From: Sphingomonadales bacterium | GTDB taxonomy: Bacteria > Pseudomonadota > Alphaproteobacteria > Sphingomonadales > Sphingomonadaceae | Direction: 5' to 3' | Length of the DNA: 64,000 nt | Assembly (NCBI GenBank): GCA_027486415.1 | Contig: JAIXPC010000002.1 | Location: 558,001-622,000 of the forward strand | Notes under the pieces: generated by a model | Databases searched by the model: none | Told to the model about the DNA's origin: nothing | The model's input: only the letters and a program-made list of their open reading frames with translations | Made by a program: the position numbers and the translations under genes | In this document: one piece after another, positions 1 to 64,000 of the stretch | Position numbering within the stretch: position 1 is the first letter of the stretch | Layout of the letters: each line of letters starts with the position of its first letter

Positions 1-264
1 GCGACCAAAGATGGCGTCCCGCGTCACCGCCTCGTCAGGGGAGCGCGGGTCAAGGCTGTAAGTGCCGGGCAGATCAATAAGCTCGCAGGTGCGGCCATCG
101 GGCAGGGCGATGCGGCCAGCCTTTCGTTCAACGGTCACGCCGGGATAATTGCCGACCTTCTGCCGGCTGCCGGTCAGCGCATTGAACAGGCTGGTCTTGC
201 CGGCATTGGGGTTGCCGACCAGGGCGACGACGGGCTGGCGGGTGATGGGGGCGATGACGTTCAT
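1..264 (-). CDS. feoB: Ferrous iron transport protein B, N-terminal part (cut by window edge)
   Basis: Only the first 88 codons are in the window; the gene runs off the left edge. FeoB is the inner-membrane Fe(II) transporter with a cytoplasmic G domain. The visible part reads as that G domain: the G1 P-loop GNPNAGKTS is near residues 17-25, switch I has NYPGVTVE, and the G3 motif is DLPGT. The start codon is ATG at 264, and it overlaps the feoA stop in an ATGA junction, so the two genes are translationally coupled. The membrane part cannot be assessed. Confidence 0.93.
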   Translation of the reverse strand, partial: MNVIAPITRQPVVALVGNPNAGKTSLFNALTGSRQKVGNYPGVTVERKAGRIALPDGRTCELIDLPGTYSLDPRSPDEAVTRDAIFGR

Positions 265-560
265 GCCGCCTCCACCTCGATCAGGCGGGCCATGTCGCGG
301 CGCAGCGCCACCACCATGTTGCCAACGCGCACGGCGAGCGGATCACCGCCGAACGGGGCACGGTGCAGGATTTCGACATCAACGCCTTCATCAAAGCCCA
401 GTTCGCACAGCCGGCGCGCGGTATCGGGTTCCAGCCCGGCGCGATCGATGGCGGCAATCAATGCGATTTCGCCCACGGCCAGCGTGTCGATCGGGCGATG
501 AAGGTCGGCTGGCGTCAAGGCAACGGGTCCGGTCGCGAAAAAGTTGCGAACCGTTATCAA
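261..560 (-). CDS. feoA: Ferrous iron transport protein A (FeoA)
   Basis: A 99-residue SH3-like FeoA-domain protein, the small cytoplasmic partner of FeoB. The family pattern is visible in the region LxELGFDEGVDVEILHRAPFGGDP followed by RVGNMVVALRRDMA. It sits directly upstream of feoB and shares 4 nt with it. The start is uncertain. The first usable codon here is TTG at 560, and there is no ATG before the conserved domain, so an upstream or alternative start is possible. The COQ9-like gene lies 47 nt upstream on the same strand and may share its transcript. Confidence 0.88.
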   Translation of the reverse strand: MITVRNFFATGPVALTPADLHRPIDTLAVGEIALIAAIDRAGLEPDTARRLCELGFDEGVDVEILHRAPFGGDPLAVRVGNMVVALRRDMARLIEVEAA

Positions 561-607
561 TTCTTGCGCGGCGATGCTACCAGCAAATCACCTTGGTCCG
601 TCGCGGC

Positions 608-1246
608 CTAGACGGCGGGATAGCGCAGCCGGCCGAGGAAGCGCGCCGGATCGGGCAGCTTGCCGGTGATGCCGGTCAATTTCGCCTTGGCCTTTTCGAA
701 CCGCATCACGCCATCGATGCGGCGATCGATGAAGGCGCGGGTGGCGGCGAAATCCTCGCTGTCGTCCTGCGTCCAGTGCAGCAGGGTCGCCGAATAGACG
801 CCCGACAGGATCAGCCGCTTGGTATAATGATTGTAATCGGTGGCGGTATCGCCGGCGGCGCGCCACATCGCATCGGCGGCCTGCCACAGCAGCCGGGCCG
901 ACAGGGCGGCGTGCTGCGGCTGGGCCAGCAGGTTCAGGGCGCGGCGCGTCACCTCGCGGTCGCCCTGTTCCAGCCTGGTGACCAGCGCCATGCGGATGCG
1001 CTCACGCACCTTCAGATTGTGGGCGCCGGCCATCGCCTCGGCCATCACGGCGTTCGCGTTGCTGGTCCACACGGTCAGCATGGTCGCGACATCGGGCAGG
1101 GCGAGCGCGGCGATATCGGGATCGATGCCGGTATCATGGGCGGCGGCGGCCAGTGCGGTCTCGCTCCAGCCGTCAAACGGCACGTGCGGCAGCATGGCGG
1201 CAACCAGCCGGGGCCTCAGGTCGGCAAGCGGGATATCGTCGGTCAT
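608..1246 (-). CDS. COQ9 family protein (rpsU-divergently transcribed protein)
   Basis: About 212 residues of the COQ9/TetR-fold family, whose eukaryotic members bind lipid and support ubiquinone biosynthesis; the bacterial role is less clear. The match rests on the helical architecture, the conserved ALN.L..P...ALSARLLW.AAD..W..AGD region, and the DYNHYTKRLILSGVY stretch before an aromatic-rich C-terminus. The gene is divergent from rpsU, the arrangement for which the family is named. The ATG at 1246 was chosen; an in-frame ATG at 1255 is equally possible, and the longer frame upstream looks non-coding. No clear Shine-Dalgarno sequence precedes either start. It is followed by feoA after 47 nt. 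Confidence 0.85.
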   Translation of the reverse strand: MTDDIPLADLRPRLVAAMLPHVPFDGWSETALAAAAHDTGIDPDIAALALPDVATMLTVWTSNANAVMAEAMAGAHNLKVRERIRMALVTRLEQGDREVTRRALNLLAQPQHAALSARLLWQAADAMWRAAGDTATDYNHYTKRLILSGVYSATLLHWTQDDSEDFAATRAFIDRRIDGVMRFEKAKAKLTGITGKLPDPARFLGRLRYPAV

Positions 1247-1467
1247 CAGACGCATATAAACCGTGTCGCGCACCGCTGACAGCCGATATTGCGTCGCGGG
1301 GGCGAACGCCCTGTCGTGCCGTCCCCGGTGCGGGACTTGCCGGGCCCATGGCCTTCTGCTATCCGCGCACCCTCTCTCACCGGGGCGACTCGGTGGGCAC
1401 GCCATTTTCAAGACTAACCCGCATTTGGGGCCGCTTGCCCCCGAACATATTGGAGTGACGGCAACTC

Positions 1468-1674
1468 ATGCAGATCGTGGTTCGCGACAACAACGTCGAT
1501 CAGGCCCTTCGCGCCCTGAAGAAGAAGCTGCAGCGTGAAGGCGTCTACCGCGAGATGAAGCTGCGTCGTCATTACGAGAAGCCCAGCGAAAAGCGCGCCC
1601 GTGAGCAGGCTGCCGCCGTGCGCCGCGCCCGCAAGCTGGAGCGCAAGCGCATGGAACGCGACGGCATCAAGTAA
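1468..1674 (+). CDS. rpsU: 30S ribosomal protein S21
   Basis: A 68-residue, very basic protein with the S21 pattern: an N-terminal [19 protein letters not shown] stretch, then the R..EMK.RR.YEKPSE.R clamp and a Lys/Arg-rich helix. S21 binds the small subunit near the anti-Shine-Dalgarno region and helps initiation. A GGAG about 12 nt before the ATG is a plausible ribosome binding site. The gene stands alone and is followed by its own hairpin terminator. Confidence 0.97.
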
Positions 1675-1698
1675 GCTGACGCTGATCTCGCAAAAGGC

Positions 1699-1743
1699 CG
1701 AGGGCCGGGCAGGGTTGACCCTCTGCCCGGCCCTCGCCATTTT
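1699..1743 (+). terminator. Rho-independent terminator of rpsU
   Basis: The left arm at 1699-1714 (CGAGGGCCGGGCAGGG) pairs with 1719-1736 across a TTGA loop, with one small bulge, giving a GC stem of more than 13 bp. A short T run (CCATTTT) follows. It lies 25 nt after the rpsU stop. Confidence 0.8.
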
Positions 1744-1800
1744 GCGCCAACAGCACGACAATAGCGCCACGACAGCGCGGATTTCAGGGGTTTCAAGCTC

Positions 1801-2319
1801 ATGTCAGGTCAAACAGCAGGCAAGCCGGGCGGTGTCGGCATCGGCAAGTGGCTGGCTGCCGGCGGCGTGATCGCGGCCGTGGTGGGCGTGCTGGTCTATA
1901 CCGGCACGCAAGGCCAGGTGGCCGCCGTGCGCCAGGCCGACATGGCCTATCTGGCCCGGAACGCGAAAAAGCCGGGCGTGGTCACCACCGCTTCCGGGCT
2001 GCAATATCAGGTGATTCGCCAAGGCCAGGGCCCGCGCCCGGCCGCGCAGGACACGGTGCTGGTGCATTATGAAGGCAAGCTGGTCGATGGCACGGTGTTC
2101 GACAGCAGCTACAGCCGCGGCCAGCCGGCGGCGTTTCCGCTGGACCAGGTCATCCCGGCGTGGACCGAAGGCGTCCAGCTGATGACCGTCGGTTCCAAGT
2201 ATCACTTCGTCGTGCCGCCCAGCCTTGGCTATGGCGCGCAGGGCGCTGGCGGCGTGATCCCGCCGGGCGCCGTGCTGGAATTCGATGTCGAACTGCTGGC
2301 GGTGAAGCCGGCAGGTTAA
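1801..2319 (+). CDS. FKBP-type peptidyl-prolyl cis-trans isomerase, membrane anchored
   Basis: A 172-residue protein. Residues 1-17 are polar, residues 18-37 form a hydrophobic signal anchor (WLAAGGVIAAVVGVLVYTG) with no lipobox, and a short linker leads to one FKBP domain at about residues 62-170. FKBP hallmarks are VLVHYEGKLVDGTVFDSS, the W in IPAWTEGVQLM, the YG pair in LGYGAQG, and IPPGAVLEFDVELL. It probably acts on proline bonds of exported proteins at the periplasmic face. Its TAA stop overlaps the convergent lepB stop within a shared TTAA. Confidence 0.92.
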   Translation: MSGQTAGKPGGVGIGKWLAAGGVIAAVVGVLVYTGTQGQVAAVRQADMAYLARNAKKPGVVTTASGLQYQVIRQGQGPRPAAQDTVLVHYEGKLVDGTVFDSSYSRGQPAAFPLDQVIPAWTEGVQLMTVGSKYHFVVPPSLGYGAQGAGGVIPPGAVLEFDVELLAVKPAG

Positions 2320-3125
2320 TCCCTGAGCGACAGGAACCAGCGGTTGCGCAGCGCCGTCACCCAGGTGACGGGGTTGAAGCTGGTCGATCCATCCAGGCTG
2401 AAGGTGGTGAATTCGGCGCGGCCGACGATGTTTTCCACCGGCAGCAGGCCCAGCCCGCCGACTTCGGCCGGGAAACGGCTGTCTTCACTGTTGTCGCGAT
2501 TGTCGCCCATCAGGAACACATGGCCTTCCGGCACGATCACCGGTTCGGTGTTGTCCTGCGGCAGGTTGGCGAGATCGTGGACGAGGTAGCTGCGGCCACC
2601 GGGCAGGGTTTCGCGATAGGTCGGCAGGTGGCATTCGGCGGTGCCATCGGGCGTGATGACGCGATATTGCGCGTCGATCATGGTGGCGCAGTCGCTGTTG
2701 GGCGTCACCTTCATCACCGTATCGGCCACCTTCAGCTTGGGCACCGGCTGGCCGTTCAGCCACAGCTGGCCGTCCTTCATCTGTACCGTGTCGCCCGGCA
2801 GGCCGATGACGCGCTTGATCCAGTCATCCTTGGCGATGGGGGATTTCAGCACGACGATATCGCCGCGTTCGGGCAGGCTGCCAAAGATGCGGCCCTTCAT
2901 TTCGGGCAGGATGTTGAGCGACGGCGACAGATAGGAATAGCCGTAGGGATATTTCGACACGATCAGCCGATCACCGACCAGGAGGCCGGGCAGCATCGAT
3001 CCCGACGGGATATAGAAGGGCTTGGCCACTGCCGTGTGCACCGCCAGCACGGCCAGCGCGAGCAGGAACAGCTGCCAGGCCTCTTCGGCCCAGTTGATCT
3101 TCTTCTTGGCCACGGTGTCGGTCAT
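2316..3125 (-). CDS. lepB: Signal peptidase I
   Basis: A 269-residue membrane protease that removes signal peptides from Sec and Tat substrates. An N-terminal membrane segment lies at about residues 17-35, followed by box B PSGSM with catalytic Ser43. The lysine box is [10 protein letters not shown] and the C-terminal box is [11 protein letters not shown]. The ATG at 3125 was chosen because it overlaps the acpS stop (ATGA) and gives the normal cytoplasmic leader; a longer in-frame reading upstream lies inside acpS. It is the last gene of the rpoZ-to-lepB strand run. Confidence 0.96.
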
Positions 3126-3562
3126 GCGGGGGGCAAATCCAGTGTGACAGTGATCAGCACGATGGCCTGCGCCCACGGATGGTCGTCGGTCATCGTCAGG
3201 TGAATGGCGGCCTTATGCCCGGCGGGGGTGATTTGCGCCAGCCTTGCCGCAGCGCCGCCGGTGAGGTGCAAGGTGGGCTGGCCGGTGGGCAGGTTGACCA
3301 CGCCCATGTCGCGCCAGAACACGCCATTGCGAAAGCCGGTGCCCAAGGCCTTGGAACAGGCTTCCTTGGCGGCAAAGCGCTTGGCGAAGGTGGCGGCGCG
3401 GGTGAGCTCGCGGCGGTTGGCCTTGGCCTGTTCGATATCGGTGAAGATGCGATTGATGAAGCGGTCGCCAAAGCGATCAATGCTGCTGGCGATGCGATCG
3501 ATGTTGCACAGATCGGAACCGAGGCCGATCAGCGCGAGGCCGGGGGGGACGGCCAGGCTCAT
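3122..3562 (-). CDS. acpS: Holo-[acyl-carrier-protein] synthase
   Basis: A 146-residue phosphopantetheinyl transferase of the AcpS type, which transfers 4'-phosphopantetheine from CoA to acyl carrier protein. The Mg-binding Asp is in [12 protein letters not shown] and the catalytic Glu/Lys pair in [16 protein letters not shown]. It overlaps pdxJ upstream and lepB downstream by 4 nt each. The pdxJ-acpS-lepB order is conserved in alphaproteobacteria. Confidence 0.96.
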
Positions 3563-4293
3563 GCCCGGGCGGCATCCATTTCGGCGCGCATGCGGCGGAT
3601 GGCGGCATCAAGGCCGACGAAGACCGCTTCGCCCACCAGGAAATGCCCGATGTTGAGCTCGGCCAGCTGCGGCAGGGCGGCGACGGGGCCGACATTGGCA
3701 TAGGTGAGGCCGTGGCCGGCGTGGATTTCCAGGCCCAGCGACGCACCATGTTCGGCGGCGCGGGCCAGCCGCTCCAGTTCGGCCGCCGCATCGCCATCAT
3801 CAAAGGCGTGGGCATAGGGGCCGGTGTGCAGTTCCACCACCGGCGCGCCCAGACGCGCGGCGGCTTCCAGCTGGCGGGCTTCGGGTGCGATGAAAAGCGA
3901 GACGCGGATGCCGGCATCCTTCAGGCGCGAGACGATGGGCTGCAGCGCATTGTGCTGGCCGGCGGCATCCAGCCCGCCTTCGGTGGTGCGCTCGGCCCGG
4001 CGTTCCGGCACGATGCAGGCGGCGTGCGGCTTGTGGGCGAGCGCGATGGCCAGCATCTCGTCGGTCGCCGCCATTTCGAGGTTGATCGGCAGGCTGATCG
4101 AACCCGACAGTGCATCAAGGTCGGCATCGGTGATGTGGCGGCGATCTTCGCGCAGGTGGACGGTGATGCCATCGGCGCCGGCCGCCGCCGCGATCTCGGC
4201 AGCACGCTTGGGGCAAGGGTGGATGCCGCCGCGCGCGTTGCGGATGGTGGCGACATGATCGATGTTGACGCCAAGCCTGAGATGCCGGTTCAT
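3559..4293 (-). CDS. pdxJ: Pyridoxine 5'-phosphate synthase
   Basis: A 244-residue TIM-barrel enzyme that condenses 1-deoxyxylulose 5-phosphate with 3-amino-2-oxopropyl phosphate to give pyridoxine 5'-phosphate. Signatures are [17 protein letters not shown] at the N-terminus, [14 protein letters not shown], and the C-terminal GHGLTYANV followed by [16 protein letters not shown]. The length is normal for the family. It overlaps the serine hydrolase gene upstream (ATGA at 4290-4293) and acpS downstream. Confidence 0.97.
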
Positions 4294-5318
4294 TCTTCAC
4301 CCTTGCAAGCGGCGGCGCTGAGCAATTCGAAGCCGAGGCCCTTGCCCTGCCACAGCTCGCCAAAATCGGTGTTGTCGCGGTTGGTCATGGCAATCAGCAC
4401 GATGTTGCGTTCGGGCAGGATATAGTTGCGCACCTGCACGCCGCCAATGGCCCCGCGCCGCTCGACGATGCGCTGCGGTTCGGCGCAGCGGCGCAGCGGC
4501 ACGTCGAACACCCATTGGCCGAGCGCGGCATAGCCATATTGCGGACGGCCCCGCCACATCAGGGCGCGCTGCCTGGCGGGCAGCAATTTGCCGTCGATCA
4601 GCGCCTGATCAAAACGCCACAGGTCGCGCACCGTGCCGGTGATGGCGCCGGCCGCGCCATAGGCGGCGAGGTTCACGGGCTGCTCGCCCCACCCGGCGAC
4701 GTGCGACCCGGCCAGCCGCACCGATGTCATGCCCAGCGGGCGGGTGATGCGTTCGGTGAGCAATTGGGCGAAGGGCTTGCGGTTGACCGCTTCCAGGATG
4801 CGGCCGGCGACGATGAAATCGCAATTGTCGTAATAGAAACTGGCACCAGGCTGGTCGCGCGGCGGGCCGGCACACACGGCATCGGGCAGCAGACGAGCGC
4901 CGGGGCGAAAGGCAGCACCGTCGTTGGCATTGCTGTCGGGCAGGCCCGATGTGTGGCCCAGCAGCATGGCGACGGTGATGCGCCTCGCTGTCGGCCCCTT
5001 GAAGTCGGGCAGATAGCGCGTGATCGGGGCATCGAGATCGAGCCGGCCGGCAGCGACGTCCTGCAGGGTGATGGTCGTGGTGATCTGCTTGGTCACCGAT
5101 GCCCAGCGCCAGCTGTCGGTGGCGAGGAAATCGCTGGGCGTGCGGGCGCGCACCATGCGCTGCGGCACCCTGGTGCCAAAGCCCTGTTCCAGCGTGACTT
5201 TGCCGCCTTCCGACAGCAGCACCATGCCGGCAAAACCCTGTCCCGCGGCAACGTCCTGCACCCGGCCCGGCGCGCCCGGCAGCGTGACGGCCGCGATCAT
5301 CGCGATCAGCGGGATCAT
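4290..5318 (-). CDS. Exported serine hydrolase, beta-lactamase class C / PBP4* family
   Basis: A 342-residue protein with a short N-terminal signal sequence ([15 protein letters not shown]) followed by a beta-lactamase-type fold. The catalytic tetrad S74-V-T-K77 (WASVTKQ) and a YDN second motif (FYYDNCD) are visible, as is the LLGHTSGL segment common to class C-like esterases and D-aminopeptidases. The substrate cannot be told from sequence: candidates are peptidoglycan peptides, D-amino acid peptides or esters. It overlaps pyrE and pdxJ by 4 nt on either side, so it is embedded in a housekeeping operon. Resistance is not implied. Confidence 0.85.
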
Positions 5319-5899
5319 GCCGCCCGGCTGCCCGGCTTCACCGCCGGGATGGCCGCCAGTTCCGGCGGCAGGTCGTCAGGCTGGTAGGACGGCACATCCA
5401 GCCGGATCAGCGGCGTGAACGGCACGCCCAGATCGGCCTTGCCGTTGGAACGGTCGACCAGCGAGGCAGCGTGGATCACCTTGCCGCCGGCGGCTGCCAC
5501 CGCCGCGATGGCTTCCCGGCTCGACAGCCCGGTGGTGACGACATCTTCCATCAGCAGCACCTCCTGACCCTGCGTCAGCCGGAAGCCGCGGCGCAGCTCG
5601 AAAGTGCCGGTCGGACGTTCGACGAACAGGGAATCGACACCCAGCGCCCGGGCGAGTTCATAACCGCAGATCAGCCCGCCCATGGCCGGCGCGATGACGG
5701 CGGTGATGCGCGCCTTCACCTCGGCCGGGATCTTGGCAGCCAGCGCCACGGCCAGCCGTTCCGCCCGCATCGGATCCATCAGCACGCGGGCGCATTGCAG
5801 GTAGCGCGAGGAACGCAGGCCCGACGACAGGATGAAATGGCCTTCCAGCAGCGCCTCGGCGGCCCGGAATTCGGCCAGCACATCATCGTCGGTCATCAT
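5315..5899 (-). CDS. pyrE: Orotate phosphoribosyltransferase
   Basis: A 194-residue type I phosphoribosyltransferase that makes orotidine 5'-phosphate from orotate and PRPP in pyrimidine synthesis. The PRPP motif is [14 protein letters not shown], and the orotate-binding N-terminal [11 protein letters not shown] and the [16 protein letters not shown] region are present. It lies 54 nt downstream of rsh on the same strand, and its stop overlaps the start of the serine hydrolase gene. Confidence 0.96.
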
Positions 5900-5953
5900 G
5901 TCTCTCCCGGTTGTGCGCCCCCTTGGCAGCGTGCCGGTGCCTTCGCAAGCGCG

Positions 5954-8062
5954 TTACAGACGCACCCGCTCTGCCGACACCACCGCCTGCAACTGGCGCA
6001 GCGCCGTCAGGATGGTGGCCAGATGGGTGACGCTTTCCACCTCGATATCGACCAGATCGGTATGGAATTCGCGGTCGCGATGCTTCAGCGCCAGGCCGAC
6101 GATATTGGCATTGTGCGCGGCAATGCTGGCGGCAAGGCTGGCCAGTGCGCCGGGCTGGTTGTGCACCACCACCGCAATTCGTGCCGCGGCCCCGGCGGTT
6201 TCGGCGCCCCATTTCACGTCCAGCCACTCGCCGCTTTCATCGACAAGATGATCGCAATCGATGACGTGCACCGAAATCGGCCCATCGGGATGGCGCACGC
6301 CCACGATGCGATCGCCCGGCACGGGCCGGCAATGATCACACAGCAGGAAGCCCACGCCCGGCGTCAGCCCCTCGATGGAGATGCTGGCCGCCGCCTTGGC
6401 CCTGGCGCTGCGGGCGCGGCTGGGGCGCGATGCGGCACCGGGCACCAGCGCCTCGGCCACTTCCTCGTCGGTCAGCCGGTTTTCGGCCATCGCCAGTTGC
6501 AGCGAAGGCCGGTCGTGCAGCTTCAGCCGGCCCAGCGCCGGGCCCATGATCTCGTCGGTCAGCGCCACCTTCAGCCGCCCCGCCACCGCGTCGAGCAGCT
6601 TGGCCCCCATTGCCAGCAGTTCCTCGCGCCGCTTGTGGCGCACATGGCGGCGGATCGCGGCCCGCGCCTTGGCGCTGGCAACGAACGCCTCCCACGCCGG
6701 ATCGGGCGATTTCACCTTACCCTTCAGGATCTCGACCTGATCGCCATTCACCAGCCGGGTTCTCAATGGCACGGCACGGCCATTCACCTTGGCGCCGACG
6801 CAGCTGTCCCCCAGGTCGCTGTGCACGGCATAGGCGAAATCAACCGGCGTGGAATCGCCGGGCAGCTGATACAGCTCGCCCTTGGGCGTGAACACGAACA
6901 CCTGATCTTGGAACATCGCCAGCCGGGCGTTCTCCAGCAGTTCCTCGGGGCTGGCCGCGTCCTGCAGCACTTCCAGCAGGTCTTCCAGCCACGGGTAGGC
7001 CTCGCGCGCCGAGGCGCCGTCCTTGCCCTGCTTGTAGGCCCAGTGGGCGGCGAGGCCATATTCGGCCTCCTCGTGCATCAGCCTGGTGCGGATCTGCACC
7101 TCGATGCGCGCCGCCTCGCCGCCGACCAGAACGGAGGTGTGGAGCGAGCGGTAGCCATTGGATTTCGGTGTCGAGATGAAATCCTTGAACCGGCCCGGCA
7201 CCATCGGCCAGCGGCCATGCACGATCCCCAGCGCCCGGTAACAGTCGCTTTCATCGTCGACGATGACGCGAAACGCCATCACGTCCGACAATTGTTCGAA
7301 ACTCATCTGCCGCGCCTGCATCTTGCGCCAGATGCTGTAGGGGCGCTTTTCCCGGCCCGTCACGCTGGCGGCGATGCCCCTGGATCGAAGCACGCCTTCG
7401 ATCGCGCTGGTGATGCGGTGGACATTGGCGCCCGTCGTCTCGCGCAGCCGCGCCATGCGCTGGGTGATCATGTCGCTGGCTTCGGGCTCCAGGTGCCGGA
7501 AGGCCAGCTCCTGCATCTCCTCCATGAAGCCATACATGCCGATGCGCTCGGCCAGCGGCGCATAGATGTCCATCGTCTCGCGGGCGATGCGGCGGCGCTT
7601 TTCCTCCTTGGGGATGTGGTGCAGCGTCCGCATGTTGTGCAGGCGGTCGGCGAGCTTGACCAGCAGCACGCGGATGTCGTTCGACATCGCCAGCAGGAAT
7701 TTCCTCAGGTTTTCCGCCTGGCGCTCGCTCTCGGTCTGCGTCTCGATCTTCGACAGCTTGGTGACGCCATCGACCAGCCGGCCGACGTCAGGACCGAACA
7801 GGCGCTCGATCTCCTCCTGCGTGGCCACCGTGTCCTCGATGGTGTCATGCAGGATGGCGGTGGCGATCGTCTTGTCGTCAAGCTCCAGGTCGGTGAGGAT
7901 GCCGGCAACCTGGATCGGGTGGCTGAAATAGGGGTCACCACTGGCGCGCAGCTGGCTGCCGTGGGCCTTCACCGAAAACACATAGGCGCGGTTGAGGAGG
8001 TCCTCGTCCGCGTCCGGGTCATAGGCCTTGACCCGCTCGACCAATTCATACTGGCGCAGCAT
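5954..8062 (-). CDS. rsh: Bifunctional (p)ppGpp synthetase/hydrolase, RelA/SpoT homologue
   Basis: A 702-residue long RSH. Domains in order: an HD hydrolase at about 20-170 (HD pair at residues 72-73 in ILHDTIEDT); a synthetase at about 220-340 (VMAFRVIVDDESDCY, then PKSNGYRSLHTSV); a TGS domain at about 385-445 (VFTPKGELYQLPGDSTPVDFAYAVH); a Cys-containing regulatory region (LLCDHCRPVPGD); and a C-terminal ACT domain at about 625-700. Both catalytic centres look intact, so it is probably the single stringent-response enzyme. It lies after rpoZ on the same strand, with a 363-nt gap that holds a terminator-like hairpin element. Confidence 0.96.
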   Translation of the reverse strand: MLRQYELVERVKAYDPDADEDLLNRAYVFSVKAHGSQLRASGDPYFSHPIQVAGILTDLELDDKTIATAILHDTIEDTVATQEEIERLFGPDVGRLVDGVTKLSKIETQTESERQAENLRKFLLAMSNDIRVLLVKLADRLHNMRTLHHIPKEEKRRRIARETMDIYAPLAERIGMYGFMEEMQELAFRHLEPEASDMITQRMARLRETTGANVHRITSAIEGVLRSRGIAASVTGREKRPYSIWRKMQARQMSFEQLSDVMAFRVIVDDESDCYRALGIVHGRWPMVPGRFKDFISTPKSNGYRSLHTSVLVGGEAARIEVQIRTRLMHEEAEYGLAAHWAYKQGKDGASAREAYPWLEDLLEVLQDAASPEELLENARLAMFQDQVFVFTPKGELYQLPGDSTPVDFAYAVHSDLGDSCVGAKVNGRAVPLRTRLVNGDQVEILKGKVKSPDPAWEAFVASAKARAAIRRHVRHKRREELLAMGAKLLDAVAGRLKVALTDEIMGPALGRLKLHDRPSLQLAMAENRLTDEEVAEALVPGAASRPSRARSARAKAAASISIEGLTPGVGFLLCDHCRPVPGDRIVGVRHPDGPISVHVIDCDHLVDESGEWLDVKWGAETAGAAARIAVVVHNQPGALASLAASIAAHNANIVGLALKHRDREFHTDLVDIEVESVTHLATILTALRQLQAVVSAERVRL

Positions 8063-8255
8063 AGCCGATTATCTTGGGGGGGATTGGACAGTGGCGCAAC
8101 CCTGACGCGGCCGGGCGTGTGGATTGGGCGCAGCGCAATTCACCGACTCCGGCAAGGCCGGCCGGCGGGATCGGCCAAGCCGGCGCGGCGGCTTTGCCGG
8201 CGCAGAGGCTTGGGCGAGGCCCGTTAGACGTCACGGGGGTTCGGGCAGTCGCGGC

Positions 8256-8420
8256 CGGCGGCGGAGCCGCCGAGTCCGCTGGGTGTTGCAGGAAGAAAGG
8301 AAAGATTGCGTGGCGGAGCCACGCCGTCGGACGACACACGAAAAAGGCGACCCGAAGGTCGCCTTTTTTGGTCGCCGGCCGGAATTCGCGGAGTCTGGAA
8401 ATAGCTCAGGCTATTTCCAG
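8256..8420 (-). repeat. Composite four-hairpin intergenic element, copy 1 (3' of rpoZ)
   Basis: Four hairpins lie in a row. Read on the + strand: (a) 8257-8271, GGCGGC-GGA-GCCGCC; (b) 8308-8324, GCGTGGC-GGA-GCCACGC; (c) 8341-8368, a 12-bp stem with A and T runs, which is a bidirectional terminator; (d) 8395-8420, an 11-bp perfect stem CTGGAAATAGC with loop TCAG. The same order and spacing recur at 39370-39536, including an identical 28-nt block at 8307-8334 and 39421-39448. On the minus strand hairpin (d) begins 5 nt after the rpoZ stop. The rest of the 8063-8425 gap shows no gene. Function is unknown beyond probable termination of rpoZ transcription. Confidence 0.75.
8341..8369 (-). terminator. 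Bidirectional terminator hairpin after rpoZ
   Basis: The arm AAAAAGGCGACC (8341-8352) pairs with 8357-8368 around a CGAA loop. The A run on one side and T run on the other make it work on both strands. It is hairpin (c) of the composite element and separates rpoZ from rsh. Confidence 0.7.
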
Positions 8421-8425
8421 TCCGC

Positions 8426-8767
8426 TCATTCGTAATCACCACCCATGTTCTGGTTCCGCGGCGGCTGGGCTGCGGTGATGCGAAGCGCTTCCGCCGATGC
8501 CGACAGCGAGCCGATGACATCGGGCGTATCGTCGTCTTCGGCCTGCACGCGCTGCATGCCGACAACCATCGATTCGCGCAGATCGGCCGGACGGATCGTC
8601 TCTTCGGCGATTTCGCGCAGGGCGACGACCGGGTTCTTGTCGCGGTCGCGATCGATGGTCAGTTCCGAACCCGACGAGATGTTGCGGGCGCGATGCGCGG
8701 CCAGCAGCACCAGGTCAAACCGGTTCTCGACCTTGTCTACGCAATCTTCGACGGTGACGCGCGCCAT
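8426..8767 (-). CDS. rpoZ: DNA-directed RNA polymerase subunit omega
   Basis: A 113-residue omega subunit, which helps assemble RNA polymerase and forms part of a ppGpp site in many bacteria. The family core is [28 protein letters not shown] near the N-terminus and [11 protein letters not shown] further on, followed by an alphaproteobacterial Asp-rich tail. The ATG at 8767 is fixed by the conserved start of the family; the longer open frame upstream is not similar. rsh follows on the same strand, linking omega with the stringent-response enzyme. Confidence 0.95.
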
Positions 8768-8866
8768 GGGGCGAACTCCGATAAATTCAGATGGAAGGAA
8801 TGCCGCTCCCTGACGATTCGGGGGCCCAAAGTCAAGGAAATTGGCCCTGCTCCTTCGTGGATCGGC

Positions 8867-8895
8867 TTGACTCTGCCCGCACACCTCCCTAACGC
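8867..8895 (+). promoter_or_regulatory. Possible promoter of rpsD
   Basis: TTGACT at 8867-8872 is a good -35 box. Seventeen bases later TAACGC at 8890-8895 is only a weak -10. It lies 120 nt before the rpsD start in the rpoZ/rpsD divergent gap. No other convincing site was seen there. Low confidence. Confidence 0.35.
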
Positions 8896-9015
8896 ACCCG
8901 CTTCGCATCTGGCCCCGCACCCCGGTGAAGCGGCGGCCCATGCTGGCATCAGGCCAGTGTGGCGAGACCGGGAAGGCCCGCCAATCCCGGCGGTCCGTCA
9001 CAGCAGAGGACTATC

Positions 9016-9627
9016 ATGTCGAAGCGTTCAAACGCCAAGTACAAGCTCGATCGCCGCATGGGCGAGAACATCTGGGGTCGCCCGAAGAGCCCGGTCAACA
9101 AGCGTGAATATGGCCCCGGCCAGCACGGCCAGCGCCGCAAGGGCAAGGTCAGCGACTTTGGCCTGCAGCTGCGCGCCAAGCAGAAGCTGAAGGGCTATTA
9201 CGGCGACGTGACCGAAAAGCAGTTCCGCAAGGTCTATGCCGAGGCTGTCCGCATGAAGGGCGACACCTCGCAGAACCTGATCGGCCTCTTGGAACAGCGC
9301 CTGGACATGGTCGTGTATCGCGCCAAGTTCGCGCCGACCGTCTTCGCCGCCCGCCAGATCGTCAACCACGGCCACATCTGGGTCAACGGCGTGCGCTGCA
9401 ACATCGGTTCGGCCCGCGTGAAGCCGGGTGACGTCGTCGAGCTGGGCCCGAAGGCCCGCGAAATGGCGCTGGTGATCGAAGCCCAGGGCCTGTCGGAACG
9501 CGACGTGCCGGAATATGTGTCGGTCGACGGCAACAAGGCCACCTACGTTCGCGTCCCGACGCTGGACGAAGTGCCGTACCCGGTGAAGATGGAACCGAAC
9601 CTGGTCGTCGAGTTTTACTCGCGCTGA
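9016..9627 (+). CDS. rpsD: 30S ribosomal protein S4
   Basis: A 203-residue primary small-subunit rRNA-binding protein. It has the conserved SRSNAK-like N-terminus, [16 protein letters not shown], and the S4 RNA-binding domain at about 92-155 ([34 protein letters not shown] in the family). The ATG at 9016 is preceded by AGAGGA at the right spacing; the open frame upstream is not part of the protein. It is transcribed alone and ended by a strong hairpin. Confidence 0.97.
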
Positions 9628-9649
9628 TCCTTCGGGCATCACCAACAGC

Positions 9650-9682
9650 AAAGGGCGGTCCCTTGGGGCCGCCCTTTTCGTT
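9650..9682 (+). terminator. Rho-independent terminator of rpsD
   Basis: AAAGGGCGGTCCC at 9650-9662 pairs with GGGCCGCCCTTTT up to 9677 across a short loop. It is one of four hairpins in the window built on a GGGCGGCC-type stem flanked by A and T runs (others are at about 8341, 20318 and 39453). Confidence 0.8.
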
Positions 9683-9720
9683 TGTGGCCGTGGTGCAAGG
9701 ACCAACAGGATAAGAGCGCA

Positions 9721-9799
9721 CGTCGCCCCGGACATGATCCGGGGCCCCGCTTCTTTCTGCACCGGGAAAGCGGGGGCCCGTGTCGGGCACGGGGCGACG
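9721..9799. repeat. Palindromic intergenic repeat (32-bp inverted arms)
   Basis: The arm at 9721-9752 starts CGTCGCCCCG and ends GGGCCCCGCTT; the arm at 9768-9799 is its inverted partner. Outer and inner parts pair well and an 11-nt central part does not. It fills the space between the rpsD terminator and the end of the S9 peptidase gene. From memory, GTCGCCCCGGACATGATCC-like sequences are common dispersed repeats in alphaproteobacteria; that is not tested here. Confidence 0.7.
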
Positions 9800-9821
9800 G
9801 ATCAGTTTGGTGCGATGGGGC

Positions 9822-12035
9822 TCAATACCCCGTCGGTGCGACCGTCCGCCCCAGGAAGCGCAGGCGCGTGATCCAGCCGTGCACTTCCAGCCCCGGCGTG
9901 GCGTGGGTGGCGCCCGGATAGACCATCAGGTCAAACGGCGTCTTCGCCTTCTGCAGCGCCGTCATCAGCGCGGTGGAATTTTCGAACACGACATTGTCGT
10001 CGGCCATGCCGTGGATCAGCAGCAGCGGGTCCTTGATCTTGCCGGCATCGCGCAGCGCACCCGATTTGGCATAGACGGCGGGATCGCTGACCGGGTTGCC
10101 GAGGTAACGCTCGGTGTAGGCGGTGTCATACAGCTCCCAGCGGGTGACCGGCGCACCGGCAATCCCCGCCGCGAAAGCGCCCGGCGCGGCCTCCAGCAGC
10201 TTCAGCACCATGTAACCGCCATAGGACCAGCCGTTGACGGCGACCTTGCCGGCCCACGGCTGGCTTTTCACCCATTGCAGCGCCTGCAGCTGGTCCTGCA
10301 CCTCGACGCCGCCCATGGCACGATGGATCGGGTCTTCGAACGCCTTGCCGCGATTGTTGCTGCCGCGATTGTCGAGCTGGAACACCGCCCAGCCCTTCGA
10401 CACCAGATATTGCTCGATCGGCGCGGTGAAGCGCTTGTGGACATTGTGGGCGTGCGGGCCGCCATAGACCTGCATCAGCACCGGAAACGGGCCGGGGCCG
10501 GCGGGCTTGAGCAGCCGCCAGTCCATCCTTTGCCCGTCGGCCGCCGTCATCGTGCCGAATTCGGGCGTGACATGGGCGGCGCGATAGGGGGCGTAGGGGT
10601 GAGCCGCATCAAGGCGGTTTTCCTCCACCCAGGCCAGCCGCTTGCCGGCACCATCGGCCAGCCAGACCTGTGCCGGCTGGTTGGGGGTGGTGGAGGTGAT
10701 GATCAGGCGTTGGCCGGCCTCGTCCATCACCGCTTCGTGCCAGCCGCCCGCTGCGGTGACGCGCACCGGCCTGGCACCGGCCTTCGTGTCGAGGGCGTAG
10801 ACCTGCTTTTCCAGCGTCGAATCGGCAAAGCCGGTGAACCACAGCCGGCCGCGCTTTTCATCGACGCCCACCAGTTCATCGACGGCCCAGCGCCCGCTGG
10901 TCAGCTGTACCGGCTTGCCGTCCATCAGGCGATAGAGGTGGCGATAGCCGTCACGCTCGCTGGCCCACAGGATGCTGCCGTCCTTCAAGGGGCGGAAGCT
11001 GTTGTGGAGGTTGATCCAGGTCTTCGCCGTCTCGCTCGTCAGCACGCGGGACGCGCCGGTGGCGGCATCGACGGCAAGGATGTCGAGCCGCTGCTGATCG
11101 CGCGATAGCCGCTGGACATAGAGCGTCTTGCCATCCACCGCCCAGGCGACGCGGGCGATGTAGATATCGGCGGACGGCCCCAGATCGACGCGGGTGCGGC
11201 CCGTGCCATCGGGATTGACCAGCCACAGCGACACATCGGCATTGGCGGTGCCGGCGGCCGGATAGGATTGGGTGAACAGGCGGGTGCCATCGGCACCTAT
11301 GGCGGCGCGGGTGACCTGCTTCACCGGGGTTTCATCGACGCGGGTGACGGCGATGCGGCTGTCATCCGGTGCCCACCAATGACCGTCAAAGCGCGCCAGT
11401 TCCTCCTGCGCGATGAATTCGGCGACGCCCCAGCTGACCTTGGGTGTGGCCTCGCCAGCGACTTCGCGGGCGCTGCCGCCGGCCAGCGGCTGCACGAACA
11501 GATGGCCATCGCGCACGAAGCTGGCATAGCCGCCCTTCGGGCTCAGCCGCGCATCGGTTTCGGTTTCCGGTGTCGTCGTCAGCCGCTGAACGCTGCCATC
11601 GAGATTGGCGACCCACAGATCACCATCGACCGGCACCAGCAGGCGGCGGGCGTCAGGCGCCCAGCCATAGGTGGTGATGCCCTTCACGTCGGCGATGCGC
11701 TGGCGCTCGCGATTCATGCGCTCGGCTTCGGAAAGTGCGTTGCCGGTGGCGAGCTTGGCCGAATCGACCAGCATCCGGCTTTGCCCGGTGGCGGTGTCGA
11801 CAGCCCACAGGTCAAACCGGTCCTTGTCGTCGGCGCGGCCTTTCAACAGCGTTGCCAGCCGGCCATCGGGCGAGAGTTTCAGCACCCGCGGGCGCGGGCC
11901 GCTGAGCGAGGGCGAAGCGAACACGCGCTCCAGCGTCAGCGCCTGCCGGGGCACGGCTGGTTCCTGCGCGGTGGCCGGAACCCCCAGCAGCATGGTGGCG
12001 GCCATCAGTGCCGTACGTGTCATCATCTTGCGCAT
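9822..12035 (-). CDS. Exported S9 family peptidase, dipeptidyl peptidase IV type
   Basis: About 737 residues from the ATG at 12035, starting with a signal peptide (MRKMMTRTALMAATMLLGVPATAQ). A beta-propeller domain (about residues 40-480) carries the DPP IV double-Glu motif in AEFIAQEELARFDG that anchors the substrate N-terminus. The alpha/beta hydrolase domain has the nucleophile motif GWSYGG, the Asp in IHGMADDNV and the His in PGATHATPG. It probably cleaves X-Pro or X-Ala dipeptides from periplasmic peptides. The frame stays open for 24 more codons upstream, but the ATG at 12035 gives the signal peptide and follows a GGGGTG sequence. Confidence 0.92.
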   Translation of the reverse strand: MRKMMTRTALMAATMLLGVPATAQEPAVPRQALTLERVFASPSLSGPRPRVLKLSPDGRLATLLKGRADDKDRFDLWAVDTATGQSRMLVDSAKLATGNALSEAERMNRERQRIADVKGITTYGWAPDARRLLVPVDGDLWVANLDGSVQRLTTTPETETDARLSPKGGYASFVRDGHLFVQPLAGGSAREVAGEATPKVSWGVAEFIAQEELARFDGHWWAPDDSRIAVTRVDETPVKQVTRAAIGADGTRLFTQSYPAAGTANADVSLWLVNPDGTGRTRVDLGPSADIYIARVAWAVDGKTLYVQRLSRDQQRLDILAVDAATGASRVLTSETAKTWINLHNSFRPLKDGSILWASERDGYRHLYRLMDGKPVQLTSGRWAVDELVGVDEKRGRLWFTGFADSTLEKQVYALDTKAGARPVRVTAAGGWHEAVMDEAGQRLIITSTTPNQPAQVWLADGAGKRLAWVEENRLDAAHPYAPYRAAHVTPEFGTMTAADGQRMDWRLLKPAGPGPFPVLMQVYGGPHAHNVHKRFTAPIEQYLVSKGWAVFQLDNRGSNNRGKAFEDPIHRAMGGVEVQDQLQALQWVKSQPWAGKVAVNGWSYGGYMVLKLLEAAPGAFAAGIAGAPVTRWELYDTAYTERYLGNPVSDPAVYAKSGALRDAGKIKDPLLLIHGMADDNVVFENSTALMTALQKAKTPFDLMVYPGATHATPGLEVHGWITRLRFLGRTVAPTGY

Positions 12036-12498
12036 GTTCACCCCAAAGCTTTGCGGTCGCATAGCCGGATGCGCTGCGCTTGTGCAAATCGTGCGGCAAT
12101 GGCGCACCCTTGCTCAGGGGCCAAGTGACTGCTAGCAAGCCAATACACAGCGAGTTGTTTGCTGTCGTCTTTCGCGCTGTCCGCGCTGCCGCCGCCTTTG
12201 TGCTGGCCGGTGTTTGGCGGATTGGCAGGAAGGCCGTGGTTGCCCGCCCGCGCCCCGCAGGCTGCGGCTGCCACCCGAACGTATCGAAGGACGCGGATGA
12301 CCGGATTGACCGTATTGGCGAAAGGACAGCGCATTTTGCGCCGTCTTGCCAACGGTTCAGCCGCCGCGCCTGCTGATTTCACCCATACCCCCTCTTGCCG
12401 GTGCCTTTCTGAAGGTGCCGGCGCTTTCATATTGCGCCGTCCTGCCGCCGCCCGTTCACCGGGAGGCCGTCGCGGGGCCCGCGCCACGGAGACATTCC
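12036..12498. other. 463-bp divergent intergenic region before rne
   Basis: No gene is supported here. The region separates the leftward S9 peptidase from the rightward rne and should hold both promoters and a long rne leader. A TTGACC at 12306-12311 has no acceptable -10 partner. Small self-complementary patches exist (GCGCATTTTGCGC at 12330-12342), but nothing that can be called. Long rne leaders are autoregulatory in Escherichia coli; whether this applies here is unknown. Confidence 0.5.
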
Positions 12499-15030
12499 AT
12501 GTCAAATCGCATGCTGATCGACGCCCGCCACCCGGAAGAAACCCGGGTGGCCGTCATCAATGGCCAGCGCATCGAGGAATTTGATTTCGAATCGGCTGAC
12601 AAGCGTCAGCTGAAGGGCAACATCTATCTGGCCAAGGTGACGCGGGTTGAACCGTCGCTGCAGGCGGCCTTCGTTGAATATGGCGGCAACCGCCACGGCT
12701 TCCTCGCCTTCAGCGAAATCCACCCCGATTACTACCAGATCCCCAAGGAAGACCGCGACGCGCTGCTGCGTGAAGAGGCCGAGCTGGCCGCCGAAGAACA
12801 CGCCCACGATCATGATGGCGATGAAGACGGCGATGACGTGCTGGAAACCGGCGGCCATCACGACGAGCCCACCGACGCGCTCCGCCGCAAGCGCATGGCG
12901 CTGCGCCGCCGTTACAAGATCCAGGAGGTGATCCGCCGCCGCCAGGTCATGTTGATCCAGGTGGTGAAGGAAGAGCGCGGTTCGAAGGGCGCGGCGCTGA
13001 CCACCTATCTGAGCCTCGCCGGCCGTTACTGCGTGCTGATGCCCAACACCGCGCACGGCGGCGGCATTTCGCGCAAGATCTCCAACCCTGCGGATCGCAA
13101 GCGGCTGAAGCAGATCATGACCGATCTGCACCTGCCGTCGGGCATGGGTGCCATCGTCCGCACCGCCGGCCTGAAGCGCAGCGCCGCCGATATCAGTCGC
13201 GATTTCGATTATCTGACGCGCCTTTGGGACGAAATCCGCGAGCGCACGCTGGCCAGCCAGGCCCCGGCGCTGATCCACGAGGACAGCAGCCTGATCAAGC
13301 GCGCCATCCGCGACATCTACAATCGCGACATCGAACAGGTGCTGGTGGAAGGCCGCGACGGTTTCGAAGCCGCGCACCGTTTCATGTCGATGCTGATGCC
13401 GGCCCATGCGCCCAAGGTGGTGGAATATCAGGGCAGCGTGCCGCTGTTCCAGCGTTTCGGCGTCGAGGACCAGCTGGAGGCGATGTACCAGCCGGTCGTG
13501 CAGCTGAAATCGGGCGGCTATCTCGTCATCAACCCGACCGAAGCGCTGGTGTCGATCGACATCAACTCGGGGCGCTCCACCCGCGAATATGGCATCGAGG
13601 AAACCGCGACCAAGACCAACCTTGAGGCCGCCGAAGAAATCGGCCGCCAGCTGCGCCTGCGCGACATGGCCGGCCTGGTGGTGATCGACTTCATCGACAT
13701 GGAAAATGGCTCCAACGTCCGCAAGGTCGAAAAGGCCATGAAGGAGGCGCTGAAGAATGATCGCGCCCGCGTGCAGATCGGCCGGATCAGCAGCTTTGGC
13801 CTGATGGAAATGAGCCGGCAGCGCCTGCGCACCGGCATCCTGGAAGCGTCCACCCACGTCTGCCCGATGTGCGAAGGCACCGGCATGGTGCGTTCGGTGG
13901 CCTCGGCGGCGCTCGCAGCCCTGCGCGCGCTGGAAGCCGAGGCGCTGCGCGGTCGCCACAGCGATCTTGGCTTGCGCGCCAGCGAGGAAGTCGCCGTCTA
14001 CCTGCTCAACCGCAAGCGCATCGAGCTGGCCGAGCTGGAAGAACTCTATGGCGTTTCGATCGTCACCCGTCCGGATGACGGTCTGATCGGCCCGAATTTC
14101 CAGATTGATGCCGCCGGTCCGCCGCCGTCGAAGAAGGTCGAGATGGCGGCGCTGCCGCCGATCGTGAAGATTGTCGAAGAGTCCGAAGCCCAAGACGCCG
14201 ACGCCGATGCCGGTGAGGGTGAGGATGGCCGCGAGGAGCGCGAGGATGGCCGCCGTGGTCGCCGTGGCCGCCGTCGCCGTGGTCGCGACAAGGGTGAGGA
14301 CCGGGGCGAGGACCGGGGCGAGGACCGGGGTGAGGACCGGGGCGAGGCTCGCGGTGATGACCGCAACGACGACAGCGCCGAAGACCGCGCCGACACCGAC
14401 GCTGATGATGCCGACAACGGCAGCGATGAGGGCGCGGACGCCAGCGAAAATGGCGGTCGCCGCAAGCGCCGTCGTCGTGGTCGTCGCGGCCGTCGTGGCG
14501 GCGGTGAGCGCACGCCGGCCGAAGTCGCCGCCGATGCCGCCGCAGATGCTGCGGCCGAAGCAGCCGACGCGCCGGCAGCCGATGCGCCCGTGGCGGAGGA
14601 GAGCGACGCCCCGGCCAAGCCGAAGCGCAGCCGTCGCCGCAAGGGTGCCGAAGCAACCGAATCGGTGGACGCCGCGCCGGAACCGGTGGCGGAGCCTGTA
14701 CCAGTTGTGGCCGAACCTGCCGCCGAAGCGCCCAAGCCCAAGCGCAGCCGCCGCAAGAAGGCCGATGAGCCGGCAGCAGATGTGACGCCGGAACCTGTGC
14801 CTGCACCCGCGCCGGAACCGGTGGCCGAGGACACCGCCGCCAAGCCGAAACGCACGCGCCGCAAGAAGGCCGATGAGGCTGCCCCTGCCGCTGCCGCCCC
14901 GGCTGCTGCCGCCCCGGCTGCTGCTGCGCCCGTTGTTGACGAGGCCCCGCAAGCCCCCGTCGCCGAGGCTGAAACCGCCCCCGCCGCGCCGCCGCGCAAG
15001 GGCTGGTGGCAGCGCACCTTCGGCAACTGA
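12499..15030 (+). CDS. rne: Ribonuclease E/G
   Basis: An 843-residue endoribonuclease of RNA decay and rRNA processing. The S1 domain (about 37-170) is interrupted by an acidic, His-rich insert at residues 91-128. The DNase I-like catalytic part has DFIDMEN and GRISSFGLMEMSRQR, and the zinc link is Cys455-P-M-Cys458 (EGTG follows). After about residue 560 the tail is disordered: acidic blocks alternate with Arg clusters, four RGED units, and three KPKRxRRxK repeats, ending in RKGWWQRTFGN. The tail probably binds RNA and degradosome partners. The ATG at 12499 follows GGAG at good spacing; an open stretch upstream is ignored because homology begins at MSNRMLIDA. Confidence 0.96.
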   Translation: MSNRMLIDARHPEETRVAVINGQRIEEFDFESADKRQLKGNIYLAKVTRVEPSLQAAFVEYGGNRHGFLAFSEIHPDYYQIPKEDRDALLREEAELAAEEHAHDHDGDEDGDDVLETGGHHDEPTDALRRKRMALRRRYKIQEVIRRRQVMLIQVVKEERGSKGAALTTYLSLAGRYCVLMPNTAHGGGISRKISNPADRKRLKQIMTDLHLPSGMGAIVRTAGLKRSAADISRDFDYLTRLWDEIRERTLASQAPALIHEDSSLIKRAIRDIYNRDIEQVLVEGRDGFEAAHRFMSMLMPAHAPKVVEYQGSVPLFQRFGVEDQLEAMYQPVVQLKSGGYLVINPTEALVSIDINSGRSTREYGIEETATKTNLEAAEEIGRQLRLRDMAGLVVIDFIDMENGSNVRKVEKAMKEALKNDRARVQIGRISSFGLMEMSRQRLRTGILEASTHVCPMCEGTGMVRSVASAALAALRALEAEALRGRHSDLGLRASEEVAVYLLNRKRIELAELEELYGVSIVTRPDDGLIGPNFQIDAAGPPPSKKVEMAALPPIVKIVEESEAQDADADAGEGEDGREEREDGRRGRRGRRRRGRDKGEDRGEDRGEDRGEDRGEARGDDRNDDSAEDRADTDADDADNGSDEGADASENGGRRKRRRRGRRGRRGGGERTPAEVAADAAADAAAEAADAPAADAPVAEESDAPAKPKRSRRRKGAEATESVDAAPEPVAEPVPVVAEPAAEAPKPKRSRRKKADEPAADVTPEPVPAPAPEPVAEDTAAKPKRTRRKKADEAAPAAAAPAAAAPAAAAPVVDEAPQAPVAEAETAPAAPPRKGWWQRTFGN
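14296..14343 (+). repeat. Four tandem 12-bp repeats inside rne
   Basis: The unit GAGGACCGGGGC occurs four times in a row (the third copy ends in T), and a degenerate fifth follows. It encodes an EDRG repeat in the disordered C-terminal tail of RNase E. It is in frame (multiples of 12 nt), so copy number could change without frameshift. Confidence 0.9.
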
Positions 15031-15105
15031 GCCGCAAAGCTGGACTAACCGCCACACAAGAAAGCCTTGCTACCCCCTTGCCGCCCGATGCGGCAAAGGG
15101 GGCGC

Positions 15106-15972
15106 ATGGATTTTCACCCCAACAGCGGCCGTATTCTCCTGGTCGGCGCCGGCCCCGGTGCAGCTGACCTGTTGACGCTGCGCGCCGTGCGCGCGCTGCA
15201 GGCTGCCGATGTTGTGGTGCACGACGGCCTGGTGGGCGCCGACGTGATGGCGCTGATTCCCGAAGGCGCGCGCCGGATTTCGGTGGCCAAGCGCCGCGCC
15301 CGCCACACGCTGGCGCAGGATGCGATCGGGCAATTGCTGGTGGATGAGGCGCTTGCCGGTCACACGGTCGTGCGGCTGAAGGGGGGCGACCCGTTCATCT
15401 TTGGCCGCGGCGGGGAAGAGGTGGATGCCGCGATGGCCGCCGGCGTGCCCGTCGATGTCATCCCCGGCATTTCGGCGGCGAACGGCGCTGCCGCGTCCCA
15501 ATTGCTGCCGCTCACCCACCGCGATCATGCCTCCATCGTCAGCTTCGTGGCTGGCGAATGTCGCGGGCTGGCGCAGCAGAACTGGGCCGGCCTGGCTGGC
15601 AAGGGCCGCACGCTGGTGATCTACATGGGCCTCGCGGGTGCCGGCCCGATTGCCGACAAGCTGATCGCCGACGGCCTCGCCCCCGAAACGCCGGTCGCCG
15701 TTGTCGAACGCGCCACCCAGGCCGATGAACGCATCGTCACCTCGCTGCTCGCCGATCTTGCCGGGCTGGTGACACGCGAAGCCATCGCCTCCCCCGCTCT
15801 CATCATTGTTGGCGATGTCGCCTCGCTTCCCGCCAAGCGCCGCCGTCTCCTCTCCCGCTCGCGGGAGGGGCTGGGGGTGGGCGCAACCACCAGGATCACA
15901 ACCAAGACACTCGCGCTTGCAGGGCTCGGCCCACCACCGGCCCCTCCCGCAGGCGGGAGGGGAGAAGACTGA
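15106..15972 (+). CDS. cobA: Uroporphyrinogen-III C-methyltransferase (SUMT), with repeat-derived tail
   Basis: A 288-residue tetrapyrrole methylase that makes precorrin-2 on the way to siroheme, the cofactor of the sulfite reductase two genes downstream. Motifs: VGAGPGAADLLTLRA, VVRLKGGDPFIFGRGGEE, and VIPGISAANGAA. The methylase core ends near residue 246; residues 247-288 are encoded by an inverted repeat (15848-15968) that reads through in frame. The NAD-dependent oxidase and ferrochelatase domains of CysG are absent. The ATG at 15106 was preferred over an upstream in-frame start at 15067. The stop overlaps the DUF2849 start (TGATG). Confidence 0.93.
   Translation: MDFHPNSGRILLVGAGPGAADLLTLRAVRALQAADVVVHDGLVGADVMALIPEGARRISVAKRRARHTLAQDAIGQLLVDEALAGHTVVRLKGGDPFIFGRGGEEVDAAMAAGVPVDVIPGISAANGAAASQLLPLTHRDHASIVSFVAGECRGLAQQNWAGLAGKGRTLVIYMGLAGAGPIADKLIADGLAPETPVAVVERATQADERIVTSLLADLAGLVTREAIASPALIIVGDVASLPAKRRRLLSRSREGLGVGATTRITTKTLALAGLGPPPAPPAGGRGED
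15848..15968. repeat. Large inverted repeat inside the 3' end of the SUMT gene
   Basis: The left arm at about 15848-15882 (core CTCGCGGGAGGGGCTGGG) pairs with the right arm at about 15930-15968 (core CCGGCCCCTCCCGC). The spacer is about 47 nt. The core resembles the inverted repeat at 30034-30119, so both may be copies of one dispersed family. Here it lies within the coding frame and adds about 42 residues to the protein. Confidence 0.75.
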
Positions 15973-16259
15973 TGCCCCGCCTTCTGACCGGAAACCGCCT
16001 CGAAACCGGCGATGTGCTGTGGTGGAGCGGGTCTGACTGGAGCCTGCACCTGAATGATGCGGTGGCCGTGGACGACGAGGGCGAGGCATTGATCGCCCGT
16101 CTTGGCCCGCAGGAGCGGATCAACGATCTCGCCCTGATCGACGTCGACGCCACGCCCGATGGCTGGCGCCCGCGCACCACGCGCGAACGCGTCCGCGCCG
16201 TTGGCCCCAGTGTCCGCCCCGATTTCGCCCTGCCTTCGCTGCCCGTGGAATCCATCTGA
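15972..16259 (+). CDS. DUF2849 domain-containing protein
   Basis: A 95-residue protein of a family found next to alphaproteobacterial sulfite reductase genes. Visible features are the N-terminal LTGNRLETGDVLWWSG and an internal DEGEALIARLGPQ. No catalytic residues are known to me. It starts at ATG 15972 overlapping the SUMT stop, and its TGA overlaps the cysI ATG. The tight coupling supports a role in sulfite reduction, perhaps assembly or electron supply; this is inference. Confidence 0.85.
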   Translation: MPRLLTGNRLETGDVLWWSGSDWSLHLNDAVAVDDEGEALIARLGPQERINDLALIDVDATPDGWRPRTTRERVRAVGPSVRPDFALPSLPVESI

Positions 16260-17890
16260 TGTACCGTTACGACAAATATGATCAGGCCATCGTCGATGCC
16301 CGTGTCGACGAATTTCGCGACCAGGTCGCGCGTCGCCTGAACAACGAGATTTCGGAAGAAGCCTTCAAACCGCTGCGGCTGATGAACGGCCTCTATCTGC
16401 AGCTGCATGCCTATATGCTGCGCGTCGCCATCCCCTATGGCACGCTCGACAGCCGCCAGCTGCGGATGCTGGCGCACATCGCGCGGCGCTATGATCGCGG
16501 TTATGGCCATTTCACCACGCGCCAGAACATCCAGTACAACTGGATCAAGCTGGCGGAGACGCCGGATCTGCTCGCCGATCTGGCCAGCGTGGAGATGCAC
16601 GCCTTCCAGACCAGCGGCAATTGCATCCGCAACATCAGTTCCGACCAGTTCGCCGCCGCTGCCGCCGACGAGATCGCCGATCCGCGCCCCTATGCCGAGC
16701 TGCTGCGGCAATGGTCGACGCTGCACCCGGAATTTTCCTTCTTGCCCCGGAAGTTCAAGATCGCGGTGACTGGCAGCGCCATCGATCGCGCCGCCATTCA
16801 GCTGCATGATATCGGCCTGCAACTGGTGCACGGCCCCGATGGCGAGATCGGCCTGAAGGTGCTGGTGGGCGGCGGCATGGGCCGCACGCCGATGCTGGCG
16901 CCGGTGATCCGCGAGTTTCTGCCCGTTGCTGACTATCTCAGCTACATGGAAGCGATATTGCGGGTCTACAATCGCCACGGTCGGCGCGATAATATCTACA
17001 AGGCGCGCATCAAGATCCTGGTGAACGACCTGGGCGCAGCCGAATTCGCGCGCCAGGTGGAGGAGGAGTGGGCGCAGCTGAAGCCGCTGGGCCTTGATCC
17101 GCCGCCATCGGAACTGGCCCGCATCGCCGCGCATTTCCAGCCGCCCGCGCTGGGTGCCAATGCGCCGGTGGAGATCGACCTGTCCAATCCGGATTTCGCC
17201 AACTGGGTGGCGGTGAACACGCATCCCCACAAGGTGCCGGGCCATGCCATCGTCACCATCAGCCTGAAGGCGCCGGGCGAAATCCCCGGCGATGCATCGG
17301 CTGATCAGATGGACATCATCGCTGATCTGGCCCAGCGTTACGCGCAGGACGAAGTGCGGGTGACGCACGCGCAGAACCTGGTGCTGCCGCACGTGCGCCG
17401 TGCCGACCTGTTCGACATCTGGCAGGTGCTGGTGTCGGCCGGGCTGGCCACCGCCAACCTCGATCGCGCGTCGGACATCATCTCCTGCCCCGGCCTTGAT
17501 TATTGCACGCTGGCCAACGCCCGCTCGATCCCGATCGCGCAGAAACTGGCGGTCAACCTTGCCCCGCAGGAAGGCGATCTGGGCGAGCTGAAGATCAAGA
17601 TTTCCGGCTGCATCAACGGCTGCGGCCATCACCACGCCGGCCACATCGGCATCCTGGGCGTCGATCGCAAGGGCGAGGAGAATTACCAGCTGCTGCTCGG
17701 TGGTTCGGGCGCGGAAGATGCGTCGCTGGCCAGGATCCTCGGCCCCGGCTTTGACGAGAACGGGATCGTCAATGCCGTTGAAAAGGTCATCGATCGTTAC
17801 AAGACCCTCCGCGCCGATCCGCAAGAGCGCTTCCTCGACACCTATCGCCGCGTCGGCGCCGAACCCTTCAAGGAGGCCGTTTATGGCTGA
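16259..17890 (+). CDS. cysI: Nitrite/sulfite reductase, siroheme hemoprotein subunit
   Basis: A 543-residue siroheme and [4Fe-4S] enzyme, most likely assimilatory sulfite reductase (sulfite to sulfide). Two ferredoxin-like repeats are seen, with GHFTTRQNIQYNWI in the first and VTHAQNLVLPHV in the second. The cluster ligands are C-x5-C in SCPGLDYCT and C-x3-C in SGCINGCGHH. The position between SUMT, DUF2849 and DUF934 genes favours sulfite over nitrite. It overlaps the DUF934 gene by 8 nt. No flavoprotein partner (CysJ) is in the window, so the electron donor is probably ferredoxin or another protein. Confidence 0.93.
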   Translation: MYRYDKYDQAIVDARVDEFRDQVARRLNNEISEEAFKPLRLMNGLYLQLHAYMLRVAIPYGTLDSRQLRMLAHIARRYDRGYGHFTTRQNIQYNWIKLAETPDLLADLASVEMHAFQTSGNCIRNISSDQFAAAAADEIADPRPYAELLRQWSTLHPEFSFLPRKFKIAVTGSAIDRAAIQLHDIGLQLVHGPDGEIGLKVLVGGGMGRTPMLAPVIREFLPVADYLSYMEAILRVYNRHGRRDNIYKARIKILVNDLGAAEFARQVEEEWAQLKPLGLDPPPSELARIAAHFQPPALGANAPVEIDLSNPDFANWVAVNTHPHKVPGHAIVTISLKAPGEIPGDASADQMDIIADLAQRYAQDEVRVTHAQNLVLPHVRRADLFDIWQVLVSAGLATANLDRASDIISCPGLDYCTLANARSIPIAQKLAVNLAPQEGDLGELKIKISGCINGCGHHHAGHIGILGVDRKGEENYQLLLGGSGAEDASLARILGPGFDENGIVNAVEKVIDRYKTLRADPQERFLDTYRRVGAEPFKEAVYG

Positions 17891-18305
17891 ACTGTTCCGC
17901 CTGCGGACCGATCCCGAACATACCGCCGACGCCGTGGCGCTGGCCGATTACCAGCCCGGCGGCACGGCAGTGCGGCTGGAGCCGGCTGACGATGCGCGTC
18001 TGCTGATCCCGCACCTCGGCGCGCTGCGCCGCATCGACATCGCCTTCCCGAAATTCCGTGAAGGCCGCGGCTACAGCAGCGCCCGCATCCTGCGCGAAGC
18101 CGGCTACGCCCACGAAATCCGCGCCGTCGGCGTGCTCTACGTGGATCAGCTGACCTTCCTCGTCCGCGCCGGCTTTGACGCAGTGCTGGCCGACACCCCG
18201 ATCGACCGCGCCGTCGCTGAACGCACCCTGGCGCGTTTCCCGGCCGTCTACATGAAGGCTGCGGACGCCGCGCGCCCAGTGTGGGAATTGCGCGAGCGGG
18301 TCTAG
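17883..18305 (+). CDS. DUF934 domain-containing protein (sulfite-reduction associated)
   Basis: A 140-residue protein of the family often annotated as an oxidoreductase probably involved in sulfite reduction. The core PKFREGRGYSSARILRE and IRAVGVLYVDQL are family signatures. The ATG at 17883 lies inside the end of cysI. In many alphaproteobacteria cysH follows this gene; here the next gene is a convergent nuclease-helicase whose stop shares a CTAG with this one, so cysH must lie elsewhere if present. Confidence 0.87.
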   Translation: MAELFRLRTDPEHTADAVALADYQPGGTAVRLEPADDARLLIPHLGALRRIDIAFPKFREGRGYSSARILREAGYAHEIRAVGVLYVDQLTFLVRAGFDAVLADTPIDRAVAERTLARFPAVYMKAADAARPVWELRERV

Positions 18306-20280
18306 GCCAGCGCTGGCACCCCGCACGCGGCCAGCCAGTCGGCGATGGCGTCATAGTCCGCTGGCGGGCGCGTGGCATCTTCGGCGTCCCCGCACGGCAC
18401 GAAGATCACCATCCCCTGCCGCGCGCGGGTGAGCAGCACGCGATAGGCGTTGCGGACGTATTCCGCGCGCCCGATGCCGCTGTCCGTGGCGCTGATCCGC
18501 TGCCACTGATTGCCGTGGAATCTCCGCGCTTGCCAGCCTCCTGTTGTTCGTCGGTAGTTGAGGTCCCAGGCTACCCCCGACCAGTCCAGCTCCAGACCCT
18601 GCACATCGAATTCGGTGGCGGCGTCTTCCAGGGCATTGGAGGATCGCACATCGTCATTATCGTCAAGGAACCAGTGACAGACGTCCACGGGAGCCTTCAC
18701 GTGCAGACCTTCCGGTTTAAGGCGTAGTGCGTTCGAACTTGCGAGCAGCCCAGCCCTTTCACCGGCCCGGCGGCGTTGGCGCAGCCACCGCCGCGCGGCG
18801 AAAAGGTCGCGGGTGAATGCAATCGGAAACTGAGACGGGTCGGGCCGCAAAGCAGCGGCTGTGCTGGCGTCCTCTGCAAGAAGGGCTGAGACGAAGGCCG
18901 AAACACGTTCGGCGCGGAACGAGCGAACGGACACTGCCAAATGCAAGCCGGCGTCAACTGTTGCGCCGCGTTGGCCGAGGTGCCACCGCTGGACCCCATC
19001 GAGCGGGCCGTTGTCAGCCAAAAGATGCGGCGGCAAGAACACGTGCCAATGGCGCAAATCTGCCTGAAGGGCCCTGATCCACTCGGCAACGCCAGCTTCC
19101 CCCTCGTTGACTTCCTGTCCCTCACCGATCAAGCAAATGACGACGCACCAGTCTTGGCGGCGATCCATTACCGACAGCAGAAAGCTGGGCTCGGATTGAT
19201 CGAAATCTGTGTGACCACGCTTCGTCATGAACTTGGCTGCCTTGACCTTGTCCCACGCTCGCTGGGCCTCATCAAAGACTACGACATGTTCGTTTGGCAC
19301 TCTGGCCGGCGGCAAATGGAAATCTCGAAAATGGTGAATGTTCTGGATGAACGTGTCGGGTTCGCGGTTTCGTAGAATCCGCGCTTCTGGCTCGTCTGGA
19401 AGGTCTCTTGTGCGCCGGCCGTCGCGGCGCAGCGCCTCTCGTAGAACGGCCACCAATGGCCCGTTGCCAGAGAGGAAGACGGCGTGTTCGTCAGGATGCT
19501 CGGGGTGGCGCTGGCAGGCGAGGTTGAGGCCGGCCAGCGTCTTGCCGGCGCCGGGCACGCCCGTGACGAAGCAGATCGCCTTCCCGCCCTGTTCACGCAT
19601 GCGGGACACCACGGCGGCGATGGCGGTGGCGGTACGGGACAGATTCTCAGCGCCGGCTTCGGATCGTGAAATCGCGGTCACATCATGGCCGGCATAAAGC
19701 GCTTCTGCCGCCTCGATGATGCTTGGCGTCGGACGATAGGCACCCTCAGACCATGCAGTTGCGTCGATACCCGGCCCACCGCCGCTGGCCAGGAAGCGCT
19801 GGATTGCCAGCAGCACGTCATCGGGGCTGAGGCAGACCGGGTCGTGTACGCGGTCTTCAGCCCAAAAGCCGAGGCCGATCTGTTGGGGCGGGGCACGCGT
19901 GGCGACCAGGATCGGAATGATCGCCTTGTCGTGGCTGGTGACGTGGAAATTCTTGAGGTCGAGCGCATAGCCATGGGTCTGCTCGATGGCGTGGCGAAGC
20001 CGGCTTCCCCTACCTTGTACTCGATCACGAAGATCAGCGGCCCGCATACGATGATGGCATCGGCGCGGCGCCCCATTCGCGGAATGGCGAATTCCAGAAA
20101 GACGTGAGCATCAGGCAGTGCCCTGGCTACGGTCCGCAGATGATCAATGGTGAATTGCCACGCAGCGATTTGCGACAATTCGGCCGGGAATTGTGTGGCC
20201 TTTGTGAGATGGCCAAGGATCAATTCTGGTGTGGTCTTGGCAAAAACATCGGCAGGGGCATCAAACCAGGCGCGTTTCAT
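18302..20280 (-). pseudogene. PD-(D/E)XK nuclease / DUF2075 superfamily 1 helicase, frameshifted
   Basis: Two reading frames make up one gene of about 658 codons. The first (from ATG 20280) has a nuclease-like core: E63, D74 in RRADAIIV and E87-Y-K89 in VIEYKVGE. The second carries the DUF2075 helicase: Walker A GVPGAGKT and Walker B VVFDEAQRAWD, ending with NAYRVLLTRARQG. They join at the CCCC run at 20007-20010 (GGGG on the coding strand). One extra G restores a reading VGGSRLRHAIEQ followed by the conserved ALDLKNFH. Either a real single-base loss, a sequencing error or programmed slippage is possible. It is monocistronic, ends at a CTAG shared with DUF934, and has no defence genes around it. 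Confidence 0.8.
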
Positions 20281-20317
20281 CGTGCCAGGCTGCCAGGCGA
20301 ACGGCTGACCCGCAACG

Positions 20318-20352
20318 AAAAAGGGCGGCCCGTGGGGGCCGCCCTTTCTGTG
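20318..20352 (-). terminator. Terminator hairpin between the TonB receptor and the nuclease-helicase gene
   Basis: AAAAAGGGCGGCCC at about 20320-20333 pairs with GGGGCCGCCCTTT to about 20348. It lies just after the TonB-receptor stop on the minus strand and has A and T runs on the two sides, so it could act both ways. It is the same GGGCGGCC stem family as near rpsD and rho. Confidence 0.7.
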
Positions 20353-20371
20353 TGGCGTATGGGCCAGGCCG

Positions 20372-23300
20372 TTACAGCTTGGCGCGGATGCCGATGAAGT
20401 AGAAGCGGCCCATGCCGGAGACGGGGTAAGCCGAGGAGGCGAGGTAAGGGCGGGCGTTGGTGAGGTTGTTGACGCCGCCATAGACGCTGAAGCGGTCCTT
20501 CAGGATGTCCACGTTGAAGTTGGCGCTGTGCACCCAATAATCGGGGGCAAAGCCGGCCGGGCCGAACTCGGCGGCGATGCGCTCGATCTCGATGGCGGAG
20601 GCGACCGCCGTGGATTGCACATATTGCACGTTGTAGCCCACCGTGACGGCGCCGCGGTTGTAGGTGACGTTGGCGACGCCCGACCATTCCGGCACCGACA
20701 GTTCGCGCAGTGCCGGATTGACCAGCGACGGATCAGACGGATCGAAGAAGCGGTTCAGCTTCTCGGTCCAGTTGCCGTTCAGGCCCAGGCTGATGTTGTT
20801 CTTGTCCCACAGGGTGAAGCGGTAATTGACCGAGAAGTCGACACCGGCGGTTTCGATGCGGGCAAAGTTCAGCACGCGCTGATTGAGGGAGCGGAAGCCG
20901 AACAGGTTGCTGCCGGTGAAGCCCGGCGAGGTGGGCGTGATGCGATCAAACAGCGCGCAGAACTGGTTGGGGAACTGCGCGTTGTCATAGCAGGTGTTGA
21001 CGATGGTCTGCGCCGGCACGTTGGCGATCGCATCGCGGATCTTGATCGAATAATAGTCCGCGCTGAGCGTCAGGCCGGGAACGAAGCGCGGCTGGATGAC
21101 CGTGCCCACCGTCCAGGTTGTGGCGGCTTCTTCCTGCAGATTGGGGTTGCCGCCGACGGTGCCGCCGAAGCGCGCAGTGAGCGGATCGCGATAGGTGGCG
21201 ATGAACTGCGCCGCGTTGGGGATGCCCAGCGCGGTGGCCTGCGCGATGCAGTTCGCCTTGCGGTTGGGCGTTGCGTTCTGGTTGACGACGCTGCACGGAT
21301 CGGCCGGGCGGAAGGTCGCGCCCTGCGCGGGATCGAACAGTTCGGCGATGTTGGGGGCGCGGATGGCGCGGGCATAGCTGCCGCGCAGCTTGATGTCGCG
21401 CACCGGCGCCCAGGTGCCGTTGACGTTCCAGGTGAACGCGCCGCCCACCGTGGAATAATCGGCATAGCGGCCGGCCGCACCCGCGGACAGTTCGTGGGCG
21501 AACGGCAGGTCCTTCAGGATCGGCAGCTTGATTTCGCCAAAGGCTTCAACCACTTCAAAGCTGCCGCCGGCATTGTTGATGCGGTTGCTGGGATCGAAGA
21601 TCAGCGACTGGTTCTGCGGTTCGACGTCGCCGATGAAACGGCCGGCCAGCGCTGCCGGGCCGGTTTGCGGGATGATGCCCAGCACCAGCGGATCGAAGGT
21701 GGAGCGCGAGCTTTCGCGGCGATATTCGCCGCCAAAGGCGAACTGCACGGCGCCGCCCGGCAGGTTCAGGAAGCCGCCGGTGTCGCCGGTGAAGAGCGCG
21801 GTCAGCACCGTCTGTTCCAGGCGGAAGCGGTTGGTGGTCGGCGTGGTGATCCAGTTGGCTGCGGCCTGGCTGACAGAGTTGCTGCCGCCCAGGATGTTGG
21901 CGGGCACGCAGCTGCCATCGCCGGGGCGGAAGCTGAAGAAGCCCGGGGCGATGACGGGGAAGAATTCCGAACCCGGGTGCGGGGTGAAATCGCCGGTGTT
22001 GACCCGGCAGACCGGCTGGCCGTTGGGGCCGCGCACCACGTCGACGGCGGCAAACAGGCGATCATACAGCACCGAATTCATGTCGGTGACAGTGTTGTCC
22101 GTCCGGCCCCAATTGCCGACCAGTTCGTAATTCAGGTGGCTGGTGATCTCGCCGCGCAGACCCGCAACGATGCGATAGGTTTCATAACGCGCCTTCTGCA
22201 CGCCGTCGCCCAGATCGGTCATGTCTCGCGACACGCGCAAGCCGCCACCATCATTGGCATCGGCCTGCAGCGCGGCGGGGATGAACGGGTTTTCCGGGAA
22301 GATCAGCAGCGAATCATAGAAGCTGTTGTATTCGTTGCGGCTTGTTGCGCTGTTGCGAGTGTATTTGGCATCGACGAACAGCTCGGCCGCCGGCGAGAAC
22401 TCGTAACGGGCGCGCAAATTGGCATAGATGCGTTCGGAACCCGGCAGCAGTGACTGCAGATCGGGCCGTTCGGCCGCACCATCGCCGCCGAACTGGTTCT
22501 GATCGGTGGAGATGACGCCGTCGTTGAAGATCTTCACGCCGCCGCCAGCGGTGGTGACATAGCAGGCGCCGCCAAAGCCGAAGGCGGTAAGACCGACAAA
22601 GCTTTCGGCGCAGTCGCGCACGCCGTTGCGGTTGACGTCGGCAGTGAAATCACCGAAATCGCCGCGCCACAGCAGGCCCGAATAGGACGAGATGGCAAAG
22701 GCGGCGCCCGGTGCGATGACGAATTGCGATGCATTGGCGGCGCGGGCGATCAGCGCCGATTCCGCGGCCGTCGGCGTCTGGCCCGGGAACTGGGCGGCGA
22801 ACTCGGCGGCGCTGGGGATGGCGAAACCGAACGGCAATGAGCCATTGGCCTGGCTGTAGAAGCTGGCGAAGTTCGGCATGGTCGCCGGGTTGATGTCGCC
22901 CTTCTGGAAGCGCAGGGCCGGGTTTTCATAGGTGGTGCTGTTGTTGCCGCGACGGTTGTTCGCCGTGAACTCGCGCTGCGACATCAGCACTTCGCTGTCC
23001 TTGGTATAGCCGGCGGAAAAGGTGATGTTGCCCTTGCCGTCGGCGAAATTGGTGCCCCAGGTGGCTTCCAGGCGATAGGTGCTGCCATCGCCATAATCGG
23101 AAATGCCGAACTGGCCATCCAGCGCCAGGCCGGTGAAATCCTTCTTCAGCACATAGTTGACGACGCCGGTGACGGCATCCGCGCCATAGACGGCGGACGC
23201 GCCGCCGGTCAGCACGTCAACCCGCTCGATCAGGGCGTTGGGGATGGTGGCGACGTCAACCGTCTGGCTGCCGGCAACACCCGACACGTGGCGGTAGCCA

Positions 23301-23659
23301 TCGACCAGCACCAGCGTGCGGTTGGCACCAAGCTGGCGCAGGCTGAGCGTGGCCTGGCCAACGCCGCCACCGCCGCGTTCCAGGGAGTCTGCGACGGTGC
23401 CCGATGCGAGCAGCGCCGGGATCTGGCGCAGGCTGGCGGTGGGGTCGCTGTTGCCAAGCGCGCGCAGCTGGGCGGCATCGACAGACGTGATCGGCAGCGG
23501 TGCGGTGGCGTTGGGGTCGCCCTTCAGCCGCGAACCGGTGACGACCAGTTCTTCCGCCGCCGCTTCGGCAGCATTGGCGGTCTGTTCTTGCGCGAGGGCA
23601 GCGGAGGACAGCGTTCCCGCCAGCATCGAACTGGCAAGCAGCAGCATCTTCTTCGTCAT
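20372..23659 (-). CDS. TonB-dependent outer-membrane receptor
   Basis: A 1095-residue receptor with a signal peptide (MTKKMLLLASSMLAGTLSSAALA) and then a TonB-box-like EELVVTGSR. The plug domain includes GGGGVGQATLSLRQLG, LVLVDGYRH and VYGADAVTGVVNYVLKK. The rest is a long 22-strand-type barrel ending GMGRFYFIGIRAKL. The Asn/Ser-rich loops and lack of iron-siderophore features resemble the large oligopeptide or carbohydrate receptors of sphingomonads and Caulobacter; the ligand is not known. The ATG at 23659 follows AGGGGA. It stands alone between pckA and the nuclease-helicase gene. Confidence 0.93.
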   Translation of the reverse strand: MTKKMLLLASSMLAGTLSSAALAQEQTANAAEAAAEELVVTGSRLKGDPNATAPLPITSVDAAQLRALGNSDPTASLRQIPALLASGTVADSLERGGGGVGQATLSLRQLGANRTLVLVDGYRHVSGVAGSQTVDVATIPNALIERVDVLTGGASAVYGADAVTGVVNYVLKKDFTGLALDGQFGISDYGDGSTYRLEATWGTNFADGKGNITFSAGYTKDSEVLMSQREFTANNRRGNNSTTYENPALRFQKGDINPATMPNFASFYSQANGSLPFGFAIPSAAEFAAQFPGQTPTAAESALIARAANASQFVIAPGAAFAISSYSGLLWRGDFGDFTADVNRNGVRDCAESFVGLTAFGFGGACYVTTAGGGVKIFNDGVISTDQNQFGGDGAAERPDLQSLLPGSERIYANLRARYEFSPAAELFVDAKYTRNSATSRNEYNSFYDSLLIFPENPFIPAALQADANDGGGLRVSRDMTDLGDGVQKARYETYRIVAGLRGEITSHLNYELVGNWGRTDNTVTDMNSVLYDRLFAAVDVVRGPNGQPVCRVNTGDFTPHPGSEFFPVIAPGFFSFRPGDGSCVPANILGGSNSVSQAAANWITTPTTNRFRLEQTVLTALFTGDTGGFLNLPGGAVQFAFGGEYRRESSRSTFDPLVLGIIPQTGPAALAGRFIGDVEPQNQSLIFDPSNRINNAGGSFEVVEAFGEIKLPILKDLPFAHELSAGAAGRYADYSTVGGAFTWNVNGTWAPVRDIKLRGSYARAIRAPNIAELFDPAQGATFRPADPCSVVNQNATPNRKANCIAQATALGIPNAAQFIATYRDPLTARFGGTVGGNPNLQEEAATTWTVGTVIQPRFVPGLTLSADYYSIKIRDAIANVPAQTIVNTCYDNAQFPNQFCALFDRITPTSPGFTGSNLFGFRSLNQRVLNFARIETAGVDFSVNYRFTLWDKNNISLGLNGNWTEKLNRFFDPSDPSLVNPALRELSVPEWSGVANVTYNRGAVTVGYNVQYVQSTAVASAIEIERIAAEFGPAGFAPDYWVHSANFNVDILKDRFSVYGGVNNLTNARPYLASSAYPVSGMGRFYFIGIRAKL

Positions 23660-23828
23660 CGTGATTTCCCCTGTTTGTCGAACCTTCTTCTTGCGGTGCA
23701 ATATTGCCAGCTCAACGCGGCATTTGTCGCAGACGCGCGCACCGGTTCAGATTCGTCGCCGCTGTGGCGCGAGAGTCGCATAACAATTGCAAATTTGTCA
23801 TGTTGAGGGGCAAAATGCCCGACACGAG

Positions 23829-23866
23829 ACCGCCGTTCCCCGCTCGGGCGGGAAACGGCGGCAAGG
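23829..23866 (-). terminator. Terminator hairpin after pckA
   Basis: CCGCCGTTCCCC at about 23831 pairs with CGGGAAACGGCGG ending at about 23863 around a short GC loop. It lies 20 nt downstream of the pckA stop on the minus strand. No clear T run, so the efficiency is uncertain. Confidence 0.55.
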
Positions 23867-23885
23867 CGTTCCAGCGTCGGAAGCG

Positions 23886-25487
23886 TTACGCGGCCTTGGG
23901 CGCGGATTCCCGCACGCCGGCATCCACGTGGGCTTCGAACTGGGCAAAGTTGGCGATGAACATGCCGACCAGCTTTTGCGCCTGCGCGTCATAGGCGGCC
24001 TTGTCGGCCCAGGTTTCGCGCGGGTTCAAGATGGTATCGGCAACGCCGGGCACCCACACGGGAACCGCGAAACCGAAATTGGGATCGGTGCGGAAGTCCG
24101 CATTCTTCAGGCTGCCATCCAGCGCGGCGTTCAAGAGGGCGCGGGTGACCTTGATCGGCATGCGGTTGCCGCCGGCCGTCGCGCTGCCGCCGGTCCAGCC
24201 GGTGTTCACCAGCCACACGTCGACACCGCCCTTGGCGATGCGCTCCTTCAACAAATTGCCATAGACCGATGGGTGGCGCGGCATGAACGGGGCGCCGAAG
24301 CAGGTGGAGAAGGTGGCATCGGGTTCGGTGACGCCGATTTCGGTGCCTGCAACGCGCGCGGTGTAGCCCGACAGGAAGTGATACATCGCCTGGTCCGGCG
24401 TCAGCTTGGCGATCGGCGGCAGGATGCCGAATGCATCGGCCGTCAGCATGATGATGTTGCGCGGCACCGGCCCCATATTGTCGGCGGACGCGTTCGGGAT
24501 GAAATCGATCGGATAGGAACCGCGGCTGTTTTCCGCGAGGCTGTTGTCATCAAGGTCGATCTTCCGGGTGACAGGATCGATGACGACATTTTCCAGCACC
24601 GTGCCGAAGCGGCGGGTGGTGGCATAAATCTCCGGTTCGGCCTCGGCCGACAGGCGGATCATCTTGGCATAGCAGCCGCCTTCGAAGTTGAAGACCGCGG
24701 TGTCGGACCAGCCATGCTCGTCATCACCGATCAGGGTGCGGCTGGCATCGGCGGAAAGCGTCGTCTTGCCGGTGCCCGACAGGCCGAAGAAGATGGCGGT
24801 ATCGCCGTCCTTCCCGATGTTGGCCGAGCAGTGCATCGGCATGACGCCCTTCAGCGGCAGCAGGTAGTTGAGGATGGAGAACACCGATTTCTTCATCTCG
24901 CCGGCATAGGCGGTGCCGCCGATGAGGATGGTCTTGCCTTCGAAGTCGACCGCCACCACGGTTTCGCTGCGGCAGCCGTGACGGGCCGGATCGGCCTTGA
25001 AGCTGGGCAGATCGATGATGGTGTATTCCGGTACGAACGCCGCCAGATCGGCCAGTTCCGGGCGCACCAGCAGGGTGCGGATGAACAGGCTGTGCCAGGC
25101 AAATTCGGTGATGACGCGCACATTCACCCGGTGTTCGGGCTGGCTGCCGCCATAGAGATCCTGCACGAACAGATCGGCCTTCGCCTTCAGCGCGGTTTCG
25201 AAATCGGCCTTGATGGCGGCGAACTGTTCGGGCGTGATGCTCTTGTTCTTGTCCCACCAGATGGTGTTTTCTGTGGCGGCGTCGCGCACGATGAACTTGT
25301 CATTGGCGCTGCGGCCGGTGTGCTTCCCGGTTTTCACCACCAGCGCGCCATGTTCCGACAGCAGGCCTTCGCCGCGCTGGACCGCGAGTTCCACCAGCGA
25401 GCCGGTCAGCAGGTTCCAGTGCAGGGCGGCAGGCGTGGCGAGCCCCTGGCGGTCAAGACCATGAGCGGGCACAACGGTCGACGGCAC
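23886..25487 (-). CDS. pckA: Phosphoenolpyruvate carboxykinase (ATP)
   Basis: A 533-residue gluconeogenic enzyme (oxaloacetate + ATP to PEP + CO2 + ADP). Signatures: [13 protein letters not shown] near the N-terminus, the P-loop [13 protein letters not shown], the metal site GDDEHGWSD, and the adenine/ATP site [12 protein letters not shown]-like region before the end. The length is typical of the ATP type. It is divergent from chvI with a 192-bp gap. In rhizobia this pair is also adjacent, and ChvI control of pckA has been discussed; control here is inference. Confidence 0.97.
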
Positions 25488-25543
25488 AGCGTGTTCTCCT
25501 TGGACGGGGTGGGGCCTTGTTGGCTCCCGTTAATTCGCGTGAA

Positions 25544-25572
25544 CGCATAAACCAGCGGACCGGGTTCGTCAA
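25544..25572 (-). promoter_or_regulatory. Probable promoter of pckA
   Basis: On the minus strand TTGACG (25572-25567) is followed after 17 nt by TATGCG (25549-25544). The predicted transcript start is about 50 nt upstream of the pckA ATG. It lies within the pckA/chvI divergent gap, where ChvI could bind, but I could not define a ChvI box. Confidence 0.5.
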
Positions 25573-25679
25573 AAAATCGCCAGTCGCGGCCGGCGCGGAT
25601 CGGGCAGGGCTCGTCGCAGCGGCGGGCCGGCCGCTCTCCACTCTTGCCACCGGCTGGCCAAGGTTCCACAAGGGCCGCG

Positions 25680-26426
25680 ATGGACAACGACGCCCCCCCA
25701 TCCCCGACGGTTGCGCTGGTTGATGACGACCGCAACATCCTCACGTCGGTATCGATCGCCTTGCAGGCCGAAGGTTTTGCCGTGCGGCTTTATTCGGACG
25801 GCGATACCGCACTGAAGGCCCTGATCGAAAACCAGCCCGATCTGGTGGTGCTGGATATCAAGATGCCGCGCATGGACGGGATGGAGGTGCTGCGCCGCCT
25901 GCGCGAGAAGAGCCAGGTGCCGGTGATCTTCCTGACCAGCAAGGATACCGAGATCGACGAGGCACTGGGCCTTGCGATGGGGGCCGACGACTATATCGGC
26001 AAGCCGTTCAGCCAGCGCCTGCTGATCGAACGGATCCGGGCGGTGCTGCGGCGCACGGCCAATCGCCGCGTTGCCATCGATGCGGCGGAGGCCGAAGCGC
26101 CGGCCGGTGATCCGATCGTGCGCGGGCGGCTGACGATGGACCCGGCGCGTCACCGCGTATTCTGGGACGCCGGTGAGGGCCGGCGCGGCGATGTTGCGCT
26201 GACGGTGACGGAGTTCATGATTCTCGAAACGCTGGCGGCGCGCCCGGGCTTCGTCAAATCGCGCGACCAGCTGATGGATGCCGCCTACAGCCACGACGTG
26301 TACGTGGATGATCGCACCATCGACAGCCACATCAAGCGGCTCAGGAAGAAGTTCCGCGCTGTCGACCACCAGTTCAAGGCGATCGAGACGCTGTATGGCG
26401 TCGGCTACCGCTTCAACGAGGAATAG
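25680..26426 (+). CDS. chvI: Two-component response regulator ChvI (OmpR family)
   Basis: A 248-residue regulator. The receiver domain (about 10-125) has the acidic pocket D15-D17, phospho-acceptor D59 in [12 protein letters not shown] and Lys in GKPFS; a winged-helix DNA-binding domain follows at about 140-245 ([19 protein letters not shown]-type wing, ending LYGVGYRF). It works with the kinase encoded 4 nt downstream. ChvI-type regulators control envelope, acid and succinoglycan-related genes in other alphaproteobacteria. The ATG at 25680 is preferred; an in-frame start at 25644 lies further upstream. Confidence 0.93.
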
Positions 26427-26430
26427 GCCG

Positions 26431-27972
26431 GTGCGCGCCGAGGAGGCGGTGCAGGAATGGCGCCGCGGCCTGGGCTTCGGCAACGTCAGGGCGCGCATCT
26501 TTGCGGTGAACGTGCTGGCGGTGATCGTGCTGGCGATCATGCTGCTCTATCTGGGCACGGTGCGGTCGCGCCTGCTGGATGAACGCACGGCCAGCCTGGC
26601 CAACGAAGCCACCACCGTGGCGCGGTTGGTGGCCGATCTGCCACCTGACCTGCGGCCCGGCAGCGTTGGCCGGCTGGGGCTGGAGCGCGGCACCCGCGTG
26701 CGGCTGTTTGCCAGCGATGGTGCGCGACTGGCGGACAATTGGCAGAACCCGCGCACGCCGCGATTCGTGATCGAAGATCCGACCGCCTATGGCTGGCGCC
26801 GGGCATCGGCCAAGGCCATCGATCGCGCGCTGGACGTGGTGCTGGGGTTCCGCACCCTCGCGCCCTATCGCGAACCGGCGGCCGACACCGCCGCCGCCTG
26901 GCCGGAACTGGCGAAAAGCATGGCCCGCACCGGCCCGGTGACCGACCTGCGGCGCGCGGGCGATGGCAGCCTGATCGTCACGGCGGCAGCGCCGGTGCCG
27001 GGCGATGGTGCGGTGTTGTTGACCGATTCCGCTGACGATCTGGCCGACATCCTGCGGCGCGAGCGACTGACCTCGGCCTGGCTGCTGCTCAGCGTGACGG
27101 GATTGACGCTGGGGCTGTCGCTGTATCTGACGCAAACCATCGTGCGGCCCTTGCGGATGCTGGCCATTGCCGCGCACCGGGTGCGGCTGGGGCGCAGCCG
27201 CGAAGTGGTGGTGCCGCGCCTGCCCGAACGGCGTGACGAGATTGGCGCGCTGGCCCGGGCCATTTCCGACATGTCGACGGCCCTGCGCCGGCAGATCGAC
27301 GCCACCGAGGCCTTTGCCGCCGATGTGGCGCACGAGCTGAAAAACCCGCTGGCCTCGCTGCGATCAGCCGTCGAGGTGCTGGAACGGGTCGAGCAGCCGG
27401 AACTGCGGGCGCAACTGCTGGGGGTGATCCAGGGCGACGTGGCCCGCATCGACCGGCTGATCACCGACATTGCCAACGCCAGCCGGCTTGATGCGGAATT
27501 GTCGCGCACCGGATTTCAAACCATTGATATCGCAGCGCTCTCTGATGGCCTTGTCAGCGCCTATGATATCGCCGGGCGCCCGCGCGAGATCGCGCTGGCG
27601 CGGAGCGGTCTGCCCGGCCCGGTGCTGATCGAGGGCGATGCGGGCCGTCTGGCGCAGGTGCTCAGAAACCTGATCGACAACGCCATCAGCTTCTCCCCCA
27701 CTGGCGGGACGGTGACGCTGGACGTGGCGCGCGATGGCGGTGGCGTGGTGCTGTCGGTCAGCGACGAGGGGCCGGGGGTGCCGCCGGCCAACCGCCGCGA
27801 CATCTTCCGGCGCTTCTATTCCGAACGGCCGGAAGGCGAGGATTTCGGCCAGCATTCCGGCCTGGGCCTGTCGATCGCTGCGGCCATCGTGACGGCGCAT
27901 GGCGGCAAGATCCGGGTGCATGATGCGCCCGGGGGCGGCGCATTGTTCCGCGTCATCCTGCCGGCGGCCTGA
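26431..27972 (+). CDS. chvG: Membrane sensor histidine kinase ChvG
   Basis: A 513-residue kinase starting with GTG at 26431, 4 nt after the chvI stop. First membrane helix at about residues 23-46 (IFAVNVLAVIVLAIMLLYLG), a periplasmic sensor domain to about 205, second helix at about 213-235, then HAMP. The HisKA box is FAADVAHELKNPLASL with phospho-His near residue 301, and the ATPase domain has NLIDNAISF, DEGPGVP and SGLGLSIAAAI. ChvG senses low pH or envelope changes in rhizobia; ExoR, its usual periplasmic inhibitor there, is not seen here. The hprK-rapZ frame begins 2 nt after its stop. Confidence 0.93.
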   Translation: MRAEEAVQEWRRGLGFGNVRARIFAVNVLAVIVLAIMLLYLGTVRSRLLDERTASLANEATTVARLVADLPPDLRPGSVGRLGLERGTRVRLFASDGARLADNWQNPRTPRFVIEDPTAYGWRRASAKAIDRALDVVLGFRTLAPYREPAADTAAAWPELAKSMARTGPVTDLRRAGDGSLIVTAAAPVPGDGAVLLTDSADDLADILRRERLTSAWLLLSVTGLTLGLSLYLTQTIVRPLRMLAIAAHRVRLGRSREVVVPRLPERRDEIGALARAISDMSTALRRQIDATEAFAADVAHELKNPLASLRSAVEVLERVEQPELRAQLLGVIQGDVARIDRLITDIANASRLDAELSRTGFQTIDIAALSDGLVSAYDIAGRPREIALARSGLPGPVLIEGDAGRLAQVLRNLIDNAISFSPTGGTVTLDVARDGGGVVLSVSDEGPGVPPANRRDIFRRFYSERPEGEDFGQHSGLGLSIAAAIVTAHGGKIRVHDAPGGGALFRVILPAA

Positions 27973-27974
27973 TC

Positions 27975-29324
27975 ATGGCTGCGCCCACCATCCATGCCGC
28001 TGCCGTGGCGCTGGATGGCCGCGCTGTGCTCATTCTGGGGCCATCGGGTGCCGGAAAGTCTGATCTTGCCCTGCGCCTGGTGGCCAGCGGGTGGCATCTG
28101 GTGGCCGATGATCGCGTGGTGCTGACCACGGTTGACGGTGCCCTGATCGCCAGTGCGCCGCCGCGCCTTTCCGGTCTCCTGGAAGTGCGCGGGGTCGGCA
28201 TCGTGCCCGAACCAACCGCGCCGGCACCGGTGGCGCTCGTGCTTGATCTCGCCCGAACGGCCGAACGGATGCCCGATATCGGCACCGTCGAAATGGCCGG
28301 CCACGCCATCCCCTGCCTTGGTTTTGATCCGTTCGGTGCATCGGCGCCGGAGCGGGCGGCGCGGGCCTTGGCAAGCCACGGGCTTCCCGTCACAAGGGCA
28401 GCCGTGAGCCAGCCCATCCTGATCATTTCCGGCCTTTCGGGCGCCGGCAAGTCGACCGTGCTGCGCGCACTGGAAGATGCCGGGCACGAGGTGGTCGACA
28501 ATCTGCCGTTTTCGCTGCTCGGCGGGCTGATCGCCGGCGAAACCAGCCGCCCGCTGGCGCTGGGGATCGACAGCCGCACCCGCGGCTTTGATGCCGCCGC
28601 ACTGGGCCAGGGCGTCGCGGCGCTCAGGGATGCCGGGCGCGATGTGCGGCTGATCTATCTCGATTGCGGCGATGACGTGCTGATCCGGCGCTTTTCCGAA
28701 ACCCGCCGCCGTCACCCGTTGAGCCAGGATCGCCCCGCCATCGACGGCATCCGCGCCGAACGTGACCTGCTGGCCCCCTTGCGGCGCTGGGCCGACCTGG
28801 TGATCGACACGACCGATCTTTCGGTCACCGATCTGCGCGGTCGCATCACCGATCGCTTTGGCGGCGGCTCGTCGCCCGGCCTTACCGTCACCATCCTCAG
28901 CTTTGGCTATTCCGCCGGGCTGCCGCGCGATGCCGATCTGGTGTTCGACATGCGCTTTCTGGCCAATCCGCACTGGCAGGCCGATCTGCGCCCGTTGACC
29001 GGCGAGGATGACCGCGTGGCGGCCTATGTTGCCCGGGACCCGCTGCATGCACCCACGCTCGACAAGATCGACGATCTCGTCCGCACCCTGCTTCCCGGCT
29101 ATGCGCGGGAGGGCAAGGCCTATCTGACGATCGCCATCGGTTGCACCGGCGGCCGCCACCGCAGCGTGGCCGTCGCCCGCGCCCTCGCGTCGCGGCTGGA
29201 AACCGCCGGCCACACTGTGGCGTTGCGGCATCGCGACATCGCCAAACAGACAGGTGATGCCGCCGAGTTGAAAGACGACCCATTGACAGACTCAGGTGAA
29301 CCGCGCGACGGCGAGACACGATGA
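27975..29324 (+). CDS. hprK-rapZ: HPr kinase/phosphorylase domain fused to RapZ (one continuous frame)
   Basis: A 449-codon frame with no internal stop. Residues 1-140 are the short alphaproteobacterial HprK: Walker A GPSGAGKS at 22-29, LVADDRV at 42-48 and the HprK signature LEVRGVGIV. Residues 144-440 are RapZ (YvcJ): a second Walker A GLSGAGKS at 153-160, VVDNLP, and the C-terminal signature IGCTGGRHRSVAVARALA. The genes are normally separate neighbours. A GTG at codon 144 (28404) with AAGGG upstream looks like the ancestral rapZ start, so separate RapZ could also be made by internal initiation. HprK phosphorylates Ser of HPr, encoded two genes downstream. A 1-nt sequence error could also create the fusion. 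Confidence 0.85.
   Translation: MAAPTIHAAAVALDGRAVLILGPSGAGKSDLALRLVASGWHLVADDRVVLTTVDGALIASAPPRLSGLLEVRGVGIVPEPTAPAPVALVLDLARTAERMPDIGTVEMAGHAIPCLGFDPFGASAPERAARALASHGLPVTRAAVSQPILIISGLSGAGKSTVLRALEDAGHEVVDNLPFSLLGGLIAGETSRPLALGIDSRTRGFDAAALGQGVAALRDAGRDVRLIYLDCGDDVLIRRFSETRRRHPLSQDRPAIDGIRAERDLLAPLRRWADLVIDTTDLSVTDLRGRITDRFGGGSSPGLTVTILSFGYSAGLPRDADLVFDMRFLANPHWQADLRPLTGEDDRVAAYVARDPLHAPTLDKIDDLVRTLLPGYAREGKAYLTIAIGCTGGRHRSVAVARALASRLETAGHTVALRHRDIAKQTGDAAELKDDPLTDSGEPRDGETR
28394..28406 (+). promoter_or_regulatory. Possible internal ribosome binding site and GTG start for RapZ
   Basis: AAGGG at 28394-28398, followed by GTG at 28404, sits exactly where HprK homology ends and RapZ homology begins. 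The GTG overlaps an out-of-frame TGA (GTGA), the junction type used by neighbouring genes. This suggests rapZ once started, or still starts, here. Confidence 0.45.
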
Positions 29325-29722
29325 TCGGACTGGTGCTGGTAACACATGGCCATCTGGCCGCCGAATTCGTGGCCGCGATGGAACATGTCGTGGGTCCACA
29401 GCCGCGCGTGGAAGCGATCTGCATTGCCGCCGATGACGACATGGAGCTACGCCGCGCCGATATCGCCGCCGCCGTCACCCGCTGCAACGTCGGCCAGGGC
29501 GTGATCATCCTCACCGACATGTTTGGCGGCACGCCGTCCAATCTTGCCATCTCGCTGCTGGGCCCGCAGGTAGAGGTGATTGCCGGCGTGAACCTGCCCA
29601 TGCTGATCAAGCTGGCCAGCGTGCGGAAAACCGGCACGGTCGAAACCGCCGTGCAGGCCGCCCAGGATGCCGGGCGCAAATATATCGCGGTCGCCAGCCG
29701 CATGCTGGGCGAAGCGGCTTGA
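29321..29722 (+). CDS. PTS system EIIA component, mannose family
   Basis: A 133-residue EIIA(Man)-type domain. The phosphorylated His is His9 in VLVTHGHLA, and the family motif ILTDMFGGTPSNLA is present. No EIIB or EIIC is encoded nearby, so it is a regulatory PTS protein and not part of a transporter. It overlaps the HprK-RapZ frame by 4 nt (ATGA) and ptsH by 4 nt (TTGA). Confidence 0.94.
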   Translation: MIGLVLVTHGHLAAEFVAAMEHVVGPQPRVEAICIAADDDMELRRADIAAAVTRCNVGQGVIILTDMFGGTPSNLAISLLGPQVEVIAGVNLPMLIKLASVRKTGTVETAVQAAQDAGRKYIAVASRMLGEAA

Positions 29723-30021
29723 GCGAGGCGCTGGCTTCACCGGGCGGCGCGATCGCCGGCCCCGTCACCGTGCCCATCACCAACCGTCGCGGCCTTCATG
29801 CCCGCGCCAGCGCCAAGTTCGTCACCGTCGCCTCTTCGTTCGATGCGGACGTGACCGTCAGCCATGATGGCTCGTCCGTCACCGGCACGTCGATCATGGG
29901 CCTGATGATGCTGGCCGCGGCCATGGGCGATTCCATCGACATCAGCGCGACCGGGCCCGAGGCGGAGGCCGCCGTGGCCAAGCTGGCCGGGCTGGTGCTG
30001 GACAAGTTCGGCGAGGATTGA
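29719..30021 (+). CDS. ptsH: Phosphocarrier protein HPr
   Basis: A 100-residue HPr. The catalytic His is His27 in NRRGLHARAS, and the Ser phosphorylated by HprK is Ser58 in GTSIMGLMML. It starts with TTG at 29719 overlapping the EIIA stop. The first 14 residues are an extension before the usual HPr start. Enzyme I is not downstream; the next gene is a peptidase, so HPr must be fed by an EI (probably PtsP) encoded elsewhere. Confidence 0.94.
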   Translation: MSEALASPGGAIAGPVTVPITNRRGLHARASAKFVTVASSFDADVTVSHDGSSVTGTSIMGLMMLAAAMGDSIDISATGPEAEAAVAKLAGLVLDKFGED

Positions 30022-30033
30022 GGCGCAAGCCCA

Positions 30034-30119
30034 CCCCCCGGCCCCGCCCGCAAGCGGGAAGGGAACCGGATGTGACCAGCGCGATCTGCTCCCTCCCGCT
30101 TGCGGGCGGGGCTGGGGGG
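30034..30119. repeat. Palindromic repeat between ptsH and the M28 peptidase gene
   Basis: The left arm 30034-30063 (core GCCCGCAAGCGGGA) is nearly perfectly complementary to the right arm 30091-30119 (core TCCCGCTTGCGGGC); the loop is 27 nt. It can form a stem of about 28 bp and may terminate the PTS transcript. Its core resembles the repeat in the 3' end of the SUMT gene. Confidence 0.8.
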
Positions 30120-30134
30120 CGGCATGAACAGCCC

Positions 30135-31631
30135 ATGCGCCACCTCCTCCTCGCTGCCGCCCTTCTTTCCGCCCCCGTGTTTGCCAGGCCGGATGCCGAC
30201 ACGCGCCAGTGGCTGGCCCGCACCGCCGAACTCAGCAGCGATGCGATGGAGGGCCGCGATGCCGGCAGCCCCGGCCATGCCCGCGCCATCGATCTGGTGG
30301 AAGGCTGGTTCAAGGCCGCAAAGCTGCAACCGGCCGGTGAGAGCGGCAGCTTCCGCCAGACCGTGCGCCTGCATGAAGTCGCGGTAACAGCGGCCGATCT
30401 GCGCGTGATCGGCCCCGATGGCAGCGCCGCGCCGCTGAAATATCTGCACGACATCACGCCGCGCGCTGCAGTTGATCTGCCGGCCAGCCTGTCCGCGCCG
30501 ATGCGTTTCGCCGGCTATTGCAGCAAGGCGGAGGCCGGCCCCGAACTGAAGGGCAAGATGGCCGTCTGTTACGGCAGTCGCCGGCCCGGCCGGGCGCAGG
30601 CGGCGGAGCGGCTGGCGGCGGTGACGGCGGCGGGCGCGGTGGCGCTGCTCACCATCGATGATGTCGGCTTCACCGTCGAGCCGCCGCGCTGGCCTGACGC
30701 CTATGCCCGCAGCGTCGCGCACGAGGCCAACCCATTGCCCGGCGGCCTGCCGCAATTCCGCGTCAACGGGGCTGCACTGGCGACGCTGATCGCCGGATCG
30801 GGCCGGCTGGCGGCGGCGATCCTGACCGAGGGCACCTATCACCGCGACCTGGAAAGCTTCGACCTGCCGGGCCGGTTCGAAGCGAAGATCAGCACGGCGC
30901 AGCGCGCGTTCACCGCGCAGCAGTTTCTCGGCGTGCTGCCCGGCACCGACAAGGCAAAGGCGAGCGAATATCTGCTGCTCGGCGCGCATATCGATGGCTA
31001 TGGCTTTGGCGAGCCGGTGAATGGCGATGCGCTCTACAATGGCGCGCTGGATGATGCGGCCTATGTCGCGCTGCTGGCCCAGCTGGCGCACAACCGCCGC
31101 GGCAAGGGCTATGCCCGACCGGTGCTGTTCGCGGCGTGGACGGCGGAGGAAAAGGGCCTGCTGGGCGCGCGCTGGTGGCTGGCGCACCCGACCGTGCCGA
31201 AGGAGCAGGTTGTTGGCGTGATCAACCTTGATCAGCTGCGTCCGCTGTTCCCGCTGAAGGCGCTGACCCTGCACGGTCTGGGCCAGAACACGCTGGCCGA
31301 TACGGCCAAAGCGGTGGCGGAAGGCCTGAAGATCGAGATCCGTCCCGACCGCGAACCGGAACGCAACCTGATCCGCCGGGTGGACAGCTGGCCGTTCATG
31401 GAAGCCGGCATCCCGGCGGTGAACTTCATCTTCGCCTACAGCCCGCGCACCGAGGAAGAGCGGATCTACCGGGACTGGTACCAGCGCCGGTATCACCGCC
31501 CGCAAGATGACGCGGCAACGCCGATGGACCTGGATGCCGCGCGGGACTTCAACCGGTTTTTCTATGCGCTGGTGGAGCGGGCGGCGAATGGGGAGCGGCC
31601 TCTTCTGCTCACCGCTGCTAACCCGCGCTAG
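30135..31631 (+). CDS. Exported M28 family metallopeptidase
   Basis: About 498 residues with a signal peptide (MRHLLLAAALLSAPVFA). The zinc peptidase core carries the expected ligands: His/Asp in LGAHIDGYG, Asp in NGALDDAAY, Glu-Glu in WTAEEKGLLGA, Asp in VINLDQLRP and His in RYHRPQDD. A PA-like insert lies at about 130-240. It probably acts as an aminopeptidase in the periplasm. The ATG at 30135 gives a proper signal peptide; an earlier open frame runs through the palindromic repeat and is not real. The stop shares a CTAG with the convergent small gene. Confidence 0.92.
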   Translation: MRHLLLAAALLSAPVFARPDADTRQWLARTAELSSDAMEGRDAGSPGHARAIDLVEGWFKAAKLQPAGESGSFRQTVRLHEVAVTAADLRVIGPDGSAAPLKYLHDITPRAAVDLPASLSAPMRFAGYCSKAEAGPELKGKMAVCYGSRRPGRAQAAERLAAVTAAGAVALLTIDDVGFTVEPPRWPDAYARSVAHEANPLPGGLPQFRVNGAALATLIAGSGRLAAAILTEGTYHRDLESFDLPGRFEAKISTAQRAFTAQQFLGVLPGTDKAKASEYLLLGAHIDGYGFGEPVNGDALYNGALDDAAYVALLAQLAHNRRGKGYARPVLFAAWTAEEKGLLGARWWLAHPTVPKEQVVGVINLDQLRPLFPLKALTLHGLGQNTLADTAKAVAEGLKIEIRPDREPERNLIRRVDSWPFMEAGIPAVNFIFAYSPRTEEERIYRDWYQRRYHRPQDDAATPMDLDAARDFNRFFYALVERAANGERPLLLTAANPR

Positions 31632-32191
31632 CGAAGGGTCGTGTCTGCAGGCCGGCGTCTCGGGATGGTCGCCGCAACTGCTCCAACTCTGCTTGCAAGA
31701 TTATCGATACGAACCGGTTGGGTGAGGCGCCGGACGCTATTCAAGGCTATTCGCGCGACCGGTGGGATGGCTGTGGCCGGCAAAACGAAGAATTCCCACT
31801 GAAGGGGATTTCGATGGTCCGCACCCTCGTCTCTTCTGTCATGGTAGGCCAGAACATAGAGGTCTGCGGCGCGGCCAGGTTCTGCAATGAACGTCGTCCC
31901 TTCCCACCGCCCGGTTCTCGCCTTGACGTCGAAACCGGGAGACACCTTGGCGGTAGCGGGCGTGTCCCAGCTTTGCCGGTAGGCGGACTGCTTCACTTCC
32001 AATCGTAAACCGTCACTGCGCTGGAAATCCCACGAGGCATAGTCTGCGCTGCACCACTCCCAATCGGGTTCAAGCGCGAGCGCGATAATCGCTTCGACGA
32101 TCAGCCCCCTCAATACGTTGGTTGTCAGCGGCTTGCCAAAGGCGGCTGCGCTGGCCTTGGAGACGACATTCCCAACGTCGAGGGGCTGCAT
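31628..32191 (-). CDS. Hypothetical protein with PD-(D/E)XK nuclease-like motif
   Basis: A 187-residue protein that I cannot assign to a named family. A nuclease-like pattern is visible: E33 in an N-terminal helix (RGLIVEAIIAL), D55 or D60 (SWDFQRSDG), then E65-V-K67 followed by Q68 in RLEVKQSAY. That layout matches PD-(D/E)XK restriction-type folds. The C-terminus (about 150-187) is basic. It lies 9 nt downstream of the acylase gene as the last member of the argH operon, and its TAG stop shares CTAG with the convergent peptidase gene. No methyltransferase is nearby. Confidence 0.65.
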   Translation of the reverse strand: MQPLDVGNVVSKASAAAFGKPLTTNVLRGLIVEAIIALALEPDWEWCSADYASWDFQRSDGLRLEVKQSAYRQSWDTPATAKVSPGFDVKARTGRWEGTTFIAEPGRAADLYVLAYHDRRDEGADHRNPLQWEFFVLPATAIPPVARIALNSVRRLTQPVRIDNLASRVGAVAATIPRRRPADTTLR

Positions 32192-32200
32192 CTGCCTGCC

Positions 32201-34375
32201 TCACTCTCCCGGGCGGTACGTCTTTTCCACATGCCCCTGCAACTGCGCGTCGGTGAAATAGACCGGGCGGAAATTGTGGGTGGCGTAACGTTCGGCCTGG
32301 TCGCGGAAGTGCGGGGAAGCCGGGTTGGAATTGATGCCGCCGGCGTGAACGGCGCGCGCCTCTGGCCCATCCTTGCCAAACCGCACGACGGCGACGAAGC
32401 TGTTGCCATAGCTGCCGTACCAGCGCTTCGTCCCGGCTTCCGGCCTTGAGCCGAAACTGGCGAGGCTGCCCCAGTTGCCGCTGGCGAACGGCACCGCGAC
32501 AGACGGCAGCTTGTCGTCATAGGACTGCACGATGTTGCCGGTCAGCCGCTGGAAGCGGTTGATGTGGCCCCACGGCGTGTCCCAGCCGCCGAAATCATTG
32601 GCGAGGCGGGTGACGGCGGCATCGAGCGCGGCGAGGCGGGCAGCATCCGGCACCTTGGGGCCGGCGAGATAGGGGACGATCGCCTCCTCATCCAGCCGGG
32701 CGACCGGGCCGAAGCGCCGGATCATTTCATCGCCCCAGAACACGGCAAGACTGGTCGGGATCGAGTCCGCACCGCTGCGATAATCCCATGCCTTCAGCGC
32801 CGCGATCGGCGCGGCCAGCCGGGCTTTCTGCGCGCCTTCGGGGGCGGCATCCCACGCCTTCACCAGTGTCGGGATGGTATCGGCAAAGCCCTGCAGGAAC
32901 GGATCATAGGCGGCGGCGAGAAGCGCATCGAGATCGAACTTGCGGTCGCCCGACAGCAACCGCAGCGCATTCGGCCCGCGCGGGTTTTCGCCGGCCGCGT
33001 CCATATATTTGGGATAGGCGGCCTGTTTCGGGCTGTCCGGCCCGGCAGCGGTCCACGGCCAGTTGTTGACGTTGAAGGTGAAGCCGCTTTTCGGGTTCAT
33101 CACGCTCGGCAGCTGATCAAGGCTGTGCTCACCCTGCCAGTCGGTCGCCGGGTCGCTGCCATCGACGGGCTTGCGCCAATCGAACTTGTCGTTGCGGATC
33201 GGCACGAATTGCGGGTGGAGATAGGCGATCTCGCCCTTTGAACTGGCGAACAGGGTGGCGTTGGACGAATTGGCGCGGCGCTGCGCGACCTTCAGATAGG
33301 ACGCGAGATCGGTTGTCTTGGTGCGCAGGAAGCTTTGTTCGAGCGCGGCGACCGGGCGGTGCATCAGGGCAATCGCGATCCACTTGCCGTTGTCGGCGCT
33401 GATCACCGGGCCGTGGTGGGACCGCCAAGTGGTGAAGCTGCGCGACTTCATCGTGCCGTCAGCGGCCTTGTAGGGGATGGTGATGGTCTTTTCGGCGAGC
33501 GGACGCCATGTCGTGCCGTGGAGATAGTGCCACTTGCCGCCACGCTTTTCGACGGTGAGGGCATATTCATCGACATTGTCGACGCCCGACGTGGTGTGCA
33601 TCCAGCCGGTGTGGCGGTTGAAGCCCTGGTAGATGAAGAACTGCCCCCAGGTGGAGGCGCCATAGGCGTTGAGGCCCTCGCCGCTTTCGACCTTGGCTTC
33701 GGAACGGAAATAGAAGCTGGTGTGCGGGTTGATCAGCAGCAGCGCATCGCCGGTGGTGGAGCGGCTGGGCGCAAGGTTCATGCCGTTGGAGCCGGCGGGT
33801 TCGGCGAGCTCGCTGCCGATTTCCAGCGCCGACAGCTTGGGCGCCTGGCCGGTGTAGAACGCCTCCAGCTTGCCGAGGTTCACTTTCTCGATGTCGCCGC
33901 CGATGCTGCCTTCGGAAAAGGCCAGCGCCATCCACGGTTCGAAGCGGGTGATGACGCGCGGGCGCACGTTGGGGTGGGTGGCGAGATAATGGTTGAGGCC
34001 ATCGGCCCAGGCCTGGCACAGCGTTTTCAGCCAGCCCGGCGCGGCGGCATATTGTGCCTTCAGTTCGGCCGGATCGATGAACAATTTCATCCTGAGGTCG
34101 CGCCAGATCGCGCCTTCGCCCTCGGTCTCCGCCAGACGCCCTTGCGCGTTGATGAAGTTGGTTTCGACGCGGTTGAAGTCGTCTTCGGCCTGGGCATACA
34201 TCATGCCGAACACCGCGTCGGCGTCGGTGCGCCCCTTGATGTGCGGGATGCCGAAATCATCGCGGGTGATGGTGACGGCGGCCGATCGGGCCGCCCAGCG
34301 GTTCATGTCGGGGGTGTTCGACGCCAGAACCGGAGTGATGACAAGGGTGCTGAGAAGCAGGGCGCGCAGGATCAT
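32201..34375 (-). CDS. Penicillin acylase family (Ntn) amidase, exported
   Basis: A 724-residue protein with a signal peptide (MILRALLLSTLVITPVLAS). The N-terminal nucleophile Ser is expected in EPAGSNGMNLAPSRS at about residues 190-204, where autocleavage would give small and large subunits. Family motifs are VTITRDDFGIPHIKG at the start and GFNRHTGWMHTTS. Relatives act on penicillins, N-acyl homoserine lactones or N-acyl amino acids, and the substrate is not known here. Its start overlaps the MFS transporter stop by 4 nt, in the lysA operon. Confidence 0.9.
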   Translation of the reverse strand: MILRALLLSTLVITPVLASNTPDMNRWAARSAAVTITRDDFGIPHIKGRTDADAVFGMMYAQAEDDFNRVETNFINAQGRLAETEGEGAIWRDLRMKLFIDPAELKAQYAAAPGWLKTLCQAWADGLNHYLATHPNVRPRVITRFEPWMALAFSEGSIGGDIEKVNLGKLEAFYTGQAPKLSALEIGSELAEPAGSNGMNLAPSRSTTGDALLLINPHTSFYFRSEAKVESGEGLNAYGASTWGQFFIYQGFNRHTGWMHTTSGVDNVDEYALTVEKRGGKWHYLHGTTWRPLAEKTITIPYKAADGTMKSRSFTTWRSHHGPVISADNGKWIAIALMHRPVAALEQSFLRTKTTDLASYLKVAQRRANSSNATLFASSKGEIAYLHPQFVPIRNDKFDWRKPVDGSDPATDWQGEHSLDQLPSVMNPKSGFTFNVNNWPWTAAGPDSPKQAAYPKYMDAAGENPRGPNALRLLSGDRKFDLDALLAAAYDPFLQGFADTIPTLVKAWDAAPEGAQKARLAAPIAALKAWDYRSGADSIPTSLAVFWGDEMIRRFGPVARLDEEAIVPYLAGPKVPDAARLAALDAAVTRLANDFGGWDTPWGHINRFQRLTGNIVQSYDDKLPSVAVPFASGNWGSLASFGSRPEAGTKRWYGSYGNSFVAVVRFGKDGPEARAVHAGGINSNPASPHFRDQAERYATHNFRPVYFTDAQLQGHVEKTYRPGE

Positions 34376-35649
34376 GCCGCGACGCTAGACCGCACATCCC
34401 CCTTCGGCAAGAGGGCGAGGCCAGCGGCGCTGACCAGCGCGGCGCCAGCGAGATACCAGCCGACCGCGCCGATGCCATATTGGCTGCTCAAGGCCTGGCC
34501 GATGACGGGGGTGAGGCCGCCACCGATGATGCCGCCCATGTTGAAGGCGACGCTGGCCCCGGTGTAGCGGACGCGGGCCGGGAACAGGCCGGGCAGGAAG
34601 GCGCCCAGCGGGCCATAGACAAAGCCCATGACGAACAGGCTGAACGCGAGGAAGGCGAACACGCCCGCTGTGCCGGCCTGCATCAGCGGGCCCATTGCAG
34701 CGCCCACCGCGATGCTGGCGATGCTGCCGAGCATGAGGACGCGGGTGGGGCTGGTGCGGTCGGACAGCCAGCCGGCGACGATGATGCCGGCGGCCAGGAA
34801 CAGGATCGCGCCCAGTTGCAGTTGCAGGAAGGCTTCGCGGCTGTAACCCAGCTTGGTGGTGCCAAAGCCCAGCGCAAAGGCCGTGGCGATGTAGAAGATG
34901 GCAAAGCAGGTGACAGCCGCCGCGATGCCGCACAGCGTGGCCCGGCCATGGTGGCGCACCAGTTCGGCCAGCGGCACGGCCGGCGGCTTTTCATGCGCCA
35001 GCATGGCGGCAAAGGCCGGGGTTTCGAGGATGGTCAGCCGCACCCACAGCCCAATCCCGACCAGCAGGATCGAACCGGCAAAGGGCAGGCGCCAGCCCCA
35101 GTTCAGGAATGCACCGTCATCCAGCCACAGGCCCAGCGCGAGGAACAGGCCATTCGCCGCGATGAAGCCGACAGGCGCGCCCAGTTGCGGGAACATGCCG
35201 TAACGGCCGCGCCAGCCGGGCGGTGCATTCTCCACCGCCAGCAGCGCTGCGCCGCCCCATTCACCGCCCAGGCCAAAGCCCTGCCCGAAGCGCAGCAGGC
35301 ACAGGATTGCCGGCGCGGCGACGCCGATGGCGGCATAGGGCGGCAGGAAGGTGATGGCGAAGGTGGAGCCGCCCATCAGCAGCAGCGAGGCGACCAGCGT
35401 GGATTTGCGGCCCAGCCGGTCGCCATAATGGCCGAACACCAGCGCGCCGATGGGCCGGGCGACGAAGGCGACGGCAAAGCTGGCGAAACTCAACAGCAGT
35501 TGCAGTTGCGCGTTGTCGGACGGGAAGAACAGCGGCCCGAACACCAGCGCGGCGGCAGTGGCGTAGATGTAGAAATCATAGAATTCAACCGCCGTGCCGA
35601 CCAGACTGGCGGCGAGGATGCGGCTGGCGGATGCGGGCTTCAGAGCCAC
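34372..35649 (-). CDS. MFS transporter, metabolite:H+ symporter type
   Basis: A 425-residue, 12-helix transporter of the MHS subfamily (the shikimate/proline/alpha-ketoglutarate type). Features: TAVEFYDFYIYATAA in helix 1, GHYGDRLGRKSTLV in loop 2-3, and RFGQGFGLGGEWGGA in helix 4-5. The GTG start at 35649 overlaps the end of lysA by 10 nt; a much longer open frame upstream runs antisense-like through lysA and lacks homology. The substrate is unknown; the operon position suggests an amino acid, diamino acid or an acylase product. Confidence 0.88.
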   Translation of the reverse strand: MALKPASASRILAASLVGTAVEFYDFYIYATAAALVFGPLFFPSDNAQLQLLLSFASFAVAFVARPIGALVFGHYGDRLGRKSTLVASLLLMGGSTFAITFLPPYAAIGVAAPAILCLLRFGQGFGLGGEWGGAALLAVENAPPGWRGRYGMFPQLGAPVGFIAANGLFLALGLWLDDGAFLNWGWRLPFAGSILLVGIGLWVRLTILETPAFAAMLAHEKPPAVPLAELVRHHGRATLCGIAAAVTCFAIFYIATAFALGFGTTKLGYSREAFLQLQLGAILFLAAGIIVAGWLSDRTSPTRVLMLGSIASIAVGAAMGPLMQAGTAGVFAFLAFSLFVMGFVYGPLGAFLPGLFPARVRYTGASVAFNMGGIIGGGLTPVIGQALSSQYGIGAVGWYLAGAALVSAAGLALLPKGDVRSSVAA

Positions 35650-36905
35650 GGTGCCTTCGCATCCAGCGCCAGCATGGCGGCGGGCTGGTTGCGCTGCGAA
35701 ACGATGGCCCATTGATCGCCGTTCACCATCACTTCCGGTACCAGGGGCCTTGAATTGTAAGTGCTGGCCATGGTCGCGCCATAGGCGCCGGCCGTCATGA
35801 AGGCGACGAGATCGCCGGCGCGCACGTCCTCCATCTCGCGGTCTTCGGCGAAGGTGTCGCCGGTCTCGCAGATGGGGCCGACCACGGTGGCGACGGTGCG
35901 GTCCGCCTTGGGCCGCACGGCCAGGATATCGTGCCACGCGCCATAGAGCGACGGGCGCAGCAGGTCGTTCATGGCGGCGTCCACCACCACGAAATGCTTG
36001 GACGCGCCTTCCTTGGTCAGGATCACTTCCGATACCAGCACGCCGGCATTGCCGACGATCATGCGGCCCGGTTCGAACATCAGCCGCCACGGCCAGCCTG
36101 CGGTGGCGCGCGCCACCATTGCGGCGTAATCGGCCGGCGGCGGCGGGGCGGGCAGATCGCGGCGATAGGGCACGCCAAGGCCGCCGCCAACATCGATGCG
36201 CTTGATGGTGTGGCCGGCCGCCTCCAGTTCGCGCGCCAGCACGCCCAGCTTGCGGATGGCGTCTTCCACGGGGCCAAGATCGGTCAACTGGCTGCCGATG
36301 TGGGCAGCAAGGCCAACCGGGCGCAGATGGGGGTGGGCGGCGGCCTGCGCAAAGGCGGCGGGCAGGCGTTCCCACGGGATGCCGAACTTGGCATCGGCAC
36401 CGCCCGTGCTGATCTTCCCGTGCGTCTTGGGATCAACCGCCGGGTTGATGCGGATGGCGATCTCCACCGTGGCGCCTTTTGCAGCGGCGACGGCAGCCAG
36501 CATGTCGATCTCGGCTTCGGATTCGACGTTGAACTGCAGGATGCCGGCGTCCACGCCCGCGGCCAGTTCGGCGCGGGTCTTGCCGACGCCGGAAAACACG
36601 ATGCGATTTGCGGGCACGCCAGCCGCCAGCGCGCGCGCCAGTTCGCCGCCCGACACCACGTCAGCCCCTGCGCCCAGCCGGGCCAGCGTCGCCAGCACGG
36701 CGAGATTGGGATTGGCCTTCACCGCGAACGCCACCAGCGGCGGCTCGCTGCCGAGGTCGGCGACGGCATCGCGGAACACGGTGAAGTGCCGCTCCATCGT
36801 GGCGCTGCTGTAGCAATAGAAGGGCGTGCCAACCGTCGCGGCCAGCTGCTCAAGGCTGACACCTTCGGCGTGCATCACGCCGTCCCGATATTGGAAATGG
36901 TCCAT
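35640..36905 (-). CDS. lysA: Diaminopimelate decarboxylase
   Basis: A 421-residue PLP enzyme (alanine racemase fold) that makes lysine from meso-diaminopimelate. The PLP Lys is K63 in AFAVKANPN; the glycine loop GGGLGVPYR and C-terminal CETGDTF (with the catalytic Cys) are visible. It follows argH-lptM with 10 nt between lptM and lysA and overlaps the MFS gene downstream. This gene order (argH, small lipoprotein, lysA) is widely conserved. Confidence 0.96.
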   Translation of the reverse strand: MDHFQYRDGVMHAEGVSLEQLAATVGTPFYCYSSATMERHFTVFRDAVADLGSEPPLVAFAVKANPNLAVLATLARLGAGADVVSGGELARALAAGVPANRIVFSGVGKTRAELAAGVDAGILQFNVESEAEIDMLAAVAAAKGATVEIAIRINPAVDPKTHGKISTGGADAKFGIPWERLPAAFAQAAAHPHLRPVGLAAHIGSQLTDLGPVEDAIRKLGVLARELEAAGHTIKRIDVGGGLGVPYRRDLPAPPPPADYAAMVARATAGWPWRLMFEPGRMIVGNAGVLVSEVILTKEGASKHFVVVDAAMNDLLRPSLYGAWHDILAVRPKADRTVATVVGPICETGDTFAEDREMEDVRAGDLVAFMTAGAYGATMASTYNSRPLVPEVMVNGDQWAIVSQRNQPAAMLALDAKAPWL

Positions 36906-36915
36906 GGGGGCGACC

Positions 36916-37158
36916 TTATGGCTTGGGCGGCGGCAGGTTGAACGGATCGTTGCCGCGTTCGGGCAGCGGGCCCTGGTTGTCGTCGACGCGCAATGGCACC
37001 GCCTGCGGATCGAGTTTCAGCATTTCCTGCGGCGTGGCGGCGCGCGTCTGGGTTTCGGCGCGCTGCGGGGCCGGGCGGCCAGCCTTGGGCTCCAGCGCGC
37101 CCTGCTTGCCGCAGCCCGCAAGCAGCAACAGCCCGGCAATGGCGAGAGCGCGGATCAC
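36916..37158 (-). CDS. lptM: LptM-like small outer-membrane lipoprotein
   Basis: An 80-residue protein with a lipoprotein signal: [16 protein letters not shown], Cys16 being the lipidated residue (lipobox LAGC). The mature part is short and Pro/Gln-rich, ending [12 protein letters not shown]. In Escherichia coli LptM (YifL) helps mature the LPS translocon LptDE. It starts with GTG at 37158 overlapping the argH stop (GTGA). The argH-lptM-lysA location is typical of the family. Confidence 0.85.
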
Positions 37159-38669
37159 AGCCGCGCCTTGGCCGCCGCGATGGCGGCACGCACATTGGCC
37201 GGCGCGGCGCCGCCAAAGCTCGTGCGGCTCGAAACGCTGGCTTCCACGCTCAGCACATCGCGCACCGCCTTGGTGATGCGCTTGTCGATGGCCGAAAGCT
37301 CGGCATCGGCCAGGCCATTCAGGTCGGTGCCCTTGGCTTCTGCGGCCTTCACGCACTTGCCGGTGATCTCGTGCGCTTCGCGGAACGGCACGTTGGCGAC
37401 GCGCACCAGCCAGTCGGCAAGGTCAGTCGCCGTGGAGAAGCCCGAGTTGGCCGCCGCGCGCATCTTCGCCTTGTTGAAGGTGAGGGTGTCCACCATTCCG
37501 GTCATGCTGGCGAGGCAGAGGCCCAGATCGTCGTGGGCGGCGAACACCGTCGCCTTGTCGTCCTGCATGTCCTTGGAATAGGTCAGCGGCAGGCCCTTCA
37601 TGATGACCGACAGGCGGGTGAAGGCGGCGAGGAACTCCCCGGCCTTGGCGCGCACCAGTTCGGCGGCATCGGGGTTGCGCTTTTGCGGCATGATGCTGCT
37701 GCCCGTGCTCCAGGCATCGGGCAGGGTGACAAAGCCGAACGGCTGGCTGGCCCAGATGATCATTTCCTCGGCAAGCCGCGACAGGTGCAGGCCGGTCATG
37801 TGGGTGGCGGCCAGATATTCCAGCGCGAAATCGCGATCCGACACCGAATCAAGGCTGTTGCGGGTCGGGCCACCGGCAAAACCCAGCGCCTTCGCCGTCA
37901 TGTGGCGATCGATCGGGAAGCTGGTGCCGGCCAGCGCGGCGGCACCCAGCGGGCATTCGTCCATGCGGGCCCGCGCATCGGCAAAGCGGCCGCGGTCGCG
38001 CATCAGCATTTCGACATAGGCCATCAGGTGATGGCCCAGCGTGACCGGCTGCGCCACCTGCAGGTGGGTGAAGCCGGGCAGGATCGTATCGGCGTGTTCC
38101 TCGGCGCGCTTCAGCAGCGCGCCGATCAGACCCTTCAGCGCGGCATCAGCCTCCGCGCAGGCGGCCTTCACCCACAGGCGGAAATCCACCGCCACCTGGT
38201 CATTGCGGCTGCGCGCCGTGTGCAGGCGGCCCGCCGCCGGCCCGATGATTTCCTTCAGCCGGGTTTCGACATGGAGGTGGATATCCTCCAGCGCCTTGTT
38301 CTCGACCAGCTTGCCATCGGCATATTCGGCCGCGATCTGTTGCAGCCCCTTGTCGATGGCGGCGGCATCGTCGGCCGACACGATGCCCTGCTTGCCCAGC
38401 ATGGCGACGTGGGCGCGGCTGCCCTGGATATCTTCGCGCCACAGGCGCTTGTCGACGCCGATGGAAGCGTTGATGTCCTGCATGATCGCCGATGGGCCGC
38501 CGCCGAAACGGCCGCCCCACAGGCTGTTGGCGGCACCGCTGCCGGCAGGGGTGGTGGGGTCGCTGCTCATGGTGGTGGCCGATAGGGCATTGCCGCCGCC
38601 CCCGCAACCAGCGGCAACGGCGCCGCCCAATGCTGCCAGCTTGATCGCGTCCCGCCGTGATACCGTCAT
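37155..38669 (-). CDS. argH: Argininosuccinate lyase with an in-frame Tat-like leader
   Basis: The lyase (argininosuccinate to arginine and fumarate) is intact: NSLWGGRFG near the start, TARSRNDQV, and the fumarase-superfamily signature [13 protein letters not shown]. Normal ArgH starts near the ATG at 38570 (residue 34 here). Upstream in the same frame lies a segment with a twin-arginine motif ([13 protein letters not shown]) and a Cys at residue 22, like a Tat lipoprotein leader. The ATG at 38669 has a good site (AAGGGGG) before it, while the ATG at 38570 has none. ArgH is cytosolic in all species known to me, so either the leader is a leftover from another gene or the site is used. It overlaps lptM by 4 nt. 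Confidence 0.88.
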
Positions 38670-38763
38670 TGTCTGTCCCCCTTGCGCGTTCCAAGTGCCA
38701 CACCGGCTTGGCACCTGCCACTGCGCTGTTTATCGGGGCCGCAGACGCTTGGAGACCGTGACA

Positions 38764-39312
38764 ATGACGAAGAGCCTGCTGATCCTGCCGCTTCTGGCGC
38801 TCGCCGCCTGCAACCAGGCCGCGCCGACGACGCCGGATACGCCCGCCGCCGCACCGGCCAAGACCGCCGAAGCCCCGATCAACACCATCGATCGCAGCCA
38901 CGCCGGCGAACCCGGCCCCGCGGCGGTGACGTGGGAGATGAAGGGCGGCACCAGGCAGAAACTGGCCGATCACAAGGGCATGAAGATGCTGGTGAACCTG
39001 TGGGCGACCTGGTGCGCGCCGTGCATCGCTGAGATGCCGGCGTTGGACAAGCTGGCCGGTGACGTGCCGGTGATGGTGCTGCCGATCAGCCAGGACATGG
39101 AAGGCTGGCAGGCGGTCGACAAATTCTGGGGCACGGACAAGTTCAAGAATATCGAGACCGGGCTGGACCAGCCGGGCAGCTTTGGCGAGGCGATCAAGGC
39201 GCGCGGGCTGCCGGTGACGATCCTATATGATGAGGAAGGCAAGGAGATCTGGCGGGTGTCGGGCACGCTGGATTGGGATTCGGCTGACGTGAGGAAGGCG
39301 ATTACGGGGTAA
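38764..39312 (+). CDS. TlpA-like thioredoxin-fold lipoprotein
   Basis: A 182-residue protein with a lipobox (LLALAAC, Cys16) and a thioredoxin-like domain. The redox motif WATWCAPC and the cis-Pro in LPVTILYDEEGKE are visible. It probably reduces periplasmic thiols for cytochrome c maturation or similar. It is divergent from argH with a 94-bp gap and convergent with rho. The ATG at 38764 gives the lipoprotein signal; an open frame upstream belongs to the antisense of argH. Confidence 0.88.
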   Translation: MTKSLLILPLLALAACNQAAPTTPDTPAAAPAKTAEAPINTIDRSHAGEPGPAAVTWEMKGGTRQKLADHKGMKMLVNLWATWCAPCIAEMPALDKLAGDVPVMVLPISQDMEGWQAVDKFWGTDKFKNIETGLDQPGSFGEAIKARGLPVTILYDEEGKEIWRVSGTLDWDSADVRKAITG

Positions 39313-39369
39313 GGGGCGCACACTGGGGGAGGGCGTGTGTTTCCTGATGCGGCCCTCGTGGGCGCGGGC

Positions 39370-39536
39370 GGCGGCGGAGCCGCCGACTCCGCTTCCGCTA
39401 CGGCAGAAAGAAAGAGAAAGTGCGTGGCGGAGCCACGCCGTCGGACGAGTCAAAAAGGGCGGCCCTGAGGGGCCGCCCTTTTCGCTCGCCGTCCGGCCGT
39501 TCGTGGAGTCGGTGGTTAGCGCTGCGCGCTAACCAC
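39370..39536 (-). repeat. Composite four-hairpin intergenic element, copy 2 (3' of rho)
   Basis: Same layout as at 8256-8420. Read on the + strand: (a) 39370-39384, GGCGGC-GGA-GCCGCC; (b) 39422-39438, GCGTGGC-GGA-GCCACGC; (c) 39453-39482, a GGGCGGCCC terminator stem with A/T runs; (d) 39512-39536, an 11-bp stem GTGGTTAGCGC with loop TGC. Hairpin (d) has a different sequence from copy 1 but the same stem length. The 28-nt block at 39421-39448 is identical to 8307-8334. On the minus strand it starts 11 nt after the rho stop. Confidence 0.75.
39452..39483. terminator. Bidirectional terminator between tlpA-like gene and rho
   Basis: The stem AAAAGGGCGGCCC (39453-39465) pairs with 39470-39482 around TGAG. 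A run before and T run after support use by both the rightward lipoprotein gene and the leftward rho gene. It is hairpin (c) of the composite element. Confidence 0.75.
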
Positions 39537-39547
39537 GCGCCCACTCA

Positions 39548-40804
39548 CTATTTATTCATCCCCGCAAAGAAGTCCGCGTTGGTGGCGGAGTCCTTCATCT
39601 TGTCCAACAGGAACTCGATCGCATCGGTCGAGCCCATCTGCATCAGGATGCGGCGCAGGACCCACATCTTGGTGAGCGTATCCTTGTCGACCAGCAGCTC
39701 TTCCTTGCGGGTGCCGCTCTTGCCGATGTCGATGGCCGGGAAGACGCGCTTGTCGGCAATCTTGCGGTCGAGCACGATTTCGGCGTTGCCGGTGCCCTTG
39801 AACTCTTCGAAGATCACTTCGTCCATGCGGCTGCCGGTGTCGATCAGCGCGGTGGAGATGATGGTCAGGCTGCCGCCTTCTTCGATGTTGCGCGCGGCAC
39901 CAAAGAAGCGCTTGGGGCGCTGCAGGGCGTTGGCGTCGACACCGCCGGTCAGCACCTTGCCCGACGACGGCACCACCGTGTTGTAGGCGCGGCCCAGACG
40001 GGTGATGTTGTCGAGCAGGATGATGACGTCGCGCTTGTGCTCGACGAGGCGCTTGGCCTTTTCGATCACCATTTCAGCAACCTGCACGTGGCGCGTCGCC
40101 GGTTCGTCGAAGGTCGAGGAGATGACCTCGCCCTTCACCGTGCGCTGCATGTCGGTGACTTCTTCCGGGCGCTCGTCGATCAGCAGCACGATCAGGAAGC
40201 ATTCCGGGTGGTTGGCGCTGATCGCTTTCGCGATGTTCTGCATCATGATCGTCTTGCCGACGCGCGGCGGGGCGACGATCAGGCAGCGCTGGCCCTTGCC
40301 GAGCGGAGAGACGATGTCGATGACGCGGCCAGTCTTGTCCTTGCTGGTCGGATCGCCGCTTTCCAGGCTCAGTTTCTCGTTCGGATAGAGCGGGGTGAGG
40401 TTGTCGAAGTTCACCCGGTGGCGCACGGCCTCGGGATCGTCGAAGTTGATCGCCGTCACCTTGTTCAAGCCGAAATAGCGTTCGCCATTCTTGGGCGAGC
40501 TGATCTCACCTTCCACCGTGTCGCCGGTGCGCAGGCCGTAACGGCGCACGATCTGCGGGTTGACGTAGATATCGTCAGGCCCGGCGAGATAGGAGCTGTC
40601 GGCGGAGCGCATGAAGCCGAAGCCATCGGGCATCACCTCGATGGTGCCGCTGCCCATCACTTCGGTGCCAGCCTCGGCGGCGGCCTTGAGGATTCCGAAG
40701 ATGATGTCCTGCTTGCGAAGGGTGGAGGCGTTTTCGACGCCCATTTCCTCGGCCATGGCAACCAGATCGGCCGGCGGCGTTTTCTTCAGTTCTTGGAGGT
40801 GCAT
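39548..40804 (-). CDS. rho: Transcription termination factor Rho
   Basis: A 418-residue RNA helicase. The N-terminal Rho domain ([20 protein letters not shown]) and cold-shock RNA-binding domain ([10 protein letters not shown]) are followed by the ATPase: Walker [22 protein letters not shown], the Q-loop and the R-loop [15 protein letters not shown]. No large insert is present. The ATG at 40804 matches the conserved start; the in-frame extension upstream is not homologous. Two stops in tandem (TAG TGA) end the gene. PhnA-like gene lies upstream on the same strand with a 137-nt gap. Confidence 0.96.
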
Positions 40805-40941
40805 GTTGGTCTTTCGGCTTCGCGGCGACGAGCGCGTGGCCCGGATGCGCGGCGAGATGCAAGTGAAGCCTGTCGCGCACCAGGACGGGCGCGAACGCAC
40901 GAGGGATAATCGCCCCGACGCCGAGACGCAAGCGCCGTCTC

Positions 40942-41244
40942 TCAGCGCTTCTTCACGAACTCCGCGCGCAGCACGAGGCCCTTGATGCCATCGAACTTGC
41001 AGTCGATTTCCTGTGCGTCGCCGGTGAGGCGGATCGACTTGATCAGCGTGCCGCGCCGCAGGGTCTGGCCGGCGCCTTTCACGTCGAGATCCTTGATCAG
41101 CGTCACCTGGTCACCATCGGCCAGCAGATTGCCGACGGCGTCGCGCACCTCCACCGTATTGGCGGCGGCGGCGCGGGCGCGAACTTCCGACGCCGGCAGC
41201 CAGTCGCCGCTGGCGTCGTCGTACACATAATCTTCGTCTGACAT
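40942..41244 (-). CDS. phnA: PhnA-like (YjdM C-terminal domain) protein
   Basis: A 100-residue protein resembling the C-terminal domain of PhnA/YjdM. The core [25 protein letters not shown], then [12 protein letters not shown] and [20 protein letters not shown], is typical. The zinc-ribbon N-terminus of full-length PhnA is missing, and the first 30 residues carry an acidic patch instead. Despite the name, a role in phosphonate use is not supported by neighbours. The ATG at 41244 was chosen. Confidence 0.85.
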
Positions 41245-41319
41245 GCTGTCCCTCAGGCCTTGCCGGTTGTGGCGGTGGTGATACGACGGGGTGAAACGTC
41301 GTTTGGAAAGGGCCTTAGC

Positions 41320-41697
41320 ATGCCGGTGGACGCCTTGGGGCAGTATGACGAAAACAACATCTTTGCCCGCATCCTGCGCGGCGAGATCCCAGCCAAGCGC
41401 GTTCACGAGACAGATCACGCGCTGGCCTTTCACGACATCAACCCGCAGGCGCCGACCCATGTGCTGGTGATCCCCAAGGGGCCGTATCGCAGCTGGGCGG
41501 ATTTTTCGGCCAAGGCGAGCGAGGCGGAGATTGCCGGTTTCGTGCGGGCAGTGGGGGAGACGGCGAAATTGCTGGGGCTGGAGGAACCGGGCTATCGCCT
41601 GCTCGCCAATGCCGGGGTGAACGCGCACCAGGAGGTGCCGCACCTGCACGTCCACATCTTTGGCGGCAAGGCGCTGGGGCCGATGCTGGCGCGCTAA
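41320..41697 (+). CDS. HIT family nucleotide-binding protein (HinT-like)
   Basis: A 125-residue histidine-triad hydrolase acting on purine nucleoside phosphoramidates. The active-site motif is HLHVHIFGG near the C-terminus, and the N-terminal NNIFARILRGEIPAKRV is typical. The ATG at 41320 follows a GGAAAGG sequence; an in-frame start at 41260 is less likely. Divergent from the PhnA-like gene. Its TAA overlaps the convergent selO TAG within CTAA. Confidence 0.93.
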   Translation: MPVDALGQYDENNIFARILRGEIPAKRVHETDHALAFHDINPQAPTHVLVIPKGPYRSWADFSAKASEAEIAGFVRAVGETAKLLGLEEPGYRLLANAGVNAHQEVPHLHVHIFGGKALGPMLAR

Positions 41698-43058
41698 CGA
41701 TGCGCTTCGCCCATGCGGCGGATGGCGGCGATCTTGTCGTGGAGCGGGGCCCAGTCGTCACGTTCGGCGATCGGCGCCCACAGCGCCTCGACCTCGTCGA
41801 TCAGCATGGTGCAGGGGGCATCGTCGGCCCAATAGGGGTGTGACGGCGCGCCTGCGGCGAAATCAGGGATGAGGCGGAGGAAATCACCAAACGCATCGTG
41901 GCTGTAGTGATGCTCGGCTGGTGACGGCCCGCGTCGGGTACCGCCGCGCCAATCGAAGAAGAAACGATCCGGGTCCATTTGCGTCGCGACCAGCGCGGTC
42001 TGGATGGCGGCGACAAGCGCCTCGTCCTCGCTGCTGCCCAGCCGCTTGACGCCCAATCGGCCCAGGATCGCATCCGACAGAGCGGCGCGATACCGCAGCG
42101 GGTAGGTTTCCAGCGCCGGTTTCAGCTCTTCCACATCGGCGATCAGGCGCAGGGCATTGGCGAGCTGATAGAGGTTCCACTGCAGTGCTTCGGCCTGACG
42201 ACCGAAGGCATAAAGGCCGCCGTGATCGAAATAGGCGGCGGTGAAGCCGGCATCCCAGGCCGGGGCAAAGCGCCAGGGGCCATAGTCGAAGCTTTCGCCG
42301 GTGATATTGATATTGTCGGTGTTGAGCACGCCGTGGACGAAGCCGGCGGCCATGAACTGTGCCGCCATGCGCGCCGCGCCCTTCACGGCGTGATCGATCA
42401 GCGCCGCCACCGGAGTTGGCCCACTCGCCTCGGGCGCGAGGTGGGTGAGGCAATAATCGACCAGCCGCTGCAGCGCCTCGCGGTTTTGGTGGAAGGCCTG
42501 GCGCTGGAAGCTGCCATAGCGGATGTGGCTGTGGTTGAGGCGAACCAGCACCGCCGAGCGCGTGGGCGACGGTTCATCGTTGCGGACGAGATTCTCGCCG
42601 GTTTCAATGACGCTGAAGGTGCGGGAGGTCGCCACCCCCAGCGCCTCCAGCATTTCGGTGGCCAGTATCTCGCGCACGGCGCCTTTCAGGGTCAGCCGGC
42701 CATCGCCCATGCGGCTCCAGGGCGTTGTGCCACTGCCCTTGGTGCCAAGGTCCATCAACCGGCCGCGATCATCGCGAAGCTGGGCGAAGAGGAAGCCGCG
42801 GCCATCGCCCAGATCGGGGTTGTAGGTGCGGAACTGGTGGCCATGATAGCGCAGCGCCAGCGGCTGGGGCAGGCTGCCCGGAAGTCCCACGAAGCGGCCG
42901 AAATGCGCGATCCACTGCTCGTCGCTCAGCGTATCAAGGCCCACCTCGGTCGCCGCGCGGTCGTTGCGGAACCGCAGGATCGTCTGCGGAAAATCGGCGG
43001 GCTCGACGGGATCCAGAAACTCCGCGCCAAGGTCGAGAATGGTGGTTTCGGGGGTCAT
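41694..43058 (-). CDS. selO: Protein adenylyltransferase SelO family (YdiU)
   Basis: A 454-residue pseudokinase-fold enzyme that transfers AMP to protein Ser/Thr/Tyr in characterised relatives. Features: LRYHGHQF, GTKGSGTTPWSRMGDGRLTLKGAVRE, and the Mg-binding NTDNINITGESFDYGPW. It is somewhat shorter than the usual length of about 490 and lacks a C-terminal Cys pair seen in some relatives. It follows the TetR gene by 31 nt on the same strand, so the two may be co-transcribed. Confidence 0.9.
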   Translation of the reverse strand: MTPETTILDLGAEFLDPVEPADFPQTILRFRNDRAATEVGLDTLSDEQWIAHFGRFVGLPGSLPQPLALRYHGHQFRTYNPDLGDGRGFLFAQLRDDRGRLMDLGTKGSGTTPWSRMGDGRLTLKGAVREILATEMLEALGVATSRTFSVIETGENLVRNDEPSPTRSAVLVRLNHSHIRYGSFQRQAFHQNREALQRLVDYCLTHLAPEASGPTPVAALIDHAVKGAARMAAQFMAAGFVHGVLNTDNINITGESFDYGPWRFAPAWDAGFTAAYFDHGGLYAFGRQAEALQWNLYQLANALRLIADVEELKPALETYPLRYRAALSDAILGRLGVKRLGSSEDEALVAAIQTALVATQMDPDRFFFDWRGGTRRGPSPAEHHYSHDAFGDFLRLIPDFAAGAPSHPYWADDAPCTMLIDEVEALWAPIAERDDWAPLHDKIAAIRRMGEAHR

Positions 43059-43089
43059 CGCAGCACCATGGCGCTGCGCTGGCGGCAGA

Positions 43090-43785
43090 TCAATCGGCAG
43101 GATATCCGCTGGCGGCGCGGATGAAGCGCACGGTCTCGCGCTCGATGCGGTCAGCCTCGTCCTGATTGCCCGCGCACAGCCAGCGATCGATGGCGTCGCC
43201 CACGACGTGGTGGGTGAAGCTGGCGGCCAGATCGATCTCGATGCCGGTCACGCCACGCTTGGCCAGCGCAACCGTCATGTGGCGCTTGATCCAGTCGGTC
43301 GTCACTTCCTTGGCGGCGTGATAGAAAGGCTCGGCTTCCGGCGTCTGCGCCATCTTGGACTTGGGGCCGCAATCGGCGCAATCGGCCTCCATGCCTTCCC
43401 AGATCATGTTGTCGCGCACGAACCGCAGCACGCGCGGGATGGTGATGCCCGGCTCCAGATCCTCAAGAGCGTAGCCTTCTTCCATCGCCTCGATCATGGC
43501 TTCGCCGTGGCGACGGCCAAGTTCGGCAAGGAGGGCCTTTTTCGACCCGAAATGATAGAAGATCGAGCCTTCCGACACGTCGGCTTCGCGGGCGATGTCG
43601 GCCGTGCCGGTGGCGGCAAAGCCCTGCCGCGAAAACAGCATGTGGGCGGCGGCCAGCACCCGCGCCTTGGTTTCGGCCGGATCATAACGGCGGGCGCGCA
43701 TGTCGGCGCCGGCGGGAACGCGGGCGGGCCGGCCACGTTGCGGGGATGATGTACGGGTACGGGTATCGGCTGCGCGCGTTGCCAC
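43090..43785 (-). CDS. TetR family transcriptional regulator
   Basis: A 231-residue regulator from a GTG start at 43785. The helix-turn-helix lies at about residues 38-85 (RVLAAAHMLFSRQGFAATGTADIAREADVSEGSIFYHFGSKKALL in the family pattern), followed by a helical ligand domain with DCADCGPK. A shorter ATG start at 43701 (residue 29) would also keep the HTH. The GTG is favoured because an AAGGAAG lies 10 nt upstream and a well-formed promoter precedes it. The ligand is unknown. It is divergent from an alpha/beta hydrolase gene and upstream of selO. Confidence 0.88.
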   Translation of the reverse strand: MATRAADTRTRTSSPQRGRPARVPAGADMRARRYDPAETKARVLAAAHMLFSRQGFAATGTADIAREADVSEGSIFYHFGSKKALLAELGRRHGEAMIEAMEEGYALEDLEPGITIPRVLRFVRDNMIWEGMEADCADCGPKSKMAQTPEAEPFYHAAKEVTTDWIKRHMTVALAKRGVTGIEIDLAASFTHHVVGDAIDRWLCAGNQDEADRIERETVRFIRAASGYPAD

Positions 43786-43823
43786 GGTCGTCGTTCTTCC
43801 TTACCCCCTCGGCTTCCCCCTTC

Positions 43824-43852
43824 CTATAACGCCAGTGTTGAGTCAGAGTCAA
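43824..43852 (-). promoter_or_regulatory. Promoter of the TetR-family regulator gene
   Basis: On the minus strand TTGACT (43852-43847) and TTATAG (43829-43824) are separated by exactly 17 nt. The predicted start of transcription is about 30 nt before the GTG. This is one of the best sigma-70-type matches in the window. Confidence 0.65.
43838..43852. promoter_or_regulatory. Possible operator overlapping the TetR promoter
   Basis: TTGAGTCAGAGTCAA contains GAGTCA twice in a row and has TTGA/TCAA outer ends. It overlaps the -35 box of the regulator and ends 4 nt before the hydrolase ATG, so binding would affect both genes. Autoregulation is inferred. Confidence 0.45.
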
Positions 43853-43856
43853 AACC

Positions 43857-44768
43857 ATGGTGTCCCCCGCCGCTTCCGCTCCCCTCACCCCGGCTGATGG
43901 CTGGCAAAAAGGCTTTGCCTTCACGGGTGACAGCGTCCGCCTGTGCTGGCGCGAACATCACGAGCCCGGCGTGCCGGCCACACGCCCGGCGCTGCTTTGC
44001 CTCGCTGGCCTCACCCGCAACGGCGCCGATTTTGCCCATCTGGCGGCCACGCTGGGCCGCAATTGGCGCATCATCGCGCCCGATCTGCGCGGTCGCGGCG
44101 AATCGGGCTGGGCGCGTGATCCGCTCACCTATGTCTCGCTCACCTATCTGCGCGACCTGTCGCTGGTGATGGAGGCGGCGGGGATCACGCGCTTTGTCGT
44201 CATCGGATCGTCGCTGGGCGGCCTGCTGGGCCTCAGGCTCACGACCGCGCACCGGGCGCAGATGGACGGCATGGTGCTGATCGACGTTGGCCCCACCATC
44301 GAGGCGCAGGGCCAGGCCCGGTTGCGCGCCAATGTCGGGCGCGGCGGCAACTGGCCGACCTGGGTCCATGCTGCGCGCGATCTCGCCCTCAGAAACGGCG
44401 ATTTCTATCCGGATTGGACGCTGCACGACTGGCTGGATTTCGCCAAGCGGCTGTGCCGGGTCGGGCCGCAGGGGCGGATCGTCTTTGATTATGACCCGCG
44501 CATCGCCGAGGCGTTCCGGTTGCCGCAGGTCGATGCCGGCGCCGATGACTGGGCCGCGTTCGACAGCCTTGCCGGCCTGCCGGTGCTGTCGCTGCGCGGC
44601 GAACTTTCGGATGTGTTCACGGCCGCCACCCAGGCCGAGATGCAGCGCCGCCTGCCCGGCATGACGTCGGTGACGGTGCCGCGTGTCGGCCATATGCCGA
44701 CGCTGGCCGAACCGGTGGCGGCAGGTGCGCTGGCACAGTTTCTGGACGGGATCGCCAACGCAAGCTGA
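43857..44768 (+). CDS. Alpha/beta hydrolase
   Basis: A 303-residue alpha/beta-hydrolase-fold protein without a signal peptide. The nucleophile motif is GSSLGG (VVIGSSLGGLLG), the oxyanion region is LAGLTRNGADF, the acid is probably Asp/Glu in LSLRGELSDVF, and His is in RVGHMPTL. Substrate unknown; esterases and lactonases look like this. It is divergent from the TetR gene. No Shine-Dalgarno sequence is evident before the ATG, so the start may be leaderless or slightly different. Confidence 0.85.
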   Translation: MVSPAASAPLTPADGWQKGFAFTGDSVRLCWREHHEPGVPATRPALLCLAGLTRNGADFAHLAATLGRNWRIIAPDLRGRGESGWARDPLTYVSLTYLRDLSLVMEAAGITRFVVIGSSLGGLLGLRLTTAHRAQMDGMVLIDVGPTIEAQGQARLRANVGRGGNWPTWVHAARDLALRNGDFYPDWTLHDWLDFAKRLCRVGPQGRIVFDYDPRIAEAFRLPQVDAGADDWAAFDSLAGLPVLSLRGELSDVFTAATQAEMQRRLPGMTSVTVPRVGHMPTLAEPVAAGALAQFLDGIANAS

Positions 44769-44783
44769 ATGGGGAGAGGATCG

Positions 44784-45791
44784 ATGGATCGCAAGGTGTG
44801 GAAACTGGCGCGGCGGCCGGTGGGTGATATCGCCGATGGCGATCTGGAACTGGTGAGCGAAGCCATTCCCGATCTGGCCGAGGGCCAGTTCCTGCTGGCT
44901 GTCATCTACCTGTCGCTTGATCCCACCAACCGGATCTGGATGAGCGACATGGAGCAGTACATGCCGCCCGTCGAACTGGGTGCCCCCATGCGGGCCGGTG
45001 TGTGCGGGCGCGTGGTCGCCAGCCGCAAGGCCGGGGTGGAACCGGGGCAGATCATGGCCGGTCTGGGCGAATGGGCCGATCATATCGTGTCAGATGGCAG
45101 CTTCATGTCGCCGCTGCCGCAGCTGCCAGGCGTGTCGCTGGCCGCCACCTATGGCACGTTGGCGCTGGTCGGGCCCACGGCCTATTTCGGCCTGATGGAC
45201 ATTGGCCAGCCCAAGCCGGGCGAGACGCTGGTCGTTTCGGCTGCGGCCGGCGGCGTGGGCCAGATCGTCGGCCAGATCGGCAAGATCAAGGGTTGCCGCG
45301 TGATCGGCATTGCCGGTGGCAAGGCCAAGTGCGATTATGTCGTCAACGAACTCGGGTTTGATGCCTGCATTGATTACAAGCACGAGGACGTGGGGGCCGC
45401 GCTGGATCGCCTGTGCCCCGACGGCATCGACATCAATTTCGAACAGGTCGGCGGGCCGATCATGGTCGAAGTGCTGAAACGCATGAAGACCTTTGGCCGC
45501 GTGCCGCTGTGCGGGCTGATTTCCGGTTACAACGCCATCGATGCGGTGGAGGAGCCGGGTTTCTGGACCATGATCCTGATGCGCCGCCTCACCATCCGCG
45601 GTTTCATCGTCACCGATTTCGCGCCCCGCTTTGGCGAAAGCGGCGCGGCGCTGGCCGGCTGGATGCTGGGCGGCCAGTTGCAGACGCGGCAGGATATTCG
45701 GCCGGGTCTTGAAAATGCCGTGGCCACGGTGCGCGAGCTTTATACCGGCGGCAATTTCGGCAAGTTGTTAATCCAGGTCAGTGATTACTGA
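44784..45791 (+). CDS. NADP-dependent oxidoreductase, zinc-free MDR family
   Basis: A 335-residue medium-chain reductase of the alkenal/2-alkenone reductase (CurA/leukotriene B4 dehydrogenase) type. It has YLSLDPTNRIWM near the N-terminus, the dinucleotide motif VSAAAGGVGQIVGQI, and KCDYVVNELGFDACIDYK. No catalytic zinc ligands are visible. The ATG at 44784 follows GGGGAGAGG at good spacing; the ATG at 44769 would place that site inside the gene. It lies 15 nt downstream of the alpha/beta hydrolase gene, so the pair is probably one operon. Confidence 0.9.
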   Translation: MDRKVWKLARRPVGDIADGDLELVSEAIPDLAEGQFLLAVIYLSLDPTNRIWMSDMEQYMPPVELGAPMRAGVCGRVVASRKAGVEPGQIMAGLGEWADHIVSDGSFMSPLPQLPGVSLAATYGTLALVGPTAYFGLMDIGQPKPGETLVVSAAAGGVGQIVGQIGKIKGCRVIGIAGGKAKCDYVVNELGFDACIDYKHEDVGAALDRLCPDGIDINFEQVGGPIMVEVLKRMKTFGRVPLCGLISGYNAIDAVEEPGFWTMILMRRLTIRGFIVTDFAPRFGESGAALAGWMLGGQLQTRQDIRPGLENAVATVRELYTGGNFGKLLIQVSDY

Positions 45792-45810
45792 ATATATGGT
45801 TAATTTTTGA

Positions 45811-45838
45811 TTGACTCCTGCCGAGTCGGCCACATAGC
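45811..45838 (+). promoter_or_regulatory. Weak promoter candidate for the PEP-CTERM gene
   Basis: TTGACT at 45811-45816 is a good -35; CATAGC at 45833-45838 after a 16-nt spacer is a weak -10. An 8-bp-scale hairpin (GGCTCACC ... GGTGGAGCC at 45850-45872) follows in the leader. The region is AT-rich compared with its surroundings. Confidence 0.35.
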
Positions 45839-45886
45839 CTCATCACAACGGCTCACCATGGGGGTGGAGCCATTGGGGTGGGTATC

Positions 45887-46705
45887 ATGAAGACAATGCT
45901 TTTGAGTGTGGCCGCACTGGCCTTGACCGTGGCGATGCCGGCATCGGCGGGCACGGTCGTGTCGGGCTTTACCGGTACGGGACTGCCCGCGTGCGATGAC
46001 TGTTTCTCCGGCGCGGTCAGCACTGGCTTCAACATGAACTTCTTCGGCACGACCTATTCCAATCTCCACGTGTCGAACAATGGCTATGTGACCTTCGGCG
46101 CTGGGCAGGGCACCTTCACCCCGACCGGTCTGGGCGCAGCCTATGTGGGTCGCCCGATCATTGCGCCGTTCTTTGGCGATGTGGATACCAGGGCCGGGCT
46201 GGGTTCGACCCAGTGGGCGACGGGCACGTTTGCCGGTCGCAATGCCTTTGGCACTACCTGGGACAACACCGGTTATTTCAGCCAGCAAGGCAACAAGCGC
46301 AACACCTTCCAGCTGATCCTGACCGACCGGTCCGACACGGGGACCGGCAATTTCGACATCTATTTCAACTATGACCAGATCCAGTGGGAAACCGGGGGCG
46401 CTTCGGGCGGCTCCAACGGTCTGGGCGGGGTTTCAGCTGCTGTTGGCTTCAATGCCGGCGTGGGCGGCGCACCCGGCACCTTCTTCGAATTTGCGGGTTC
46501 GCGCGTGCCGGGCAGCTTCCTCGACAGCGGCAGCAACCCGCTGATCCGCGGCTCCAACATCAACACGCCGGGGCGCTATCTTTTCAGCGTCCGCAATGGC
46601 CAGGTGATCGGCGGCGTGCCGGAACCGTCGAGCTGGGCGATGCTGATCGCCGGGTTCGGCATGGTGGGTGCTGCGGCGCGCCGGCGGCGTCTTCAGGCCG
46701 CCTGA
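45887..46705 (+). CDS. Exported PEPxxWA-CTERM protein with nidogen-like domain
   Basis: A 272-residue protein with a signal peptide (MKTMLLSVAALALTVAMPASA). The middle (about 30-235) resembles nidogen-like NIDO domains (FFGTTYSNLHVSNNGYVTF, then DVDTRAG and LILTDRSD...NFDIYFNYDQIQW). The C-terminus is VPEPSSWAML plus a hydrophobic stretch and RRRR, the PEP-CTERM sorting signal processed by an exosortase. It is probably moved to the cell surface or extracellular matrix, which is inferred. No exosortase is in the window. The ATG at 45887 is chosen over GTG at 45878. Confidence 0.85.
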   Translation: MKTMLLSVAALALTVAMPASAGTVVSGFTGTGLPACDDCFSGAVSTGFNMNFFGTTYSNLHVSNNGYVTFGAGQGTFTPTGLGAAYVGRPIIAPFFGDVDTRAGLGSTQWATGTFAGRNAFGTTWDNTGYFSQQGNKRNTFQLILTDRSDTGTGNFDIYFNYDQIQWETGGASGGSNGLGGVSAAVGFNAGVGGAPGTFFEFAGSRVPGSFLDSGSNPLIRGSNINTPGRYLFSVRNGQVIGGVPEPSSWAMLIAGFGMVGAAARRRRLQAA

Positions 46706-46725
46706 ACCGGATCAGGCCAGGAATC

Positions 46726-46768
46726 AGGGGCCGGGCGGGGCAGCAGCCGCGCCCGGCCCCTCTGTTTG
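46726..46768. terminator. Terminator hairpin after the PEP-CTERM gene
   Basis: AGGGGCCGGGCG at 46726-46737 pairs with CGCCCGGCCCCT ending at 46761, with a 12-nt loop. CTGTTTGT follows on the + strand. It lies between two convergent genes and may serve both. Confidence 0.65.
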
Positions 46769-46779
46769 TGCAGCGCCGT

Positions 46780-47241
46780 TCAGGCCGATCGAAACGGCAG
46801 CAGCGCTTCCAGCACCGGATCGGGCGCACCGGCCGCCCGCGCCCGGAACGCATCGGCCACCATGCATGCCTGCTGTTCGATCCCGTATCGCGCGAACGGC
46901 TTGCCGGGCGTGAGGCTGTAGCGATAGCGCGCCAGAGGGTGCCGGCGCAGGGCGAGGTGGCCGCCGGTCTGCACCTGCCACACATGCGTCATCTCGTGGA
47001 TGAAATGCGCCTGCGTGCCCAGCGGCTCGGCGGCATAATCGGCTGACCAATTGTCGCCATTGGGATGACACCAGATGTGGCCGTCGGGCGCCATCGTCAC
47101 CCGCCACGGGTGGAAGGCCCAGAACTTGGCGCGGCGCACCGTCACCGTCGCCACATTCACTGCATCGCCAAACACGCTGGCGACCAGCGCGATTTCGGCT
47201 GGCGTCAGGGCGCGGATGGTCACAGGCCGATGTTTCGTCAT
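46780..47241 (-). CDS. Small HEXXH-motif protein (putative zinc peptidase, vgr-related type)
   Basis: A 153-residue protein without signal peptide. HEMTH lies in [12 protein letters not shown], an HEXXH zinc-binding motif followed by a W-rich helix. Other visible features are a Trp/His-rich region ([12 protein letters not shown]) and [26 protein letters not shown], which resembles DUF4157-type and Vgr-related proteins. A third zinc ligand could be the Glu in GIEQQA. The ATG at 47241 is supported by length and neighbour spacing; the in-frame extension upstream crosses the dnaK leader. It is divergent from dnaK. Function unknown. Confidence 0.7.
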
Positions 47242-47271
47242 TGCCAATGCAAGTAATCGATGGGGCCGCGT

Positions 47272-47299
47272 CTTGCAGCCCCGGAAAGCCTCCCTATAT
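47272..47299 (+). promoter_or_regulatory. Heat-shock (sigma-32) promoter of dnaK
   Basis: CTTGCA (47272-47277) and CCTATAT (47293-47299) are separated by 15 nt, matching the alphaproteobacterial RpoH consensus (CTTG ... CYTATNT). It lies 118 nt before the dnaK ATG in a gap shared with the divergent HEXXH gene. Confidence 0.65.
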
Positions 47300-47416
47300 C
47301 GCCGGTGCAAGTCAAAGCGGCCGGGGCACCGGCCATCAGGATCAACTTGGGACGGCCAGTGCCGCGACGCCTTCGGGCGTTTGGGGGCCGCGCCCGCAGG
47401 ACAGGGATTGCCAACG

Positions 47417-49315
47417 ATGGCAAAGGTTATCGGGATCGATCTGGGCACCACCAACAGCTGCGTGGCCGTCATGGAAGGCTCCGCCCCCCGGGTGATCGAA
47501 AATGCCGAAGGCGCGCGCACGACGCCGTCGCAGGTTGCCTTCACCAAGGATGGCGAGCGTCTGGTCGGCCAGCCGGCCAAGCGCCAGGCCGTCACCAATC
47601 CGGCCAACACCGTGTTTGCGGTCAAGCGCCTGATCGGCCGCCGTTTCGATGATCCGCTGACCGCGAAGGACGCGGGCCTGGTGCCCTATGCCATCACGCG
47701 CGGTTCCAATGGCGATGCGTGGGTGAACGCCGGCGGCCAGGATTACAGCCCGTCGCAGATTTCGGCCTTCATTCTGCAGAAGATGAAGGAAACCGCGGAA
47801 GCCTATCTGGGCGAGACCGTGACCCAGGCCGTCATCACCGTGCCGGCCTATTTCAACGACGCCCAGCGCCAGGCCACCAAGGATGCCGGCAAGATCGCCG
47901 GCCTCGAAGTGCTGCGTATCATCAACGAGCCGACGGCCGCTGCGCTGGCCTATGGTCTCGACAAGAAGAACGACGCCAAGACCGTGGCCGTCTATGACCT
48001 TGGCGGCGGCACCTTCGACATCTCCATCCTCGAACTGGGCGATGGCGTGTTCGAGGTGAAGAGCACCTCCGGCGACACGTTCCTGGGCGGCGAAGACTTT
48101 GACGCCAAGCTGGTGGAATTCCTGTCGGCCGATTTCAAGAAGGCCGAAGGCATCGACCTGACCAAGGACAAGCTGGCCCTGCAGCGCCTGAAGGAAGCCG
48201 CGGAAAAGGCCAAGATCGAGCTGTCGTCGTCGGCTGCGACCGAAGTGAACCTGCCGTTCATCACGGCGGACCAGAACGGCCCGAAGCATCTGGTGAAAAA
48301 CATCACCCGCACCGACCTTGAAAAGCTGGTGCTCGACCTCATCGAGCGCACCCGCAAGCCGTGCCTCGATGCGATCAAGGAAGCCGGCATCAAGCCGGGC
48401 GACCTCAGCGAAGTCATCCTGGTGGGCGGCATGACCCGCATGCCGCGCGTGCGCCAGTTCGTGAAGGAGCTGTTTGGCAAGGAGCCGAACACCAGCGTCA
48501 ACCCGGATGAAGTGGTGGCCATGGGCGCCGCCATCCAGGCCGGCGTGCTGCAGGGCGACGTAAAGGACGTGCTGCTGCTTGACGTGACCCCGCTGAGCCT
48601 TGGCATCGAGACGCTGGGCGGCGTGTTCACCCGCATGATCGATCGCAACACCACGATCCCGACCAAGAAGAGCCAGGTCTACTCGACGGCTGACGACAAC
48701 CAGTCGGCGGTGACCATCCGGGTCTTCCAGGGTGAACGCGAGATGGCGGCGGACAACAAGCTGCTGGGCCAGTTCGACCTGGTTGGCATTCCGCCCGCCC
48801 CGCGCGGCGTGCCGCAGATCGAGGTGACGTTCGACATCGACGCCAACGGCCTGGTTTCGGTGAACGCCAAGGACAAGGGCACCGGCAAGGAACAGCAGAT
48901 CCGCATCCAGCCGTCGGGTGGCCTTTCCAAGGAAGACATCGACAAGATGGTGCGCGATGCCGAGGCCTTTGCCGAGGAAGACAAGAAGCGCCGCGCCGCC
49001 GCCGAAGCGCGCAACCAGGCCGACAGCCTGGTGCACTCGACGGAACGCCAGCTCGCCGAGCATGGCGACAAGGTGGGCGAAGACGTGAAGGCCAATATCG
49101 AAGCCGCCGTTGCCGACGTGAAGGCGGTGCTGGATTCGGGCGACGCCGACGCGATCAACGCCAAGGTGCAAGTACTGGGCCAGGTGGCCATGAAGCTGGG
49201 CGAAGCCGTGTATGCGGCCGAGCAGGCCAAGGCTGCGGAAACCCCGGCCGAAGAGGCCAAGGCCGACGACGTGGTGGACGCCGAGTTCACCGATGTGGAC
49301 GACGGCAAGAAGTAA
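47417..49315 (+). CDS. dnaK: Molecular chaperone DnaK (Hsp70)
   Basis: A 632-residue Hsp70. Actin-fold ATPase with [29 protein letters not shown], and [12 protein letters not shown]; substrate-binding domain from about 390 with [14 protein letters not shown]; helical lid and a disordered [13 protein letters not shown] tail. The ATG at 47417 is fixed by homology; the open frame upstream is leader. It is followed by dnaJ after 67 nt and a strong intercistronic hairpin. Confidence 0.98.
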
Positions 49316-49323
49316 GCCGGTCC

Positions 49324-49357
49324 CCGGGGTGCGCGCCTGAACCGGCGCGCACCCCGG
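49324..49357 (+). terminator. Strong intercistronic hairpin between dnaK and dnaJ
   Basis: Perfect 14-bp stem: CCGGGGTGCGCGCC (49324-49337) with GGCGCGCACCCCGG (49344-49357), loop TGAACC. No U tract follows, so it may be a partial terminator or a processing/stability element that keeps dnaJ below dnaK. It lies 8 nt after the dnaK stop. Confidence 0.7.
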
Positions 49358-49382
49358 CTGCTTGTGTCAGGGGCGACGGTGC

Positions 49383-50519
49383 ATGGCGACTGAGATCGAC
49401 TATTACGAACTGCTCGAAGTCGAGCGCGGTGCCGATGATGCCGCGCTGAAATCGGCCTATCGCCGGCTGGCGATGAAATGGCACCCTGACAAGAATCCGG
49501 GCGATGCCGGTGCCGAACAGAAGTTCAAGGCGATCAACGAAGCCTATGACGTTCTGAAGGATCCCCAGAAGCGCGCTGCCTATGACCGGTTCGGCCATGC
49601 CGCCTTCCAGCAGGGTGGCGGTGGCGGCGGGCCGCAGGATTTCGGCGGCTTTGCCGATATCTTCGAAAGCGTGTTCGGGGAATTCATGGGCGGTGGCGGT
49701 CGTGGTCGCCGCGGTGGCCCGACGCGCGGTTCCGACCTGCGCTATGACCTTGAAATGACGCTGGAGGAAGCCTTCTCCGGCCGCCAGGCGACGCTGACGA
49801 TCGACGTGGCCGCAGCCTGCGAGCCGTGCAGCGGCAACGGCGCCAAGCCCGGCACTTCGGCCCGCCCCTGCACCACCTGCGGCGGCAATGGCCGCGTGGG
49901 CATGCGCCAGGGCCTGTTCATGGTGGAGCGCACCTGCCCGGCCTGCCACGGCCAGGGCCAGATCATCGCCGATCCGTGCGACAGCTGCGGCGGCGCGGGG
50001 CGCGTGGAAAAGCAGAAGACGCTGAACGTCAATGTGCCCAAGGGCGTTGACGACGGCACCCGCATCCGGGTGGCCGGTGAAGGCGAGGCGGGCACGCGCG
50101 GCGGGCCGGCTGGCGATCTTTACATCTTTGTCCACCTGAAATCGCACCCTATCTTCAAGCGCGATGGCACCACCCTGTTTTCCGTCGCACCGCTGTCGAT
50201 CACGCTGGCGGCGCTGGGCGGCGAGATCGACGTGCCGAGCTTGGACAAGGAAAAGACCAGCATCAAGATCCCGGCCGGCACCCAAGGCGGCAAGCAGTTC
50301 CGCGTGCGCGGCAAGGGCATGCCCAGCCTGAATGGCGGTGGCGCCGGCGACCTCGTCATCCAAGTCGAGGTGGAAACGCCGGTGAAGCTGACCGCCCGCC
50401 AGCGCGAACTGCTGGAAGAATTCCGCGCCATCGAAACGGCGGAAGGCGGCCGCAACACGCCCAAGAGCCAGGGCTTTTTCGACAAGCTGAAAGAGGCCTG
50501 GAACGAGCTGACGGAATAG
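49383..50519 (+). CDS. dnaJ: Chaperone DnaJ (Hsp40, type A)
   Basis: A 378-residue co-chaperone. J domain at 1-70 with HPDKNPGD, then a G/F-rich linker ([16 protein letters not shown]), four CxxCxGxG zinc repeats at about residues 145-215 ([32 protein letters not shown]), and the C-terminal substrate-binding domains. Start ATG 49383 by homology. It stimulates DnaK ATPase. It probably shares the dnaK transcript through the intercistronic hairpin. Confidence 0.97.
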
Positions 50520-50563
50520 CCGCGTGGCATGACAAACGCGCTTCGCCGGCCTAGAACCGGCGG

Positions 50564-51340
50564 ATGACACGCCTCGCCAATCGCCGTTACCTCGTCACTG
50601 GTGCCGCCCGCGGCCTCGGCCTTGCCATCGCGCAGCGGCTGGTGGCCGAAGGCGCGAAGGTGATGCTGGCCGACGTGCTGCCAGAAGGGGAGGCCCGCGC
50701 TGCCGAGCTGGGCGATGCGGCTGCGTTCGTGCGCTGTGACGTCACCAACCGCGATGACATCGCTGCCACCATCACCGCCACGGTCGCCCGTTGGGGCGGG
50801 CTGGACGGCCTCGTCAACAATGCCGGCATCGCGCCCAGGGGCGATATCCTCACCGAAACGCCCGAACAGTTCGATCGGGTGATCGCCACCAACCTCACCG
50901 CCGCCTTCCATGCGACGCAGCTCGCTGCGCCGCACCTGATCGCGGCCGGCGGCGGGGTCATCGTCAACATGTCCAGCGTCAACGCCCTGCTCACCATCCC
51001 GGCGCTGCTGGCCTACAACGTGGCCAAGGGCGGGCTGAACCAGCTCACCCGCAACACCGCCGTCGCGCTGGCCCCGCACAATATCCGCGTTGTCGGCATC
51101 GGGCCGGGCACCATCCTCACCGAACTGGCGAAGAATGCCGTCATGGCCGACGATGCCGCGCGCCGGCAGATCCTGTCACGCACGCCCTTGGGCCGCGCCG
51201 GCGAACCTGCGGAAATTGCGGCCGTTGCCGCCTTTCTGTTGAGCGACGACGCCAGTTACATTACCGGCGAGACGCTTTATGCGGACGGCGGCCGGCTTGG
51301 CCTCAATTACACCGTGCCGGTTTCAGGAGATGACGCGTGA
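50564..51340 (+). CDS. Short-chain dehydrogenase/reductase
   Basis: A 258-residue SDR. It has the cofactor motif TGAARGLG (GxxxGxG), NNAG at the end of strand 4, catalytic Ser in NMSSVN and Tyr-x3-Lys in YNVAK. Asp at the end of strand 2 (LADVLP) suggests NAD preference, which is inference. The substrate is unknown. It lies between dnaJ and pgl and overlaps the pgl start (GTGA). Confidence 0.88.
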   Translation: MTRLANRRYLVTGAARGLGLAIAQRLVAEGAKVMLADVLPEGEARAAELGDAAAFVRCDVTNRDDIAATITATVARWGGLDGLVNNAGIAPRGDILTETPEQFDRVIATNLTAAFHATQLAAPHLIAAGGGVIVNMSSVNALLTIPALLAYNVAKGGLNQLTRNTAVALAPHNIRVVGIGPGTILTELAKNAVMADDAARRQILSRTPLGRAGEPAEIAAVAAFLLSDDASYITGETLYADGGRLGLNYTVPVSGDDA

Positions 51341-52038
51341 TCGATGCCGAATGGTGGGATTATGAGGATGAAGACGAGATGGCCGAGGCCGTCGCGGGCG
51401 ACATCGCCTATATCATCGGCCAGGCGCTGGAGGCTCGCGGCCGCGCGCTGGTGGCCTTCCCCGGCGGCAACACCCCGCTGAAGGCGCTGAAACTGCTGGC
51501 CGACATGAAGATCGAGTGGGCCGATGTCACCATCCTGCCCACCGATGACCGGCTGGTGCCGGTGACAGACAAACTGAGCAACGCCGGGATGCTGGCCAAG
51601 CTGTTCCTGCCCAAGAAGGCCCGCGTGCTGCCGCTGACGGCGGGCGAGAGCGACCCCGTGCTGGCCGGCCGTGCCGCCGATGAGCGCATCGCCGATCTCG
51701 ACTGGCCGCTGGACGTGGCCTGGCTGGGCGTTGGCGAGGATGGCCACACCGCCTCCATCTTCCCCGGCCCGGATTTCGAAGCCGCCATCGCCGGCCCCAA
51801 GGCGCGCCGGGCCATCGGCGTGCGCCCCGAACCGCTGCCCGCCAATGCCCCGGTGCCGCGCGTGACGCTGACGGCTGCCACGCTGGTTTCGGCCCGCACC
51901 GTCACGCTGGTGCTGCAGGGCAAGACCAAGAAGAAGCTGGTGGAACAGGCGATCAAGCAGGGCGCATCGAGCACGCTGCCGATCGGCCGGCTGCTCGCCG
52001 AGCTGGACATGGATATCGACATTCATTGGTGTGCGTAA
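51337..52038 (+). CDS. pgl: 6-phosphogluconolactonase
   Basis: A 233-residue NagB/Pgl-family enzyme (6-phosphogluconolactone to 6-phosphogluconate) of the pentose phosphate or Entner-Doudoroff route. Family motifs: VAFPGGNTPLKALKLL, PTDDRLVPVTDKLSN, and the lactonase motif WLGVGEDGHTASIFPG. It starts with GTG overlapping the SDR stop. No zwf or edd gene is adjacent. Confidence 0.93.
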   Translation: MIDAEWWDYEDEDEMAEAVAGDIAYIIGQALEARGRALVAFPGGNTPLKALKLLADMKIEWADVTILPTDDRLVPVTDKLSNAGMLAKLFLPKKARVLPLTAGESDPVLAGRAADERIADLDWPLDVAWLGVGEDGHTASIFPGPDFEAAIAGPKARRAIGVRPEPLPANAPVPRVTLTAATLVSARTVTLVLQGKTKKKLVEQAIKQGASSTLPIGRLLAELDMDIDIHWCA

Positions 52039-52054
52039 TGCGCCGTCCGGCGCA
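52039..52054. terminator. Short hairpin between convergent pgl and pbpC
   Basis: TGCGCC-GTCC-GGCGCA, a perfect 6-bp stem right after the pgl stop. It could end either transcript, but no T run follows on either side. Confidence 0.4.
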
Positions 52055-52073
52055 GGGGTGCGCCTGACGCGCT

Positions 52074-54173
52074 TCAGCGCACGCTGATCCGCACCCGGTC
52101 ATAGGTGGTGCGCCCGTCGCTCAGCGCCACTTCGTGCCGGCCCGGCACCGGTGACCAGCGCGCCGGCAGGCCCGGCAGGCGGCGGCCATCGACGCTGACG
52201 AACAGGCCCGGCCGCTGCCCTTTCACGCGGATCACCACGAACTGGCGCGCCGGCGGAATGTCGGGATCGATGGCGATCACCGCGCCATCGCTGGGAGCGA
52301 CCAGCCGCGGCGACTGTTCGGCGGCCGTGGCCAGCGCAAACACCGGTTGCCAGGTGCCGGCAAGGAACAACTCCTCGCGCGGTGGTTCGACGGCGGGGCG
52401 GAACGCAACGCGATGGCGCTCGACGCCAGGCGGCAACGCCCAGCCGACGGGCGGCGCACCATCATGCAGGGCCAGCATGATCGCCGCCCATGCCGGCGCG
52501 GCGCCGCTGGTGCCGGACACGCCGATCATCGCATCGCCTTCAAAATTGCCGACCCACACCGCCACCGTGAAGCGGCGCGAGAACCCGATGCACCAGTTGT
52601 CGCGCATCGCCTTTGATGTGCCGGTCTTCACTGCGGCCGGGAACGGCAGGGACAGGCCTGATTCCTCGCCAAAACTGGCCGCGCGGGCGGCGCTGTCGGC
52701 CAGCATGTCGCGCACGATGGCAGCAGCGGCGGCATCAATGACCGGCGTTGTTGGTGGCCGCATCCTGGGATCGAGCGTCAGTGGCCCGGCGCGTCCGCCG
52801 AGCGCCAGCGCGCGGAAGGCGGCGGCCTGTTCCAGCAAGGTGACCTCTGCCGATCCCAGGGCGAGGCTGAAGCCGTAATAATCGCCTGGCCGATCGATGC
52901 CGCGATAGCCCACATCGAACAGGCGCTGGCGGAACGGTTCGACGCCCGTGAGCAGCAGCGCCCGGACCGCCGGCACGTTGAGGCTGTTGCCCAGCGCCGT
53001 CCGCACCGACACGGGCCCGCGAAAGCCGCGATCATAATTCTGCGGCACATAAAGCCCGGTGGCGGTTTCGAGATCGACCGGCGAATCGTCCAGCACCGAT
53101 GCGGCGGTGAGCAGGCGCTGTTCGAGTGCGAGGGCGTAAAGCTGCGGCTTCAGCGTCGATCCGGCCTGTCGCGGCGCGGTGACACCATCGACGGCGGCGG
53201 CCCGACTTGCGGCCCCGGCGCTGCCGACCCAGGCGATGATCTTGCCGGTGGCGTTGTCCACCACCACGGCGGCGGCATCGCGCGCGTTGCGCCCTGCCAG
53301 CGCCGCCAGCTGCCGATCCAGCGCGGCGCGCACCATGGCCTGCACGCCGGCATCGATGCTGGTCTGCACCAAGCCGGTCGTGCCGGGGGGCAGCAGCCGG
53401 TCGGCCACATGAGGGGCAAGATCGGTGGTGGCGACGCCCTGCCGGGCGCCCAGCAGGCGTGCCGCCGCGAGCGCGATGGCGGCGCAATCGAGATCGGGGG
53501 CCGCGCGGCAGGCACGCTCGAGAACAGCCGGCACCGGCGCGGAGGGCCGCCGCGCCAGCGCCACCAGCACGGCGTTTTCGGCTGGCGCGAGGCTGGCAGC
53601 CGGGCGACCGGCGAGCAGGCGCGCGGCGGCATCGATGCCGACGACATCACCGCGCAAGGGCAACAGGTTGAGCCAGGCTTCGAGGATCTGCGCCTTGCTC
53701 CACCGCGCCTCGATGGCGCGGGCGGCGCGCATCTGGGCGAGTTTCTGCACGGCGCCGCGCTGCCCGGCGCGGCCCAGCGCCGGATCCACCAGTGCTGCCA
53801 CCTGCATGCTGATGGTGGAGGCGCCGCGCCCGCCGTCGCCGGCCACCCGGCTGCGCGTCGCAGCGGCGACGGCGCGCCAATCGACGCCGTGGTGCTGCCA
53901 GAAACGCCGATCCTCGGCGGTCACAAGTCGGCGGACGAGATCGGGGCTGATGGCGGCGATTGGCAGCCAGTCGAGCCGGCGCTGATCCGGATCGGTGCGG
54001 CGGCGGGCGAGTTCGCGGCCATGCCGGTCGAGCAGCACCGCCTCGCTGCCCGGCTGTGCGGCGACGGCTGCAAAATCCGGTACCGGTGCCGGCTGGGTGC
54101 GCCAGACCAGCGCGCCGATCAGCGCCAGCAGCAGCAACGGCAGGACGCGGGCGCGCCGCAGGGCTGGCGTCAT
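52074..54173 (-). CDS. pbpC: Penicillin-binding protein 1C
   Basis: A 699-residue class A-type PBP. A signal anchor lies at about residues 10-27. The glycosyltransferase domain shows EDRRFWQHHGVDWRAV and GRGASTISMQ; the transpeptidase domain has GSTLKP (SxxK), GNSLN (SxN) and KTGTS. A C-terminal BiPBP_C-like beta domain follows (RFVVIRVKGQ-type, ending RVRISVR). PBP1C couples to alpha-2-macroglobulin in many proteobacteria. The ATG at 54173 overlaps the alpha-2-macroglobulin stop; an earlier frame is antisense noise. Confidence 0.94.
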   Translation of the reverse strand: MTPALRRARVLPLLLLALIGALVWRTQPAPVPDFAAVAAQPGSEAVLLDRHGRELARRRTDPDQRRLDWLPIAAISPDLVRRLVTAEDRRFWQHHGVDWRAVAAATRSRVAGDGGRGASTISMQVAALVDPALGRAGQRGAVQKLAQMRAARAIEARWSKAQILEAWLNLLPLRGDVVGIDAAARLLAGRPAASLAPAENAVLVALARRPSAPVPAVLERACRAAPDLDCAAIALAAARLLGARQGVATTDLAPHVADRLLPPGTTGLVQTSIDAGVQAMVRAALDRQLAALAGRNARDAAAVVVDNATGKIIAWVGSAGAASRAAAVDGVTAPRQAGSTLKPQLYALALEQRLLTAASVLDDSPVDLETATGLYVPQNYDRGFRGPVSVRTALGNSLNVPAVRALLLTGVEPFRQRLFDVGYRGIDRPGDYYGFSLALGSAEVTLLEQAAAFRALALGGRAGPLTLDPRMRPPTTPVIDAAAAAIVRDMLADSAARAASFGEESGLSLPFPAAVKTGTSKAMRDNWCIGFSRRFTVAVWVGNFEGDAMIGVSGTSGAAPAWAAIMLALHDGAPPVGWALPPGVERHRVAFRPAVEPPREELFLAGTWQPVFALATAAEQSPRLVAPSDGAVIAIDPDIPPARQFVVIRVKGQRPGLFVSVDGRRLPGLPARWSPVPGRHEVALSDGRTTYDRVRISVR

Positions 54174-57100
54174 TTCGCGTCGGCCACCGTGATGCGGCTG
54201 CCGGGCAGCACGGCGTGGATATCGGGCGCATACATCGCCTCGGCTCGTGTTGGTGGCAGGCTGAAGCGGCCGACGCTGCCCAGCCGGATGCGATATTCCA
54301 CCGTGACCGGCGCACTGCCCAGCTGCTGCCAATAGGCGCGCCAAGCGCCGGTGCGGCGCTCCACCCAGGCGGGCGGCTGGCCCGCATCGCCGCTGCCCGC
54401 ATCGAGCAGTTCGGAACGCCCGCCCAGCCCGCCGCCAAGGATGGTGGCGCCGGCCGGCACCGGATCGGTGAGCGCCACCCACGCCGTATCTGCGCGGGCC
54501 GCGAGGGTGAGGCGCACGGCGATCACATCGCCCCGGCTCCAGCGGCCGGGCACGGCCTGGCGGATGGGGATGAGCCGGCGAGAGAGGCCGAGACCGCTGG
54601 CAACGGGCCGCGTGACGGGGACGGCGGCGCTGACCGAAACCAGCGCCCAGGGCTGGCCAGCGCCGGCGTGGGCAAGGGTGAGCGGCGCGGTGGCGGCCGG
54701 CAGGGTGACGGGGGCCGGCGCCGGCCAGCTGGCGACGCGCTGGCTGTTGCCGAGCGTGAGGGTGGTACGGCCCGTCACGACTTCGCGTTCGAAGCGGGCG
54801 GCAAAGCCGGCCATCGCCAGCCGTCCAAGGGCATTGGCCGGTGTTGTCTGCCAATGGCCCTGGCGCTGGCGTTGCATCAACGCGCGGGCCAGACGCGGCG
54901 CATCACTGGCCCAGGCCGGATCGGTGACGGCAATGATCAGCAGCCGGGCCAGCGCGGCATCCGGGTCGGCCATCAGGCCCCAATCGTCAATGTGGCCGGT
55001 GAAGCCCATGACGGTGCCGCGATCATCGAGCCGGGCGCGCAGGCGGGCGAGCGTCTGGGCGGCGGCGGCGCGGTTGCCGGTGGCGATCTGCACCTCTCGC
55101 CAATCCATCAGCGCGGCTGGGCCCCACTGGTCTGGCGTGATATTGAAGCCGGCGAGCATGCGGGCCACCGGCTGGCCTTCGCCGGCCAGCGCCGCCAGCG
55201 CGGCAAGCCGGTCCCCGCCCACGCGGCCTTCGGCCACCGGCACCAGCCCGGCGATCATGCGCGCCCGCTCTGCCGCTCGCAGCGGCCAGCCCGACAGGCG
55301 AGACAATTGCAGTACATAGGCGGTGAGCCCGGCATCACCGGGCAGGCTGTCGCTGGGGAAGAAGCGCAGGCGGCCATTGCTGTCGAGCCAGGCGGCGATG
55401 CCGGCGGCCTCCCGATCCCACAGCGCGCGATCAGCCATGGCCACGGCCTTGGACAGGCGCTGTTCGATGCAGTCGTAGGGATAGGCGGCCATATGAGCCG
55501 CCACGCCTGCAAGGCTGCCACCCAATGATGGTGACAGGGTGGTGGTGACGAAGGCGCTGCCCGGCAGAGCGCCTGGCGGGACGGCGATGGGCAGGCCGGT
55601 GCGGGTGAGGGTGGCGGTGATGATCGCGGGCGGCACTGCAGGCTCGACCGCCTGCGTCACCTCCACCGTGTCGACCGCGCCGCCGCCCCGCACCGCGATG
55701 CGCCAGCTCAGGCTGCCGGGCATCGCCGGCGCGGTGGCGGCGAAGGCGATGGTTTGCGCGGCGCCGGCGGCCAGCGTGAGAGTGCGGGGCGACCAGCGGG
55801 AGGCACCGGCGCTGGCAGTGAGGGTGACGGACAGGCGGCGCGCCGTGGTGTTGCGAACGACGGCGGTGGCCACATAGGCGTCGCCTGCCCGCACCAGCGG
55901 CGGGATGCCTGGCAGGATCTGCAAGTCCTGCGTGGTGCGGATGCTGGCGCTGCCGGTGCCGAACAGGCCGCTGCCGGCGCTGGCGATGGCGACGAGGCGG
56001 AAGCCCGACAGGCTGTCGTTGAGACGGAAATTCACCCGCGCGCGGCCATTGGCATCAAGCGGCACGCGCCCCGTCCAGGCGATCACCGGCTGGAAATCGC
56101 GGCGCTGCAGGGCCATCGCGCCGCCGCCACCCCCGGCTGCCACCGCCTTGGCTCCATAATGGCGCTTGCCGACGACCTGGCCCTGCGCGGTGGCAAAGAC
56201 CACGCCAAGCGGGCGCGGTGCCATCATCGCATCGAGCAGCTTCCAGCTGTCATTGTCCTTCAGTTGCAGCAGCGCTTCATCAACGGCGGCGAAGGCGATT
56301 TCGGCGTCGGCAGGCAAGCGCATGCCGGCTGGCGCGGTGACGCGGACGACGGCATTGGCGGGCTCCTTCACGGCGTGGATTGGCCGGTCGGGCGTCACCT
56401 GCACTGACAGGCGATGCGTGTCCCAGCCCACCTGCAATTGCGCCAATCCAAGGCGGTAGCTGGGCCGGGCCAGATCGACGAGCGCGGTGGGCGAGGCAGC
56501 ATCGCGGCTGATCCAGGGCAGGTTCCAGCGCCGCGCCAGATCGGCCAGCCACAACCGCCAGCCCGCGACGCGGCCGCGCACGGCCAGCACGGAAACGGTG
56601 ACGTTGGGGGCGTATGTGCCCTTCATCTTGACGGCAATCACCGGGTCCTTGCCCGAAAGCTGCGCGACGAAACTGTCCATCACGCCGCTGCGCATCACGG
56701 TGACGAGTGCGGTGGCGGTGCGGAACGGCATCCGCACCTGCAGCCGGGCGGTTCCGTTGGCGGCCACCTGCGGGCTTTCGGGAACCACGTCCATGCGGTC
56801 GCCATTGTCGCCGCCGAACCACCAGTCATCATCGCCGGCCAGCCACAGGCTTTGCGTGGCGCGCGCGGTGCGGCCCGCGCTGTCGCTGGTTTCGGCCAGC
56901 GCCAGGATCTCGCCCGACACCCCGGCATCCAGTGTGCAAAGGGCGCGGCCATGATCGTCGGTCGTGGCGGTGCAGCGCGGCTTCAGCTCACGGGTTTCGC
57001 GGTCATTGTCATAGGCATAGAAGCCGCCAACGAGGCGTTTGCGCGACGAGATGATCTCCCGCGCGAAAAGGCGCAGCGTCACCTTTGCCCCGCGCACCGG

Positions 57101-59794
57101 TTTGCCCGCCAGATCCAGGACGACCAGTCTCAGGCGAACATCATCCGCCTTCATCAGCCAGCCATCGCTGGCGATGCCGATCCGCACGGCGGCGGGATCG
57201 AGCGGCAGGCGCGTCACTTTCGTCGCGATTTCGCCATTCGCATCCGGGTAGTCGAGTTCGGCCACCAACGTTGACGGCGCGGTGATCGCCGGCCAGCCGC
57301 TGGCGACGATGCGCGCAGTGCCGGCAGGGCCAAGAGTGACGGGCTGCTCGGCGGCCCGCAGGGCGGCGGTGGTGCCGGCTTCGTTGCCATCACCATCCAG
57401 CGGAACAAGGCCCGGCGTCACCGGTTCAGCGTCGAATGTGTAGCCTTCGTAACCATTTGCGCTGACGCTGCGCGGCACGACACGTGTTCTGAGCGTGACG
57501 GGCGCGCCGCCTGCCGCGCCGCCCGACAGGTAGGATAGCGCCAGGTCAAGCGGCAGTTGGCGCGGGGCTACGGGGATCGCCTTGGGGCCGCTGATCGTGG
57601 CGCGGCTGGTGGGCAAGCGATACGCTTCCACCTGGAAGCGGCCGACGCTGCGGTCACCCAGTTGCAGGTCCCACTCGCCGCTGGGGGCGGTGGCGGGCAT
57701 GTCGAGGTGGCCAGCGGGGTCGCGGCCCTGGTCCAACGTGATGGGAAGCGTGGTGTCGCTGGCCCAGTGGCGGGCGATCAACGTGGGGTTGCCGCCCGCG
57801 CGGGCGAAGCCGGCATCGCTGACGGTGCGGCGGAACAACTTGAGATTCAAGCGTTCTCCGGGCTTGACGAGCGTACGGTCGAGCACGGCGTGGGCAAGCG
57901 CACCGGCCTGCCAGTCGCCGGTGGGAATGTTGAAATCATGGCCCTGGATGCCGCGCCCCCAGCCCGAAAGCACGAAGCTGTAATCGTCCGCCGTCCTGGC
58001 CGAAACGATCAGGGGAGCGGGTTCACCGCGATCGCAGCCGCCATAGAAGCTGGGGCGGGGCAAGCCGGCAGGGATGCGGGCGCGGCCGGAGGCATCTGAT
58101 TTTCCCTGCCACAGCAGCCTGCCGCTGCAGGCGTCAGAAACGCGGACCACGGCACCGGCGACGGGGGCAGCGTCGGCAAGGCTTGTCACCCAGGCCAGGC
58201 TGGCGCCATTGCCCCACTGGAAGTGCACCGCCATGTCGGTGATCAGCGCACCGGTGGCGACATGGCGGACCTGACCCGATCCGATCAGCGCGTCACCAAG
58301 GCGAGGCGAGGCCAGCTCGACGACGTGAAAGCCTTTCGATTTCAATGGAATGCCCACCACCTGCATGGCGCCGTCGCGGCTGCGGCTGACGGTAAAGCGG
58401 CGCGCGTTCGGTCCGGCAGGGATCAGCGGCTGGCTGCCTGTCGTCTCGACCGTCCGGCTGCCGCCGCCGGTCAGGGGTTCATCGCGGAACTGGCGCTGTT
58501 CCGCGGCTTCCAGACGGCGGAGCCAGCGGGCGATGGCGGCATCATCGGTGGTGGAGATGCTGCGGGCGGGAAGAGTCAAGCTATTGGCTGGCAGGGGGTT
58601 TTCGACACCGCGCAAGGTTACGGGAAGGATGCCGCCCTCGGCTGCCTCCAGGATGCCGAAGGTGCCGGTGAACTTGGCGAGCGGCGGGTAATCGGCCGTG
58701 GCGATGGCCAGCGGGAAGCGGTTGGCGTTGGCGAGCGGGCGGCCGCTGTCGTCAGCAAGGCCGCGCGGGATGGTCATGCGGAAGGCCGTGCGGGCCGGTA
58801 GCGGGCCTTTGAAAACAACCTCTTGCAGTGTGTTGGCGCGGTCCTTCGGGGCTTGCGGCGCGATGGCGCGGCTGTCGGCCAGCAGGCGCACGCCGAGTGC
58901 GGCGGCGCGCGGCACGGGGGCGGAAAAGCTGACGCGGATCGAATCCAGCGGGGAGCAGGCCGCCCCGGCATTGACCCGCGTGCAATTGATCTGCGCCGCA
59001 AACGGCTGCCGTACCGTGAAACGACGCTGCCAATCGTTGCCCGCGGTGAGCCCGTTGCTGGCCGCAATGGCACCATTCCACGCAATGGTGACCTTGCCAC
59101 CGGGCGGCAGCGGGCGCCGGCATTTGGCCGCGAAGACATGGGCCCGCGTCCGGGCTTCGCCGTCGCCTTCGCCCTTGCGCCAGCCGGCCTGCTGGAGGAA
59201 CCAGCCGATGTTCCAGTTGCCGCGCGCGCCCTTGATGATGGCGTCGCGCACCGCGTCGGGCTGCGGATCGAGCGGGATCTTCTCGCCCACGCCGTCGACA
59301 AGGCAGGCGGCACCTGCGGCCATGCTGGCCGGGGCGGGCGGCGCTTCGGTGGCGATCAGGAAGATCTGGTCTTCGGCCAGTTCCCCGTAATCCGGCATGA
59401 TGGCGCGGATGCTGGGACCGGGGGTGGTGAAGGTGAACGGGCCGGCCGCGGGCAGCGGGCGGCCGGCGGCATCGCGCAGGCCGGGAGCGAGCGAGAAGCG
59501 GCAGGCCCGCCCGCCGGGCAGGGGTGCCGGGAGATCGATGGCAAAGCGCTGGGGATCGAGCCACAGCGCCGTGCCGCCGGCCGCACACGCGCCGGTGATG
59601 GGGGATGGCGCATCGCTGCCCAGGCCGATCATCGGCGTTGCAAAGCGCACGACGATCTGGCGCGGGGCAGCGACCGTGCCGCTGGGCGAAAAGCCCGCCA
59701 CGCCCGGCCGCGCCTGCCCGATCAGCGGCGCAGCCATTGCCATGCCGCCCGCCACGATGGCGCAGCACAGGGCAAAGCGGGCGGGAGTCGGCAT
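54170..59794 (-). CDS. Alpha-2-macroglobulin family protein (YfhM type)
   Basis: An approximately 1874-residue periplasmic protease-trap protein. A signal peptide (MPTPARFALCCAIVAGGMAMA) lacks a standard lipobox, unlike Escherichia coli YfhM. A series of MG-like beta domains follows, then the bait region, and the thioester motif CIEQ at Cys1442-Gln1445 (YDCIEQRLSK), and a C-terminal complement-like domain. The thioester would covalently trap proteases that breach the outer membrane. ATG 59794 was chosen; a TTG at 59830 would add 12 residues. It overlaps pbpC by 4 nt, matching the known pair. Confidence 0.92.
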   Translation of the reverse strand: MPTPARFALCCAIVAGGMAMAAPLIGQARPGVAGFSPSGTVAAPRQIVVRFATPMIGLGSDAPSPITGACAAGGTALWLDPQRFAIDLPAPLPGGRACRFSLAPGLRDAAGRPLPAAGPFTFTTPGPSIRAIMPDYGELAEDQIFLIATEAPPAPASMAAGAACLVDGVGEKIPLDPQPDAVRDAIIKGARGNWNIGWFLQQAGWRKGEGDGEARTRAHVFAAKCRRPLPPGGKVTIAWNGAIAASNGLTAGNDWQRRFTVRQPFAAQINCTRVNAGAACSPLDSIRVSFSAPVPRAAALGVRLLADSRAIAPQAPKDRANTLQEVVFKGPLPARTAFRMTIPRGLADDSGRPLANANRFPLAIATADYPPLAKFTGTFGILEAAEGGILPVTLRGVENPLPANSLTLPARSISTTDDAAIARWLRRLEAAEQRQFRDEPLTGGGSRTVETTGSQPLIPAGPNARRFTVSRSRDGAMQVVGIPLKSKGFHVVELASPRLGDALIGSGQVRHVATGALITDMAVHFQWGNGASLAWVTSLADAAPVAGAVVRVSDACSGRLLWQGKSDASGRARIPAGLPRPSFYGGCDRGEPAPLIVSARTADDYSFVLSGWGRGIQGHDFNIPTGDWQAGALAHAVLDRTLVKPGERLNLKLFRRTVSDAGFARAGGNPTLIARHWASDTTLPITLDQGRDPAGHLDMPATAPSGEWDLQLGDRSVGRFQVEAYRLPTSRATISGPKAIPVAPRQLPLDLALSYLSGGAAGGAPVTLRTRVVPRSVSANGYEGYTFDAEPVTPGLVPLDGDGNEAGTTAALRAAEQPVTLGPAGTARIVASGWPAITAPSTLVAELDYPDANGEIATKVTRLPLDPAAVRIGIASDGWLMKADDVRLRLVVLDLAGKPVRGAKVTLRLFAREIISSRKRLVGGFYAYDNDRETRELKPRCTATTDDHGRALCTLDAGVSGEILALAETSDSAGRTARATQSLWLAGDDDWWFGGDNGDRMDVVPESPQVAANGTARLQVRMPFRTATALVTVMRSGVMDSFVAQLSGKDPVIAVKMKGTYAPNVTVSVLAVRGRVAGWRLWLADLARRWNLPWISRDAASPTALVDLARPSYRLGLAQLQVGWDTHRLSVQVTPDRPIHAVKEPANAVVRVTAPAGMRLPADAEIAFAAVDEALLQLKDNDSWKLLDAMMAPRPLGVVFATAQGQVVGKRHYGAKAVAAGGGGGAMALQRRDFQPVIAWTGRVPLDANGRARVNFRLNDSLSGFRLVAIASAGSGLFGTGSASIRTTQDLQILPGIPPLVRAGDAYVATAVVRNTTARRLSVTLTASAGASRWSPRTLTLAAGAAQTIAFAATAPAMPGSLSWRIAVRGGGAVDTVEVTQAVEPAVPPAIITATLTRTGLPIAVPPGALPGSAFVTTTLSPSLGGSLAGVAAHMAAYPYDCIEQRLSKAVAMADRALWDREAAGIAAWLDSNGRLRFFPSDSLPGDAGLTAYVLQLSRLSGWPLRAAERARMIAGLVPVAEGRVGGDRLAALAALAGEGQPVARMLAGFNITPDQWGPAALMDWREVQIATGNRAAAAQTLARLRARLDDRGTVMGFTGHIDDWGLMADPDAALARLLIIAVTDPAWASDAPRLARALMQRQRQGHWQTTPANALGRLAMAGFAARFEREVVTGRTTLTLGNSQRVASWPAPAPVTLPAATAPLTLAHAGAGQPWALVSVSAAVPVTRPVASGLGLSRRLIPIRQAVPGRWSRGDVIAVRLTLAARADTAWVALTDPVPAGATILGGGLGGRSELLDAGSGDAGQPPAWVERRTGAWRAYWQQLGSAPVTVEYRIRLGSVGRFSLPPTRAEAMYAPDIHAVLPGSRITVADAK

Positions 59795-59884
59795 CACCCG
59801 CAGCTTGCCGCCAAAGCGCCCGGCCAACAAGCCGCCTGCTGATCGGCCTTTATACTGTCATGGCGGGCGGCTAGTCTGCCGGCC

Positions 59885-60943
59885 ATGTTGATGTCGATGG
59901 TGATGCTGCTGATGGCTGCTCCGCTTGCCCCTGCCCCCGTGCCGGCCCCGCCTCCGACGCCGCCGATCGTCATTGCCCACCGCGGCGCCAGTGCCGAACG
60001 GCCGGAACACACGCTGGCCGCCTATGAACGCGCCATCGAACAGGGCGCGGATTTCATCGAGCCCGACCTGGTGGCGACGAAGGACCATCAGCTGGTGGCG
60101 CGGCACGAGAACGAGATTTCCGGCACCACCGATGTCGCCAATCACCCTGAGTTCGCCGCGCGCAAGGTGACGAAGACCATCGATGGCGAGAGCGTCACCG
60201 GCTGGTTCACCGAGGATTTCACCCTGGCGGAACTGAAGACGCTGCGGGCGCGGGAGCGCCTGCCGCTTATCCGGCCCGGCAACACCGTCCATGATGGCCA
60301 GTTCGAAATCCCGACGCTGGCCGAGATCATCGCGCTGGCCAAGGCGGCGACGGCGCGCACGGGTCGCACGATCGGCATCTATCCCGAAACCAAGCATCCG
60401 ACCTATTTCCGCGGGCTGGGTCTGCCGCTGGAGCCGGTGCTGCTGCGGGAACTGGCCGCCGCCGGCTGGACGACGCGCGCGGCCCCGGTGTTCATCCAGA
60501 GTTTCGAGGTCGACAATCTGAAGGCGCTGAAGGCCCAGACCGGCGTGCGGCTGATCCAGTTGCTGGGGGCGACGGGCAAATCTGCCGATGGGTATGATTA
60601 TGCCGAACTGGCCAGTGCCGCCGGGCTGAAGCGGGTGGCCGAATATGCCACGGGGATTGGCCCGGAACGCGTGCTGGTGATCCCGCGCGCGGCCGACGGC
60701 AGACTGGGCCAGCCGACCAGCCTGGTGCGCGACGCGCATGCCGCCGGGCTGGAAGTGCATCCGTGGACATTCCGGCCGGAAAATTATTTCCTGCCAGTTG
60801 ACCATCAGGCCGGCACTGATCCGCGCGGGCTGGGCGACGCGGAGGCCGAGATCCGCGCCTATCTGGCGACGGGCATCGACGGCTTCTTCAGCGATTCGAC
60901 GGCATTTGCCGTGAAGGCGTTGGCGGCACCGGAGAAGCGGTAA
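59885..60943 (+). CDS. Glycerophosphodiester phosphodiesterase, exported
   Basis: A 352-residue GlpQ-type phosphodiesterase that hydrolyses glycerophosphodiesters to glycerol 3-phosphate and alcohols. A signal sequence (MLMSMVMLLMAAPLAPA) is followed by the TIM-barrel motifs IAHRGASAERPEHT, FIEPDLVATKDHQLVARHE and GIYPETKHPTY. The divergent gap to the alpha-2-macroglobulin gene is about 90 bp. Internal Met codons at 59891 and 59897 are possible starts. Confidence 0.92.
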   Translation: MLMSMVMLLMAAPLAPAPVPAPPPTPPIVIAHRGASAERPEHTLAAYERAIEQGADFIEPDLVATKDHQLVARHENEISGTTDVANHPEFAARKVTKTIDGESVTGWFTEDFTLAELKTLRARERLPLIRPGNTVHDGQFEIPTLAEIIALAKAATARTGRTIGIYPETKHPTYFRGLGLPLEPVLLRELAAAGWTTRAAPVFIQSFEVDNLKALKAQTGVRLIQLLGATGKSADGYDYAELASAAGLKRVAEYATGIGPERVLVIPRAADGRLGQPTSLVRDAHAAGLEVHPWTFRPENYFLPVDHQAGTDPRGLGDAEAEIRAYLATGIDGFFSDSTAFAVKALAAPEKR

Positions 60944-60966
60944 TCACGACCCGAACGAAAGTGGGT

Positions 60967-60985
60967 GCAGGGCCTCAGGCCCTGC
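60967..60985. terminator. Terminator-like hairpin after the glycerophosphodiesterase gene
   Basis: GCAGGGCC-TCA-GGCCCTGC, a perfect 8-bp stem, 24 nt after the stop. No T run; located between convergent genes. Confidence 0.45.
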
Positions 60986-61003
60986 CCGCCGGAGGCAGCC
61001 CCG

Positions 61004-61456
61004 TTATTTCTCTGGCCAGTCCAGCACGAAATTGATGTGCGCCGCCGCAATCGGCTTGTCGCGGCTGGCCTGCCCATCCTTTACCTGCCACGCTTGGGCG
61101 TGGACGTTCACCACGCGGCGGCCAAGCTTGGTGATGGTGGCGGATGCGCGCGTTTCCTGCGTGGCCCCTTCGCGCATGAAATCGACCGTGACAGTGACCG
61201 GGCGCACGCGCGGCAGGGCTTCGCCCACCGGTTGGGCAGCAATCACGGTGAACAGGCCGGCGAGTTCCAGCAGGCCGCCGATGGAGCCGCCGTGCAGGCG
61301 GCCGGGCGAACCGATCAGGGTTTCGGCAAACGGCATCACCAGTTGCAGTTCATCGTCGACGCGTTCGAACGACAGGTCGAGCATGGCGGCATAGGGCACG
61401 AGATCGAGCCGGCCGCTGGGCTGGCGAAGCAGGGTGGCAAGCGCGGGGTTGGTCAC
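61004..61456 (-). CDS. PaaI-family hotdog thioesterase (second copy)
   Basis: A 150-residue hotdog-fold protein. It has GGSIGGLLELAG with the typical LHGG motif before it (RLHGGSIGG), and the PVTVTVDFMREG strand. Relatives hydrolyse acyl-CoA thioesters, including aromatic ones. Its start overlaps the stop of another, diverged thioesterase gene by 4 nt (ATGA). The tandem pair may form a heteromer; this is inference. Confidence 0.85.
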   Translation of the reverse strand: MTNPALATLLRQPSGRLDLVPYAAMLDLSFERVDDELQLVMPFAETLIGSPGRLHGGSIGGLLELAGLFTVIAAQPVGEALPRVRPVTVTVDFMREGATQETRASATITKLGRRVVNVHAQAWQVKDGQASRDKPIAAAHINFVLDWPEK

Positions 61457-61905
61457 TTCGCGCCTCCCGCCAGTTTCGACGCGGCAAACATGAAGGTACC
61501 GGCGACGTGGGCAATGGGATCAGCCGGGTCGCCATCATGGGCCAAGCCGCGCACGAAGGCGATCTGCCGCGTCATCCGATAGCATTCGCCGCGCGCGGTG
61601 ACGGTCGCCTGCGGCTTGGGGGAGCGGACGTAATCGGTGCGAAGATCGAGCGTGGCGTGCGGTTCGAAGGCGCCGCGGGTGAGCATCGAGGCCATGCCGA
61701 CGGCGGTATCCATCAGCGTGATGATCGGGCCTGAAGCCCAGATGCCATGATCGGGATCGACGAGCAGGTGCGGCGCATAGGGCATCTGCAGTTCGACCCA
61801 GTTGGGCCCGTTCGTGATGAAGCGCAGGCCCAATTGCCTGTTGTGCGGCACGCGGCCGACGAACGGCCCCATGAACTGCGACACCTGTTCGGCAAAGCTG
61901 GTCAT
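61453..61905 (-). CDS. PaaI-family hotdog thioesterase (first copy)
   Basis: A 150-residue hotdog-fold protein with the helix HGIWASGPIITLMDTAVGMA and the strand HATLDLRTDYVRSP. The usual HGG motif is altered here (HGIWASG), so catalytic details may differ from the neighbour. It overlaps sufE upstream and the second copy downstream by 4 nt. Confidence 0.82.
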   Translation of the reverse strand: MTSFAEQVSQFMGPFVGRVPHNRQLGLRFITNGPNWVELQMPYAPHLLVDPDHGIWASGPIITLMDTAVGMASMLTRGAFEPHATLDLRTDYVRSPKPQATVTARGECYRMTRQIAFVRGLAHDGDPADPIAHVAGTFMFAASKLAGGAK

Positions 61906-62324
61906 GCGGCCTCGCCTGCCTGTTCCCGGGCCAGCGCATCGATGCGCCCGATCATGGAGGCGAGCCCCTGTGTGCGGTTCGACGAGAGATGCTTTGACAG
62001 GCCAAGCCCGTCGAGCCGCGCCTTGATCGCATCGGCGTGGATGGCGGCGGGCGGCTGGCCGTTGGCGAGCATCAGCACGAGCGCGACCAGGCCCTTGACG
62101 ATGGCCGCATCGCTGTCGGCGGCAAAGCGCAGCACCTCGCCTTCGCGGGTGGGGTGCAGCCAGACCTGGCTGGCGCAGCCGCGCACCTTGTTGGCATCGG
62201 TCTTCAGGGCGGGGTCCATCGCCGGCAGGGCCTGGCCCAGCTGGATGATCAGGCGATAGCGGTCGTCCCAGTCGTCGAAGGCTTCGAATTCGGCTTCGAC
62301 ATCATCGAAAGTGGTGATGGCCAT
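61902..62324 (-). CDS. sufE: Cysteine desulfuration protein SufE
   Basis: A 140-residue SufE. The acceptor Cys is Cys50 in NKVRGCASQVWL, which takes persulfide from SufS. The C-terminal SSNRTQGLASMIGRI is typical. ATG 62324 was chosen because homology starts at MAITTFDDVE; a 12-residue longer frame exists. It heads a three-gene run with the two thioesterase genes, while the sufBCDS genes are not in the window. Confidence 0.94.
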   Translation of the reverse strand: MAITTFDDVEAEFEAFDDWDDRYRLIIQLGQALPAMDPALKTDANKVRGCASQVWLHPTREGEVLRFAADSDAAIVKGLVALVLMLANGQPPAAIHADAIKARLDGLGLSKHLSSNRTQGLASMIGRIDALAREQAGEAA

Positions 62325-62393
62325 GGCCGGTGCCTTGCGGCGACGGGCGGCGATGGTCAACCCTTTCCCGCCGCAGCGGGCCGGGTGCGACCT

Positions 62394-62627
62394 TTACAGA
62401 TCGACACCAGCGGCGATGGCTTCCAGCTTGCGGATGCGTTCCTTCAGGTCGGCCAGATCTATGCGCTGGCCGATGGCCGGCATTTCCGGGGCGGCGGACC
62501 GGGCTTCCAGTTCGCGCGTCTTCAGGCGCAGCCAGCCAGACCAGCCCCAGGCGGCAAGGCCGCCCAGCATGGCAAGGCCCATCAGGGTGGCGGAGGACAG
62601 GATGATGAGGGAATCTGCCGGGGGCAT
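62394..62627 (-). CDS. Small PspB-like membrane protein D (diverged)
   Basis: A 77-residue protein: one membrane helix at about residues 7-30 (LIILSSATLMGLAMLGGLAAW) followed by a short coiled coil ending LKERIRKLEAIAAGVDL. The RIRKLEAIA part matches the PspB C-terminal pattern and is a shortened form of the motif in its three neighbours. It is the last gene of the phage-shock-like run and is more diverged. The 69-nt gap before sufE has no visible feature. Confidence 0.6.
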   Translation of the reverse strand: MPPADSLIILSSATLMGLAMLGGLAAWGWSGWLRLKTRELEARSAAPEMPAIGQRIDLADLKERIRKLEAIAAGVDL

Positions 62628-62644
62628 CGTCGTTCTCCTCTGCG

Positions 62645-62893
62645 TCAGTCGTTCTTGAGCGATTCGATTTCGTCAGACAGGCGCTTGGCCGGATCGGTGG
62701 CCAGGCGTTCGAGCACGCGGATTCGGTCATTCAGCCGGGCGACCTCGGCCTGCAGGCGCACATTCTCGGCATTGTCTTCGGCGGCGAGGGTCTTGCCCGT
62801 CCATGGCTTGTCGCGGTGGCCCATGCGGCCGGAAATCACGCGGCCGATCGTGACGATCGCCACGATCATCACCACCATTTCAAACGGATTCAT
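62645..62893 (-). CDS. Small PspB-like membrane protein C
   Basis: An 82-residue protein. One membrane helix at residues 4-20 (FEMVVMIVAIVTIG), a polar linker with GHRDKPW, then a coiled coil from about 45 to 80 with RIRVLERLATD followed by a LSDEIESL segment. PspB in Escherichia coli has the same layout and assists PspA release. It lies 27 nt after the next gene upstream and 17 nt before the diverged copy. Confidence 0.7.
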   Translation of the reverse strand: MNPFEMVVMIVAIVTIGRVISGRMGHRDKPWTGKTLAAEDNAENVRLQAEVARLNDRIRVLERLATDPAKRLSDEIESLKND

Positions 62894-62920
62894 CGTCGTG
62901 GTCCTTGGTGAAATTGTGGA

Positions 62921-63247
62921 TCAGTTGAGCTGCTTGGTGGCGAGACTGTCGATCTCGGCCGCCAGCCGGGCAGGGCTGTCGGTGGCGATGCGTTCCAGCA
63001 CGGCCATGCGATCCTTGATGCTGCCGAGTTCGGCGCGCAGCTGGGCGTTTTCCTGGCTGATCAGGCGGATGCGCTCCATCGCCTCGCCGCCGCCGTTGGG
63101 ATACATCGGCTTGCCCCAGCTGTTTTCCAGCGGATAGCCGTTCTTGACCTTGAGCCAGGTGGTGACGACCCAGCCGATGGTGCCGGCAAAGACGGCCATG
63201 CCGCCGACCGGGGCGATGGCCTGGATCACTTCGATGGGGAGAGGCAT
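62921..63247 (-). CDS. Small PspB-like membrane protein B
   Basis: A 108-residue protein with one membrane helix at about residues 10-30 (IAPVGGMAVFAGTIGWVV), a longer linker with NSWGKPMYPNGGGEAM, and a coiled coil from about 65 to 105 with MAVLERIATD followed by a LAAEIDSL segment. The linker carries a Gly-rich insert not seen in the neighbours. It is probably PspB-type; no other function can be suggested from sequence. Confidence 0.7.
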   Translation of the reverse strand: MPLPIEVIQAIAPVGGMAVFAGTIGWVVTTWLKVKNGYPLENSWGKPMYPNGGGEAMERIRLISQENAQLRAELGSIKDRMAVLERIATDSPARLAAEIDSLATKQLN

Positions 63248-63261
63248 CGGGGGCAGGCCTT

Positions 63262-63528
63262 TCAGTTCAATTGCTTGGGTTCGTCGCGCAACGCCTCGAT
63301 CTGCACGGCGAGGCCTTCGTTGCGATCGGTGACGATGCGGTTGAGCACGGCCACGCGCTCTTCGAGCGTGGCGATCTTGGCGGCATATTGGGCGGCGGTC
63401 TCAGCGCTGTTGCGCGCGGCCAGTTCCAGCTGCTTTTCCTTCAGCTTGATCCAGCGGTTGGCCACACCGGCCAGGATCGCGGTGATCGGGATCATGAAGA
63501 CCAGGATCGGAACCATGTAATTCCACAT
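63262..63528 (-). CDS. Small PspB-like membrane protein A
   Basis: An 88-residue protein. One membrane helix at residues 5-23 (MVPILVFMIPITAILAGVA), then NRWIKLKEKQLELAARNS and a coiled coil with VAVLNRIVTD and LAVQIEAL. It is directly downstream of pspC with a 13-nt gap and is the most PspB-like of the four. PspB/PspC relay envelope stress to PspA and PspF. Confidence 0.75.
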   Translation of the reverse strand: MWNYMVPILVFMIPITAILAGVANRWIKLKEKQLELAARNSAETAAQYAAKIATLEERVAVLNRIVTDRNEGLAVQIEALRDEPKQLN

Positions 63529-63541
63529 CGTGCCAGCTCCC

Positions 63542-63922
63542 TCAGCGCAGCTTTTCGATTTCGTCGGCGAGCTGGCGACTTTCGCTGGTCAGGTGGAATT
63601 CCAGGTCGCGCAGGCGGCGATCGGCGTCGCGGAACTGGGCGTTGACATCGCGCAGGGTGCGCTTGGGGGCGACGCGCACATCGCGCCAGAATTCCACGCG
63701 CTCCGGGCTCTGGTCATACAGCGTGTTCGGCTTGGCATTGGCGATCCAGCCGATGGCGAGATAGGCGAGGATGGTCGATCCGCCGCCCATGATGGCGCCA
63801 AGCGCGAAACCGATGCGGACGAGCGTGACATCCCAGCCGAAATAATCGGCGATGCCGGCGCAGACGCCCATGATCTTGCCGTTGCGTTTGTCGAGGTAGA
63901 AGCGGGTGCGGCTGGCAGACAT
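63542..63922 (-). CDS. pspC: PspC domain-containing envelope stress protein
   Basis: A 126-residue protein: an N-terminal PspC domain at about 6-65 (FYLDKRNGKIMGVCAGIADYFG, then the membrane helix VTLVRIGFALGAIMGGG) and a C-terminal coiled coil from about 85 with DAQFRDADRRLRDLE-type heptads and LADEIEKL. ATG 63922 was chosen because homology begins there; upstream in-frame codons look random. PspC senses membrane damage with PspB. pspA, if present, would lie beyond the right edge. Confidence 0.88.
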   Translation of the reverse strand: MSASRTRFYLDKRNGKIMGVCAGIADYFGWDVTLVRIGFALGAIMGGGSTILAYLAIGWIANAKPNTLYDQSPERVEFWRDVRVAPKRTLRDVNAQFRDADRRLRDLEFHLTSESRQLADEIEKLR

Positions 63923-63965
63923 GGTAGTGATCCCTGTTGATCGGCAGCGGGGGCCGGGGGGCGGG

Positions 63966-64000
63966 TCAGTAGGTGGAGGGCGCAAGCACCCCGATGACGA
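63966..64000 (-). CDS. C-terminal end of an unidentified membrane or exported protein
   Basis: Only 11 codons are visible: reading leftward they give VIGVLAPSTY followed by TGA. The hydrophobic end fits a membrane helix. It would lie upstream of pspC in the same direction, 43 nt away, so it may belong to the phage-shock operon. The identity cannot be determined. Confidence 0.3.
   Translation of the reverse strand, partial: VIGVLAPSTY

Follow-up and report, generated by a model that had tools for sequence, protein, structure and literature searches.

A recurrent in-frame fusion of hprK and rapZ in Alphaproteobacteria, with a start codon conserved between its two halves in Sphingomonadaceae

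The window analysed here, a 64,000-nucleotide stretch of DNA, comes from a freshwater-type alphaproteobacterium whose closest named relatives are species of Sandarakinorhabdus and metagenome bins related to them. HprK, a kinase of the phosphotransfer system, and RapZ, a sensor of cell-envelope precursors, are normally separate regulators. An earlier note on this DNA had proposed that HprK and RapZ are read as one continuous protein, and the sequence agrees: a single stop-free frame of 449 codons opens with ATG, closes with a TGA at 29322-29324 and carries domain matches for both families (Table 1). The note had also placed this frame beside ChvGI, and domain matches locate it directly among the ChvGI, EIIA-Man and HPr genes (the name ChvI is that of the earlier note and follows gene order). 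The fused gene begins two bases past the end of the ChvG-type sensor kinase gene, and its stop codon overlaps the start codon of the EIIA-Man gene (ATGA). The HPr frame opens with a TTG that overlaps the end of the EIIA gene, and a peptidase M28 gene follows the HPr gene at 30138-31628. A gene for PEP carboxykinase lies upstream of the cluster on the opposite strand, and an enzyme I match is present elsewhere in the window's genome.

Table 1. Features of the hprK-rapZ locus, with positions in the window, and the HPr genes of two relatives in which hprK was not found, with positions in the respective locus
Feature	Position	Strand	Basis or remark
ChvI-type response regulator	25680-26426	+	Response_reg, Trans_reg_C; start codon approximate
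ChvG-type sensor kinase	26386-27972	+	HisKA, HATPase_c, HAMP, Sensor_TM1; start codon approximate
hprK-rapZ fused gene	27975-29324	+	449 aa; open frame and domain matches
HprK domain, residues 1-136	27975-28382	+	Pfam, motifs; confident in model
Interdomain linker, residues 137-147	28383-28415	+	pLDDT below 50 at residues 141-144
AAGGG, possible Shine-Dalgarno sequence of internal start	28394-28398	+	Sequence; not conserved in relatives
Possible free RapZ, 306 aa, from GTG at 28404-28406 (residue 144)	28404-29324	+	Start-codon column of alignment; use inferred
RapZ N-terminal kinase-like domain, residues 148-297, Walker A GLSGAGKS	28416-28865	+	Pfam
RapZ C-terminal domain, residues 303-422, CTGGRHRS	28881-29240	+	Pfam
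EIIA-Man-like PTS protein	29321-29722	+	Domain match
HPr/NPr, histidine site GLHARAS, serine site GTSIMGL	29719-30021	+	Presumed HprK target
HPr with Asp at HprK-target Ser	L024:2845-3108	rapZ-carrying strand	hprK-less genus member
HPr with Asp at HprK-target Ser	L023:2887-3147	rapZ-carrying strand	hprK-less genus member

The two Walker A motifs and the signatures EVRGVGIV and CTGGRHRS that the note had listed are all present in the translation. The landmarks of the HprK domain are His7, the Walker A motif GPSGAGKS at residues 22-29, Asp45-Asp46 and EVRGVGIV at residues 70-77. Pfam profiles scored above their cut-offs for each domain, with 67.5 bits (cut-off 33.3) for Hpr_kinase_C at residues 5-77, 143.4 bits for RapZ-like_N at residues 148-297 and 153.1 bits for the RapZ C-terminal domain at residues 303-422. 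At the level of NCBIfam equivalogs, the RapZ profile NF003828 was matched over its full length (positions 1-278 of 278) by residues 148-422, where it scored 334 bits (cut-off 244), whereas the HprK equivalog reached 73 bits, far under its cut-off of 240. This low score fits the short alphaproteobacterial form of HprK. The idea that both domains are complete stands as it was for RapZ, but for HprK it needs the qualifier that the complete domain is of this short form. Relatives with solved structures are 5o5q for the RapZ half (E 7e-61 over residues 145-425) and 1jb1 for the HprK half (E 9e-13 over residues 5-78). In an AlphaFold model built from 28 sequences (mean pLDDT 83.7), both domains are mostly confident and pLDDT falls below 50 at residues 141-144, 298-301 and 427-449. 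The pTM was only 0.45, so the placement of the domains of HprK-RapZ relative to one another in the model is of low confidence.

We examined 24 genomes of the Sandarakinorhabdus-like genus to which the window belongs. In all 22 genomes in which hprK was found it is in frame with rapZ, and in none of them does a stop codon separate the domains. The fused frame is complete in 20 genomes, and in G006 and G023 it continues across the junction and is cut by contig ends; hprK was not found in the other two genomes, G013 and G018. The same in-frame join is present in nine named records from isolates and metagenomes (L031-L039), among them Sandarakinorhabdus limnophila (L033). Two outcomes named beforehand as counting against the fusion, an indel error at the junction and separate genes in all close relatives with a stop near 28405, are both contradicted by the 22 genomes, and the join they hold in common rules out a sequencing slip. 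A second, partial fused copy (L082) lies at a contig end in G005, a 75% complete genome, and may reflect contamination or duplication.

The earlier note had proposed a search of relatives for the same fusion, and the fusion proved not to be peculiar to this genome. Within the family, 246 of 249 genomes gave matches, at least nine of which, including that of the window, span both halves without a stop (in g1, g93 and g84), and a search of the class (213 of 385 genomes matched) gave at least four such matches besides the window. These counts are lower bounds because not every genome with the halves as two matches was frame-checked; G026 and G644 were reported as two matches and proved to be fused once the loci were read. 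Three other Sphingomonadaceae genera carry the fusion, namely g93 (both genomes), g84 and g4 (G026). In g84 the genes are fused in two of the five genomes with a match (L060 and L063) and split in three (L061, L084 and L085), with the split in G234 made by a stop in the same frame, indicating that the fusion is dispensable in this genus. Fused genes also occur in all 12 genomes of family f35 (L123-L132, L092 and L098), in three genomes of f67 (G567, G644 and G689, or 3 of 28 loci where both halves were found, from matches in 29 of 39 genomes) and in one genome of f19 (G304). Most alphaproteobacterial loci read outside the fused groups have two close genes, with hprK commonly in the +1 frame relative to rapZ. 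In a search of the phylum, 64 of 398 genomes matched with E up to 1e-70, all of them within the class (new loci not frame-checked); among the matches listed, those spanning both halves without a stop were G000, G320 and G450, at a threshold that would miss distant fusions.

A tree of 97 RapZ rows needs five changes between fused and split states, of which three are forced, and a tree of 79 hand-picked loci needs at least six, of which four are forced by well supported (starred) branches. The Sphingomonadaceae fusions form one group that includes the three split g84 genes, with support of 87 in the 97-row tree and 94 in the 79-locus tree. When two genes become fused more than once, this is classically taken to hint that their products are physical and functional partners, and the presence of the hprK-rapZ join in several bacterial groups suggests that the two proteins work together.

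The kinase motifs of the HprK half are intact. His7, Lys28, Ser29, Asp45, Asp46, Glu70 and Arg72 are invariant in 28 aligned fused proteins. Compared with the HprK signature consensus (ILM)E(IV)RG(ILMV)G(IV)(ILM) given in PMC2937029, the stretch LEVRGVGIV fits at the first eight positions, with P rather than I, L or M recorded for the ninth. The Hpr_kinase_C match ends at position 81 of the 171-position profile, which might reflect either absence of the C-terminal phosphorylase region or divergence. In PMC2937029, alphaproteobacterial HprK is described as being without the N-terminal domain and without a C-terminal region on which the phosphorylase activity of firmicute enzymes depends. Brucella is reported there to have a short HprK that is a working NPr-serine kinase but barely dephosphorylates serine-phosphorylated NPr.

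The distribution of the target serine offers a view of whether this kinase is active. The HPr encoded in the window carries it, as do the HPr proteins at all 101 readable loci with hprK, a count that includes repeat copies of some genomes (such as L031-L039) and leaves out two unreadable truncated loci and loci without HPr in the stretch. In contrast, the motif of HPr in both hprK-less genus members is GTDIMEL, where Asp replaces Ser and Glu replaces Gly, the Asp being a natural phosphomimic. No match to PF07475 was found in G013 or G018, and the same search found one in four of four fused control genomes. A PF07475 match is also reported for Caulobacter vibrioides, another control. The two hprK-less genomes pair as sisters with a support of 97 and fall inside the fused genes, so the contrast between Ser and Asp counts as one evolutionary event. 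G013 is a 92% complete draft in which no enzyme I match was seen either, and its missing genes may therefore partly be assembly gaps. G018 is 99% complete and has an enzyme I match, and its rapZ directly follows the sensor kinase gene. If an active HPr-Ser kinase had been lost, an aspartate at this site is the kind of trace to be predicted, and the HprK half of the fusion is thus probably live.

In the RapZ half, the equivalents of all six pocket residues named for E. coli RapZ in PMC9841335 (H190, C247, T248, G249, H252 and R253) are kept. The basic RNA-contact residues of the C-terminal domain, K170, R184, K194, R196, R211, R238 and K251, are less well conserved: three are identical, two are changed conservatively (R238 to K and K251 to R) and two are lost (K170 to S and K194 to D). 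E. coli H171 is likewise not kept. The last 19 residues of E. coli RapZ include eight Lys or Arg (PMC5737377), but only about three were counted by eye on the alignment in the equivalent tail here, so that most of the basic tail is not kept. The Walker A lysine of RapZ is present in the window and replaced by Arg in some other fused proteins. With the pocket intact and the RNA-contact residues and tail partly lost, sensing of a metabolite is likelier to be conserved than delivery of GlmZ. Because E. coli RapZ acts via GlmZ, these losses (K170, H171, K194 and the tail) also imply that the role of RapZ here may differ from that in E. coli.

The earlier note had further drawn attention to an AAGGG followed by a GTG at the domain border, from which free RapZ could be initiated. 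Both elements are where it placed them and the start codon is kept among relatives, but AAGGG is not conserved. All 25 complete fused Sphingomonadaceae genes have a start codon at the position of the old RapZ start (ATG in seven and GTG in 18, two of the latter in rows shifted by an alignment gap), and this column is the only one of 442 in the alignment to be made of start codons alone. Valine is encoded by GTG in all 16 rows of the column that have it (18 of 18 once the gap-shifted pair is counted), and among 23 Val-rich columns this is the only one with GTG alone, even though the rows include genes in which GTG makes up just 13-39% of Val codons. The chance of such a GTG-only column is about 0.006 when one row is taken from each of four lineages, the lineages having been picked afterwards. 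Shine-Dalgarno sequences are not enriched at the internal start, where their strength ranks at a mean of 0.48 among in-frame positions and at 0.18 in the window, and no raised synonymous constraint was found at the junction of the fused genes. The linker sequence itself is variable among the fused proteins.

A second feature of the junction lies out of frame. Outside the window's subclade, 11 of 13 fused Sphingomonadaceae genes (L013, L014, L016-L018, L020, L025, L058-L060 and L063) have a GTA or CTA codon four or five codons (11-14 bases) before the internal start, which creates a stop in the +1 frame (TAG or TAA). This is the most extreme column of the 13-gene group (z 8.1), in which GTA makes up 3.6% of Val codons and CTA 0.9% of Leu codons, the 11 included. 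In the window's subclade the stop in the +1 frame is instead a TGA overlapping or just past the internal start. No shared slip site was seen near the GTA/CTA codons when these were read by eye, and for this reason we consider a programmed +1 frameshift releasing HprK less likely. We take the out-of-frame stop to be a remnant of the former hprK stop and of the ribosome-binding region, and one that is perhaps still useful to initiation.

If the Val or Met in the linker were kept for the sake of the protein rather than for initiation, the gene would yield the full-length fusion alone. The absence of Shine-Dalgarno enrichment agrees with such an explanation, as does family f35, whose fusions manage without a conserved start codon in the linker (12 genomes). 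At least four of the 12 f35 linkers (L092, L098, L123 and L128) lack any ATG, GTG or TTG in the roughly 30 codons ahead of RapZ, so that the fusion is probably the sole product of those genes. Selection on the protein would not readily explain, however, why only Met and Val occur at the site and why Val is always GTG, a pattern with the low chance probability given above, nor why in G013, without hprK, a GTG stands at what appears by eye to be the former internal start. On balance we regard this explanation of the column as somewhat unlikely, and production of some free RapZ as probable.

The chief rival to a functional fusion is that the stop between two close genes was lost neutrally, leaving domains that work independently on a tether without function. 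The genes are close together in relatives, overlapping in some, and given such spacing one lost stop or a small indel would suffice to join them; the variable linker with its low model confidence and the split form in some members of g84 also suit a neutral origin. Neutral loss nevertheless fits less well with recurrence of the fusion in several lineages, with its retention in every genus member that has hprK and in every f35 genome, or with the f35 linkers from which no separate RapZ is likely to be started. These points weaken neutral fusion, which seems to us unlikely. As for an assembly or frameshift error, the join shared by all 22 genus genomes that have hprK and by the nine records L031-L039 leads us to reject it as the source, and we assign it a negligible probability.

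The reading we favor, with a probability of roughly 0.6, is that the gene encodes a functional bifunctional HprK-RapZ protein whose RapZ domain may tune or localize the kinase, and that free RapZ is probably also made. Under this reading, the neighbors hprK and rapZ would have been joined into one gene in the ancestor of the genus and some related genera. The HprK domain of the single-chain product would use ATP to place a phosphate on the regulatory serine of HPr, whose gene lies two genes downstream, and the flow of phosphate from HPr to EIIA proteins would be slowed as a result. With its sugar-phosphate pocket kept, the RapZ domain may report the supply of amino sugars (GlcN6P or UDP-GlcNAc), and once tethered it may set or localize HprK activity. 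A single polypeptide may in this way bring PTS regulation and envelope sensing together, as the earlier note had suggested. In this genus the start codon kept in the linker would probably yield some free RapZ as well, such that RapZ oligomers could mix fused and unfused subunits. It is the recurrence of the fusion that suggests regulation of HprK by RapZ, a regulation in which the metabolite pocket may steer the kinase.

A bolder proposal is that RapZ is the missing controller of the cut-down alphaproteobacterial HprK, with its amino-sugar pocket, and perhaps also its kinase-like domain, switching HPr-serine phosphorylation or supplying the dephosphorylation that is weak in the short enzyme; we consider this speculative and quite doubtful. 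If it were true, the repeated fusions would reveal a conserved HprK-RapZ complex that exists also where the genes are separate, and this complex would tie the phosphotransfer system to the supply of envelope precursors under ChvGI. The fusion allows a direct test of whether an amino sugar on RapZ changes HPr-serine phosphorylation, and the two relatives without detectable HprK, in which Asp takes the place of the HPr serine, offer a natural experiment on the effect of the modification.

Both halves of the protein belong to known families, and as far as the literature searched shows their join is a new architecture: no description of an HprK-RapZ fusion was found, in a coverage from which subscription journals are mostly absent. 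RapZ is not known to have a defined role outside enteric bacteria and Bacillus. YvcJ of Bacillus subtilis is not known to be joined to HprK. This RapZ homolog is tied to amino-sugar control and binds UDP-GlcNAc (PMC9841335, PMC6171935). In Salmonella, the PTS-Ntr system and RapZ both act on GlmS, one on its activity and the other on its synthesis (PMC5024086). Relative to E. coli RapZ/YhbJ (PDB 5O5O, 5O5Q), the fused protein has both RapZ domains at full length and the same pocket residues, but it has a kinase domain added in front and has lost three residues (K170, H171 and K194) as well as most of the basic tail. In E. coli, rapZ lies in the rpoN operon and hprK is absent (PMC13104625). The closest counterpart of the HprK half is HprK/P of Brucella melitensis, which has the same short kinase domain and a substrate in which the serine is present (PMC2937029). 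Brucella hprK occupies a similar place, after a BvrS/ChvG-type sensor kinase gene and before the EIIA-Man and HPr/NPr genes (PMC9491525 and PMC2937029), but in B. melitensis it is a separate gene, whereas here it is joined to rapZ.
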